DNA from: Auriscalpium vulgare | Taxonomy: Eukaryota; Basidiomycota; Agaricomycetes; Russulales; Auriscalpiaceae | DNA length: 64,000 nucleotides | Assembly: GCA_019915015.1 (NCBI GenBank) | Contig: JAHBBC010000016.1 | Location: 558,001 to 622,000, forward strand | Reading direction: 5' to 3' | Part shown: positions 1 through 64,000 of the stretch, piece after piece | Layout of the letters: the number at the start of each line of letters is the position of its first letter | How positions within the stretch are numbered: the stretch's first letter is position 1 | Position numbers and translations under genes: made by a program | The notes under the pieces: generated by a model | Seen by the model: only the letters and a program-made list of their open reading frames with translations | The model's database searches: none | Told to the model about the DNA's origin: nothing

Positions 1-310
1 GTGAGCCGGAAGCCGTAGTTAAGATCGGGGGCATCCTCGTATAGCTGTGGATTGAAGTCATCGGGCAGGTCCTTCATTGGTTTCTTGTACGAGTACAAGT
101 ACTCAATGAGCTGTGCCGCGACGTGCCAGTAGGGTGCGTCAGTGACGAAGCAACGCATGTGGATGTTGAACGCACCCTACGTTGTGCGGCGCGAGCGCGA
201 TCCGTGAACCACAGGTTGCTCTCCGCATCGACGTAGGATTCTGTAAGGTGATCAGGGTAGAATTCGGCGGGTGCGCTTGGGAGCGGGCCGTCAAAATGAG
301 AGCGCGACAT
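1..310 (-). CDS. Unidentified protein, 5' part only (runs off left edge)
   Basis: Not recognised. On the minus strand an ATG at 310 opens a 45-codon exon (310-176) rich in acidic and aromatic residues. A canonical GTGCGT intron (175-111, with a CTGAC branch-like site) follows, and a second exon from 110 stays open to the window edge with motifs such as EYLYSYKK and LPDDFNPQLYED. The splice is phase 0. An upstream exon is possible, because the frame stays open 17 codons above the chosen ATG. It lies 126 bp downstream of the short-chain dehydrogenase on the same strand. A diverged, stop-ridden copy of its first exon and intron lies at 2,250-2,470. I infer a small or medium soluble protein; no function can be assigned. 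Confidence 0.45.
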
Positions 311-436
311 GTCTGGACGAGGCGAGGTGTGGACGCGTAAGGCAACCACAACATATACCATGTCACAAACTCATTCGAATCAGTCACAATTTCTGTTCTA
401 ATAGTAATACAAATATTCATCGGTGACATCCCTCGC

Positions 437-1765
437 TCAAGCACTGAATTTCTGACCGACAGCCTGTTCACTGAGCTGCCAAAGCTTCTCTTCCTTTTCC
501 TGTGCAAGATTCCTCTTCGTAAGCAGTCGAATTCGTATACGACCCACAAGGCACATACCGCATCCTTGGCGTACGGAGCCAGCTGCTCATCAGCGTCCTT
601 TCCGTCGATGAGGTATGCTCCAGATTTGTCCTTGAGTGACGGATCGAATGCTGCGATGACCTGCCTACGCTCATCAGCCAGAATCAGACCGAGAGAATCA
701 CAGCGCCCTGATGAAGCACCCACGTAGACGTCCCGGTGCCCAGCGTCTTCCACAGCTCCGGGACCGTTGGTTTTCCCTGTGCGTCGAGCAGTCCGTATCG
801 CTGCAGCTCCGCGTCTGACGAGGCGCCGCCCATCTTCGTCGAGCGCACGAGGCCCGGCGACAAGGAGAACGCAAGCACATCGTGCGCCTTGAACACCTTC
901 GCGAGCCGGCGCGTGTACAGGATGTTTGCCGTCTTCGACGCCGCGTATGCGAGTGACCTGGCTGCGTACGTGGCCAGTCTCTAATTAGCGCGCGCACGCG
1001 GGGAACTGAGGGTAGGCTGGCGGGACGCACTATAGCTCTCCGTCCGCTGTGACCACGGGTCGTCAAAGTTGATATCGCCACCGAAAGCATGCGCACCGCT
1101 CGACACGTTAACGACGCGCGGTGCGAAGTCCTTGTCCTCCTTTGCCGCCTGGAGCACGGCGGGGAAGACCAGCGCGTTAAACAGGAAGTGCCCGAGATGG
1201 TTCGTCCCGATCTGCGTCTCGAAGCCGTCCACGGTCTTCATGAGCGTCAGTGGCTGCGGAGAGCCGGCGTTGTTGACTATCACCTGTAAGCATATTTCAG
1301 CTTGGCATGGGCGGCAGGTAAATGGGGATGAGGACTGACGTGGATTGGGAGGCCGAGAGCGTTGACGTCGGCTGCGGCCTTCCTAACAGAATCCAGCGAC
1401 GCAAGGTCGAGGATCACGCTCTTCAAGTTAGCGGAGGGTGATCCTTTCTTGACGTCCGCGATGGTCTCGTCGATCCTGCGGTCCCAACACTTCAGCTGTG
1501 GCATCCTGTCTGAGCACAGGCTGCTCACTTGGCTTGGCTGCGGCCCGCAAGGATGATAGTATTTGCGTACGGCGCGAGCACCCTGACAGTCTCCGCCCCG
1601 AGACCCTTGGGGCTCACGCCAGTGACGACCACTGCAGCACTTCAGAGTCAGGACAAGACGCATGAAATGGGTGGTGAAGTCGCGTGCACCATTTTTGCCA
1701 CGGATTTGGTCGCGCAAGGCGAAGGCTGCGTCTTCGGCGGTGGTTTCTAGAGTCCAGGTCGACAT
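437..1765 (-). CDS. Short-chain dehydrogenase/reductase (retinol-dehydrogenase-like)
   Basis: NAD(P)(H)-dependent oxidoreductase of the classical/extended SDR type acting on a small alcohol or ketone; substrate unknown. Seven exons (1765-1690, 1631-1529, 1475-1340, 1283-1031, 961-720, 660-559, 499-437) give 324 residues, normal for the family. The nucleotide-binding turn TGVSPKGLG follows a beta strand (VVV) near residue 27, with one residue more than the usual TGxxxGxG, a variant I recall from fungal WWOX/retinol-dehydrogenase-like SDRs. NNAG follows, then NVSSGAH with the catalytic serine, and YAASK provides catalytic Tyr and Lys. The ATG at 1765 lies about 60 bp downstream of a TATATATA box. 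No signal peptide or membrane segment is seen, so a cytosolic enzyme is likely. The model is intact and in frame throughout. Confidence 0.9.
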
Positions 1766-1783
1766 GATTCACTTGATAGAGAA

Positions 1784-1990
1784 GAAAAGATGTTGCGGAT
1801 GGAGTTGACTAGCAATTGGTACTGTATATATACGTGTTGAGTCTTCTGCTGTTCGGATTTGAGCTTACTCACTATATCGGATGTAGAGAGGAAAAGATAT
1901 TGCGGATGGAGTTGACTAGGGAATGGTACTGTATATATACGCGTTGAGTCTTCCGCTGTTCGGAGTTGAGCTTACTCACTATATCGGATG
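1784..1990 (-). promoter_or_regulatory. Tandemly duplicated TATA promoter of the SDR gene
   Basis: Two direct copies of an approximately 107-bp unit (1784-1890 and 1891-1990) lie immediately upstream of the minus-strand SDR start. Each copy carries GTATATATAC (about 1824-1833 and 1931-1940) flanked by matching sequence with only a few substitutions. The proximal TATA is about 60 bp from the ATG, a plausible core promoter distance. The duplication is seen directly; a role in expression is inferred. Confidence 0.6.
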
Positions 1991-2249
1991 CAATTCAAAC
2001 AGCAATCCACTTGTGTCATACGCCTCTTCAGAATGCGATGCGCGATGCGACGCGTTATATATGCCCTAACGTTACAGAAATTAGACCCAAAGGCTTTCCG
2101 GCGATCATACCCTGTGCCTCCCACTCACTTCCACGAGCTCCGTAGGGATGGGCGAAAGCGCTGACGCACGCCATAAAAGCGCAAGGCGCAGTATGCTGAC
2201 GACGGCTCGAGTGTACATGAGAAATCAGCTGCCGAATAGTGGAGGTGGT

Positions 2250-2470
2250 AGGGTGCGTCCTAATGACGAAGCAGTTCATAGGGATATTGAGCGCACCCGA
2301 CGATGTGCGGCGTGAGCGCGATTCTTGAACCACAGGTTTAATGCCCCTCCGCATCGACGTAGAGGTAATCATTCAGGCAGGGTACTCAGGCTTCCTGAGA
2401 ACTCGCCGGCGGATGCGTTTGGGAGCGGGCCGCGGCGGGCCGTCAAAATGAGCTCGCGCGCGCGCGTTCC
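2250..2470 (-). pseudogene. Decayed copy of the gene at 1-310
   Basis: On the minus strand this stretch aligns by eye with 310-140: shared blocks include CATTTTGACGGCCCGC, CTACGTCGATGCGGAG, CCTGTGGTTCA and the region around GGTGCG...CTTCGTCA. It has small insertions and deletions (for example an extra GCGGCCCGC) and in-frame stops, so no open frame follows the intact copy. It probably arose by local duplication followed by decay, since only the SDR gene and its promoter separate the two copies. Confidence 0.6.
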
Positions 2471-2849
2471 ATTCCTCTTTGTATACGTCGCTTCGACTCG
2501 TCCGTCCGATAAGTATGTTTGAATATCTTCCAGTGCCCCTCTGGCGGCCTACCCTTATGCCTACTAATGTTTCTCTGTCGTCACACAAGGTCAAGATCTC
2601 TCGTCTACGCGTACACTTCCCTTCACCCTGCTTCAAATCGCACTGGCCCAGTGTCATCTGGACGGCTACAAGCGCCTATGGTCCATGGAAGCCCGTCAGA
2701 CGTACAAATGATCACCACGCCCCGAAGCTCCGTGCAAGATTAACACAACGACAAGCCATACACAGTCACTTCTCCCACGAAATGACCTCTTCGCCGCCTT
2801 TATAGCGACGTCGCCGACGCTCTTGCACCCTTTGTCCCCAACGCCCGAG

Positions 2850-4003
2850 ATGCTCCTCTTCACCGCCCTACGGCGTATTGGGCGTGGTACCATCTCCGCG
2901 CTCAACGAGAGCGCATTCTTCGTCGGCCTCATGCTCTGGGATCTCTCTCTCGTCGTCGTGAACCTCGTTACCTTCAAGCGCAAAATCGGCCATGTCGTAC
3001 CAGAGGGGCACCCAGGCGCGGGCGGTGTGTGGCCAGAGTACATCCCGCCAGGCGAGGGAGACAGCAGGTGCTCGTGTCCCGCTCTGAACGCTATGGCGAA
3101 TCACGGTGCGTCTCGCCATCTGGTATAACATGCTGAACAAAGAGCTAATGACTACGGGCAGGCATCTTACCACGCAATGGACGCAACATCACGTTCAAGG
3201 AGATGACACGCACAATCCGCACGACGTACAACTTCAGCCCGACGTTCTGCCTGTTCGTCCCGCGAACCATTGCCGGGATCCTCGGGCGCTCGTACTCAAA
3301 GGATACGCTCGACCTGGCCGATATCGACGTACACAATGGCATCGAGCACGACGCTTCGCTGACCCGTATGTCAACCTGTCTCTTCTCATGCTCATTCCAT
3401 AACGCGATTCATCCAGGCGAGGACTCGTTCCACTCTAAATCCCAAGCACTCCCCTCTCCCGCACTCGTTTCTGCACTCCTCCGCTCTGCCACCGGCCCAC
3501 CCCCCAAAGTCCGTTCTGCAGGCAAATCTGACCTCCCAACGACCGCCGAGCGGCGCGTGCCAAGCGACACGTTCCCGACTTCCTCGCCGTACTCGGACGT
3601 CGTGACGCGTGTGGCTGCGGACGCACCCGATCTGGCGCGCACGCTAACGCCGGCAGACTTGTCGCGGCGGCTGGGCGAGCGCAGGCGGGAGGCGAAGGAG
3701 AACAACCCTCAGTACTCGCAGAGCTTCAATCACAAGATGTTTGGCAGCTCTAAGTGAGCACGCGCTGCTGCTCTAACGTGGTGAACGCAACTGACGTGCC
3801 CGCATAGTTCCTCGACGATGCTCACGCTATTCGGCGGCCGCATCGCGGATCTCCATGTTTTCCTGACTGAGGAGCGTCTTCCCGCCGGTTGGGAGCCGCG
3901 GGTACGCGACCAAATGGGCCTTACCATAGGCGCCTTCAATCGCACCGTCATGCGCGTCGAGCTTGGCATCGAGGAGGAGGTCAAAGGGCCGATCCTCCCA
4001 TGA
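2850..4003 (+). CDS. Heme-thiolate (chloro)peroxidase family protein with N-terminal membrane segment
   Basis: Member of the chloroperoxidase/unspecific peroxygenase family, heme-thiolate enzymes that use hydrogen peroxide to halogenate or oxygenate organic substrates. Four exons (2850-3105, 3162-3365, 3417-3753, 3808-4003) sum to 330 residues. RCSCPALNAMANHG holds the proximal cysteine (usual core PCP; here SCP). The distal acid motif EHDASL follows about 105 residues later, as in the family. Before the heme cysteine is a hydrophobic stretch (FFVGLMLWDLSLVVVNLV) rather than a cleavable signal peptide, suggesting a membrane-anchored intracellular form. The ATG at 2850 is the first one compatible with this frame. 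Substrate cannot be predicted. Confidence 0.85.
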
Positions 4004-5777
4004 ACAAGTGATCGGTTTGTATACATTGTCGAGCTTTTCATATGCCTTGATAGCATTCAACATCTATGCGACTTTTCCCGTCTACAAGCTACGAGCGCTA
4101 TTACGCCCACCTCAAACCTCGTGGAATTGGGGTAGCATTGGTGGGCGTGTACCGCGCGCGAAATGACACAGGTTCCGAAGACGGGAGGGACGTCACAGGA
4201 ATGAATACGATGTGTATGATTTTTTCTGTATGATTTTTTCTGTCTGTGTGGGCAGATGCAAACCGGCCAGAGACGTGCTGTACCGGCCATTGAGCCGGTC
4301 CTTTGAGAAGGGCTGCTGGGCAGTGCGATGCAGCGCGTGACGATTGGGTTCTCTTCAAGTGACTGCGCGACTTCCTCGGCAGAGACAGATACGACGAGCC
4401 GACCGTTCTCCGATGGTCTGCAGAATGCAGAGTAAGTCATATTACTTAGCGCTGCCAAGCAGGACGCGCAGATGCGCTAAGGACGAGATAACAACGAAGT
4501 AACCGATAGGCTCCCTGGTTTTCTCTAGCTGGGCGATCCATACGGTTCGGCAACTCTTCTTCGTTCAAACGAGCACATTTGTCACTGACGTATCGTCATG
4601 TTCACGTTACGAACCACCACCACGGAGGTACGCTGCTTCATTCATCGACAAAACCAAGTTAGATTTAGATCGCCTGTTTTTTTTTTCGTCACATGTCTCT
4701 TCGTAGCCTCGTTGTGCAGCCAGACGCCTGTCGTGGGTGAGGGATGACACGCAGGACGCGCGTGTGGGGTGCGCCAAAGCCGAAGGGCACGCGGAGTACT
4801 CGCGGCGCCATCATGGCACAGGGCCGGGGCGCGACCGGAGGCAAATACGGCCTCGGTCAGTACATAGATCAGTGGTGCGATGGTCACAAAGGCTTGAAAC
4901 AGCCGACATAGCTTTCACCGTCCTGCAATTTATGATCCAGGGCTCATCGATGTGCGAATAAGGCCAGGGGTCGTTGTGCGAATAAGGCCAGGGGTCGTTG
5001 TGAAGGGAATCCACGCATGTGGCGCTATCGGACCAAACTTTCTGCCTTCCCAACGAGCGGGACCGTGGTCTGATGGTTCAAACGTTCGTCAGTGATTCCG
5101 GGAAGCTCACTCGCACGAACCTGTGCAGATGATGCTGTATCCAAGATATGGATTAATAAACAAAGGGCAGGGAGTGACAACAATTTGCGAACAACACACA
5201 GTTGTGTACAGAGGCGAAAGCAACGTCAATCATCATCGTACGCAGATCTTACAGCGAGCAAAACAGGCAGCGGCGTAAGCGAGAAAATAAAGAAGACCTG
5301 TCTATGAGGAAAGCCAACATTATCCAAATGGACGGGGAAAAGATTAGTAGGACTATGGACATTCGGTAAAGCACACACATCGTACAAATGAAGAATAAAC
5401 AAGGGGGCATGGAAAATCACAGGAAATGGTACAGGAATCAGAGGGCGGGAGAATTGGAAACGAGGAACGGCGCCAACCATGCGACAAACCTAGGACACGG
5501 GGATAGATAAGATGCCACGACGGACACCGTATTTAAAGAGATGACGGAAAGCCCCAGAAGGAACAGGGTGATACATGATGCGATGTGCTGTCGCATCGCG
5601 GCAGTCAGGATAGTCGTTACAAGCAAGAATTCCCTTCGTGTCCATGTTGATTGCTATATATGACAATTGCAGATCGTGAATGGGTCATCGTCATGCTGGG
5701 ATGCAGGGGAATTGAAAAGATGCAGGCCGTTGATGGGTACCGAAACCAGGAGCGCGAACATCGACGACGCGACCGAG
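4004..5777. other. Intergenic, no supported gene
   Basis: About 1.8 kb between the peroxidase and the convergent Whi5-like gene. Reading frames here are short, lack codon-bias continuity and have no family motifs. A minus-strand frame at 4057-4458 is open for 133 codons, but I see no domain or supporting splice partner. A 24-bp tandem duplication lies at 4951-4998. Confidence 0.5.
4951..4998. repeat. 24-bp perfect tandem duplication
   Basis: The unit tgtgcgaataaggccagggg plus tcgt occurs twice back to back (4951-4974 and 4975-4998) with no mismatch, followed by a partial third start (tgtg). No function is implied. Confidence 0.9.
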
Positions 5778-7983
5778 CTAGAAGTGGGTGAGGTGAATTC
5801 CAGCGCCCAAGGCGGCACCCCCCGCTTCCCCTACCCTGCTCTCCTCCGGCCCGGTCATAGGTTCGTCCTGCTCGTCCTGGAAAAGCTTCCGTGCCGACCC
5901 TGTGCGCAGACCGGGTAGCATTGGCTTCAGCCCGCCATGGCTGCGCTGCGGCATGGCGGCCGGTGATGGCGACACATTGATGAAGTCGTGCAGGTTGAAC
6001 GTCAACGTTCCTGGAGTCACGGGCTGCATATTCTGCGACTTGTGGATAGCAGGAGGTGATGTAGGAGGCGCGGGATGGGCCTGCGCTGGCCGTACATGCG
6101 GAGAAGGGGGCGGCGGCAGGAGCTGCAGGCCCGTGGGCTTCTCCTCTGTGGGAGTGGGAGGCGTGACCTTCGTCGTGGGGCCATCCTCCGGTGCCAGATG
6201 CCGCTTGAGAGGCGACGCTGCCGCGGCACGCGGCAGCTCCAGGTCCTCTGAAGTCTCGATCAACGTCGGCTCCCGAACCAGAGGTCGAGGCGTCGGGCTG
6301 TCCGTCATGGCTGATGATATCGAGGAAATGCTCCCTGTGTTGTCGCGAGCCAACATCCGTTGCGCCAGACCGGGGTCCGGAGGACCTCCGCTGGCGGTCG
6401 GGAACAAAACGCGTCCCTTGGCCTTCAAGTCGTTGCCTCCACCAAGCGTGCGGAACGCAGCGGCATCCTGGGCGTTCCTACTCCGCGTCGTGCTTGGACG
6501 AGCAGGAGAAGGCGACTCGTGTAGGAAATACAGGAGCTTAATGGCTTCCTGGTCTGTGGCGGATGCAGGCCCGCCGTCGGTCGACTGACTGCCCGTCCTC
6601 GGCAGCCCACGGAGGTCCGAACGTGGAGGCGTCGCTGGCCGCGCAGTAGTGAATGAAGACTCCGCAGAGGGAACCATGGTCGTCTGCGCCGATGTCCGAG
6701 CAGAGCTCTGCGCGTATTGGTGCGAGTGCGAAGAGCCAACGTCCGAGCCCGCGGATATACTCGAACGTGGTGAAGTTGCGCCCAGGGTCATGGAGGAGCG
6801 CTGCCGCAGGAGGTGGGTGAGCGTGGCGGCGGCCTTCATGTCGATGTCGACATCTTGGTCGTCCGCGTCCACCAAAGTGGCCTCACGACGCTTGCCCTTG
6901 CCCTTCTTGGACGACTCCTTGCGCTTCCTCGGCTCTTCTCTGCTGGGTTTTGCATGGGCACGAGTCCGTTCCGCGACACTGGAATACGATTGTGAGCCGG
7001 ACCCAGTACGCGTGTGTGAATGACGGGATGACTCGGACGCGTGAGATCCCTTGCGTTGCTTTGGAGTACCATTGGACGACTTCTCTGGAGCGGGGATGGG
7101 AGGGTCGTCCGGATTGTGTATTGTTCTTGCACGCTTGGCTGGCGGCGGGGCAAGAATGGACGCATATAAGCTTTGCGTGCCATTGGCGCTCGATGGCTCC
7201 CTGGCTTGGGCCGCTTGCGCATGATGACCGCGAGAGCTCGATGATGGGATGACAGTTGGCGGCGCCATGGATCCTTTACGCTGTGAAGCTCCTAGGGAAG
7301 GGTTCATGGCGCTGTTCCCCTGTGTGGCCGGGTTGTCGTAATAGTTCGTTCGGACGGGCGCCCAGACGGCAGACGCGTTGTCTGCCGGCAGTTGAGACTC
7401 AAGGTCTCCAATGGAAGCGCGGGAGATGTTGTGCGACGCCTTGTAGGTCGCGTACGAAAGTCGCGCGCGGAGGCCACGAGTGAGCTGCGGAAAAAATTCG
7501 AAAATTAGATATCGACATCGGACCTCGCGTAGAGAAACATAGACGCAAGAGGAGGGTAGAAACACAGTTGTGAGGAGGGCGGACCGCTACCACGCCATCA
7601 ACACTGCGGACTGATGGGCGCTTCGCTCCCCGGATCCCATAGTTTGCTACCCACGAGCAATACAGCAGCGGCGAGACAGTATACGAGTCCAAGTATATGC
7701 GCGCAGTGTCCTGTGGGCACAGGGCAGCAAGAACGCGAGAGAAAACACGCCATCACACGCGACCCGACGCGTACCGCGCGGCCTGGGGGGGGGAGGGAGG
7801 ACATCAACTCACCTTCGAGATTTCCGCCCTTGCGAGAAGCTTCTGGACTGCCCGCTGTCTCTCTTCCCGCTCTGCTGCGTCAATCTCGTTCTGGAGCGCC
7901 GGAGCAGCGCCTGCGAGGGGCTTGGCCTGGAGGAAGGCCATGGGAGGTGATGGGGTCGTTGTCGACGAGGAGGGCGTCGTCAT
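5778..7983 (-). CDS. Whi5/Nrm1-like G1/S transcription repressor candidate
   Basis: Two exons (7983-7813 and 7484-5778) make a 625-residue, mostly disordered Ser/Pro-rich protein. Short conserved-looking islands stand out: an N-terminal charged helix (AEREERQRAVQKLLARAEI), KLLYFLHESPSPARP, GRVLF, and FNLHDFINVSPSP. The last three resemble the conserved motifs of fungal Whi5/Nrm1 repressors of SBF/MBF, which act in the nucleus and are released by Cdk phosphorylation. Many SP/TP sites fit that idea. A KR-rich patch near residue 220 is a likely nuclear localisation signal. The ATG at 7983 is the first in frame after a TA-rich stretch, although the frame is open further 5'. Family assignment rests on motif resemblance only; another disordered nuclear regulator remains possible. 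Confidence 0.5.
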
Positions 7984-9554
7984 AGGCGACAGCAGGGAGG
8001 AATATATACAGCAAAGAAGGGTACGTGTCGATGTCGCCGGGGTGCGGACGCGAGGGCGTGGAGGCCGTGCGCGACAACGGGGACGACGTTGGGGCGAGGA
8101 CTGGACGTGTGGGACGCGGCCGGGTGTAGGGACCCCGTTATGTAAGACGCGTCGCGCGCCGGCCACCGGCCGGCGGTTTCAGCCACTTGCCCCTCAGCGC
8201 TCCGAGCGTGCTCCGCGCCCCCGCCGGCCACGGGACAGGCGGCCGGCCCCTGAGCCAACAAATTTAATTGTCAGATATACCCTGGTCCGTGCGCCCCCGC
8301 CGCATGGCGGCGTCCCAGCCTGCCACGGTGCACCGCTCGCGCGTGTTCGCAGCACACGGATACAGCTGGCTTCCGTAGCGGCGAGCGCGCTTCTTCGCGT
8401 CATCGCCGGCGGGCGGAAGATATCATTGCATGTGGTCTCGGTGGACTCGGTTGGCAATGGGACTCGGGCGAACCAACCGATGGGAACGATAACGTTGTTG
8501 ATGACACGAAATCAGCTGACAGAATAACACTCAGCCTCCTCCAGCTGACACTAGGCAGTGCCGCTGCGACCGACGTCGACGCCGCACTGTTTGCCAAGGG
8601 GACTGGCACGTAGACAGCTCGATGGACATGTGGGAGACGTGTCCATTGCTTGTACCGCGAAGAATGGCGCCCCCGACTCGCTGATGCCAGTGATGGCCCT
8701 TCGCCAGGACTCGTGATCCGCTGGGCAAGGACGCGTCCCAATTGAATCGATCAGCGGGAATGGAACGCTCGGCCGGCCATTACTTATTCAATATTGCACC
8801 TGAAGCATCCGTCCGAATTCGAAACATATCAGACGCTCTTCAACGTCGCGCCCTGGCACGAGCGGCGGCGGCGTCCATGGGGCGGCCTCATCTGTGACGT
8901 ATATCGGCGCCAGAAGGGCCGACACCAGCCGCGTGCTTTCCATTGCTGTCTATTGGCGGCCTGCGTGTCCACGGGCGAGACTCTGACGACAGCTTGCGTG
9001 GCCCAGCCTTTCGTCACGAGAGTCAGCAGTTGGTTTCGTGATTGAGAAGTCTGAAGCGTGCGCGTCAAAGGGCCGGGATACCACCGAATTACCTACTGTA
9101 AAGCCGTCGCAGAGGGAAGGCCAGCGGCGGCAAGCTCGCTCCTTTTGGTATGGCAGGAGATCCATGCCGCTCAGAGATGTATATGCCATTGCGATGCTTG
9201 GTGTCATGCAACAGGCCAAAGTAACACCACCACGTTGGGAGGAAAACTTCTGGTACATATAAACGATCAAAGATGTCGATGACTCGTTGGACGTCTCATC
9301 TGCAGCCTTCTTGTTTGACCCTCTAATTAGATGGTGGATGCTTTTAGCTACTCCATCTCGCTGCGTTAGTGAAAATTTGTATATGATCAGTGGGAACTGT
9401 CCAGCAAATGCGACGCGCCATCAGTGATCCTGATGGAGTCTGTTCTTCGTGTCAGCCTTCGAGCCAACGAATGACGGACGCGCGGACAGAAAGATGCTAC
9501 AGGGAAGTATATGATACATGGGATACGGGGACACACATAGATGAGCTTGTTGTT
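7984..9554. other. Intergenic, no supported gene
   Basis: About 1.6 kb between the start of the Whi5-like gene and the end of the RFC subunit gene, both minus strand. The first several hundred bases are GC-rich and probably hold the Whi5-like promoter and 5' leader. I found no gene, tRNA or repeat I could support. Confidence 0.5.
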
Positions 9555-11119
9555 TTAAAAGCCATCCTCAAATCCTGACATGTCCATGTCATAGAAGAAG
9601 TGCTGCAAACCCAGGTAAGCTGTTATGCATTGCCGCGGAAGAAGATGCTACATACTTTATACAGTGACATAACCTTGACAACCCATGCTTCTAGATGATA
9701 TATCTTCTTGCTGCCAATGCGCATCCGGTTCTCCTGGAGGCATCGCACATAAAATACATTAGATTTCGAGAATTGTGAGGTATCGGGAGCTCACGTAGAT
9801 GGCTGCCCAGTGCATGATGTCCGCTTTTAAGCTCTCATCTACCCCTTGCACCACCCGCTCAGCGACAGTCTACCAGCGTTGTCGGTGAAAAAGGCAAGAG
9901 CTGTTTTCGTACAAGACACACCTTTATAATGATCGTTGGCGGGATACAGTGGCTGAGTAGTTCGTAGAGCTTAGCGCGCACGTCCATGACGCGCTGCGGC
10001 GTTTGCTCCTGCAGTATCATATCTCCAACCTTATGACAGTACGTTTCCCAGTCAGGCTTCGCGATTGATAGAGGGCCGGATAAGTCTGGCCTGTGGTATT
10101 GCGTCAGACAATCTCCGTGAGGAAGGGAGCTGGAGCACGGACGTCTGCATCTTCAGTGCTTCGAACACTAAGATCGCCTTGCGCATGTTGCCATTTGAAT
10201 CCCGGACGATGTCCTCCGCAGCCTCGTCAGGGATTTTACCAGCCCGCGCGGACTGCGCCACGTATTCCAACACGGTCTTCATTTCTTTGTGATTCGGCGC
10301 TGCGACGCGAAGAAGGAGGCAGCGGCTCTTGATGGGGGCAATGAGCCTGCTGGTACTGTTGGCGCAGAGGATGATGCGCATGTTCGACATGTATTTCTCC
10401 ATTGTCCGACGGAGCGCGGCCTGGGCGTCACGAGATAGAGAGTCCGCTTCGTTGATAATGACAACTGGTAGGCAGGGCGTTGGTCACCGTTGTTGTGGCC
10501 GGAGAGAATGCAGCGCACCTTTGAAACGCTGCTTCGCATTTAGGTCGACCTGCTGCGTCTGCGCAATCTCCTTCAGAATTTCTTGAATCACCACCCGGTC
10601 GTAATTTCCGACTTCACTGAAGCGCAGAGCTTGAGACACGTCCTGAGGGATGTAAGATGGGCTGCGCACCTCGGTGTGAGCTCAATGTGGTAGTTACTCT
10701 GGACGATGTTCACGTCGAGTTTCTTCCTCGACGGCGTGAGGAACACACGTTGATCAATTTTCAGCTGTCCGAAGATGTAAGTAGAGTGGTCTTAGACTGA
10801 TTGAGGGCGTCACGCACTTTCTCTACACCAGGACCAAACAGCTCCCTTAATGTACACGCTATGCGTGTCTTCTTTCCAGCTCCAGATGGCCCATAGAACA
10901 GCATGTGGGGGAAGTCTCCCGACGCGGCCTACATTATGTCAGCACTGGTCGATGGGATTCAAGAGTATGCGTACGAGTGATTTGAGGCGCTGCGACAGGC
11001 CCTCATGGTAATGCAAGTCTTTCAAGGTCTTTGGACGGTACTGTTTCGTGGCGAGCTGTCAGCAGTGTTAACTACAGCGCATCTCACGAACTGTGGTTCA
11101 CCTGATCTACCCAGAGCAT
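9555..11119 (-). CDS. RFC5: Replication factor C small subunit (human RFC3 / yeast Rfc5 orthologue)
   Basis: AAA+ subunit of the clamp loader that opens PCNA and loads it at primer-template junctions in the nucleus. Ten exons (11119-11102, 11040-10975, 10928-10818, 10764-10670, 10616-10519, 10464-10143, 10090-9922, 9869-9795, 9733-9674, 9602-9555) give 353 residues, the expected length. The start MLWVDQYRP, the P-loop YGPSGAGKKTR with the double lysine typical of this subunit, the degenerate Walker B NEADSLSRDAQAALRR, sensor-1 CANSTSRLI and the SRC motif IKSRC are all present. The NEAD (not DEAD) box and GKKT loop separate it from RFC2/RFC4. The first exon is only 18 nt. No lesion is seen. 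Confidence 0.95.
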
Positions 11120-11404
11120 CCTAGCTGATTCGTATGACAGTCGCGGTGGTGTTAGAGAGGGGAGACGATGCGCGGGCAGACAGCGAGTTGCGCGTAGCAG
11201 ATTGTCACACGGCGCGTTATGAAGCGCGTTCCCGATGTCACGCCGCTGCCGGTCGGCCGGCCGGGCCGCTCCCACGGCCCATCGACGGAATGCGGGCGGC
11301 CACTGACCGGCTCGCCAACTCCTCCCGTGGGCCTGAGTCAGTGTCAGTCAGAGTCACCGTAGTGTCTCTGCGTTCGAACAACTTTCCCCAATGACTGTCT
11401 CCTT

Positions 11405-11845
11405 TTACATAATGCTTGGCGAAGAATCCTGTTGTTTTCTTTTTTTTTCCCTCATACGCAGTCTCATCTCAAAATGCGCTGCCAACTTGAACAGACCGCC
11501 AATGATATGTAACAGCCGTGTTCTTTGATCTCTGACTGTATCGGTTGTCTCTTCCAGTGCAGTCGCTTGCCCGGATGTCGTGGCTTTGCCCAGAACCATT
11601 GTCAGCCGGGCGATCCTTCGTAGTTCGTACCCTCTCCCCGGTGCATCTGGGCATCCTAATACCCGGCAAACGGCGGTTGCCGCCATCGACCAGGCCGGCG
11701 ATCTACGACTGTTCGTACGACTTTCTGTTCTTGCATGTTCTGTACTATGTTTCCATGAGGCTGTGCTTTGCAGGCTGATCGACTCGCGCCTCAACCGTGT
11801 GTCGCGAGCTGGACTCACAAACAAGGCGAGTATCATATTTGCCAC
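11405..11845 (-). other. Open reading frame of unknown significance
   Basis: A minus-strand frame of 146 codons lies just 3' of the RAI1 gene, overlapping its stop region by 13 bp. Its last ~95 codons (ATG near 11684) look more protein-like than noise, with a basic C-terminal helix (RLRMREKKRKQQ), but no family is recognised and no splice partner is evident. It may be 3' UTR of RAI1. Confidence 0.2.
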
Positions 11846-13447
11846 CCTGTAGGGAGCGAGCCTGAGGCTGGTAGTCGAGTATTGGCTGAAGAAAGTCCAT
11901 CACCAGTGCCAGCAGAAGCGCTGCCGGCATCCGACTTCACATCATCCTCCCCCCTCTGATATATCTCTTTCCAATACCACGAAGGCAAAAATCCCACCCT
12001 CTCTTCGCCGCCGCCGACGTCCTTGGTTTCCGCATCGTTCAGCATCGCGATCTCAACACCGACGCCAGGTGCAAACTTGACACGCCACACGCGCTCCGGA
12101 CCACCGCTCCCAGCCCAAGAAGCGAGGGTCTGGCGCAGCCAAGTAACGAACTCGTCACCCCACAGAAGGCATATCTGCGGGTCCCATGAATCGGGCTTGC
12201 CGCGGATCATGCGCGGGATTTGCATCGTTTTGAAGGACTGCAGCGTCGTCAGCTGGCCTTTTGGCGTGCGAAAACCTACAATGATTTCCTGCAAGCCTCG
12301 TGAGCTACGCGTGTATAATACATTGGTGCGGTGGCAGCATACCGGCACGCCAAGAAGGAAGGATTGGAAATAAAACTTCAGAAGCTTTCTGCCCGAAGCG
12401 TGAGGATGCTGCGCATTGTCTGCGTAAAACCAGAGCTCACTTTTCGAACCGTTGCTCATCCTGGGGTCCACGGATGTTCATAGAGGTCTTGAGCTCGACC
12501 ATTGTATCATTCCGGCCGTCATATCGGTCTGCATAACAGTATTTTGATACAGGCATAGCGAAATGCGCGCGAGGATCGACTCACCTCTGACACAATCTAC
12601 TTCCCCGCCAATGACCAGGCGCGTAGCTCCCAGTTTTGTCTTGACAACGCTGCACCACTGCACATTCGTATTGACATCGCCGTGCCAGCCAGGCACCGCG
12701 CGTGGCTTGGACGCCGTGCACCACGATTCGAAGGAGTATCCATAGTAGGTCTGCGTCCTCTGATGCGGTGGCATGTTGTTCCTGAGCCAAGTCAATGTGC
12801 ATCCCTGGTCTGGATCGACGACGGGTGCTCACTTTTCCTGCAGCCTCGCCTCCGTGAGGTGCTCCTCGAAGTATAAAGTCCCGTCACACAGCATGATATT
12901 CATTCCCACCCATCCCGATTCTCGTAGGGCGCAGTCAATATTCTCCCTCACAAAGGACATTCAATGTTAGATTCCCGTTCACGCACAATGGCGGCACCAT
13001 GAGGACTCACTTCGTCATGACACCGCGCCAGCTGACCACTCCGATCTCTGCGCCGGCCGCGCCAACGACACCTTGCGTCCGCACCTTCGAATACGCGCGG
13101 AGAAGACTGTCCAAGCGTCCCCGCTCGTCTGGACGGCGCACCCAGCGCTCATACCCATATGAGAGTTCGGCGCGCGGAGGAGGCTCGACGTAGTAGCGCA
13201 TGGCCGCGTTCGTGAACTCGAGCGTGTGGGAATTGTCATAAGAGAAGGTAAGCAGCGGGGCTGGCTGCTGGAATGGAACCGCGCGTGAAGCGGCCTGCGT
13301 GGTGGGTGTGTATGAAAGCGCGATTGGAGACTCCGGCCCAGTATCGTTATGTGTCGACGAGGTCGATCGTCGAGCACGGGTGTGACGGGGCCCTTCCTGT
13401 TGGGTATTGTCAAGCACTTCAGCTATAGAGCGCTTTCGCGAGGACAT
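11833..13447 (-). CDS. RAI1: RAI1/DXO family RNA decapping and quality-control enzyme
   Basis: Removes aberrant 5' ends (incompletely capped, triphosphate or NAD-capped RNA) and partners the 5'-3' exonuclease Rat1 in the nucleus. Six exons (13447-13011, 12946-12833, 12781-12585, 12528-12441, 12388-12343, 12288-11833) give 445 residues. Family signatures in order: GYERWVRRPDERGRLDSLL, SWRGVMTK, GTLYFEEH, YYGYSFESW, the metal-site glycine-glutamate LVIGGEVDC, VELKTSM, LLKFYFQSFLLGVP and PKGQLTTLQSFKTMQIPR. These match the conserved DXO/RAI1 motifs, including the E-x-D and E-x-K acidic residues. The N-terminal ~90 residues are disordered. The gene is divergently arranged, 253 bp from the plus-strand gene at 13,701. 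Confidence 0.93.
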
Positions 13448-13700
13448 GGTGTGTGGATGTGTGGATTGAACAAACGGCCCTGCAAAGGCCAAAGCGGTAC
13501 TATAGCATCAGCCACGCCATTACATAAAACGACCTATAACTTCGATACTAACTCAGATCGGACGCACCAAAATCTGCCTGTCCGCTCTCTTCCCGCCCGC
13601 TCACGTCGTCCCATCTCTGACACCTTCAACACAAGAGAGAGTGTGTACTACTGTAGCGTCTTGCGACGCTCTGCGCAACCCGCGATCCCTACCTGGATAG

Positions 13701-16008
13701 ATGGCCGTGCAGGTCGATTACCCCAGCTGTCTGTCCAGTGCATCGAATCTGCCCATCTTCACGCCGCCGTCATTGATATCGGAACAGTCAAAAAGTCGCC
13801 CTTCTATCCTTCCCAGCTCCAATCTGTCACAGCAGAGCGAAACACCGTCTGACGCGGCGACGCCTATAGCAACCTCCGGGTTGGGTCATAGCAGCAGTGT
13901 TCCTGGGGCGCCTGCGCGGTCTCTTCGCATTGTGACGCTGGGCGCATTCACGCCTTCTACTGGCTCTGCGATAAAGGAGGCTACTTCACAGGTACGTCGT
14001 GTTGTATGTGTCGCGTCCCCACTGCAGAACGCATCCGAGCTGTTTAGGATGGCCCCTCGAGCACCGCAGCTGCAGATAGAGAGGAAGGAGAGCTTGAGGA
14101 GGATGAGGTCTGTGTCAGCTTATCTGTGTATCGCGAGGGCCATCCGAAACTGAAGATGCAGCAGGCTTCCCCTACGGCGGTTTCGCGCTCCCCCGAAGAA
14201 GGCCTCGTGTCCCGCAGCCCAACTCTTCCCCTCGATCTAGAAGTCGCGCGTACTGCTATGCATCGCGTCCTGCAGGAAAATGTCCAGCGACGGCTCCCGC
14301 CTGGCCAGTCGCTTGACGCACGCATGAAGCAGAAGATCGTAGAGATGCTCACTGACGATAGCGTGCGCGATTTTATGCGGCAGGCGCAGCTTGTACGGGA
14401 GCAGTTGACGGAACGTGCCAGGCGACTACGACCCCCAGCCGCAGTGAACCAATTTCCTGTTCAAGACGAGCCTCGCGCAGCGAAGCGGCTGCGTGAAAAC
14501 GAAAGCGCAGGGATGGAGGAATGTCTGCGCTACAAAAGGGCACGCATCGCCAGCAGCGACTCCAATGTGTCCTGTGAAACTATGGTCAGCAGACGAACGA
14601 GCGACGCAACCCTGGTCGATGTTGCGGGCCTGTCGTATCGAAGCCCAGGAGCAGTCAAGCTTGTTGCAGCTGACAGGAAGTTGAGCGAAGCGGATGTATT
14701 TCTGGCCAAGCTCGCCGAGTCCCTACGCCCGGGGGATCCACATGCGCAGTCGACAAACGCCGCTGCTGCGGCAGCGCTGCACAACCCTTCCCCGATCAAT
14801 AATGACATCCCGGCTTCCAGGAAGAACGACGGCAGTTTGCGTAGCCAACATGCGCGCGACGATGTCGACCGCGGAATCATTCCAAGCACCAATCCTGGAC
14901 AGTCCGTCCCCGGCCCGCTTCTCGAAGCCCAGTTGCGCAGTGCTGAACGCACTCAGCCCCCAACTACACCACTCGCTGGACCGGCCACAGCCCATCAGGG
15001 GGCGAGTGCGAGAACCAACGACCCAGCCACAGACGCCCGGCCACAATGCATAAATGAACCACGCGCGGACGCCCTCCCTCATCTTGAACCCGAACCGCAC
15101 CCACACCTGTCCCCCCTCATCCCGACTACCGCATCTACCATGGGCCATCCGATCTGGACACGCACGCCGGCTGAGGTCATCGTTCCGCCTGTCAACCACG
15201 TCCCCCCCCGCCGCCGCCACCGTCGCCACCTCCGCCACCCCCCGTCGCACCGGTGCCAGGCCTGTGGTGCAACAAAGTCGGCGAACGCTCCGCGGATATC
15301 ATCAGGGAGTCTTTCGAAGTCGACGCGGACACTGCCGCGGCGATTGATCGATGGGCGGCACGATATGAGCACTTCGAGTAAGTCTCTTCATTCTGAGCGT
15401 CATTTCGATGCTGACACTCTGAACGTTTTCCCGTTCCGCGTCACTTCCGCGCGTGCCTTCCGTCATGTATCAGCCCCACAGCCCGGCACGTCGCGGTCCA
15501 CGTTTTATGTCTACCGCTCGAAGAAGTTACGGGAGTTGTCCAGCAAGTGGCGGCTGGCACACTCGCGCGCGACGCACTCCCGAGCGCGATGTGGGGTATC
15601 CAGACGGAGTGGCCTGATCTCGGTGCTCTGATGCTGCAGGTGAACCCGACCGACGCGAACCCGCAGGCCTTCTCGGGCCCTGATATGGTGCGTTCTATGA
15701 TGTTGTTCGCACTCGAGCACGTTCCTGATGCAGCGCCTCGGCGGCAATAGACACCTGGCGCGCCGTTCGACATCGGTTTCATGATTCGCGCAGGCGTCAA
15801 TGAACTGTGGCTCACCCAACTCGAGGGCATGAATCATCGTATTTTTATCGTGCATGCCGCGCAACCATCGGAGAACGAGATCCAGGAGGCGAAGGCTTGG
15901 CAGGAGGCGAAGGCAGCACTGATTAGCGTCGCTGGTCGTGTGGACGGCGCCTCTAGTGCCTCTGTGTTCCTGCCTGTCCGTCGCGAGTCGTCGCGTTCCC
16001 AACTCTAG
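13701..16008 (+). CDS. Proline-rich disordered protein, unknown family, with a one-base frame break
   Basis: Not recognised. Exon 1 (13701-13991) joins exon 2 (14048-15377), then exons 15474-15687 and 15751-16008. The N-terminal half is Ser/Pro-rich and disordered with a short acidic patch (DREEGELEEDE). A helical-looking segment follows (ARMKQKIVEMLTDDSVRDF). The C-terminal ~190 residues look folded: PGLWCNKVGERSADIIRESF and AMWGIQTEWPDLGALMLQ. The two parts are in different frames. Adding one C to the C8 run at 15202-15209 would join them through a polyproline stretch. Without it the first frame ends at 15,631. Either a homopolymer miscall or a real disruption explains this. Exon-exon phases on both sides of the break are otherwise consistent. 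Confidence 0.65.
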
Positions 16009-17183
16009 GTACTCCCCTCGACATCTCCCCCGCCATCCATCCATAGCGTACCCACCTATTATTGATACCTGCCTTGTTGACATGACCAACTGTTTAATAG
16101 AGCTTTCGTGCGCAACCCGTCCGGCTGTTTCCGTCTAGGTTCAAGCCGCTTCTTGCGCCTCTTAATGGGCGCGCCCTAGTCAGCATACAATGCTGAGGGC
16201 GCCCAAGCTGACGGTTAAGAATGATAATACACTTCAACTTTAAAGCCGATGGGATCATATTGAGCCACAAAGCATGAGTCCCCGACCAGACCGTTGAACG
16301 GTTGATGCGCGAGTGACACGATGAACATTCGACCTAGTGGCTCTGTGCAAATGACAGTGGATGCAGGTGCACGCTGGTCGCGAAGGGAGTAAGCCGGCGA
16401 TGTGCCTCACTCGCAGTAGAGTCAGCAACTCACCTGCTGTGCAGCAACTGCACCGGCTCAGCTGAGGCACTGCAGGGCAAGCTACAAGATAAGGGCCGTT
16501 GCAGCTCGCGTGGGCGATCTATCAGCAGACGGTGCCATGGCGCTTATCTGTGGCGCTCGCTCCGACAATCGATCGAATTGGTTGGCCGCGTAAACCGGCT
16601 TCATTCCTCCTACCACCGTCACGTCGACGGTCGACCACGGCGACGCCTCCGGATCTCTCGCGTTGCCGTTGGTGGTACGGGTGGCGACTTGACGATCGCC
16701 GTGTGATGAGGCTGTCAAGCTTCAAGTCGCTAACGCCACCGCATCACAAGGCGAGCAGTCGTCCAGTGTCATTCAGCCAGACGAGCTGCATGCTCTGCGC
16801 GGTGAAGATTGGACCTGGCAACCCGCACGTATTGCTATCCTGCAGCTTGGCTTCGATTGGAAGCTCGCCTATACATGTGCTTACTTCTGCCATGCTCATG
16901 CGCTCCAGGTCCGGCGATTACTGATTACATTGCACAGCTGCAGGAGCATCGAAATCACGCCGCGGCCAGATAGACGGCCGCATGCTGGCTCCTTCGGCTA
17001 CTTGGTAACTCCATGATCATCCACCTCCGGACAATTTTAGTTGGTGACTCCGGTTCCTCGACGGTATCCTGGTGCTACATAAGGACGTGGCTCGGGAAGA
17101 TTAAATGCATTCCTCACCCCCCGCCGCATCCTGCGCAAGTGTCACTGTCCTGATTACTCACCTTCGGAGTGACCTCAGGCAGC
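16009..17183. other. Intergenic, no supported gene
   Basis: About 1.2 kb between two plus-strand genes, presumably terminator of the orphan gene and promoter of the OPT transporter. A plus frame at 16499-16924 is open but has no recognisable motif. Nothing else is supported. Confidence 0.5.
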
Positions 17184-19817
17184 ATGTCTTATACTCACGA
17201 GATGCCTCACGACGCCAAGGATGTCTCTGGACAGCCCTTCGATCTCGAGAAGCTCACGGGAGAGGGCTCTGTCGATGTCGAGGTATGTTTGACTTCCTCG
17301 ACGCATCATCCTGCTCACACGACCATCGCTAGGCGGATATCGTCGATGGCTTCATGGATCCTCACTACGACCCGGCTACCGCTGTGCTCGAGGATGAGTC
17401 GCCCTACCCTGAAGTCCGATCCGCCGTGTCCAACACGGACGACCCCAATATGCCCGTCTCAACTATCCGAACATGGTTATTCGGCATCATCTGGGCCATC
17501 CTCATACCCGGTATCAACCAGTTTTTCTTCTTCCGGTACCCCGGTGTCAGCGTGTCCGCAGTAAGTCCTCGAACCCCGTCCAATAGCTATTGCAGCGTTC
17601 TCAGGCGCATGCCTTTTTTGCAGATTGTTCCTCAGTTGCTCACTCTGCCTCTGTGCCGTCTCTGGGCTCGTTTCGTGCCACACTGGACGGTCTTCGGTCA
17701 CTCTCTCAACGGCGGTCCTTTCACGATCAAGGAGCACGTCATCGTCACAATCATGGCGAGTGTTGGTGCATATTCAGCATATGCTACGGACATCATCGCT
17801 GTGCAGCGCGTGTTCTACAACGAGCAAACGAACTTCGGATGTAAGTCGCATACCCGAAGGGTTTGTATACTCAATTGAATTGTTTTTCTTCAGACCAATG
17901 GTTGCTCGTCATGTCGACCCAATTGATCGGCTTCTCGATCGCTGGTATCTGCAGGCGCTTCCTTGTGTCGCCCCCGTCCATGATCTGGCCCGCAAATCTG
18001 GTCACTGCCGCCCTCTTCAACACGCTGCACTCGCAGGAGACTGCCGGTACCAAGGGCAGAACCGGTATCTCTCGTGAACGCTTCTTCGCCTACATTTTCT
18101 TTGGCTATGGTGCCTACCGTACGCTCCGCCCTTCTTCGTCTATTGTTGACAACACTAATCTACTCGCAGAGATCGTCCCCGGCTACCTTTTCAGCGCGCT
18201 CTCCGTGTTCTCATGGGTGTGCTGGATCAAGCCCAACAACGTCACCGTTAATGCGCTGTTCGGCACGCAGCACGGTCTGGCCATGGGCCTACTCACCTTC
18301 GACTGGGGCCAGATCGCGTACATCGGATCCCCTCTCCCCGTCCCGTGGTGGGCTGCCGCGAACATCGGTATCGCCGTTGTCTTCTTCTACTGGTTGCTCT
18401 GCCCTATCCTGTACTACACCAATGTGTGGAACGGCGGGTACCTCCCGATCGTGTCTTCGAAGGCATTTGACCGCTTTGGCAAGAGGTACAACGTCACTCG
18501 CATCCTCAATGAGCAGAACACCTTCGACCAGGCCGCCTACGAGGCATACAGTCCCTTATTCATCTCAACTTCCTTCGCTCTTTCCTACGGTCTTTCCTTC
18601 GCTTCGATCACTGCGACCCTCACGCACACCTTCCTTTACTACCGCAATCAACTCTGGACTCAAGCTCGCCGCTCGCTCTCTGAGCAGCCCGATATCCACG
18701 CCCGCCTCATGTCCGTGTACTCTGAGGTTCCCGACTGGTGGTATGCTGTCATCTTCGGTACGTTGTTCGCTGCAATCTAGCCACGGTCCTGTTCGCTAAG
18801 ACCTTGTGCTCAGTCCTCAACTTTGCGTTCGGCATTGTCGTCATCGAATGCTGGCACTCTGATCTGCCTGTGTGGGCCTTCGTCTTGGCGCTCATCATAT
18901 GTACGTCTGCTTAATCAAGTGCCCTCTCGCCGTCACTGACTCCTTCTTTAGCGTTCGTCTACGTCATTCCCATTGGGATCATTCAGGCCATCACCAACCA
19001 GCAGGTTGGCCTCAACGTCATCACAGAGCTGGTCATTGGCTACGCCGTCCCGGGCAAGCCCGTCGCTATGATGCAGTTCAAGACCTGGGGCTATATCACC
19101 ATGACCCAGGCCCTGCAGTTTACCTCTGACTTCAAGCTCGGCCACTACATGAAGATCCCACCGCGCCCCATGTTCTGGTGCCAGGTTATCGCGACCGTCA
19201 TTGCCGGCACTGTGCAGCTGGGCGTCCAGGCTTGGATGTTCACCAACGTCGACGGCATGTGCACGCCCGACCAGAAGGACCACTTCATCTGCGCGTCCAC
19301 GACTGTCTTTGGCACGGCCTCCATCATATGGGGTGTCATAGGGCCTCAGCGACAGTTCTCACACGGACAGATCTACTACGGCCTGCTCTATTTCTTCCTC
19401 ATTGGCGCTCTCGCCCCCCTCGGCCAGTATATTCTGCACCGCCGCTACAAGTGGAGCATTCTCAAGTACCTCAACTTCCCCATCATATTCACCGGCACTG
19501 GCAACCTCCCCCCCGCTACGCCGCTCAACTACGTGCCGTGGGTCATCGTCGCCTTCGTATTCAACTACGTCATCCGCCGCCGTCACTTTGGCTGGTGGTC
19601 GAAGTACAACTACGTCCTGTCGGCTGGTTTAGATGCGGGTTACGCGGTCTCTACGATCCTCATCTTCTTCGTCCTCCAGTACCCGAAGGACGGCACAATT
19701 GGCATGGGAGTCCAGACGTGGTGGGGCAACGACATCTTCAACCGCAACGCTGACGCTCTCGGACTCCCGGACAGAACGCTGGCGAAGGGAGAGTCGTTCG
19801 GGCCGTCGACATGGTAA
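17184..19817 (+). CDS. Small oligopeptide transporter, OPT family
   Basis: Proton-coupled importer of tetra/pentapeptides or modified peptides at the plasma membrane. Seven exons (17184-17282, 17333-17560, 17624-17840, 17894-18118, 18170-18757, 18814-18900, 18952-19817) give 769 residues with about a dozen hydrophobic segments. OPT landmarks: PSMIWPANLV, SPLPVPWWAAANI, the lumenal GGYLPIVSSKAFDRFG region, QQVGLNVITELVIGY, LGHYMKIPPRPMF and the C-terminal PPATPLNYVPWVIVAFVFNY. The start follows a leader without upstream in-frame ATG. Intron phases are all consistent and the gene appears intact. Position in the fungal peptide-transporter clade of OPT (not the metal-siderophore YSL clade) is inferred from these motifs. 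Confidence 0.95.
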
Positions 19818-20180
19818 AGGGTTTATGGTTGTATGTACCACTAAATTGCGTTGATGTTTGTATCGTTGCTTATTTAAACTGTGTTGCCGACAGCCTGCCA
19901 AGGCATCTACTATATCCTTTCATACCCTAGTAGTGCTGGCGCATTGTATTGATGACGCTGTAAAACACCAAGGCACAGTATATGTATATTTTACGCCTGA
20001 TTCATTGAAGCAAGCTTTTGAACAGGATGAACGCTTCGGAATGTGCAGGTGAAGATATCTGACAATAAGGCTAAGGCCGCAAGGCGTAGAGTCGTGGACC
20101 AAGTACTAATCACGTGTTCGGGCCCGGGGAGCTCAACGCCGGGCCCGGTTCAACTACTAGTAACTTAGAGACATGAGCGC

Positions 20181-21330
20181 ATGAGCGTTGACCTGAACGC
20201 CATGGCATCCCCAAATTATGCTGCGCGAGGATACAAAGATCTCAAGGTCTACCTCGATGGGGCTGTCGCTGTGGTCACATTGAACCGTGCAAAGCAACGC
20301 AACACCTACGTACATTCATTGGTCGTCGAGATCGTGGATGTATTCAACTTGCTCGACCGCGATGACCGTGTACGCGTGGTTGTCTTTACTGCCGAGCACA
20401 CCGCCCCTGCGTATTGTTCAGGCGTAAGCCATCTCCAAGTTGTCGCCGAAGTTCACCGCGCTGATGCGTCGCGTAGGCGGATATTTCCTCCAGCTGGGAC
20501 ACACTCTTCGGTAAGGAGGAGGACAAGGAGGGGCCACATGGTACGTCTGATCCTATGGTGTATGAGCATGCCGTTCTCAGTGCTTGTGTGTCCCGCAGCG
20601 CACCGCGACTCTGGCGGAATTGTCACCATGGCCATATTCCGTTGTCGGAAAATCACGATTGCTGCGGTCAATGGGCATGCTGTCGGTATCGGTGTGACAG
20701 GACTGCAGCTGCCATTCGACTTTCGCTTCGTCTGGGCAGGAGCGAAACTTGCTCTCCCCTTTGTGCGTCGGGGGATTGCTGCTGAAGGTTGGCTTTCCCA
20801 GGCTGTGTTTCGCGTCTTCCCTGCTGTGCTCATCACGGCAACAGCAACCTCCGGTTACCTCCTGCCCCGCCTCATCGGACATGCCAAGGCAACCGCGCTT
20901 CTCCTCACGGGGGGTACCTTTACGCCCGACTCGCCGTACCTCCAGGGCCTCTACCACCAGGTCCTGCCGACGCGGGAGGAGGTTTTCCCGGCCGCGCTCT
21001 CGTTCGCCACGGAGCTTGCAGCGAACACGTCGCAAACGGCTGTCGCGGTAACGAAGGCACTGCTGTGGCGCGGAGGAGACACAATCGAGGCGCACCACCT
21101 CATTGACTCGCGGGCGATCAGCGAGCTCGCGCGTGCGCGTGACGGGAACGAGGGCACACGCGCATTTATGGAGCGGAGGGCAGCGAACTTCCAGGATACT
21201 CTAGGGGAAAACATGGGCAACTGGATGCCGTGGGTGGGTGCTTGTACTGAGTCGCGGTCTTATGTTCGCTGACAGCCTCGTGTTACAGTGGAGTGAAATC
21301 GAGACGAAGTACCGCAGGGCCAAGCTGTAA
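20181..21330 (+). CDS. Peroxisomal enoyl-CoA hydratase/isomerase with PTS1 tail
   Basis: Crotonase-fold enzyme of beta-oxidation, either enoyl-CoA hydratase or delta3-delta2-enoyl-CoA isomerase. Five exons (20181-20423, 20477-20540, 20599-20787, 20845-21233, 21289-21330) give 308 residues. LNRAKQRN, YCSGADISS and AAVNGHAVGIGVTG are the typical CoA-binding and oxyanion-hole blocks. The last 42-nt exon adds WSEIETKYRRAKL, whose C-terminal AKL is a peroxisome targeting signal type 1 variant. Reading through the last intron would lose the signal (frame stops at 21,272), so retention could give a cytosolic isoform. A tiny out-of-frame upstream ORF starts at 20,173 and overlaps the start codon. The fourth intron keeps frame if retained. 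Confidence 0.9.
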
Positions 21331-21688
21331 CTTGAACATAGGCAGATACCACGCGCCTGTGACTAAATCCACTTTGCACAAACAATGTACATACGAGATA
21401 TACGTATGACTCTGAGGGGAACTGCGACACCAATCGATGGCCGCGTTCCACCTAAGCAACCACCGACGCGACGGGTTAGGCGGAAGGCCGGCGCGCCGGG
21501 GTGCCGTCGGACAGCGGGCCCGAGCACACCTCTGGCTTCAAGCTTCATGCAAAGCTTCAAAGTTCAACTCTCCCACCACCCACCGTCCGCTGCGTAGTCC
21601 TTTCACAGTCATAAACCAAGAGCAACACGAATAGGTCTGTGATAATGCATTATTGCATGAACTTCACTGAGCCAAGCCTCACGCGCCG

Positions 21689-23059
21689 ATGAAGGGAGCT
21701 GCACAGGCACGCTTCGTCTGTGCCCTATGCGAGATTTTTGGCGTCGCTAGCCTCACCGGGAGGTCTCAATCGACGCGCACCATGTCCTCAATATCCTTAC
21801 GAGCCTTGAGACGCAGCAACCAGCGCAAGCCCCTGGCCAGATGGTCGTCCTCCACCCCGGGCTCCTCGCCGCCGGCCAATCCACTACCAGCCTTCTTCCT
21901 CCGTGGCGGGACATCCAAGGGTATCTTCCTACATCGCGACGACCTCCCCGCCGACCGCTCTCTATGGACCCGCATCTTCCTTGGCATTATGGGCTCGCCC
22001 GACCCCGAGCATGGCCGCCAGCTGAATGGCATGGGCGGCGGCGTGTCGAGCCTCTCCAAGATCGTCGTCGTCGGCCCCGCGTCCGAGAAGCGCACGGCAA
22101 AGGGTGTCGACGTCGAGTACACATTTGTGCAGGTCGGCATCCGCACCGGCACAGTCGACTACTCGGGCAACTGCGGGAACCTCTCGAGCATGGTCGGCGC
22201 GTACGCGGTCGATCGCATTGGCTGCGCCCCGCGCTTGAAAACGGAGTCTGGCGCGGACGGGGAGAGGCGGCTGCTGGGCACGGTGCGCGCGTTGAATACG
22301 AATACGAACAAGGTCGTCGAGACGACGTTCCCCATCGGCGAGTTGACTCCCGGCCAGGAGTATCATGCCTTCCTCGACAGCCCCGAGGTGTCCATCGCCG
22401 GCGTACCCGGCAAGGCCTCCCCCATCCTCCTCGATTTCCTCGCACCGAGCGGTGCGCGCACCGGTGAGCTCCTGCCCACCGGCAACCCCATCGACCTCGC
22501 CGAGCACCTTGCCGTGGGCCCGTCCCCACCTGCAAGCATCCCACTCTCGCTCGTCGACGCGACGAATCCGACCGTCTTCGTTACCGCTGCGGACCTCTCG
22601 CGCGCGCTCAATCTCCCACCGGACTTACCGTTCGACTTCCACGACAAGCATAACCTCATCGCCGTTGAGCGCATACGCAAGGCTGGCGCGGTGCTCATGG
22701 GCCTCGACCCGACCGCGCACGCACAGCCGAAGATTGCGATTCTCAGCGCGCCGCGTGAAGGCGACGCGGATGCGGATATCGCCATACACGCGTACTCAAT
22801 GGGTGTGCTACATAAGACGGTGCCAATGACGGTTGGCCTCTGTCTGGGCGTTGCCGCGCAGGTCCCATCCACGAATGCGTGGGAGATGACAAGGGCGTGG
22901 CGAGAACGGGAGAAAGTCAACGAGGGGAAATTGTTGAGGATTCGGCATCCGGGTGGTGTTGTGGAGGTGGGCGCGGACTTTGAGAAGGATGGGAGTGTGC
23001 GGTCTGCCAAGGTAATGAGGACGGGGAGGAGGCTGATGATGGGATGGGTGTGGTGGTAA
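21689..23059 (+). CDS. PrpF-like aconitate/methylaconitate isomerase family protein
   Basis: Single-exon gene of 456 codons. The PrpF family (double diaminopimelate-epimerase fold) includes 2-methylaconitate cis-trans isomerase and 4-oxalomesaconate tautomerase. Visible motifs are FFLRGGTSKGIF at the start of the fold, GMGGGVSSLSKI, the catalytic-type segment DYSGNCGNLSSMVGAYA with its cysteine, GVPGKASPILLDF, and GLCLGVAAQVP. The first ~60 residues are basic and Ser/Ala-rich. An internal ATG at 21,782 starts a run (LRALRRSNQRKPLARW) that resembles a mitochondrial presequence, so mitochondrial propionate or related metabolism is plausible. It ends 151 bp from the convergent POLD3 gene. Confidence 0.9.
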   Translation: MKGAAQARFVCALCEIFGVASLTGRSQSTRTMSSISLRALRRSNQRKPLARWSSSTPGSSPPANPLPAFFLRGGTSKGIFLHRDDLPADRSLWTRIFLGIMGSPDPEHGRQLNGMGGGVSSLSKIVVVGPASEKRTAKGVDVEYTFVQVGIRTGTVDYSGNCGNLSSMVGAYAVDRIGCAPRLKTESGADGERRLLGTVRALNTNTNKVVETTFPIGELTPGQEYHAFLDSPEVSIAGVPGKASPILLDFLAPSGARTGELLPTGNPIDLAEHLAVGPSPPASIPLSLVDATNPTVFVTAADLSRALNLPPDLPFDFHDKHNLIAVERIRKAGAVLMGLDPTAHAQPKIAILSAPREGDADADIAIHAYSMGVLHKTVPMTVGLCLGVAAQVPSTNAWEMTRAWREREKVNEGKLLRIRHPGGVVEVGADFEKDGSVRSAKVMRTGRRLMMGWVWW

Positions 23060-23210
23060 TGTACCAGGGCCCCTTGCAGTTTGATCATTCTTACATACCG
23101 GTGCGGTGTTGCGCAATCTCCTGTCCTACGACAGTTGGCCACCGCTCTCCGTAGCACACTTGGCAGAAAAACAATCAAAAAGGCTACAGTAAACATCTGG
23201 CCACGTAACC

Positions 23211-25319
23211 TCACTTCTTCGTGAAGTAATTGTTCAGCGTCGCTTTCGCCTTCGCCGGGGCTGTCGCCTTTTTCGCCTTCGCTGCCCCTGTCCCCGACAT
23301 CGAGTTTCGCACCTGCAGTTTTTGCGGTGCCTTTTTCTCCTCCTGCGGCGGACCGCCCTCCACTTTCTTCGCTGCGGCAGTCGGCTTCTTGCCCTTAGCA
23401 GCCTTCGGCGGCTCCGGCTCCTCCTCCTCGACAGACTCGTACGACGAGTAGTCCTCCGTCACTGTACCACCTCGTCATAAGACTTTCTCACCTGTAATAT
23501 ATTACTGCAAAACGCACCGAAATAGCCCTTGTCGTCCATCGTCGAGCGCGATTTCACGACACGCTTCTTCTTGAGCCCGTTCCGGCCGACTGGGATTTCC
23601 TTCTTCACCTTTCGCTTGGGCTTCGCTATGGGCACAGGCTCGGGCGCAGATTGGATATCCTCCTCATCGACGGCCATTTCGACGTCACCGTCTGTGTCGG
23701 GGTCTGCCTCCGAAGGTTGTCGTGTGACCATCGTCACTTGTTCTGCATGCGGATAGGTCAGCATAGGACAGATCACGGCGCTGACGGATGAGCCGCACCG
23801 TCATCGATGTCCATGATCGCTCGTAGCTCTTTCTTGGCTTTGTTGGCTTTCCCTGCTGGCCGGCGTGAGGGCTTTTCGTCCTCGTCTTCGTCGTCGGAAA
23901 TGATAACGCCCTTCTTTACGCGAGCGGACGGTTTGGGTTTCGGGGGACCGGGAGGTGGTGATTTCTTCTCATTCTCCTCGACGTCGAGGGCGGACTTCCG
24001 CTTGACACCACGCTTAATCAAGGTCGTCAAGACGTGGTAAACGACAGGATGCCAAGACAAGCATACCTTCGTCGCCTTCGCCTCATCCTTCATCGCAGCC
24101 CCAGCCTTGGAAGTGGACGGCTCGGCGTCCTCTTCAGCCTTCACTACAGGCTTGGCCTTCACCGGCGCCTTTCCAGCATTGCTGAAGTCGAGCGTGGTCC
24201 GCTTGGGCTTCGTCTCGCTCTTAGTTGGTGGAGGGGATGGTAGCCGCTCGTCCTCGTCCTCTTCGACATCAAGGGCACTGGACTTCCGCTTGCCGCCACG
24301 CTAAACCACGGCAATCGTTGATATGCAGTGGGCATAGAAATTGAAGGCTGGCTGTACCTTCACCTCAGGCTTTGTGGGTTTCTCCTCAACTTTCACTGCA
24401 GATTTCGCCTTCTCCGGTGCCTTGCCAGCCTTGCTGAAGTCGAGAGTGCCCGCTCGCTTCGGCTTCTCCTTCGGCTCGACTTCGCCTGTCTTGCTCGCGC
24501 CCTTCGAGTCCTTGGCTGACGGCGTAGGCTTGGCAAGTCCAGGTAACTTGGACTTCGATGAAGAGGCGGCTGCGGGTCGTTTAGCAGTGTCCTTGCTCTT
24601 GGTGCGCAGCTGCCGGGCAAGGTATATATAGCGGACGAGGCGTGAAAGAGTGGTCAGCGCGTACCGTAACGTGCGGGCCTGTTATTCTTCCGACCACGAG
24701 AGGGAGCTCGGGCTGCTGCGTATCGGTGACGCGCAGGGCTCTCGTTGGCTCGCAGAGAAGCGCGGGTTCCTGCGATGGCCCACGCAAGATCAGAGGCAGC
24801 GCGTTCAAGATAGAGACGAACTGCGCACACGAGTGGGGGACGGGGAGAGGCTGTATATATGCAATGACCAGATGCGCCGATATTGAGCCTTTACATCTGA
24901 AAGACAGTCATCGAGGTGGCCTATGCAGACGTGACGATAGACGCACCTTCGAGGTCATCCTCTGCTACAAGCGCGATCTTCGTCTCCGGCACGTAGTCGC
25001 CATCATCCTCATCCTTGTCGTCCACGTCCATCTCGTCCGCGTCGGCAGGTTTCTCCATTGACGATACATGCGGCTCGCCACTGACAAGGTAAGTCGCGTG
25101 TGGGGTGTCTGCGCCGGTGCTGCTGGACGCGTGGAAGCGCGCTAATTCACTGCACGACGCGTCACAGTCAGTTTTGCGCGCATGGAAGGCGCGATGGACA
25201 TACTTCTTCGCGTCGTTGACGTGCAGGGAGAGTGCGCGGCTGAGGGAGCGGAAGGTGACGAGATTTCGCTCGACGGCCAGCTGCTTTGTGAGGTAGTCGA
25301 CTACTTTGTCGGACGACAT
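23211..25319 (-). CDS. CDC27: DNA polymerase delta subunit 3 (POLD3/Cdc27/Pol32)
   Basis: Non-catalytic subunit that links Pol delta to PCNA. Eight exons (25319-24947, 24896-24829, 24769-24665, 24609-24358, 24300-24067, 24012-23799, 23742-23518, 23461-23211) give 573 residues. The folded N-terminal region has YLTKQLAVERNLVTFRSLSR, then IWSLHIYSLSPSPTR, a segment diagnostic of the family. The remainder is Lys-rich and disordered, containing KGYFVTEDYSSYESVEEE, and ends in ATLNNYFTKK, a PIP-box-like PCNA-binding tail. The middle contains a repeated exon pair (see findings). Exon 2 starts inside a stretch that in another frame also looks coding; I chose the frame that reproduces the family motif. 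Confidence 0.9.
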
Positions 25320-25517
25320 GGTTGGGTGGCTTGTTTGCGTGGCTTAGAATAGTTTTTCTGGCAGGAGCAGACGAAGGTAAGTGGTGGATGGGGGTGGAGA
25401 GTAGTCGGCACGCGCTGGCTGCGCTGTGGCCGCCCGGCGCGTCGCGTCAGAGTTCGGACCAGTTCGTCTATCATTGGCACGGTTCGACTCTGATGCAAAC
25501 CACTTCGTCAACTGCCA

Positions 25518-26575
25518 TTATTTACTGCTTTCCAACTCGAAGTCTATCAACTCTCGCAGCAAGGTGCCTTCTTGTGCAGAAACCTTGTCCACCGAAGACT
25601 GGAGCAACGGCCCTCTCACAGTCACGCCGCCATACCCAAACTCCTTCGCCACCAGCGCCTTGATGAACCCGATCCCCCCATACTTCCCGCAAATCGCGTC
25701 CGCATGGCTCAGCATCCTCTGGATATCACGCGCCTCGTCCATCCTTCCTGCGTTCCACGCGTCCAGGAGCACACGATGCGCACGGGGCGCGACGTTTACC
25801 AGCGCCATGATGCCGCCGGCGCCCTGCATGACGACCGCCGGCATAAAGGTGTCTGAGCGTCCGATGAATGTCGCGAAGGATGACGAAGGCAGCGCGGTGA
25901 CGAGGCGCGTGAGCTTCCCAAGGTGCCCGCAGGATAGCTTCACGCCGACGATGTTCGGATGTGCACCAAGCTCTGCGACCGTGTCCGAGTCGAGGTCGAG
26001 GCCCGCCGTGACAACGGGAAAATTGTACACCATCGTCGGAATTGGAGACGCATCAGCGACCTACACGTACGGTGCCGCCTATTCATGAGCGAGGATATCG
26101 CATGCGCTGAGGTCCATGTGACTGACCTCACGGTGGAAGCGCAGAATCGCGTCCTTCGTCATGCTCGGCCGCCATGTCGACGGCGTAAGGACGAGCGCAT
26201 GTGTTGCGCCGGCCTCTTGAGCGTCGGCGTTCAACTTCTTTGTCTCGCGCGTCGACTGGGCCCCCGTGCCCGCGATGACCAGGACGTGCGCGAAGCCGTG
26301 CGCATCGAGCGTCTGGCGGGTAAGGCGGATCGCGTACTTGCGCTCGTCGTGGCTCAGGTGCTGTGCTTCGCCGTTGGACCCCTGCACAAGAATGCCCGTC
26401 ACACCGCCCTGCACTGTTGCTCAGCATCGACGGTCGGAGAACGAGGTGACTCCGTGAGGCGTACGCGGGCGAGGCGGAGGACGTGGGCTTTGATTGCGTC
26501 GTCGTCGAGCTCTTCATCGTCCTTGAAGAATAGGACAGCGGGGACGTAGATGCCCGGGGGCGGTGGGGAGGACAT
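25518..26575 (-). CDS. DapA/HOGA-type aldolase (dihydrodipicolinate synthase family)
   Basis: Class I, Schiff-base aldolase of the NAL/DapA superfamily, cleaving or forming a pyruvate adduct. Three exons (26575-26465, 26408-26127, 26060-25518) give 311 residues, the expected length. The substrate-binding motif is GSNGE (commonly GTTGE), the catalytic tyrosine lies in YNFP, and the Schiff-base lysine lies in VGVKLSCG. Fungal members include 4-hydroxy-2-oxoglutarate aldolase-like and 3-deoxy-sugar-acid aldolases; the substrate cannot be fixed from sequence. The first exon is short and starts MSSPPPPGIYVP. Same strand as POLD3, 199 bp upstream of its start codon. Confidence 0.9.
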
Positions 26576-27128
26576 CGTCAGCGCGATTGCGGGACATGTG
26601 CTCCCATGACCATACATTACATGGTACATACCGTATCGCCGTGAGATCCGTGAACGCGGCCGCCAGCTCCGATCGAGTTGTCGTTATCGGCCGGTCATCC
26701 TGTGGACGCGAGTATTGTCCTGACGAGAGCGAGACGAGAACGAGAGACTCGGAGGCGTCAGAACCTTATGTCCTGGCTGTCCAATCCCTCCATCACAGCC
26801 ACTGCGCTCGCTTCAGTCGGGCCCTGGGCCTGAGAGACACCTCCCAGTACTCCCTCTCCATGCAATCTTCGACTTTGTCTCGGGTCTTCAAGGTCCTTGA
26901 CATCCGCCATTCTAGGATCCGTTATCTGAATAACAGTCTCCGTCGATCAGTGACATCCCCGGCACCGGCGCATCATGCTTGTCTCCTCAGTGGACTCACG
27001 GCGCTCGCTGGTCTGCACAAGCGCTCATGTACTGTACAGCCCTGCACGAGGCTCTGCTGTCGCCTATGAGGCGTAATGAGCATCTGGAGTGCCTTACTAG
27101 GAACTAGCAATAAAGGCAGAGCTGCGCA
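26576..27128. other. Divergent promoter region
   Basis: About 550 bp between the minus-strand aldolase start and the plus-strand membrane-protein start. No gene is supported; it must hold both promoters. I see no clear TATA box. Confidence 0.5.
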
Positions 27129-28521
27129 ATGTCGTCGAGTCTTCCCCCCCTCATCGACATCCCCCCGCCGCCCACCCCGGGCTCCGTCGTCATGAGCAAC
27201 TCGTCTTTCTGCGTGCCGTCAGGCATCGACCCCAACAACAATCCCGACGGCGTATTCGGAATCGACGCCAACCCCGACGTGTCTGGGGTCGGGGTATGTC
27301 CATCTATCCTCCATATACTTCCGCTCCTCATGCTTACTGCTCCCTTTGCTTTACTTCCCCCAGATGCGCCTCAACTTCTATGTGACATTGCTTGCGCTTG
27401 CCGTCATCCCGCAGACACCATACACCGAGAGACTGCTCGCTACGCTCTACTCCAACGCAGGGCTCGCCGGCCTCGGACTGCTCCTCACCGCGATCATCCA
27501 GACCGCACAGAAGCAACTCTCGTTCTACCACGCAATCATCATCCTGCACATGCTCTTCTTCCTCGGCGTCGGTGTCGCGCCTTCAGGCAGCTATCGCTGG
27601 GCCACCGTGCGCCTCATTTTCATGGCAATCTTCCAAATCGCGACCCTCGTCAGTCTCCTCGGGTGGGGGCTCTACCTGTGGGTGCACGCCGACACTTATG
27701 GCTCGCAGCCTGCGTGCAACGACCAAGTCAAATACGTATTGTTCTTTGTTTCTGTCCGCGGGACTGCTCCATGGCTGGGCATATTCTGGGATGTGTTGCT
27801 TGTCATATCGACTGTATCCCCATTCCTCGGGGCTATCATCGGCACGGGTGTATCGATGTGGCTGAGGAGGGCCCTTCGGAGGCAAGAAGGAGACGAGGAA
27901 GGCGAACCAGAATCATTCATAGAGACCACCCCAAAGCCGAGTCGCAGATTCTACGTCTCGTTCCCGCTCTTCACGTGCGTTTATTTCATGGTTTCATCGT
28001 GTACTCGGTCTAACCAATAGTCTAGATTGGCAGTCTATGCCATAGTCCACCTCGAATTGATAGTGCATCGCAACAAGCACCTCATCGCGGATAGCTCAGA
28101 GAGCGAATGGACGTTCGGGCAGGTGCTCGCGCTCGTCATGACCTTCATAACGGTCAACGAGATTGCGCACTTTCTCTTCCTACTTTTACGCCGCCAGTCA
28201 GGAGAGGTCAGCGAGGAGCTCGAAGCAGATAAGGACCTCCAAATCAACTCAGACGTGGAGTCAGCCATGTCTGGCCATGTCCCTCGTATGTGTCGCTACC
28301 TGTCGACTGTACCGTGTCGCACCTGATACTGACGCATGCGTATGGCAGATCCTGGTAGAGTGCACCAGCTCCCGACGATGGGTGCGGCGGGTGGAAGAAC
28401 GGTGAAGGGCGGCAGCACAGCGAAGATCGATGACGCGAACATCAGCATGGCGAGCTTTCAATCTGGTGCGCGGCACACGCCGCACACGGTGCACGTCGAA
28501 GAGGTCTCGGTGCTGCGATGA
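27129..28521 (+). CDS. Multipass membrane protein, unknown family
   Basis: Not recognised beyond a fungal integral membrane protein. Four exons (27129-27293, 27364-27974, 28026-28285, 28349-28521) give 402 residues. The N-terminus (about 55 residues) is Pro/Gly/Asn-rich and polar. Then come about seven hydrophobic segments, including FYVTLLALAVIP, LAGLGLLLTAIIQ, AIIILHMLFFLGVGV, LIFMAIFQIATLVSLLGWGL, ISTVSPFLGAIIGTGV, and VLALVMTFITVNEIAHFLFL. An acidic loop (RRQEGDEEGEPES) follows the sixth segment. The C-terminal ~90 residues are polar. The layout resembles a seven-segment protein of plasma or vacuolar membrane; no catalytic motif is visible. Confidence 0.8.
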
Positions 28522-28809
28522 TGGCAGCACACCTCAGATCGGCTCATCTCATTCTAATATTTCTATTTACCCATAATTATATCTAGTAGACACTTCCCGA
28601 CGAACTTGTATACCAAGGACTACGTACGCAATGATCTGTATAATACCAACGAGTTTCCATCTTCACTTGCTGGTAGGCCGGGACAAAGGAACAGTGGGCC
28701 GTGCGAACCGGTCGAAACGGTTCGGACTTGCTCGACAATTTTGTCGGCCTGCCTTTGACCGGGACCTCTTACTATCCACCATGCATGTACTACGATCAGC
28801 ATAGCTATT

Positions 28810-29692
28810 ATGCATCTAGTATCCCTAGAATTTCTCCCGGTCGAGGTAGGCAAATCGCTCTACAAGTTGTAGGTGGATTCTAAGGGACTGCTAGCTTCTC
28901 TATGAGATCCAGCTTTTCGCGCTCTCAGAGGCTCTCCCGCTCACCAGCCAGCGATTCTACAATGTCTTCAAGTCAGCCCCGACTTCGATCCACGCAACTT
29001 ACATCCTCCTGCGACACCTTGTTCTTCCCCCACCCACTACTCTCTTAGCATCATCGCCGCCGTCCACCACCAAGCGTCCCAACGTCCTCACCCACGCGCT
29101 ACGCTACCCCATCTGCACCCAGCCCGTCCTCAACCTCCTGCTCGCCTCCCCACTCCTCCCGCCCGATCCCCGCCCCCACCCCGCGCCCGAGCTCCCGCGC
29201 CGCCTCTTCCGGCACCTCGCGCCCCGCGCGCCCGGCGGCGGCGAGTGGAAGGCGCGCCACGCGCCGCTGCCGTTCCTGCAGCAGCTCTACGCCGACCCAC
29301 GCGTCGCGCCGCCGGACCCCGACGCGCACGACGGGTACGCGCTCACGCGCGCGGTGCACGCGGGCTCGCGCCCGCTCGTGCGCTTCCTGCTCGCGCGCGG
29401 CGCGTCGCCGCGCAGGAAGAACGGCATCGCGGTGCTGGTGGCGATACGGCGGCGCGAGCTCGGGATGGTGAAGCTGCTGGTAGAGCCGGAGGCGGGGGGT
29501 GGGGGTGGGGATGGCGGCGAGCGGGTGGGGAAGGGGAAGCGCAGGCGGGTGATGGATCGCGTGGAGGTGACGCCGGAGATGCTGAGGACGGCGGTCAAGT
29601 GCGGGGCAAGGGATATTGCGGAATGGCTTATGCGCGAGAAGGGGTGTGTGCCGGATATGAAGACCCTTGGGTTGATGATGCAGGCGCAGTGA
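28810..29692 (+). CDS. F-box-like protein with ankyrin-type repeats
   Basis: A 36-nt first exon (28810-28845) splices over a 49-nt intron to a long second exon (28895-29692), giving 277 residues. The N-terminus, FLPVELLYEIQLFALSEALP, matches an F-box-like helix pattern (LPxELLxxI) and is created only by the splice. Later segments look like ankyrin repeats: LTHALRYPICTQPVLNLLL, YALTRAVHAGSRPLVRFLL, GIAVLVAIRRRELGMVKLL and LRTAVKCGARDIAEWLM. Such proteins usually act as SCF ubiquitin-ligase substrate receptors. The GC content of exon 2 (29,050-29,450) is markedly higher than that of its neighbours. A glycine-rich loop interrupts the last repeats. Expression of the tiny first exon is inferred from phase and motif. 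Confidence 0.75.
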
Positions 29693-30150
29693 TGCAGGTT
29701 AGTCCAGCCTTGTGGTCATTGTCACTCAGTGATCCTTAGTGCAATCTACTGACTCTTGGCTAATATTAATCTAGGATACCTTACAACGGGCTGGACCAAG
29801 AGCCAATCTACGGCAGAGCTCAAGCTCAGACATCGTAATCCGTGGTCAGTACGTAGTCCGCAGTCTCCATTGCGGCTCATACCTAATCGCAGCACGCAGC
29901 AGGCAGGTAAAAACACCGCCATTAATCACCGCCAGTCCTCTCCTCTCCATTGGCGCCAGAGTGTTCCCTTGCTTATGATTAACTCTGACTACAATGATAT
30001 CTGCTCTGGTGTTCCGCTCAGTGAGTTCAGGCCCTCTCGCAGTGAACGTGCTATCCAGGCTATTCATTCTATCTCCTACTGCTGTCTCTGATACAACCCT
30101 AGCCCACATCACTGGCTTCCCATCTCGTCTACATGCATCCATCCCATCCC

Positions 30151-30884
30151 TTACTTCCCCAACACTGCATTTGTCGCGCTCTCACCCATCAGACGCGCGT
30201 CATTGAGCGTCGACCCGACAGTCCCACCGACCTCCATCACCGTCGCGCTGACCACCTCCAACCCCGCGGCATGAACGTACTGCGCGACGTCGAAGCCCAT
30301 GCGGTCCTTCAGATCCGCCTGTGGTCCGCCCACTGTGAACTTCGCTGCTTGCTGCGCATCCGCGGGCGTGCCGAGCTGTTTGGCGAGAACGAAGAGGTAG
30401 CGGTGGTTCCTGCGCGGCAGTGAGCGCGCCGTTCAGAGGCAGTGCGGGAAGGACGACATACCCTGTCCCCAGGCCAGGCGACGGCCCCAGGTACACCGTC
30501 GTCGCGGGCTCTGTAATCTTGCCCCGCGAGCCGGGATCCGCAAACGTCAGCCCAGGCTGCACCCAGTGGCGCACCTGCCCGCTGAGGCCATCGTTGCGCT
30601 TGAACAGGTCTGGGTCGCTCATGATCAGCGTATATTTTGCACCCGGTTCCTACGCCACAGGGTGAGCGGCACAGTAAGTGGGACGACGACGCAGTGTGTG
30701 CACCCACGGGATCGGAGTACACGACGGTAGGCTCGGGCTGCGTCGCATCGCGCGGGTAGATCGCACCTGACGCGACGGTGAAGGTAGGGTACTGGATGTC
30801 GAGTGTGCCGCGCACGGCGAGGTTGGACTGCGGGAAGAGGTCCGAAAGTGTCGCGACGAGCGTGGGCTCTTGGCTGACTGCCAT
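30151..30884 (-). CDS. Phosphatidylethanolamine-binding protein (PEBP) family
   Basis: Three exons (30884-30708, 30649-30462, 30409-30151) give 207 residues. PEBP proteins bind anionic ligands such as phospholipid head groups and can inhibit proteases or kinases; the yeast relatives are TFS1-like. Motifs: EPTVVYSDP, YTLIMSDPDLFKRND (the DPD block), VRHWVQPGL (usually HW) and GNHRYLFVLAKQ. The C-terminus KFTVGGPQADLKDRMGFD matches the family end region. No signal peptide. The second splice is chosen at GTATGT because it restores HRYLFVL. It is convergent with the F-box/ankyrin gene, with about 460 bp between stops. Confidence 0.92.
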
Positions 30885-31452
30885 GGTAAGTTCGTGCTGG
30901 TTCAGGTTGTGGTTGGAATGCTGGATGTTGTGTCAGTTGGTGCCAGGTTTATAGGCTGGCGGGTCGGTGACGTCACAGTGCACACAGTGTGGTGTAGGAG
31001 GCCGTCTACTAATAGCTTATTTCTGCAGTACTAAGTAGCTGCTCTCGTATGTCGTTGGACTACAACATCGACTCCTCGGCCGACTGTGAAGCTTGTACAT
31101 ATCCTATAATATTGTGTTGGATTTCGAATTTCAGTATGCGGCGACGGATGACTAGGACACGCAACTTTGTTGTGGCTGAGACGCGACTCCTACTTTTCCT
31201 CCGTACCATGTTTCAAAAAAGCGCCCTCCTTTTACAACGCATCTTACGCTGCAACAGAAATGAACTTAGACGGAAACAGGCGGAAACCAGTGCAAGGGAA
31301 CTCAGTCGCGTGCCTAATGTCGGGCGTCAAGAGAACTCGGTCTAGGTCTCGGTCTCTGCTAATAATGCACAGCGCAGTAACTACGGCGTCAAGAACCCTT
31401 TCCACTCCCTACTCACCCGCTCGCAGTACACGACGTCGAGCGGCTGTACGAG

Positions 31453-32292
31453 ATGGATTGGGCCCTCGGTGACGACCCTCCTGTGAGGCATGTCACCATA
31501 CCCATGCCGATGTTCGATTCGCCGCCTGGTCATGGTGTCGTCGGCAGTCAGACACCCTCGAATGCACGTCCCGTGTTCGGGGTAAAGCTGACGGGGTATC
31601 GAATCCTCAACATCTTGGTCGTAGCCTCCATTGGCACGGTCAAATTTGTTTTGTCGTGGCAGGGGGCGTCCACGGCGCCTACGGCGATGGACTGGGCGCT
31701 GGGAGTCGGGCTGTGGATCGGGTGTGTATAGCCTTCCTCGATGGTGTTGATTGTGAACTGATGGACGACCCGGAATGTGAGCAGGATGTACTGGTTAGGA
31801 TTCTACGAGGATGCAGCAGGATGGAAGTGGTTCTTCCACGAGGACTGGCCCCGCAGGATTGGCCACGCCATCCAGGAATGGTCCATCAAGCACCACAACA
31901 CCACTTCCGACATCGTCTCCTCCAATCCAATTACATCCTTCTCCATGCAGAACCTCTCGGTGCTGCCGCAATACTCAGATGGGCACGACGCGGCACACCT
32001 CGCAGCACACCCTCCTCCGCCTCACGGGCGCCGTCAATCCTTCCTTATCCGCACGAACGCCCCGCGTATGGATTTCAGCGCACCCGAGCAGGAGCAGACG
32101 CTCATCTATCGCATGCGCCTCGACCCGCGTGTCACCGACTTGGTCCAGAGTGCTGGGATACAGCCGCCGGAGTATAATGGCGCTTATGACCCAGCGAAGG
32201 TCATGCCCATTGGGGAGACGTTGAGCCACGCATACCGGGCGCGTCTGGAGAAGTATGTGCAGCTGGAAGATTTTCCTTTCGGAGGATTCTGA
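31453..32292 (+). CDS. Small membrane protein, unknown family
   Basis: Not recognised. Two exons (31453-31721 and 31785-32292) give 258 residues. After a polar N-terminus come two hydrophobic stretches, ILNILVVASIGTVKFVLSW and AMDWALGVGLWIGMYWLGFY, the second spanning the splice. Then a soluble region with EDAAGWKWFFHEDWPRRI. The DNA encoding MDWALG occurs twice, once at the start codon and once before the splice, which may be coincidence or a small internal duplication. The ATG at 31,453 is the first in frame. I infer a two-pass membrane protein. Confidence 0.7.
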
Positions 32293-32984
32293 GCAGGGAC
32301 GCGGGTGCGATGATCTTTGGGTTTGCCAAGCGCTTGGGTTTGATTTTTCTGATCAGTTTTGAGGTATTTGTGGTTTATACCCAGGGGTAAATGTGGATTC
32401 CGCTTCAACACTACGTGTATCTATATAATCAGGCGGTCTGTTGTACAATGACTTCTACTGGTGTCACCGGTGCGAACTCACGCGCCTGATTTCCCCCTCG
32501 CTTTAGTCCAACAGTAATCGCCGCGAGATCTAACACTTCAACAGCATTTGCCTACGCACGCAAGCAACCCGGCAATTTTCTCGAGCGACGAAGGGCAAGC
32601 ATATCTTCCTTCAAGAGCGCACAGTAGAATGCGGCCGCCCGACGCCTACCTCGTGATTCTCGCTCTCTCACACAAACGCGACATGCTCTTTTCCCGTTGC
32701 CCCCTTCTTGCCCACAAGCAAACTCAGCACTGTAATGACAAGGCTGCCATTGGGCTCGAGGATCTGCCAGTCGTTCGGACTGTATTGTAATGAAGAACGT
32801 GCCTTGCTCAAAGCCCATAACCACGGAATGTGGCTTACACTCATCAAATGAGTCGGGCCAAGAGTGCAGATGAGGTGGGTGCGACCATATTACTGACCCT
32901 GCATGGAAGATCTATACCCGATACTACTGGCGAACCTGCGATGGACTGGTGGTCAGAAGCACACAACAAACCGCCGTTATTATT
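32293..32984. other. Intergenic, no supported gene
   Basis: About 690 bp between convergent stops of the membrane protein and the first MDR reductase. No frame with family motifs and no repeats were seen. Confidence 0.5.
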
Positions 32985-34305
32985 TCACCCTAGTAACGTA
33001 ATTTCTCGTTGTGCAGTCTCTTGAGGGCGGGAAACGAGCTTCAACCCGCTGACTGACTGTGTCCACAGACGTGCCAGCCCGTCCGGAATGCCCGCAAGCC
33101 CGTTCGGCAGGACCTCCACCTTATTTCCCTATCCCACGATCAATTAAACGTCAGTATCAAAACGCCACCTAGCCTGCGAGGGAGCCCCGCACCTTGATGA
33201 CACCCTCCTCTAGTAGTCCTCGGAGAGCGCGGTACATCGCACTGCCGACCTCGCGGTTGTCGTCACTGTGCGCGGAGCCGAATACATGTACGACTCGCTT
33301 GCCATCCTCTGCCTCCTCGCCGGCCTTACCGACCACGGGGGGGTGCGTCACAACTAGGACGCCGTGTGGCGCGAGCAGCTCCCACAAGGACTTCTGAGAG
33401 TCTTCGCTGGAGATCGCGTCGTACGCGAGAGAGACGGGCTCAGAGGTGATCTTGCGCACAGCAGTGACGATGTCAGAGTACGGGGTCTTATGGTAGTCAA
33501 TGACATGGGTTGCGCCGGCGGCTTTGCAATAGGCTTCGTTGTGCGATGAAGCTGTCGTGATGATAGGGTTATTGCCCGATAGTTTTAAGAGCTGAATGGC
33601 TGCATGAATCAAGCATGTGAGCAAGAGAGCATCGACTGGTCAAGGAGGGAGAGACAGACCAAATTGGCCAACAGAACTCGCTCCGCCGATCACGACAGCA
33701 GGCTGGCCAGCAAACTGGCCTCTGCCACCATCAGCCCATGGCGCAATGATGCCAGGTCCTCCACCCCAGAACGCCTTCGGGTTCAGCTTGCCATACAAGC
33801 CCATGGCAGCTGTCGCGAGTCCCAAGGGAATTGTAGCCGCTTCGTCAAAGGACATACTGTCAGGGATCTGCAACAAATTGAGCACGGAAAGCTACATAGT
33901 AAGACATGGGTTGGACCTTCGCGACGGCCGCGGCATCGGCTATGCCGAACTGCTGAAAGGTGCCTCGATTGGCAGGTGTCCACCAACCTTGATAGATACT
34001 AACGAGATGATGAGTGGACGCAATATGAAAGCCACGAACACTTACACTCTATCACCCATCTTGAGCCCAGTAACGCCCACACCGACTGCCTCGATGGTAC
34101 CCGCACCATCGTTACCTGCGACTCCAGGGAACTCAGTTATGAATACGCCCATCTTCTGGATGCCTGCGTCAAGAGGGTTCAGCGCAGCGGCATGAATCTT
34201 GACGAGCACGAAGCCCGGGTCAGGCTTGCTGGTGGGGAGCTCGCCTACGACGAACTGGGCAAATTTAGCAGGAAGGATGAGGGCCTTGTGTACGGCAGAC
34301 GACAT
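32985..34305 (-). CDS. Zinc-independent MDR reductase, paralogue A
   Basis: Medium-chain dehydrogenase/reductase of the quinone/enoyl reductase type, NADPH-dependent; substrate unknown. Five exons (34305-34046, 33998-33917, 33867-33660, 33599-33193, 33119-32985) give 363 residues. The GroES-like N-terminal domain has LVKIHAAALNPLD and FPGVAGNDGAGTIEAVG. The nucleotide-binding core is AVVIGGASSVGQF, followed by AIQLLKLSG. No catalytic or structural zinc cysteine set is visible. Exon lengths of the first two exons together (342 nt) and of exon 4 (407 nt) equal those of paralogue B at 38,586-39,894, showing a recent-to-moderate duplication. It lies 1.5 kb from, and divergent to, the CFA synthase-like gene. 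Confidence 0.92.
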
Positions 34306-35824
34306 GGTTACTCTTGAAGTGATATTGTTGGGAAGACTTACATATTATCCAGTATATATAGGCTCTCTGCATTCTCCTTCGCTGCATGCGAGGGCGTCAG
34401 GTATCCACTCAAAGCCGGGTAGGAGTGGATATGGAGGCAGTTGATCAATGTGGATACTCCGTCACGCCGTGCGGTGTAGGATAAAAGCGCGAAGCTCGAA
34501 GTTGTTCATAGTAGAGAACGGACCAGTGTCGGCGCGGTGCCCGATATGTATACTCGTTCTCCCACTCCCGGTGATGTCAAAGTTGTGTACGGTAATTAGA
34601 CGACACGGTCAATAAATTTGGGATGGAGGAGGTAGACTTACGCCTCAGTTATGTTATGCTTCAGCGTGAAACGTGTTTTGGCTTTCCGCGTCCAACGCGG
34701 CCTCTCGGCCCTCTCCATGTATCCACTCAAATTCTTCCAATTTCGATGTGGATACTCCGTCGCCGCTGAGACTTTGGCTTGAAGTCGAGAGCTGAGAGCG
34801 TCAATACTTAGAAAGTATACATAGTGAACTTACCGTGAGGCGGCCGAGTAAGTATTTGGCATTACATAAGGACGGCGACCACCTGAGCGACTTCAAAGTT
34901 CACAAATAATAATCTACGGAGACCCGTTCAATTCTCACTCGCTAACTCTACGGTTTCCCGACCGAGTCACTGAAATTGGGCCTCGCAAGTCGCTCAAGCT
35001 TAAGCTTCAAGTCTCGACCGAACCCTCCCCACCCTCTCGACTCGTTTGCAATGATCATGATGCAACTCTTCCCTTCAGGCTTCAGCTAGACTTCGAGTCT
35101 GATCGCTCTTCACCACCTTATCCACCTCTTCATACACATATCACTAGTCGCTACATGCCTTGAACGGACGCTGCCTGCCAGCGCGCCCACGTTCTTCCAC
35201 ATCTGTTATGCGCCGATTGCGCGGCTGCGGGGTGGTTCAGGGATCCACTGGCAAGTTGGCGCTCGTGGGGCTGATACCTCGTCTCAGTCGTCTGCTCTAT
35301 CATAATCAGGCTTATCCGCCGTACACCAAAAACTAAGAAGACGTACCAGATGTCTGTGCTGTCTCGCACCACACGTGTCTCAGGTGAGTCTACCTTCGTC
35401 AAGTTCCTCAGACGAGCCTGCTCACCCGAAATGACCACCCGCGCGTTCTCCCTCCCATGCATGCGTCTGCACACGTACCCGCGTATGCATAGCCTATCAT
35501 CATTGCTTCCATGTCGTCGTGGCGTCTCGAACACCCTTGATCTTTCTTGGCGAGCTGCCACGACTTTAATGGGCTCCCCATTGCCTTCAGCAGACAATGT
35601 GCTCTTGGCTGGCAGGCTCTCCATCATTATGCTCCATACCCATCACTGTCATAGTGGAGAATAGCAGCCAATTCGGTCGTTTTATCTCTACTGCGGGAGA
35701 CACGACTTCAGTTGGCATCTTTGCTCCGCGTCAATTGTTCATAGGACCGGAGACCTAACTTCTGTGACCGGAGCACTTCTTATGGGAGTGCACCCAGCTT
35801 GTAACTTGTTGTCCTTCTCCCATC
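34306..35824. promoter_or_regulatory. Divergent intergenic region with duplicated GTATCCAC/GTGGATAC elements
   Basis: About 1.5 kb between the MDR-A start (minus) and the CFA synthase-like start (plus). It holds a repeated module: gtatccactcaaa at 34401 and 34719, each followed by tgtggatactccgtc at 34449 and 34747. GTATCCAC and GTGGATAC are inverse complements, so each module forms an inverted repeat. A minus-strand frame at 35151-35627 is open for 158 codons but I recognise no domain. Confidence 0.45.
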
Positions 35825-37750
35825 ATGACTAGTGCTATTCTCGAGACAATGCACAAGCACCCGCGCTCCATCTTGAGTCTTGTCGACGATACATTCCGCT
35901 ATGCTATGGAGAAGATGTTCACGGCATCCGCGCCGCTTGCAAAGCTTGCTGAAGCTGCTGTAGTCAGGTGCGTGTTGCCAATGGTGTCCGCTAACATCAA
36001 TTATAACATAACTTAATGAGTTTCCCAGTCGCCTTGATGCTATCACAGTTGGCCGACTGTGCATCAGAACTGCAGAGAAAACCTACGAGTACCCTCCTGC
36101 CGTTCAAGACCCGCTCACGGATCTGTCGGCAGAGATTCGCGTCATTAACAACATCTTCTGGGTACGCCTGTGTACCATGGGTGATCTTGGATTCGCAGAG
36201 GCGTACATGTTCGGCGACGTCGAGTGCGACGACTTACTCTCAGTCTTCCTGGTGCGTGCCAGCACGTCGAACACACACGTCTCTGACTGGTGAGGCATAG
36301 ATTTTTCTTCGTAGCAAGGATGAGCTCTCGGGTCTTGATTCGCTGCCGTCCTGGATGTTCAACATCTCAAAGCGCATCGCCGCCTACCGCTTCCGAGGAT
36401 CGCTTAGCAATTCAAGTTCAAACATCTCGGCGCACTATGACCTATCAGACGACATGTTTAAAGGTAAGTCTCGCATGCGTCTCAACAGGGTGCTGCTCAC
36501 GTAGTCCACACAGCCTTTCTCTCGGAAGACATGACCTACTCCTCACGACCTAAAACCGACAAGCCAGCCACCGTTGCCTTCAAACACCTTCCCAATTGCC
36601 ATTGACACCCTTCACAAAGCACAGCTGCGCAAACTTGACCATTTGATTCGCAAGGCACACATTCGTCCAGGGCACCGCATCCTCGACGTGGGGTGCGGCT
36701 GGGGCTCGCTGGCTCTCCAGATCGCACGAACTGTTCCGGGTACGCAAGTCGATGCCATCACGCTCTCGGACAATCAATGTGCATACGTGAAGCGCCTCGT
36801 CCAGACCGTGGGCCTGCAGGACCGTATACGGGTGTACCTGATGGATTATCGCGAGATGCCGGAGGAGTGGCAAGGCGTGTTTGATCGCGTAGTAAGCGTG
36901 GAGATGATTGAGCACGTTGGAGGAGAGTACTTGCGCGACTTCTGGGGCGCTTTGGACGCGGTGATGAAGAAGTGGGGGGCGGCAGGCGTTGTGCAGTCCA
37001 TAACGATTCCCGAAGCGCGTATGTCGTCATTCCCCCATTGAAAGGATCCCTTTGCGTTGACCTGTTGCTCAGGGCTCGAGACTTACAGAAAGGATGTTGA
37101 TTTCATCCAAAAATGGGTACGGTCTATATGCTGATTCGACACGACGTAGTCACTGATGAACGTTGAATATTCAGAGTACGAAACTGCTCTACCATCCCTT
37201 TATGGCGACTGACTGACTTGCTAGTCTTCCCCGGTGGCGTCCTGCCTACCTTGACCCAGCTCGTTCAGACGCTCGAGTCCGCGACCTCCGGCAGACTTCT
37301 TGTCGAGTCCGTTTCGAATATCGGTCCGCACTATGCACGAACGTTGCGGGAATGGAGGCGCAATTTTTGTCGAGAATTCGACGACGCCATCGCCCCGGCG
37401 CTGCGCGCCCTCCACCCCGGCGTGTTCAATGGGCCTCAAGGCGAGCTGGAATTGGGCGTATTCCGCCGAAAGTGGATATGTACGTCTTCTCAAAGTCATT
37501 TCAGCATCCAGTGTTTTGTAAATTGATTGTCTCGCAGATTACTTGTGAGTGTCATAGCAAGACGGAAACACGAAAACCGCTGATCTCGTACCGTGTAGCT
37601 GTTATTGTGAGAGCGGATACACCACGCGGATGCTCAACGGTGCCTTCCTTCATGCCATCTGCAAAAGTTGGTTGACTCACCCTATCTGCAGACCATATTA
37701 TTACGTTCACGCGCGAAGGAAATGAGGACCTTGAATGCGATGTGGACTGA
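35825..37750 (+). CDS. Cyclopropane-fatty-acyl-phospholipid synthase-like SAM methyltransferase with microexons
   Basis: SAM-dependent methyltransferase of the CFA synthase/mycol-cyclase family, modifying unsaturated acyl chains of phospholipids. Proposed exons: 35825-35967, 36029-36251, 36301-36463, 36514-36572, 36625-37018, 37073-37116, a 1-nt exon at 37175, 37225-37479, a 7-nt exon 37538-37544, 37599-37639 and 37692-37750; they sum to 462 residues. Motifs: SAHYDLSDDMFK, SEDMTYSS, the SAM loop DVGCGWGSLALQIA, SVEMIEHVG, IFPGG and YCESGYTTR. The I of IFPGG exists only with the 1-nt exon. The junction at 36,573-36,624 is doubtful: the proposed intron removes TLHKAQ, which itself resembles family sequence, so a one-base frame break near 36,545-36,600 is the alternative. 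Confidence 0.82.
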
Positions 37751-37904
37751 TGGTCTCGTTTGTAGTCTATGGGCCAAGGCTTACTGATGCTGGGCCATAC
37801 AAGGGCAACCCAAATCTGTGGCCCAATCACAGTACACGAGCGAGCGATACAGTACATAGTGAATGTGAAAACATAAGGAGGATTACGTGTACATTTATCT
37901 ACGT

Positions 37905-38110
37905 GGATGTACAACCAACCTCATGCCGCTGACCTTGCCGCCGCCTATGCGGACCAGCCCACCATGGATACCTGCGAGTCCGCTCTGTAGACTGTAGCAC
38001 CTCTACCGCGGTAGGCTACCGAAAATAAAATATTGAGCTCAGCACCAACCATGCAACTCGACTAGCCCTTCAGCTCACCGTAATGACACCCTCCAACTCG
38101 GAGGATACCC
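37905..38110 (-). pseudogene. Relic of a third MDR reductase 3' end
   Basis: This stretch matches, with many substitutions and small gaps, the last exon and last intron of MDR paralogue B (38,570-38,785). Shared blocks include ccgctgac, tgcgagtccg/gcgagtccacc, gcacctctatcgcg/gcacctctaccgcg, caccagcccatgcaa/caccaaccatgcaac and the exon-4 end tgatcacaccctc/taatgacaccctcc. Reading frames are broken. Nothing matching exon 4 or upstream exons follows, so only the 3' end survives. Confidence 0.6.
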
Positions 38111-38585
38111 AACTCGGAGACAGAGGAGTCGGTTATATGAGTCGGCTACATGAGTGCGCCTCGCTGGCGACTACATCATCTGTTATGCGGAAGGTGGAGT
38201 TAAGCAGAGGGTCTAAACGGCTAACAGCACGCGTTGGCAGGCCTCAACGGGGAATTCTGTATGAAGTGGTTTCGCGCGTCCTCGAACTCATATGAACGTG
38301 CACGGTAACTGAGACTTGCAGATTGATTGTCAGTGTCATCTGAACAAGATGTTGGCGCAGATAAATTTTAGCTTCGCGAGTGCGCCTGTGTCCAGACCAT
38401 ATCATATATTCGTCGACTCGGCCCGCGCACATATTCTCTGAATCGGTCTTGATAGTACGCATCTTCGTCAAACACGAGAAAGCACATGCCTCCATTAAAG
38501 ATATCGCTACTGGAAAAACACATGAGCTGTTGTAGGGATGTAAGCCAGATAACTCACTGCAAATGTCGAGGCGCTATTCATTTGA
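38111..38585. other. Intergenic, no supported gene
   Basis: About 475 bp between the MDR relic and the end of MDR paralogue B. AT-richer than its surroundings, with no open frame of note. Confidence 0.5.
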
Positions 38586-39894
38586 TTACAATGTCTCTTG
38601 CGGACGTGCAACTAACTTGACACCGCTGACGTTGCCTCTCGACAGGCGCTCCAGTCCACCGTTGATCCCCGCGAGTCCACCGGGGAGCACCTCTATCGCG
38701 TTGGGCTGCCATAAATTTCGATGTCGGCACCAGCCCATGCAATTGACACGACATCACAGCTGACCTTGATCACACCCTCTGCCAGCAATCCCGGCAACGC
38801 GCGATACATCGCATCGGACACCGTGTGGTTCGCCGGGTCATGGACGCTTCCAAATGTCCACACGAGGCGCTTGCCATCCTCCGCATCCGCGCCCGCTTTC
38901 CCAACGACGGGCGGGAGCGTCACTACGAGATTCCCGCGCGACGCGAGGATCTGCCACGCAGCCTTCTGCGAGTCTTCGAGGGAGATCGCATCGTACACAA
39001 CTGAGACCGCGGCGGACGTGATGTGCGCCACGGCAGCGGGGAGGTCGGGGTAAGCGACCTTGTGGTAGTCGATGACATGCGTAGCGCCAGCAGCTTTGCA
39101 GTATGCCTCGTTGTGCGCGGACGCAGTGGTGATTATGGGGGAGTAGCCGGAGAGCTTGAGGAGCTGGATCGCTGTAAGGACCAGACATGTGAGAATGAGA
39201 TACGGGAGAGCCTTATTAAATGCGCACCGTACTGGCCTACAGAGCTAGCCCCTCCAATGACGAGTGCTGGCCCACTGTACATCCCTTTGCCGGTCGCTTC
39301 CCAAGGGGCGGTGAGCCCAGTGCGTCCGCCGCGGCCCATAGGCATCGGCGCCTCCCGCTCGCCGTAGAGGCCAATCACTGCCGTGGCAAAGCCCGAAGGA
39401 ATTGTGGCAGCTTCATCGAAAGATAGATTGGCGGGGATCTGCAAAGGAGGCGGGAAATGAGCTTCGAAGGGGAATCATGACGCGCGCGCCTTGCCTTCGC
39501 GATTCCAGTTGCAGCATCGGCGAGGCAATACTGTTGGAATGCGCCGCGATCGGCGGGCTTCCACCAGCACTGAAACAGACTAAATAATCACGGCAATATC
39601 AGAGGCGATTATATGCGGGTAGGCTCGAAGCACGCACACTCTGTCCCCCTTCCTCACATTCGTTACGCCCTCGCCAACCTCTTTGACCGTGCCAGCAGCG
39701 TCGTTGCCCGAAACTCCAGGGAACTCGTCGTTGAAATACCCTGCCTTCATGTAGTTGTCGGCAGGATTCAACGCTGCGGACTCGATCTTGACGAGCGCGA
39801 AGCCGGGGCCCGGCTGGGGGATGGGGCGAGGGGCAACAACATATTCTGCGAGCTTAGCGGGGAGGATGAGGGCTTGCTGGGTGGTAGGAGACAT
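38586..39894 (-). CDS. Zinc-independent MDR reductase, paralogue B
   Basis: Same family as the gene at 32,985-34,305. Five exons (39894-39638, 39579-39495, 39438-39228, 39171-38765, 38690-38586) give 354 residues. Motifs: ILPAKLAEYVV, LVKIESAALNPAD, FPGVSGNDAAGTVKEVG, WWKPADRGAFQQY, SFDEAATIPSG, ALVIGGASSVGQYG and AIQLLKLSG. The second intron uses a GC donor (AAG|GCAAGG at 39,494), where paralogue A has GT at the same position. All intron positions match paralogue A. The C-terminal exon is ten codons shorter than in A. No zinc ligands are visible. An NADPH-dependent enoyl or quinone reductase acting near the neighbouring lipid methyltransferase is a reasonable guess only. Confidence 0.9.
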
Positions 39895-40526
39895 GTCAGG
39901 AAGGGACGACGTACAATCTTAGGTTTTAGCTAGTCGCTGCCCGCTGGCGATATATGGTTTGGAAGTCACTGTACTGTCTTCGGCCATGAAGGGCCTCTGG
40001 CAGGTCCATACGACGAGTAGTCCTCGCGCTCCCATGTGATGAAACCCGTAAAAGGCCGGTCCGGGCGCGGACCGCGGCGCGGGATCGCGTCACCGTCACC
40101 GTGACCGTGGTTCTTGCCAGCTGCACAAATTCCTCGTCCTACGCCAATAATACTAAGACCTACGCGTAAAGCGGCCGCGGGGGGTCCATCGGTATTGTAG
40201 TCATGACACTCCTGTCTATCTGTTGGACTTGGAAGTCTGCCTCCAGTGGGGAGACCGTTAGTAGCCTGTAAGTAGCTTCCATCGATCCTTGAGCTCATGA
40301 ACTTCTCATCTGAGCTTCATCCAGCTCTTCCTGAGATACATATGTTGGAATTTCATCCACTCTGTCGATCAAATGCCAAATTCTGCGGGTCGTCAATGCT
40401 GTTGGTCAAAATCGCAACACTTTGGAACTGCCAGCCACCCGCGATCGCACAAACTGCTGGCTGACCGTCCCTTCGAGAACCCCCTCACCTCTCCTTCTTA
40501 CCTTGACAGTGTAATCTATCTACAAG
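39895..40526. other. Divergent intergenic region
   Basis: About 630 bp between MDR-B and the Cys-rich membrane protein. A minus-strand frame (40298-39966, 110 codons, Gly/Pro/Arg-rich) is open and starts with ATG, but I recognise nothing in it and do not call it a gene. Confidence 0.4.
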
Positions 40527-41703
40527 ATGACTCTCCTCTCGCGCGCCCTCTATCTCCTCTTTGCTTTCGGCACCCTCGCGCCTGCCACAGCGTCCGAGCC
40601 GCCCTCCTCCTCCACGTCCACCCTCGGACGCCCCTGCTCCGCCTCGCAGAACCACCTCGACCCCTCCACGCGCAAATTCGTCTCAGAATGCGACGCGCTG
40701 ACGACGTGCTCCGCACCGACGAACGGCACGTGCATCGCGCGCAGCTGCCGGCGCGACGAGTTTGCTTTCGGGTACCGCAACGCGACGGCGCCGCCGCCGG
40801 ACATGTGCGCGGCGGGCAGCTTCTGCCCAGACGAGGGCGACGCCTGTAAGCCGCTCGTCGCGGCGGGAAACGCGTGCCAGTTCAACCGCGACGACCAATG
40901 TGCGCCGCCGCCAGATTGGGAAGCCCTCGCGGATTATCACAATTACAACGGCTCCGTGTGCTTGAGGTCTCTGTGCACGTGCGTGTCGTGTCAAATTTTG
41001 AAGTTTTCTGTGGAGCACTGATAGTGTCAATGGTGCGGAACTGATTAGGTATGCGAATGCGACGGAAGCGCAGCCATGCACCTTTGAATTGACAACTTAT
41101 GCCGACGTCGGCCCTGATGGCGGTTTCACGAACACGATTGTACGGGATAGCTGTCAAACTGCGCACCTGTTCTGCAATACCAAGACCAATGTTTGCGAGG
41201 CTGTGAGGCAGGTTGGAGCACCTTGTGACTATCATCGTGATTGTCGATCCGTAAGTCATCACCATCCTGTCATCCAGTCGACGTGCTAACGCCCCTCGAA
41301 GTACAACTGCGTACAGAACTACTGCGTAAGCCCTCCTGAGGCGCCGTTCGCTGTCGCCATCTGGCAATATGTCGTCACAGGATTTGCTATCGTGCTCGGC
41401 AAGTATCCGCTGCTCTCTCCGCTGCGAATCTTAAATTTTGTTTCTAATCCCATGACTATCCAGCAATGGCATCAACCTGCGTCATGCTCACGCTCATGCA
41501 CAAGCGACAGCGCTTGAGGAGCTATCAGGAGACGCGCGATTACTGCTACGAGCAAATCACGTCCGTATCGCCCTTCTGATCCTCCGTGGACGCTCCTGAA
41601 CGCTCTGTTCTTCCGCAGGCTGCGCCGCTCGATCCTCGCCCTGCAGAAGCGGCACGCAGTGGGAAAGGAAGGGTCGCTCGCAGAGTCGTGGAGCGATACC
41701 TAG
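40527..41703 (+). CDS. Cysteine-rich type I membrane protein, unknown family
   Basis: Not recognised. Five exons (40527-40978, 41025-41250, 41302-41398, 41464-41560, 41619-41703) give 318 residues. A clear signal peptide (LLSRALYLLFAFGTLAPATA) is followed by an ectodomain with about 20 cysteines in short spacings, e.g. CAAGSFCPDEGDACKPL and CDYHRDCRSYNCVQNYC, recalling disulfide-knotted adhesion or sensor domains. N-glycosylation sites are present (NGT, NAT, NGS). One transmembrane helix (IWQYVVTGFAIVLAMASTCV) leads to a basic cytosolic tail of about 55 residues. The third intron has a GC donor (CTCG|GCAAGT at 41,399). Likely a cell-surface protein of Agaricomycetes. Confidence 0.82.
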
Positions 41704-43545
41704 CGGTAGATGACCAAACGCCGGTTTCGTCACGGAGACCGCACTCACACGCACTTTGACAATTGACTTTTTGGCTCACTGTCGGCAAAGCATGTGAGCC
41801 CCTCGCTGTCTTCGTCGGCCCATTGCTCTGCTTGTGACGTCGGCACACCGACGAGCTAGTTTAAGTTCTTATCGGTTAACTGCAGACGCCGGTACTCCTG
41901 CGCTCGGACCGAGTACCGCGCGGTGGGAGCGATGGAACGTCCAGAGTGTTCTGCCAGAGGGCGAGACACACGCACTTCCTTCGATGCATGGCTGGACGTG
42001 GTCGGTGGGGCAGGATGCTGTGAAAGAGCAGGCTTCATAGGTAAAGTTGTCTGCGGAAGCAGACCTGGCCCTGTGGGTGCCGGTCGCACTGGATCACCCC
42101 GCGCTCGAGACGCGCGCCGTTGCTTCCACCTTCTAGTTCTCGCCACGCCTCGTGTGCTCCCTAATCCGAATTAGCCACCGCGCGCGACATCTGGGACCTC
42201 AGTTGCCGGTTCTTCCATCCGGGGCACTGCCGGGGCGCGTGCTAGAATCCTGGAGCGAGGAACGGGGGCCAATATGACAGATGAACCCACCCTCGCCCTG
42301 GTTCCTCGTCGTCCCTATCCCTAGGAAGCTGGAGTGCTGGAGGCTTCGCGGGGCTATAATTGGTACCCTCACACACTCGCGGACTTAGGTGCACGAGCGA
42401 AGCTATTGTAAGAAGAGGAGGTACGCGTGCCGTATTGCTGATATTGCTAGCGCATCATCCCGAAGCTTCTGCACTTTCACCGAGTATGTTCGCAGGCAAA
42501 GAAGGAGCCACAAGCGGGACAAGGCTTCGGGCTGGCCCGCGAACATGTAGCCCTCGGCCCTGCGACAGCCAAGAAGGCTAAAGAGCGAGCAGGGACGAGG
42601 CCTGTAGGGTTGGAAGACGCTGGTGCTCGGGTCAGGTGGTGGGACGAGGCGGCAGGGACCGCGCGGCGTGCGAGCACGGGGCCAGCGGGAAGGGCTGGCG
42701 AGCGGCGGGTTGTCGAATGCGGGCGCGGGGAGGTGGGAGCCGAGCTGGCGGGTGGGGAGGGTGGATGACTGTGTCGCGGGCTCTCGGGGGCAGTCGGGGG
42801 TAAGCGGGTGATAACAGGGAGCAGATGACTCAGGAACGGAGGTGTTGATACTCACTTGGATCGGGGGAATGGATGCGCGCGCGATCGCAGGGCTGCCGTG
42901 GGGGCGGTGGGGCGTCGGCAGGGAGACTGGCGTGCTTGGGCGCGACGGCATCCACGTTGGCCTCGAGCTTGAGCTCGAGCTTGAGCCTCCTTGACGGCCT
43001 GGGGACAATATCGCGCTCGCTCACCGGTCGGCCGACAGCCCAGCGGATCCGGAGGCAGGACCTGCAGTCCGGCGGCAGATAAGACACAGCCTGCGATCTC
43101 AGATGGGCGCCTATCCCGAGATGTGAGCACGGAGGCGCTTTGGCCACAACGTGCACCGACCGCACCCTCCAGAGGACAGCGTCACCCAGCGGCTGGCAGT
43201 CAGTGGCCGATCGACATTGCCAGCACACCATTCCAAGCATTCAATAGAGTGCGCAGGTGGGGCTCGGCGGCGCGGCGGCGCGCGCGCGTGTTTGCAGTCA
43301 TTGGCGGGTGTCAATTGGCGACGACGCATGGCGGTGTGCATGTACGCGTGTGGCAACGACGGGGCCGACGACGAGCAATGGAGGCGAAAGGTTGAGGCAG
43401 AGCTGAGATGCATTTGATCGAGAAATCGAAATGGGCAAGTGATAAGCGGGGAATTCAAATCTGAGATGCAAATCCCGTCGTTTCAACGGCGTTCCCACTC
43501 TCGCTGCACCGCTTGCCTTCCCCCCTCACCTTCAGCTCGCCAGCA
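41704..43545. other. Intergenic, no confidently supported gene
   Basis: About 1.8 kb. A minus-strand frame at 43008-42403 contains a canonical GTGAGT donor near 42,850 and a downstream frame ending in CPACGSFFACEHTR, so a small gene is conceivable, but phases do not join cleanly and no family is seen. A GAGCTT/CTCGAG-rich microrepeat lies at about 42,959-42,990. Much of the rest is GC-rich and uninformative. Confidence 0.35.
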
Positions 43546-46500
43546 ATGCACACAGACGACGACGTCCACGGCCTCTCGTATCCTCCCGACTTCCTCGCTG
43601 CCCTCCCCGTCCTCCTTCCCCGCCCAGCCCCCAACACCCCCATCCGCGCCCTCTCCGCCTCCCAGTTCGCCGACATCCACAACGCCTACACCGTCGCGCA
43701 CGCCCCGGACGGCGTTCTCTTCCCGTTCCTGCATGGCCTCGAGGGCGACAATGACGCACAAAACTCTTTCTTCGCCGCGGGTCGCGGCGCTCGGGTCCAG
43801 CCTCCACACTTCCGCGGGCTCATTTGGGTCTGCGAGGACGGCGACGACGACGGCCCCGCCGGCGCCGACATAGAAGACGAAGACGATCCAGAGTTCGAGG
43901 AAGGTGAAAGCGATGCAGATGACACGTTTGCAATGGATGTCGACATGGACGTCGACGCCGACGTGCATATGCACCCCGTAGCGCACCGAGCCCCCGTCCC
44001 ACCCATATACACAACCGCAACCGCCCGCGACCGGACACCGTCCACATCCTCCTCTTCCTCAATATCTTCCTCTCTGGACTCCCTTGCCACGCCCTCGACG
44101 CCGGCTACATCCCTCGCCTCGCCCGAGCCATCGTGCCTGCCACTCGCACTGGAGCACTCGCATACAATCCACGCACCCCTCCTCACCTCTACTTTCAAAC
44201 CTCGGGAGTTACTTCAGTATACCGCAGGCGGCACTGCGCAGTTCATCCCTCCGCGCGTACCTGACGGTATCTCCCTGCGCAACTTTGGCATCCAGGTGGT
44301 GAGTGCGCCTTTCTCCCATTGTTTCCATTCCGCCCCACCCCGCCTCCCCATCTTCCCGCCTCGCATGCTCATGACTTACAAAAACTCCTGACCCATGTTT
44401 CCCCTATTACTCGTGCTCGATCGCGATCGCGCGGGAGAGCCTCGTGCCCACATTCGATCCCCTTAACTCTATCTGTTTATGGGCCTTGCGCTGACCAACT
44501 CTCCCCATATTGGTGCATTAGCCCATATACGCAACACTTTCGGACATAGTCGTGTACTCACGGAAGGGCGCAACACGCTCAGCGTTCGCCTTGGCCGAGC
44601 GCTTCAAGCAAGCGATTGAGGCTAAGCGCGAGCAGCGCGGCGGCGCTGGCGTTGCCTACAACGTCTTCGTCCTCCGCGCCAGTGCGGCGGACATGCGCAG
44701 GGACATGCCGCAGCTACTCGCCCGCTATCAGGACGAGCCTGTGCATGGTGACGGCGGCGCTGGACTTCCTCATGGCGGCGGGGCGCATACAGACGGCACG
44801 GATGCCCATGTTGCGCGCGAGTCGCCCGCTCCAGGCAGGGTGCTCAAAGCGAACACCGTGAATTTTGCTCAACGCGAAAAGGAGGAAATGCGTGATTTGA
44901 CACGCGCCTCGGAGATCCTCTCATACATTCCGTCCACCTACCCCACTCCTTCCCCATCCAACCATTCGTCCGCTGCCGCATCCACCGCATCCCTGCCACC
45001 GGCATCCCCGAGCCCTTCAGCCCTATCACTTTCTTCAATGCCTGACGTCTCGGACACCGTTCGGCCATGGACGGCCGAATATGGTCAAATATTCTTGGGA
45101 AATGCGAATGATGTCCCCCTTCCGCCTCCCGCCGACACACACATCCCTGCCGATCCACTCTCCAGCGCTTACAATTCCCCCCTTGATGGCTTCGGGTACG
45201 ACGTCTGCATCGAGTGCCACGATCGGGCACCCGCCCCGAGTGCCGTGCACTTGCGCGCAGCGGAAGAGCATCTTATCGACCTCGAGCGGATGTGGACCCG
45301 GCGCGGCGGCTCTGGACCTCGGCCGCCGCCGCACGCCGCTGCAGTCATCCACCTACCCTTTCCCTCGTCGCCTCCGGTGACGAGCGCACAACTTACTTCC
45401 ATCGTTCAGTTCATCGAGTTCGTCGAGCGTGTCGTGCGGCCTGCACCGGCAAGTGGCCTCGGATCGCGTCGGGTTGGGAGCGGGATGCGCCCAGCGAAAG
45501 TGCTGATCCACAGCGCTGATGGTTACACGGAGAGCAGCGTGCTCGCCCTAAGCCTGTTGATGTCGATACGGGGGTTCACGCTGCCAGAGGCCTATCTGGA
45601 ACTGCAGGTGCGTGTGCTATGGATCTGTATACTAGATCTGAGCGAACGTTGAACGTGTGTTTCATCCCCATCTCCCTCATCGGGCCAGGTCGCCAAAAAG
45701 CGCAGCTTTTTTGTGTATCAGACGGATGTCGGGTTACTCAAGCGTGTCGAGGGTCGGCTTGTCCGGGATCAACGCGGCTCACAGCCCGCGGTGCACACCG
45801 TTGGACACACCATCGGCGCCGCGGCGTTCTTCGCACAGCATGCCGCCTCAATCCCAATCCCCACAAAAAGCGCGCACTCCATGGCGCTGTCGGCGTCGTA
45901 TGAAGAACCGCCTGCGATGGTGCCATCTCAAGTTGCGCCAGGCCGCCGTCCACGCGCGAGCACAAGCCCGCTGTTACCGTCGCTGGCTGATGACCACCAA
46001 GTGTGGTTCGATGATCCCCGCTTTGATGGGAGCTTCCCCAGCCGGGTGCTGCCGTTCTTGTATCTGGGCAACCTGTGCGTATGCTGTTCACTGCACCATA
46101 TGCATTTGTCTGATTGATAGCAGAAATCACGCCACCAATGCATACATGCTGCACGCGCTGGGCATCACGCATGTCGTATCTGTGGGCGAGTGCGCGCTGG
46201 TGCCACCGACAGATTCTGTGGCTTCGGCGACGTTTAACGCCTCGGCGTCGTGCGCGTTTGTGCCTGGGAAGGGCCCCGGGCGGCAGGGCTCGCTGTTTAT
46301 CGAGGAGCGCGAGGGCCGCATCAAGGTGCTCGACATCAAAGGCGTGTGCGACGACGGAATCGACACGCTCGCGCCGCAGCTCGAGCCCATCTGCGACTGG
46401 ATTGACAAGGCGCGCGCACAGGGCGGGCGAGTCCTCGTGCACTGCCGCGTGGGCGTGTCGCGCAGTGCAACCGTCACAGTGCGTCTATTTCAGTTTAGTG

Positions 46501-46792
46501 ACCACTAGACATGCATTCTGATATTATCATCTACCAGATCGCGTATGTGATGAAGCACCTCGCGCTCCCACTCGTCGACGCGTACCTCATCGTGCGCTCT
46601 CGGCGGCTCTCCGTTCTCATTCAGCCCAACATGCGCCTGCTGTACAACCTCTGCGGGTGGGAGGTAAAGCTGGCGCGCCAGCGCGCCGGCGACGACAAGG
46701 ATCGCCTGCCCGGCGAGCTTGCGCGATGCCTCAACTGGCCGTATCTCGCGCGCGAGGTGCACCTCTTGAACGAGAAGTACCTGCATAATTGA
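43546..46792 (+). CDS. Pps1-like dual-specificity protein phosphatase
   Basis: Cysteine-dependent Tyr/Ser/Thr phosphatase of the fungal PPS1 group, linked in yeast to S-phase control. Five exons (43546-44298, 44522-45607, 45689-46074, 46124-46478, 46538-46792) give 944 residues. A rhodanese-like or second phosphatase-like half lies in the middle (PIYATLSDIVVYSRKG; then a degenerate loop LIHSADGYTESS, where HC is replaced by HS). The C-terminal catalytic domain has FDDPRFDGSFPSRVLPFLYL, NHATNAYMLHALGITHVVSV, and the signature HCRVGVSRSA, followed by AYVMKHLALPLVDAYLIVR. An acidic low-complexity stretch lies near residues 105-145. Intron 1 (44299-44521) is unusually long for this genome (223 nt). 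Confidence 0.9.
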
Positions 46793-47408
46793 TTCCACCT
46801 TGACGTGACGCTGTGTTGTGCACTGTTCATTGCCGTTGTGTCTGTTTATGCCTTCCCCACCCCTCCATTCCCACCGTCACCCCATAGTGCATAGCCCCCC
46901 TCCTCTCCCCCCTTCCCCAGCATGCGTCAAACCCATTTGCATCGTACCCTCGCGTACCCTCGTACTCTTACCCCCTGCATAGCTGTCTTGTGCGCATAAT
47001 CACTGTCCACTTTCTGTCCTGTTTGTGCGTTCTGTCATTATTCTGTTCTTCATTTCGTCGGCGTGGTTGTTTCGTTCATTGTATGATGGTGTACAGTATT
47101 TGATGTATAGTGTACATCTTGTGTGCAGTACACACGATGATTCAGTCTGCAGTCTTATACTCGTGCGCACTTGTGCGTGAGGGGCTGTGTGCCGCCACAG
47201 GCGCGTCGATGTTTGCTCACCCACAGCTTTCCCAGCGTAATGCCCCAACTCACTAGCCATCATGCGCCCTCCGCAGGCTCCAATGCGATGCCTCGGAACG
47301 CGCCTGACGCTTAGAACGGAAAAGCGGCGCACAACGTGGTGAAGGGGCGGTCATGAAGCGCCTTCTTCATATACCACGCTAGGTGGCCGTACGCCCCCAC
47401 CCGCCGCC
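46793..47408. other. Intergenic, no supported gene
   Basis: About 600 bp between two plus-strand genes. Pyrimidine-rich just after the phosphatase stop, then T/G-rich; nothing else recognised. Confidence 0.5.
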
Positions 47409-49869
47409 ATGGAGAGCCGCGTCCTAGAGCGTATACCCCGCCCCCGCTCGCGCCGGCCCTCCGTGTCGACTCCAAAGGTCCCCAGCGGCAGCGGCTCGGT
47501 CCCGCCGTCCCCGCTGCGGTGGGGCTTCCGCGCGCCGTCCCCGGATCGCGCAGGTAGTTCGGGTATCGTTTCCCCGTTGCCCGTCGTGGCGACTCCGAGT
47601 GGGCCTGGACTGTTGCAAGTGTTGGCGAGGAGGAATGTGGATGAAAGTAGGAAGAGGGACGGGGCGTCGGCTCCAGGGCTGCGACGGTGAGTTTTTCGTT
47701 CCGCGGGGGTACCAGTGCGACCCGTGCTCACGATGAGGGCACTGGGGGCTGGGCAGCCACCCGTCGATGCACAAGATGAATGTCGCACAAGACATGGTTC
47801 GCATGCGCTCAGCCGTAGAGCGACCGACTGCGAACGAGAATCAGCCTACTATTCGCGTGCGACACGCCTCGTTCAGGAAGGACAGGCGGCCGGTGCTAGC
47901 AGCTGTGCAGCTTTCTGATAGCCCTGGTTCTGTGGGGGAGGCGTGGAAATCCCCTCTTCCTGCTGTACTGGCGTACGCACCAGAGGTTTCCGAAGGCTCC
48001 GCCGCGTGGTATCTGCGAATACTATCTAATGGGACGATTACCGGCGAGCAGACGTCCTGTCTACGCGAGGCCCTGCGTTCTATCAGGTGCGGTCTGTCAA
48101 TTGCACCATGCGCAGCATCTCATGCTCATTCATTGGGTTCGAACAGTTGGCTTCAGGCATTTGTGTTGTCCAAGGGCGCACCTGCGTTGACGCAGGCGCT
48201 CGTGCGTATCAGTGAGAAGGGAGTCATGAGGTACCCCTCCCATTATATCACTCTCTTTGACAAGCTAACAGACCGTGACAGGCACCGGGTGGACTACCTC
48301 CTAGAATACGAGCTCCTTCTCTGCGTGAAGGAAATTCTAAATTATGAAGTACGTGCATGTCTACTACGTCTTGAAGCCCTTTACTATAGCTAACATTTAC
48401 CTCTTCCGCGCAGTATGCGGTCGGAGAGTTCTTGACCCACAGACGCATTGTGACTGAGATGGCTATGTCTTTGGATTCCCCACAACCCTCAACCCGTCGG
48501 CTGGTCCTGGAGCTGCTTACTTTCCTCGTCTATCGTGGCGGCGAGACCGTCACATTGGTTATCGATGCTCTGAGAGAACTCAGCATTGCGCATGCGGAAG
48601 GTGAATCTCCGTACACGTACTGGTTTCGTAGCGTGCAAGAATCCATCTGGTGGACGATGCTCGGTCCCGGCCAGCCCATGGACGAGTACAAGCAACATGC
48701 AGTACGTGCCGTCCGATGACAGACATTTTTATGACCTGACGCCGCATTAGGTATTCACAATGCTTCTCATCAACGGGATATTTAACAAAGTCTCCACCGA
48801 GCTCGGCGCACGACTGCGTCATCGGACAAGGATGGAAGCAGCTGGACTGCCTCGTATCCTCGAGCAGTTTCGAGCTGTCGAAGATGATGTTCTCACCCGT
48901 CAGCTGGACCAATTACAGGCAACCTTCGATAAGGACGACCGCAAGATTGGAAGCAAACTCGCTGATGTGCATGTTACCGAGCACGCCTTTGGGAACGTTT
49001 CTGCGGCTGGACGCAGTACGCTGGCAGGAAGACTCGGCCACCTACCACCAGAGGATGATGACGATATCGTAATCATGCTGAAGCAACAGATGACGGTCCT
49101 GGAGGAAAGGCTCTTGACCTCTCTGAGTACTGCCGCAAAGCTTCAGCAACAGCTTGAATCGCAGAAGGCGGAGTACGAGGCCAAGCTTTCCCTCCGTACG
49201 AAGCCGTCTGCGGAGTGCCTGGATGCGCGCAAGGAGTCCTGGACGACGGTGAAAGAGCGCGGGAGGCGGCCTGAGCCTATACGAGGGGACATTGTGTGGC
49301 CTCGCCGAGCTCATAGCATGCAGACACGCTCCGGCAGCGAGCCGGATGCTGCGACGCTGGGTTCTCGCTCGCTTCTTGTGAGCGCACGGCCGATAAAGCT
49401 GTCGCAATCTACTCCTTCAACTCTACGACGGCGGGTCTCGTCGGACAATCGGGCGATGGATCGCCTGATTGTGCGTGCTCTTTATCTACTCCTCTGATCT
49501 GTCTTTGACGATTGCGCACTTCAGATACCCTCGCAGCGCTTTCCGCGCTCCGCCGAGTCCCTCACGCCCCGCGCCGACACATATCGCACGACGCGCATGT
49601 CCGAGTCGACGAAGCCACCTCAGTCGCCTCTGCTGGCTGTGACACGGGCTTCGTCGCCCCAGAAACAGCATGACTCTTCCGCGGAGGAGCGCGACACGGA
49701 TGCTTCTGCCGAGCAGAAGCTGAGCGATGGCAGCAACCCTACGGATAGTAGTGTTCGGTCGCAGAATTCAGTGATGTCTATCATTGAGCGGGTGAACTTC
49801 TCTTGGGCTGGCCGCCATCATGACACAGGGGGACTACACATACAATACTCGCGGTACGTGGACGAGTAA
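47409..49869 (+). CDS. GBD/FH3 (formin regulatory) domain protein without FH1/FH2
   Basis: Seven exons (47409-47686, 47757-48086, 48147-48230, 48282-48348, 48414-48701, 48751-49470, 49525-49869) give 703 residues. Residues ~190-470 resemble the Rho-GTPase-binding/FH3 armadillo region of diaphanous-type formins: WYLRILSNGTIT, LSKGAPALTQAL, YELLLCVKEILNYE, PSTRRLVLELLTFLVYRGG and YKQHAVFTMLLINGIFN. A coiled coil follows (MTVLEERLLTSLSTAAKLQQ). The rest is Ser-rich and disordered. There is no proline-rich FH1 and no FH2 actin-nucleating domain before the stop at 49,869, nor in the 1.2 kb after it. It may be a Rho-effector scaffold or formin inhibitor rather than a nucleator. Confidence 0.82.
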
Positions 49870-51123
49870 TACTTTAATCACATTCGTCTCGGCATACGCA
49901 GCTTTTCGTACAGCAGCCGATGCCTCGATGCCACCAATGTGCATATAAGATGTGCATATATAGCCACGAATACGAACAGATCTAGGCATCATGCATCATG
50001 ATCAAGCCAGGTCTCGACATCCGAGTCCAATTCGTCTGGGTAACCTGGTCATACAGTTGCCATCAGTCCTTCATGCGCCCCCGGTCAAATAACTCCTGAT
50101 GTAATCCCAATACTCCGGGCAGCCACTCCCAATCCATGATTGCGACGATTCGCCCTCATTTCCACAAGATAGTGTGAGGCGCAAGATCGCCGTGAGTCCT
50201 CCATGTACGACCTCCATGTACTTGAGCCCCTTTATACTCTCGCGTTGGCGCGCTGTCGGTAAGCTTGGACCACACCGTCAAAAAAGATGGGGTGCGTAGG
50301 TGTCGATGAACTACATGCTCGCCACCTTCGTCGATCGAACGCGATCGATTGTGCGAGGGCTGAGACGAAAGGTCCGGTTTCCGGAAGCGTCACTGCGGAG
50401 GACAGCAGATGCCAACAGCTGCTTGATTTTGAACAGCACCAAATAAGTTCCGGGAAGCTCCACTGGTGGCGGGAGAGCCATGAGTGGACAATGTTCGCCG
50501 TAAATGGCCGTTTGCTAGCTTTGAGGTGTCAATGAAAAGTGGCCATATGTCACCTCGAGGTAATTGCCCTGGTAGCATAGCAGGTCGGACGATCCAGAAA
50601 TTGGTCGTATTATCTTCCAACTCGATATTAACTGGTAGTCAGCGAGAAGTGCGGGAAGAAGACGTAGGACCTGCCAGAGTGAGGCAGAGTGGAATTTCTC
50701 ACGCTATTGTGGTTCCCTCGTCTCCATTTCATTCATCGACCATCCGATGGTGATTTGAATGAAAGGGCCGAATGCGACCTTTCGCCGCGCATTTCCCTTG
50801 CACACCGTCCCGTCACATAATGTGGACACGCTGCGGCCATAGGAGGAGCGCGGGTTGCAAGGCCAAGATGGCGGCCACGGCGGGAAAGGGGAGATGCCGT
50901 AATGGATGGGCGGTGGACGCGAACACGCTGCTTGCTTGTCGCTTTGCCCACGCCCGTAAAGCATGTTCATTGACCATGCCTTCACAAGGCAACGTTGCGA
51001 CCCCCGTTTGGTGGCCATATATCAGCCCCCGCGCCCAGCGCCTCCTCCCTCCGCTCACGACCTCGCGCCAGCTCGACGCTGTCCACCGCATTTTCCTAAC
51101 TTTATTGCCTTTATTTCTCCAAG
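49870..51123. other. Intergenic, no supported gene
   Basis: About 1.25 kb between two plus-strand genes. No FH1/FH2-like sequence or other domain was seen in any frame; frames are short and interrupted. Confidence 0.55.
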
Positions 51124-54100
51124 ATGTCCACAGACCACTCGCTGCCAGTCACCCCGGTACAACACGATGCCCAGCCAGCCCACCGCATCAAGCGCAAGCC
51201 GCCTCCGCCCTTCCAGTACTCGCAGCGCTACCCAGAACCCGATCCCAGCGACCCCTTCGCGCCGCTCTCTGTCCTCCGCAATCGCCCTCGCACGTCCAGC
51301 ACGAGCCCCCCAATCAACCACTCGCCATCCTACAACTCTCCATTGTCGATTCCCGCCGACGCGCAACCCGGGCCCAGCGGCGGCTTCAGAGACCTCGCCG
51401 CGTTCGTCGCGGGGCGCAAGAAGAAGTCCGCGTTCGATTTCCCGCTGGGCGACGCGGCATGGCAGGGCCATACATTCCAGCTGCGCAAGGGCTCCTCCAT
51501 GGGTCTCCACGAGTACTCTTCAGACCAGGAGTCTAGCAGAGGCGGCATGACAGCGCCGGTAGACCATCGACGACCTGGGGCGAGCGGGATGCAGCGTCAC
51601 GAATCGCGTCGGCGCTCTCAGTCTGTCTTCGCTTTGCGCCCGGGGACGTTCTCCTTCATCGCTTCGAAGTCGCCAACGCCGTCACGGCATGGGTCCGACA
51701 CCAGACAGTCATCGCGCTCATCGTCTCCACCTCTCGAACTGCCGCAGCCTCCGTATATGGCTTCTAACTACAGCAGCAGCGCCAGTGCTTTGTCGTCGTC
51801 ATCCTCGTCTGAGTCCCAGCGCTCCGCCGCTCCAAGGCCTCGTGCACAGTCGTCCCACCGCCCTTCGCGCGACTCCTTCGCGTCTGGGTATGCTCTCGAC
51901 AAGGCCTCCTCCATGCTAGGCTTGCACAAGAGCATGCATGTGATGCCCGTTGACATGCCGCCTCGTCCGGTTTCTCCGGTCCCCATGCAGGTATCGCCTC
52001 GCAATCAACGGCCCTCACCGCGGAGCCCTTCACCGCCGCCGCTTGCGCGATCGCAGCTAACTGCATCCGCATCTACCGAGCAGCCCGAAGGCAAGGGTCC
52101 TGAGCCCTCTACAATCGATCAAAGACGGTCTGGATCAAAGCTGACGCGCCGGCCTGCTCGTCGCGCGTCACACATCCCGACGCAGAGCCAACCTCTCGCC
52201 GCCGCACCCGCCATTCACGCTCCTGCACCTCGGCCCGCGTCCCTTCCTCCCTCGCCTATTCTTGCGGAAATGCCCACGCGCCCAAGCTCGCCTCCACCAG
52301 TTTCGCGATCTTCGGCGATTGTGAGGTCTTCAAGCCCTCCTCCTCATGCCGAGCGCCCACGATCGCCTTCACCGGTATTACAAGTTGCCAACAAGGATGG
52401 TTTGTTGGCGGAGGGTCCTATCCTGCCCCCCGTGTCGCCGCCGCCGGTTTCCCAGGCTGCATCGAAGCCGGTATCTGGTTTGGAGGACGCTCTACCGGCA
52501 CCTGAGGCACACCCGACAGACAAACGGACGCACAGAGAAACCACAACGACGGTTCACGATGTGCCACTCGCTCACCCGACTTCAGTCGCCCCTTCGCCAA
52601 CCACTTCAGCGATGGCCGCCAGTGGCGGTTTGTCTGCATTGGCACCGCACTTCCGTTTTCCCAAGCCGAAGCTCTCCTTCCCGTCCTCTGTCGAGTCTGA
52701 TGCTGACTCGGTTTCGGCGTCGTCCTCGACTGGGGAGCACCGTCGCGGATCGCGTTCGCGGGCTGTCACGCAGACGGGGACAAAACTGAAAAAGAAACGA
52801 AAGGCGGAGGGCACTTCCAGGAGGGCATCGACCGTGGGCTTGGCTTCGATGACCTCGGCGCCGGTGACGTCGGGTACGAGTAGGGAGGTGGCCGTCGGCC
52901 ACGCCAAGGAGGTTGCTCCATCGTCAGCGGTACCCGCCCCTGCTGTTTCTAGACGAGCCGAAAGCAAGTCTCCGGAGCCTACTCGACAGGTAGAAGCTGC
53001 TCAATCACCCCAAACATCGCAGGTGCCCCAGTCAGCTCAAGCCGCCACCTCCACTCGCGCAGTGCAGCCTGCCCTTGTCAAAGCGTCTCGTCATACTGAA
53101 CCTAGTCGTCTGTCCGCGGCTCCTCATCGAGTCGACCCTATTCCTGCCTTCGAGAGTCCTCCAGTTCACCAGCTTTCCGAATTTGCTCGTCCGGCTCATC
53201 ACCCAGTGCAGTCCCCTGAACCGGCAGGACCTCCCAAAGCGGACCTGGCGATGGCCTCTTTGGCCGCGATCCCTGACAGGAAGTCGTCGCTCCCAGCTAT
53301 CCCCAACGCTTCTCGTGGAGAGAACAAGGCCGAGTCTGCTGCTGCGGTGAAACGGCGCTCTACGGCCGCTGTAGTGTCTACAGAGGCGAAGCCATCTCCA
53401 GTCCTGCCGCCAAGCACCTCTCAGCGGCCACCAGTGCAGTCGCAGCCGGATCCAGTCGTCACATTGGCGAGAAAGGCGGCGATCGCGGACACCCCATCAA
53501 GGAGAAGCTCTTCCACACCTCTCCCACCTGCGCGCCCCTTGCCCAGTCCGCCTTCATCAATATCACCCGCTCGTTCACCATCGCCGTCGATCGGTTCGAG
53601 AGCAAATTCTCCAGCACGTTCGCAAAACGTCCATCCAGGGAGCAGCTCATTGCGACAGCGCGGATACGGCTCGGCGCACACGCAGGTTCACGTCCACGTA
53701 CCATCGGCGTCTTCTCACCACCACCCGCCTCCTGTCACGCCTCGGGCACGCTCCTCGCCGTCCCCGCCGCCGCCTGCCCTCCGACACGTCCCGTCGCACA
53801 CACATTCGCATCCCGAGCCGCACGTCCAGTTTCATGCGCCCGAGCAGGCATACGCGCCGTCGCACGAGTCGCACCCCGTCGCCGGCGCGCCCAGCCCCGT
53901 GCAGCTTGCAAAGGCGGCGCGGTTGCACGTCGTGAAGGAGAGCGGCGTGCGTGTGCCGTTTGGCGAGTTGTGGAGCGGCCAGCGCACGGTCGTCGTGTTT
54001 GTGCGGCATTTCTGGTGCGTTTGACTGCTGTTTCCCGGGGGTATAGCACGTTGCTGATCGAGATTGGTGTGATAGGTGCCCGCTGTGCCAGGACTATATG

Positions 54101-54982
54101 ACCAGTGTGACGCGTGAAGTGAACCAGATGGCGCTACAGCGTGCTGGGGTGAACTTAATCGTTATCGGCTGCGGCTCATACGGTCTTATCAAGTCGTACC
54201 GGCGTAAGTGCTCCTTTTTTTCGCGTCAATGTTGAAGTACTGACCTGGCGCTTCGTGTGACAGAGATCTTCCACCTCCCGTTCCAGCTGTACGTCGATCC
54301 CTCGCCAGGGCAGGAGCTGTATCACGCTCTCGGCATGGGCAGCGCATCTTCTGCCGCCCGTCAGCGCAGCGCCAAGGAAGAGAAGGGCGCATACATTCGA
54401 CACGGTGCCGTCGGCGGACTCGCCATGGTCGTACGGAACGCTCTACGGGTGGGCATGCCTGTTTGGGAGCGCGGCGGAGACGTTGCGCAGCTCGGCGGAG
54501 AGTTCGTGCTCGGGCCAGGGTGAGTGTATGCTCACAGCTCATCCATCTCTCGGCGCTGACAGCCTTTTGGAACCAGATTGACATGCTTGTACGCACACCG
54601 CATGCAGAGCCCGCGCTCCCACGCACCCATCTCTGAGGTCCTCGCCGCCGCTGGCGTCAAGGCGCTCTCGACGCGTCGAATCTCGCGCAACATCTCACTC
54701 CCGCTCGAGCGCGACGACGCTTCCGCACCCGACGCTGATCACGGTAAGGGGTCGATGGCCAGTCGTGGGCGGCAGGACAAGGTGCTGTCGATGGTGCAGG
54801 AGGAGTCCGCCGCAGCTAGCCCGGGGGGCGCGTGCCTCTCGTGCGACGGGCACGAGGTGGTTGCGGGGCGGCATCACCATGTGGGGAGCGTCAGGAGCTT
54901 CAGCAGTGTCGATTGGGAGTCGAATGCATCGGGGGAATCGGGGGTTATTGTGTCGGGGCGTGGACGGGGGTTCGCGCGTTGA
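51124..54982 (+). CDS. Large disordered protein with C-terminal AhpC/TSA_2 (peroxiredoxin-like) domain
   Basis: Four exons (51124-54014, 54076-54203, 54264-54519, 54577-54982) give 1,226 residues. The first ~940 are Ser/Pro-rich, disordered, with many SP and SPPP motifs. The last ~290 form a thioredoxin-like fold of the PRXL2/AhpC-TSA_2 type: GELWSGQRTVVVFVRHFWC, then CPLC, LIVIGCGSYGLIKSYR, FQLYVDPSPGQELYHALG, AMVVRNALRVGMP and GGEFVLGPG. The CPLC pair gives a possible redox disulfide; WCPLC is completed by the first splice. Proteins of this family are often redox regulators rather than true peroxidases. The combination of a long phosphosite-rich tail with this domain is a fungal arrangement; role unknown. 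Confidence 0.88.
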
Positions 54983-55278
54983 TCGTGTCGAACTTTCGCT
55001 TACTGTTTGCTGTATATTTGCGATATTGACAACTCGAAACGCACTTCAGGGGTCGTAACCTTGCTCCGATGGCAGTAAGTATCGTGAGGCTGGCCAGTAC
55101 AACGAGCCGCCGTTCTCACTAAGCTTGGTGCGCACTGCGCATACTTGGCGGGACAGTGGCAGAGAGGTGCAAACAAAAGTATTTATTCATCTTGCCTGGA
55201 ACACTTATGATATATGACCGGGAGAGACCTTGCCTGAGGGAGGTCTGTCCACTGGGAATAGGTTATCGCAGAATAAAA

Positions 55279-55349
55279 TGCATCAGCCGGGAGTCGAACC
55301 CGGAGCTAGGCCATGGGAAGACCCAATGTTACCGCTACACCACTAATGC
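55279..55349 (-). tRNA. tRNA-Gly(CCC)
   Basis: A 71-nt cloverleaf on the minus strand: acceptor GCATTAG/CTGATGC fully paired, D stem GTGT/ACAT with GG in the loop, anticodon stem GGGTC/GGCCT around loop TTCCCAT (anticodon CCC), T arm CCGGG-TTCGACT-CCCGG, discriminator A. A TTTT stop for RNA polymerase III follows directly. No intron. Confidence 0.93.
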
Positions 55350-55601
55350 TAAAGAGAGTGAAACCGTCATGACAATAACACCCAGGCAATATAAATTCCT
55401 GAGCTCCTGTAGGCGAATCCTCTGAATTGTACATAGCCAGCACAAGCTTCCATTATTTGGAGCCGTAGCTGCAATATATTGGCTCTCCAAGACAGTTGTA
55501 CGCATGAATCGGAGTGTACGCCACACGTGATTCTCCAACTTAGCTCGCTCACGAGTCGAGCGTGCCTCCGGAGTCCGATTATTGGTCTACACCGAACTAC
55601 C

Positions 55602-57089
55602 ATGCCCAGTGTAACTATCACCACCACACCCACTGAGCCATCCACCTTCATTCCGTTGAAGGCGACCTCCACTGACTCGTCACATTCGTCATCTTCGTCC
55701 TCGACCACCACCGCCGCCACTCTCCGCACTCTCTACACCCGCGCCGCCCGCGCCTTCCTGCACCGCGACATTCTGCTCACGCACACGCTCATCGTTTCTG
55801 CCTTCGCCCTTCTCCCGCCACCCGCGCACCCACACGACACTGCCCTCTCTGTCCACCGCCGCAAATGGGATGTCCTGCGCATCACAACCGAGGTCACTGT
55901 CTACACCTCTCCGCCAGGCGATTCCGCCGGCATGCCCGCGCCCCTGCGGACGAATGCAATGCTCTCGGGTAGTGCGCTAGTGCAGAGCATGCATGCGCGC
56001 TCGCTGGCGTTGTTTACACCGCGTGGTGCGCGGGACGCTGCCTATGTCCCGGCGGAGCTTGCGGTGACGCTTGCGCTTGCGAGTATCAAGGTGGATGCCC
56101 CGCTGGTGGGCCGCGCACTCGTGGAGGACTGGCTCGCGCGGCGCGGACAGTGGCAGGAGCCTCAAGGCGTAGAAGGGTACGATAAGGTACTCGACGTGTT
56201 CTGCTTGAGCATATTGCCCCTCCTCGAAGAGTGGGACTACGCAAAAGAGTTTCTGCAGTATGAGACAGAGCTACCTGTGCGCAGTAGAGACGTACGCTGA
56301 GCAGTCGCTTCCATGTGCTCTACGCTGACCCCTCTATAGCGTCTCGTCGCCACCTTGTCCTCGCTGCATACCGAGCGCCAAGCAGCTATTGCAGCCGCCG
56401 CCGTCCAGGCTTCGATCACTACACCCGCATCTCCTTCACCTTCCCCGCCACTTTCGTCCTCTTTGCAAGCAACACCCACTCCGTCGCGACCCTCCTCTCC
56501 GACTCCCTCAACATCCTCGTCCTCCACCTCCACCCGCACCGCCGTGCCCGCTACCCAAAAGCTCAACAAGTTTGCCTCATCTCACTCTCTGACACCGCTA
56601 ACACCCTCGCCGTCCTCTTCCTCCGTCCTGTCGTCCACCGCGTCGTCCACGACGACCTCACGCACGGTAACCCCGCGCCCCGGCACGCGGCGTCCGCCGC
56701 CTAAATTCCGGTCGCCCTCACGCTCCCCAGATCTGCCCGGTTCCGGACCGAGTGCACTCACGTCCACCGCTGTCTCCGGCGGAGGTAATTCCTCGAATGC
56801 ACCCGTGACCGCCTTCACGCTCCTCCGCGCAACACTCCGCCCGTATATCGACCGCGCGCCACGTGTCACGGTATTTTTCTTGCTGTGCGTTCTTGTGCCA
56901 CTCGTATCGTTTGTCGTGCGCCTCCGGCGGAAGCCTACTGCAGGGGTGAGTGCGGCAGCGGGGCCGGCGAGCGATGTGCGGAGACGGCTGGGAGGCGTGA
57001 AGCAGGCGGGGTTGCTGAAGGGGATTTGGGACGAGACGGTGCGGGCGGTGCGTGATACCGTGGTGATGGGCGGACGGGGGCTTGTATAG
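55602..57089 (+). CDS. Tail-anchored protein, Pex26-like candidate
   Basis: Two exons (55602-56291 and 56340-57089) give 479 residues. The N-terminal ~230 residues are helical, TPR-like (LRTLYTRAARAFLHRDILLT, AYVPAELAVTLALASIKVD, VLDVFCLSILPLLEEW). A Ser/Thr/Pro-rich disordered linker of about 150 residues follows. Near the C-terminus a single hydrophobic helix (VTVFFLLCVLVPLVSFVVRL) is flanked by basic residues, leaving a ~55-residue tail. The architecture, helical repeat domain plus tail anchor, resembles peroxisomal Pex26/Pex15, the membrane receptor for the Pex1-Pex6 ATPase, but I see no decisive motif. Other tail-anchored helical proteins are possible. Confidence 0.7.
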
Positions 57090-57179
57090 ACGACTGGATT
57101 AAGGGTGCACATGCAACATATCCATGTACTCAACTTATAGCCATCTTTGCAGAGTTAGATTATTAGCCAAATCAAAAAG

Positions 57180-57258
57180 TGGTTCAACCCAGGATCGAAC
57201 TGGGAACCGTCTGTGCACCCTTGTGAGACAGAAATCATAACCATTAGACCATTGGACC
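57180..57258 (-). tRNA. tRNA-Val(CAC) with a 6-nt intron
   Basis: A 79-nt precursor on the minus strand. T arm CCCAG-TTCGATC-CTGGG and anticodon stem TCTGT/ACAGA are perfect. Between them are 13 nt. Removing 6 nt (57216-57221) after position 37 leaves the loop CTCACAC with anticodon CAC. The acceptor GGTCCAA/TTGAACC pairs except C4-A69. A TTTTT terminator follows. The anticodon assignment depends on the stem register, which is the only one that pairs well. Confidence 0.8.
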
Positions 57259-58790
57259 TATGGCTTGCCATTGAAATAAGATGCTTTCGAGTTTGCATGC
57301 TTGAGATTGGTAAACTCATCTATGATGCACGTCTTATCGTCTTATAGATAGCAAAGATCTAAGAGTCACGAGCTGGCTGAGTCCTGACATTTTCCATTCA
57401 CACCACCATGTCGTCCCTTCCACAAGAGTACAGGTATCGTTTCGGCACAAGGCCACACAAGTCATAACCGTGCGGTATCTCAGTCATCACCTGTACCGCT
57501 ACGCACCCTCGACATGGGGAGATCGCACGTGCGCGCGGCGCGACCATCAACCGCGGTCCGCTGGGCAAAAGGCTGTTGTGGTCTCTTCCTTCTGGAGAAA
57601 CCATGAGCTAGACGACATGTTGATGTACAAGTGCATTTCTCACTTAATTGATAAGTATGAGAGCATGCGGCCTTGGTATGTTCGTGATGAATGGCACAGA
57701 GGGCTCGGTACGTTCGGAGAGGAGCTCATTGCAACGGCCTCTTGGCATACGTACGTCGATCTACCTAAGGTCGATCCGATTGTGAGTGATTGCGTATTGG
57801 ATCGCCTAGTTGTGGACAACCTTTCCTTACTAGTTTGTAGGCAAAAGAGTCGACATCAAGCTTGTCGAAAAGCTCATGTCGTCGTGTACTACCGGCTGAT
57901 CGACTATCATCGGCCGCGTTCGTTCAGTCTGCTCACAGGAGACTAATGTCGTCGTCCCTCGTTGAAGATGCCACTTTCTTCCTCTCCATCGTAGAATGCG
58001 AACACGGATTTTTTGATTTGCATAAAAATGAAGAAGTGTTCTTTTGGAGGCTGGTAAGCATACAATTTTCTTCAGCAAAGGATTTGGCACTCACCCCTGT
58101 CAAGTATCAGATTGGACAATCCAACTTCTTCGCGTACTCTACCGACCCCTCCAACCCCTACCGCTCCCTCTCCTCCCGCGCGGAACTTGACATGGCGCCC
58201 TTTCAGCTCGCTGTAGACTACACCGTCCTCAGCAGGGGTGTGCTCGCTCCAGCCGACGTCACCGGCAGCGAGCGTCGCCCTTCTCCTCCATGCACGCGAC
58301 TATCGCAGACACAAAGTGCCGAACGGTTCGAACAATATGATGTCTAGTTGCCTGCGATCGATTACGACAAACGATCGGTTCGTGTAGATGCTCGCACCAT
58401 CAGGTATCGATCATGGCTTCAAGTTCCGTAAATCCAAACTTCCACCGTGCCCTTGAGCGCATCATCACGCTGTCTCGTAAGCCTTGATATTGATGCATGG
58501 TGCTCGTCTAACACTCGCCTCAGAGGATGGCTTCCAACACAAGGCCGCAGGGCGGTGATCGTACCCGAGTTTCTGGAAGACATCTGCTAGGATCACCGCC
58601 CGGGGACACATTCGCCGTCTGACTTCGCCGAATTCCTGTATCAGCGCGGATGCGCTCAATAAAGGCAGTGCATTACAGCTACCTGGCGTCTGTCGCGTGG
58701 GCATCCTAGGTCGTAAGCTGGCGGGGCACAAAATAGAAGCCACCGCTCGAGTGGCGAGGGTATTCTCGCTCTTCTACCTTAGCCCTTTCC
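57259..58790. other. Unresolved stretch, possible degraded gene
   Basis: About 1.5 kb. Plus-strand fragments look coding: MRPWYVRDEWHRGLGTFGE (about 57,660-57,720), FVGKRVDIKLVEKLMSS after a plausible intron ending at 57,837, and FFAYSTDPSNPYRSLSSR (58,128-58,180). I could not join them into one frame with consistent splice phases and do not recognise the family. It may be a decayed gene or one with introns I have misplaced. Confidence 0.25.
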
Positions 58791-61189
58791 ATGCTCGCCC
58801 TGAACCCTTTCGGGACACTCGTTCTATGTCTCCACCTCCTCTCGCTCTGCGCAACAGCCCGAAAATTTGCTCGCCACAGCGAGACGCCAGACGTGACCCT
58901 GCGGCAACGAACCGGCCTCGAAGCCGTGTCCGACGTCAACGACACATTGTACGAAATATACATCACTCTTAACGGTCAGCCGTTCTTCGTGCAAATAGAC
59001 ACGGGCAGGTGAGTAGCTGCCTCCTACTTTCACGCTTTTGACATGAGACATCATCTCGCAGTACGGACCTCTTCGTTGCGGGCTCTGTGGTCAATGCGAC
59101 GGATTTGGGGCAAACACTTCGATATCCCTGGACGGTGGGACATTCAACGGTGCGTCGCTGACCCCAATTGAGCCCGTCGCACCTGACATTGGATATATAG
59201 GACCTATCAAGGCTGCCAAACTTGAAATTGCAGGCCTGACAGTTCGAAATCAAGCATTTTGTACGTGGCCTTAGATTATCTGCCTCTACACTGCCTTATA
59301 TCCCTTCCGAAGTGGAAGTCCCCGTGTCAGATGAATTTGCAGAAGGCCACGGACTCATCGGCCTTGGACCCTTCTATGGTTCCAGCATACTAGGAGCCCT
59401 AGAAGCCCCAAACAGCTCGCTCCCCACGGACGGATTCCCAGCGCTGAACCAATTATTCGGTCAGAATGCCAGCCTTTCACCGTTTTTCACCGTCCTCCTC
59501 GGGAGAACAGATGATCCGGACGAGTCCCCGATTGGCGAGCTCACGATCGGTGAAGCGATACCAGGGTATGAAAAAATACTGGAACAACCAAAGGTTGACG
59601 TGGTCCAAGTGGACCCTGATGATCAGCACTGGCAAGTGCTTTTGGACGAGGATGGAATATTGGGCCCGGACGGACAGGCCATCGAGACTCTGACCGGAAC
59701 CTCGCATCCGAAGAACAAAAAGCAGCTCACTGCTGTCTTTGATACCGGATTCTCGCTTCCTCAAGTGCCTCCGTCAGTAGCCTCTACACGCTTTCTCGAA
59801 AACATCTGACCCGAAGCATGGGTGCGGCAGGACTGTCGCGGAGGCGATATACTCGAGGATACCAGGAGCGCGGTTCAGCTACAATAACGACACTTGGGTT
59901 GTTCCTTGCACCGCGGAGGTAAATCTGACTTTCAAGATTGCGGGACAGTCTTATCCTGTGCACCCATTGGATACCACGCTTGATGTTCACCGGTTTGAAG
60001 ATGCACTCGGTTTGACTGATGTCAATCCTGGAGAGTGTGTTGGATTGGTATGAATACACGACGCCTTTGACGGGATCGCAGTGTGCTTATACGCAACATA
60101 GTTCCAGCCGGACACGGACAACAACACGAGCATCGACGTGATCCTAGGCATGGCCTTCTGTACGTCCTGATTCGTTCAGATTGCTATCCTACTCTAACGT
60201 GATGGCATTTGTGCTGCTTAGTACGCAACGTCTACCTTCTAGTCAACGAGGGGCATTGGGCCTTTCCAAATTCAACCAACGGCAGCACACCATTCGTCCA
60301 GCTACTGTCCACTACCAACAGCACAGCGCACCAGGATTTTGTGAACGTGAGGCTCAACGGGACGGACACCACCGACCAGCAGCACCTCCTTCCCCCCGCA
60401 AACGCGTCGTCGACGTCGACGTCTACATACCACACACACAGCGGGGCGGAAACCTACATGATATCTACGTCCTTCGCTTGGACGTGGACACCTGCCGGAA
60501 CACCGTCGGCCACCACCACCGTGACCAGTGTCCATGCGCACGCTAACTTAGCGGAAGATCTGGCGGCGGGGCCGAGCACACATCGTGCTATCCCGACCTA
60601 TACGCACGAGGTTGTACCATCATTCCACACCCTAGCGTTGCCGAGCACACATCGTGCTATCCTCCCGACCAATACGGACGCATTCATACCACCATTGCAC
60701 ACCCCAGCGCCACAGAACCCACCGCCGCAGAACAATCAGGAGACCGCGAAAGAAGTCCTCGCCAAAGTGAAGTCTTCAAGCAAGAAGACGATCATTATCT
60801 TCGTCGTCATCGTCGTGATGCTCCTGGTGGCCGCTGTCTGCGTCTGGTTGTATCTCCGTCATCGGAACAAAACGCGTAGCGAGGAAGACGGTGCTCCGTC
60901 TGGTGGTAGGTCAGAGGATTACCAGAAACTTGACGCGCCAGCACCAGCGGGAGATATGGAGCAGGTGCAGGGATATGGCGGCGAGGAGATGGAGACGGCG
61001 CAAGCGCAAAGCTATGGCGGCCCGGAGAAGCTACGGGAAGCTGAAGACTCGGAGTACGAGTATGACGCCCAGGATTATGCACGAGAGGCGGAGGTCGATG
61101 CGCGGGCGGGGAATTATGCACGAGAGGCGGAGGATTATGCACGAGAGGCTGAGAGTTCTGCACGAGAGGTGCAGAATTATGCACAATAG
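58791..61189 (+). CDS. Membrane-anchored pepsin-like aspartic protease (family A1), with a one-base frame break
   Basis: Exons 58791-59008, 59062-59260, 59313-59772, 59831-60047, 60102-60159 and 60222-61189. Signal peptide LVLCLHLLSLCATA. The first catalytic motif DTGSTDLFVAG is completed by splice 1; the second is AVFDTGFSLPQVP. EGHGLIGLGPF is a family block. After the protease domain come a Thr-rich stalk with a repeated THRAI(P/L) segment, a transmembrane helix (IIIFVVIVVMLLVAAVCVWL) and a cytosolic tail ending in repeated YAREAE units. Exon 2 changes frame after NATDLG. One extra G in the G4 run at 59107-59110 would keep it open and gives a total of 706 residues. I treat the break as a probable miscall, but a real lesion cannot be excluded. 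Confidence 0.82.
61075..61188 (+). repeat. YAREAE coding repeats at protease C-terminus
   Basis: The unit gattatgcacgagaggcgga (about 18-24 nt) recurs four to five times in frame with small changes, encoding variants of D/N-YAREAE. It lies entirely in the cytosolic tail of the protease and ends at its stop codon. Confidence 0.75.
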
Positions 61190-62201
61190 GCGGATGCAGA
61201 GGCGAAGCAGGATGAGCCCTGCGCTGGGACTCGACAAGAGGGCGCGCTTAGACGTCGGACTTCGATTGGACTCCATGTTGTTTCGCAAACGCATACGTGG
61301 CAGTGCGTATGTATCATTTAGTCTTCTGTAATACTTCTGTATATATTTTACAGTACCGACGTCCGACAGTACATGGTGCAATCGGCACGTAGGCCTAGAA
61401 CCGTCACGGACGATCGTGCCACCGACATCTACCAACTTGCTGATTGCCGACACCTTGCTCTCTCATGGCATCTTGTGCGTGGCAGCCTTGCTGCAAAGGG
61501 TCGTTCAACAGCTCGGGGACTAACCAGCCACACTCCGATTCGAAACTGATGGCTGACGACCGACCCCGAGTCGGAACCGCTTGAACGACTCCTTACACAA
61601 GCAAACTGTATAGCCTCTTTATCTGAGCTGCAGGCCAGTCAGTGCAAGACCTGCATGTAGCATGGGCGGCACGACTAACAGCTCAAGAAAGAGCGGCCAA
61701 GTCGGCTGGCATCTCGAGAGCAGCTTTGTATGTCCCGCTCACTGGCCAGGACTGAGGCTGCCAGTGTTTGCAAGCGCACGCGAAACGCCCTCGCGCAACT
61801 GCCGACCAACCCGCTGCCTCGGTGTTTTCGGGTTGCACCGCTTTACGGGCGCATCACACTGTGGCCAGAAAACTCCCACAATCGGCCGCGGTCTGAGGTC
61901 AATATCCGCGATTTGTCTATCTCAACATCAGCCCGAGACAAACAGGGTGTCAGCGCCTCGCCATACCAATGCAGTATCACCGACGTCCCCTGCTGAGCAC
62001 AGCCCTTCCCCCGCCCGGTATAATCCAGTGCGGTTTCATGCCCTTCCGTCTCGGGCTTCAAATTTCTTTTTAGGCCAGGTATCATAGCGGCAACATCACA
62101 CCTTTCTTCTCTTCCTCTCCTCCCCTCTCTCTCTCCCTCTCTTTCTCTCTCCTCACCCTCAATTTCCCCCGGGCAGCCCACATCCTTCTTTCTCCCGCCT
62201 C
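61190..62201. other. Intergenic with CT-rich leader
   Basis: About 1 kb between two plus-strand genes. A nearly pure pyrimidine tract (62098-62158) lies 44 bp before the next start codon, a common fungal promoter or leader feature near the transcription start. Nothing else is supported. Confidence 0.55.
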
Positions 62202-63167
62202 ATGCTGCCTTTCTACACATCTGCCGTCTTTCTTGCCCTGTGCCACGCTGCCATCCCACATGTGGCCGCGGTCAATCTGAATGAACTTGCTACGCCACGG
62301 AATCTAGGAGCGTCGAGCATACTCGATGAGGGTGCGTAGTCCTCGTCTCTGTGCATTGCTTCCGTTTGAATCGGATACGATCGCAGGCCACGCGCCGCCG
62401 CCTTCAGAGGGTTTCACGGGGGCCGATTCGGCGTTCGGTAAGCACTACTGCGACTCTGTCAGCCAAAAAGCACCTTACTCACTTTTGTTTCAGTGGAAGA
62501 TCCTACATTGCCCCATGACGAAGAGATATTCCCGGCGCTGGTCGCGAATCCTGGCTTAGAGCGACGTGATGTGCCGCACGCGCGCGCAGATCCCTCTACG
62601 CAGACCGTACAAGTGACCGTCACGCATTACCCTGGGACGACCACCGTTTACGGCCCCAAGCCAACTGCTCTCCTGGCCGCTGAGAACCTCAAGGGCGCAC
62701 CCACTTCCACTGCGACCGTCGTCGTGACCTACACGAACTACAAGGGTACCACAACGTTGTACGGGCCCAACCCCACCGCAACGGCCGCGTCGAAAGTCGC
62801 GCTCGGGGACGACCTCGCGGCCGCGCCCTCCACTTCCGCAAAGCCCAGCAAGGTCAAAAAGCTCGTCAGCAAGGTGAAGAAGGCGCTCATCATCGCCGGC
62901 GTGGTCATCGCGCTGCTCATCCTTCTCCCGATCCTCGCATGCTGCTTCTGCAAGTTCGGTCTTCCGTGCAAGCGCAAGCGCACGCGTTCGTTGTCCCTCT
63001 CTGGAGGTCCTGCGCCGAGTGCATATCGCAAGCTGGACGAGCCGGCGCCGGGAGGGGACATGCAGGAGGTTCACGGATACAACCAAGCCGCGCCGTACCA
63101 AAGCTATGTGCCGCCGTACGCGCCGTATAATGAGCCGTATGGGAGTCGTCCGTCGATGAGCGGGTAA
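62202..63167 (+). CDS. Secreted-type single-pass membrane protein sharing a tail motif with the neighbouring protease
   Basis: Not a known family. Three exons (62202-62331, 62387-62437, 62494-63167) give 284 residues. Signal peptide: FYTSAVFLALCHAAIPHVAA. The ectodomain holds two similar units, VTHYPGTTTVYGPKPTA and VTYTNYKGTTTLYGPNPTA. A Lys-rich juxtamembrane stretch (SKVKKLVSKVKK) precedes a transmembrane helix (ALIIAGVVIALLILLPILAC), then a basic/Cys-rich segment and a tail: YRKLDEPAPGGDMQEVHGY followed by a Pro/Tyr-rich end. The tail matches the aspartic protease next door (QKLDAPAPAGDMEQVQGY). There are no protease active-site motifs here. The two genes lie in the same orientation about 1 kb apart. 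Confidence 0.8.
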
Positions 63168-63498
63168 GGGGTTTCCTTGCATAATGACTTTGTTTGTCTC
63201 GTTACCTGCACAACACACCCTATGGACTATCATTTAGCAGTTAGGGCTACTTACTATACTATTTCCGTCCTTTCATTTAACAGTCTTGAGAGCACTGTAT
63301 GGCACGCGCAGCTGATCGTGTACACAGCGGGGCGGCGCACGAATGTACTTATGCAGAAACTCAAATGATGATGATTTAAGGGCATGTCTGATTCAAGAAT
63401 AAACATCTACATAGTGTACTGTGGGTCGCCGCTACTGTTTGGTGATATATATACTAACCTTCTCGTGGTTGACGTTGCAATGAAAAAATTGTCTAACT

Positions 63499-64000
63499 CT
63501 AGTCCAACGACTTCCGACCAAGCAGCTTCGCGATTTCACGATGCGCTGCTAGCCACTCAGGGAACATGATGTCCTTCGCTTCCCCTCGTCGGGTCTCGAT
63601 CAGGAAGTTCGCGAAGACGATGAGAGCCCCGTAACGGTACCTTGATGGCATGGCCACACGATGAGCTGCCTAGCCTTACAAAGGAATGACAGAACATACA
63701 AGTAATTCGCAGCAAGGCTGAACAGTTTGCGGTGCTTCGCGGATCCTTTTTCGCAGGCTTCCACCTTCAGCTTGTTGCTACGAGGGTGGTATTATCAACT
63801 GACAGGTCCGAGCGCCGGTGAAGAAAATTGACGCACTCATATATTGCCTTCCTGAGATTCTGAACGTCCTGCATCTGGTCGATTGCACCATCTGCTAGAC
63901 GCTTCGCTAGCTTTCCATGTGACAGTACGCCGACAAGTTGTAGGATGATCTTGTACTCTCCTGCACAGGATGTGTCAGTGCAGTCCACTTTATAGGTAGC
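63499..64000 (-). CDS. Unidentified protein, 3' part (runs off right edge)
   Basis: Not recognised. Three C-terminal exons are visible: 63960-63837, 63777-63700 and 63640-63499 (stop TAG at 63499-63501). Segments: IILQLVGVLSHGKLAKRLAD, VQNLRKAIYD, then KHRKLFSLAANYLYRYGALI and GEAKDIMFPEWLAAHREIA. Splices are canonical and phases agree; the joint at 63,837/63,777 was chosen because other pairings give stops. The exon 1 boundary at 63,960 is a CAG acceptor; upstream sequence lies outside the window. Mostly helical, cytosolic. Confidence 0.6.

Follow-up and report, generated by a model that had tools for sequence, protein, structure and literature searches.

A putative one-nucleotide exon in CFS1-like cyclopropane-fatty-acid synthase genes of an agaricomycete

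Introduction

Among the papers we found, exons of a single nucleotide in protein-coding nuclear genes have been described from plants (two genes) and from Fusarium (one P450 subfamily) (PMC4674806, PMC8831610, PMC12940212). Arabidopsis APC11 has a constitutive exon of a single A placed between an AG and a GT, for which stepwise removal of the introns was proposed (PMC4674806). The 1-nt microexons of VPS55 and APC11 are conserved over long times in land plants and are missing from reference annotations. They are supported by RNA-seq and RT-PCR, and the VPS55 exon is partly alternative (PMC8831610). In fungi, the CYP621A P450 genes of Fusarium carry a 1-nt exon that is confirmed by RNA reads and that its authors describe as the first for a fungal gene (PMC12940212, 2026). 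Very small exons are also known from basidiomycete P450 genes with introns of 45–55 nt, in a white-rot fungus; the smallest reported in that work has 6 nt (PMC1184071).

Here we describe a putative one-base exon in a CFS1-like gene. It resembles that of CYP621A in several ways: both lie in a conserved motif of a fungal nuclear gene whose halves are out of phase without the base, and both are often missed in annotation (PMC12940212). The Fusarium genes differ in being from an ascomycete, in having a G in a glycine codon and in a combined intron region of 139 nt in F. graminearum (PMC12940212). Our gene encodes a basidiomycete lipid enzyme, and its one-base exon is predicted from the sequence. 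The base is mostly A and has been retained in five paralogues and, it appears, throughout the class. The single A between AG and GT is shared with APC11, which differs as a plant gene with a far longer upstream intron (the A is at position 333) that was tested with GFP constructs (PMC4674806). The exon is thus an apparently class-wide addition to a very small known set (plant APC11 and VPS55, Fusarium CYP621A).

An enzyme of the same kind, likened here by name, is encoded by cfs1 of Coprinopsis cinerea, the loss of which blocks fruiting-body initiation (PMC8805025, PMC4082614). Among the papers listed by our literature search, none describes a 1-nt exon for cyclopropane-fatty-acid (CFA) synthases; earlier notice is possible, for example in the 2006 cfs1 paper.

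Gene model and the one-nucleotide exon

The window (the whole stretch analysed, 64,000 nt) belongs to contig C16 of a 51.6-Mb, 96-contig genome (G000). The initial annotation had called the gene CFA-synthase-like, and this identity holds. The PF02353 (CMAS family) profile matches it above the curated cut-off at C16:594589-595047 and 595191-595394 (window 36589-37047 and 37191-37394). The closest public relatives of its paralogue on contig C18, among the matches listed, are basidiomycete CFS1-like cyclopropane-fatty-acyl-phospholipid synthases; the top match, with 96% identity, is from Auriscalpium vulgare (Russulales, Agaricomycetes), a species to which the genome is close. The window gene is a predicted enzyme of this same type. 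It has 10 placed exons and 9 introns of 49–61 nt, and its stop codon is at 37748-37750; the initial annotation mentioned neither this stop nor the last intron. The features of its 3' part are as follows, in window coordinates.

35825..37750, plus strand: CFS1-like cyclopropane-fatty-acid synthase gene, exon 4 disrupted in comparison with the paralogues (PF02353 matches, exon model, homologues)
37073..37116, plus strand: exon 5, C-terminal residues DFIQKW (exon model)
37117..37174, plus strand: phase 0 intron, 58 nt, GTACGG...ATTCAG, branch-point-like CTRAY 22 nt before its end (exon model)
37175..37175, plus strand: one-nucleotide exon, A, base 1 of ATC, the codon that gives the I in I-F-P-G-G (exon model, structure enumeration, paralogues C18, C10, C1 and C16b)
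37176..37224, plus strand: phase 1 intron, 49 nt, GTACGA...TGCTAG, CTRAY 16 and 12 nt before its end (exon model)
37225..37479, plus strand: exon 7, starting TC TTC CCC GGT (FPGG...) and ending in the codon after KWI (exon model)
37480..37537, plus strand: intron, 58 nt, GTACGT...TCGCAG (exon model)
37538..37544, plus strand: seven-nucleotide exon ATTACTT, Y-Y-F of KWIYYFCYCE (exon model; counterparts in C10, C1 and C16b)
37545..37598, plus strand: intron, 54 nt, GTGAGT...GTGTAG (exon model)
37640..37691, plus strand: last intron, 52 nt, GTGCCT...CTGCAG (exon model)

Exon 5 closes with TGG (W) at 37114-37116. When the A at 37175 is included, the translation reads DFIQKWIFPGG, and the frame is open to the stop; when it is omitted, the frame is lost. 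The two solved bacterial enzymes in our alignments have an uninterrupted K-Y-I-F-P-G-G spacing, which matches the reading with the one-base exon. We estimate a probability of about 93% that this CFS1-like gene has a 1-nt exon at 37175, that is, two introns inside the W-I-F-P-G-G codons and one base apart.

Paralogues in the same genome

The initial annotation had proposed a comparison with related genes. The same structure was found in all five paralogous loci, the window included; the other four are listed below.

C18:583.5-584.3k: CFS1-like paralogue C18 (L007), one-base exon catag-A-gtgcgc
C10:621.8-622.7k: CFS1-like paralogue C10 (L010), one-base exon tatag-A-gtatgc
C1:1806.2-1807.1k, minus strand: CFS1-like paralogue C1 (L009), one-base exon ttcag-G-gtgggt
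C16:382.0-382.8k: CFS1-like paralogue C16b (L014/L016), one-base exon tacag-A-gtgcgc

In the window and in these four, the flanking coding stretches are out of phase by exactly one base, and that base lies between AG and GT at the same codon. It is A in four loci and G in C1, where the codon becomes GTC for valine. The C18 gene, read with the one-base exon, gives an uninterrupted protein of 531 residues, and the frame is open from the methyltransferase core to the stop in the window gene and in C10.

We enumerated the in-frame, stop-free structures around the junction, with donors from −12 to +30, introns of at least 35 nt, a middle exon of at most 30 nt and GC donors for single introns only. 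This gave 2 structures for the window, 8 for C18, 4 for C10, 7 for C1 and 12 for C16b. The one-base exon is the only structure common to the five loci. The claim that the single A at 37175 is an exon between introns of 58 and 49 nt is upheld, at the same coordinates. The only other structure enumerated in the window has one intron whose donor, a GC, lies 13 nt downstream; it would give KWVRSIFFPGG. When the intron span of the window was dinucleotide-shuffled 4000 times, 2.3% of the shuffles contained an AGNGT leaving two introns of at least 45 nt. Over the five loci the chance is 2.1–6.4% each; the product, 5.7e-8, is only a rough guide because the loci share ancestry.

The flanking introns of the five loci are of normal size (49–61 nt), and nine of the ten have CTRAY 8–40 nt before their end, the second intron of C1 being the exception. 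Between paralogues, the intron interiors are 46–63% identical, compared with 51 ± 5% for shuffled pairs, and the next exon (240 nt) is 62–78% identical; the introns have diverged to the level of shuffled sequence. The five genes form one clade with three A. vulgare proteins (support 96/96), and the duplications that produced them therefore took place within or near the Auriscalpium lineage.

More distant CMAS genes were also inspected. At the corresponding place, those at C25:253.5k and C3:128k lack F-P-G-G and, by eye, an intron pair, and the gene at C1:2713.8-2714.6k has K-Y-V-F-P-G within one unbroken frame. Within this genome, the one-base exon is therefore a feature of the CFS1-like group. 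The PF02353 matches on C29, on C22 and at C1:2193k were covered by a motif screen.

Homologues in other fungi

Three homologue searches, with the best 120 of more than 6000 matches taken from each, gave 163 different proteins. According to their source labels, short contigs (lgn or jgi, 1.6–6.1 kb) account for 14 of them, and 149 are NCBI-sourced. We infer that the lgn short contigs are assembled transcripts. Judged by length alone, two contigs (P0056 and P0070) have no room for eight introns of 45 nt, with 180 and 196 nt to spare, and the other 12 are long enough. The species include Russulales, Auriculariales and Cantharellales, and judging by names there was no homologue from outside the Agaricomycetes among the matches listed. 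The C. cinerea protein was not among them, and that of C. marcescibilis was (P0097, V). Viral contigs were searched for contaminating fungal sequence with the gene, and none matched.

All 14 short-contig proteins have a single I between K-W and F-P-G-G, in agreement with the initial annotation, in which the ATC codon supplies the I of a conserved I-F-P-G motif. The 149 NCBI-sourced proteins are far more varied at this place: V (33), VL (24), VI (17), I (15), AI (7), VF (4), VV (2), one-off residues or inserts of 2 to 51 residues (31), no recognisable K-W before the motif (12) and no motif (4). The difference in the frequency of I is large (Fisher's exact p = 1.3e-12), with no correction for relatedness; the 163 proteins are related rather than independent, and the 149 were not thinned. 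P0121, which has F-M for F-I, reads W-I-FPGG.

Much of this variety is what mis-annotation of the junction would produce. V followed by I, L, F or V (47 of 149) is expected when the GT four bases inside GTRNGT serves as donor, and a lone V when the G of the GT or of the AG is taken over. Part of the 33 lone-V models may have genuine G exons, as in C1, and some of the 15 models with I may already include the one-base exon. The three A. vulgare models read VI, SMPFI and TAHQPSDPFFTV, which are other enumerated solutions of their counterparts C18, C10 and C1, respectively. Entries from Rhizoctonia solani differ among themselves at the junction (V, VI, SKHL, PDSVGPV and a 44-residue insert), as do those from Agaricus bisporus (VI, AI and a 51-residue insert). 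The genome model of Heterobasidion irregulare has V, compared with I in its nearest short-contig relative.

The one-base exon is probably an old feature of the Agaricomycetes that is mis-annotated in most of the public models examined. We consider it fairly likely that it has been kept in CFS1-type genes since the common ancestor of the class, through gene duplication and a complete turnover of the flanking introns. If this is true across mushroom-forming fungi, such exons can be stable over very long times while all the surrounding sequence turns over, and no fungal 1-nt exon with a wider range would be known; the family is one that Coprinopsis needs for fruiting. The models of the family would then also contain a systematic error, with many public proteins to be corrected at a conserved motif. 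Since cfs1 is 64-fold up in stage 1 primordia of C. cinerea (PMC4082614), existing RNA-seq should be informative on the exon.

In seven NCBI-sourced proteins (P0026, P0039, P0043, P0105, P0113, P0146 and P0163) the motif reads W-A-I-F-P-G-G, which is expected if the donor of the first intron is a GC (GCNNGT). First introns of the GC-AG type are thus suggested for some Mycena, Favolaschia and Agaricus.

Alternative readings of the junction

The best-surviving alternative, which we regard as improbable, is that one intron with another donor or acceptor is removed and that the protein is slightly longer, as in the public models. In C18, TGGGTAA/GTTCAG would give W-V-I-F-P-G-G, and in the window the GC donor would give WVRSIFFPGG. 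Single-intron solutions of this kind are available in four of the five loci (not in C10), longer middle exons occur in C10, C1 and C16b, and the V-[ILFV] forms annotated in the 47 NCBI-sourced proteins are in line with it. However, no such solution is common to the five loci. The insertion is absent from the 14 short-contig proteins and from the two bacterial enzymes, and near-identical proteins of one species (R. solani, A. bisporus) are annotated differently at the junction.

It is very unlikely that there is no exon and that a base is missing through pseudogene decay or an error of sequencing or assembly. Some observations speak for it. About 146 nt of window exon 4 (36514-37018), not a multiple of three, are missing relative to the C18 paralogue, a break that the initial annotation did not mention. 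The missing part includes a conserved stretch after DMTYS, and the 5' half of the gene is out of frame with its 3' half and runs into a stop. The reading frame is intact in the C18 copy and not in the window copy, which may be a pseudogene; by eye, a weak extra or unplaced intron could formally bridge the break. C10 and C16b have one frame break each, upstream (by eye). C1 has two in-frame stops where its relatives have W (by eye), with W at the late stop site in its A. vulgare counterpart P0011, and keeps its G exon and a 7-nt exon. Contig C54 (L002, L006; C54:78.3-79.4k) carries the window locus a second time, with insertions and deletions as the only differences. The compared stretch of about 3.8 kb has 10 differing columns; at least 3 of these are at its ends, and one, at 37229, falls in the exon that follows the one-base exon. 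C54 is probably an unmerged duplicate contig with sequencing errors. Against error or decay at the junction itself, C54 retains the A and its splice sites, the same one-base gap with the same flanking sites occurs in five loci, C18 is otherwise uninterrupted, and the proteins of other fungi agree. The paralogues thus largely refute this explanation.

A single non-canonical intron that absorbs a flanking base and leaves W-V-F-P-G-G, perhaps with a natural valine as in the 33 lone-V models, is hardly credible: it would require non-GT-AG sites, and since in every one of the five loci a G follows TGG and a G precedes T[CA]TTC, one intron could yield V and never I, contrary to the short-contig proteins and to the Heterobasidion pair.

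Splicing of the one-base exon

With the one-base exon, the W-I-F-P-G-G codons would hold a phase 0 and a phase 1 spliceosomal intron separated by a single base. Each intron is about 50–60 nt long and has a GT and an AG of its own and, in most cases, a site resembling a branch point. Recognition is probably by intron definition. It is hardly possible for two spliceosomes to handle introns one base apart at the same time. Stepwise removal under intron definition is therefore likely, with a net addition of one base and the frame kept; this is similar to the proposal for Arabidopsis APC11 (PMC4674806). We infer that this organism splices the exon in this way and that the exon dates from an ancestor of the class. 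If so, the genes would form a natural series for studying the splicing of introns one base apart, and for asking whether skipping of the base switches the enzyme off.

The seven-nucleotide exon

The initial annotation had also proposed that ATTACTT (37538-37544) is an exon giving Y-Y-F. Our exon model agrees, and counterparts occur in C10 (ACTACTT), C1 (ATTATTT) and C16b (ACTATCT). Of the 163 proteins, 149 were compared at this place. X-Y-Y-[FY] follows the W in 13 of 13 short-contig proteins, and 22 of the 136 NCBI-sourced proteins have forms such as ICDC, ICTC or LCAC. C18 (L007:2381-2482) lacks the intron downstream of the seven-nucleotide stretch, which there runs on into the next exon; an intron appears to have been lost, so that the microexon is fused to its neighbour.
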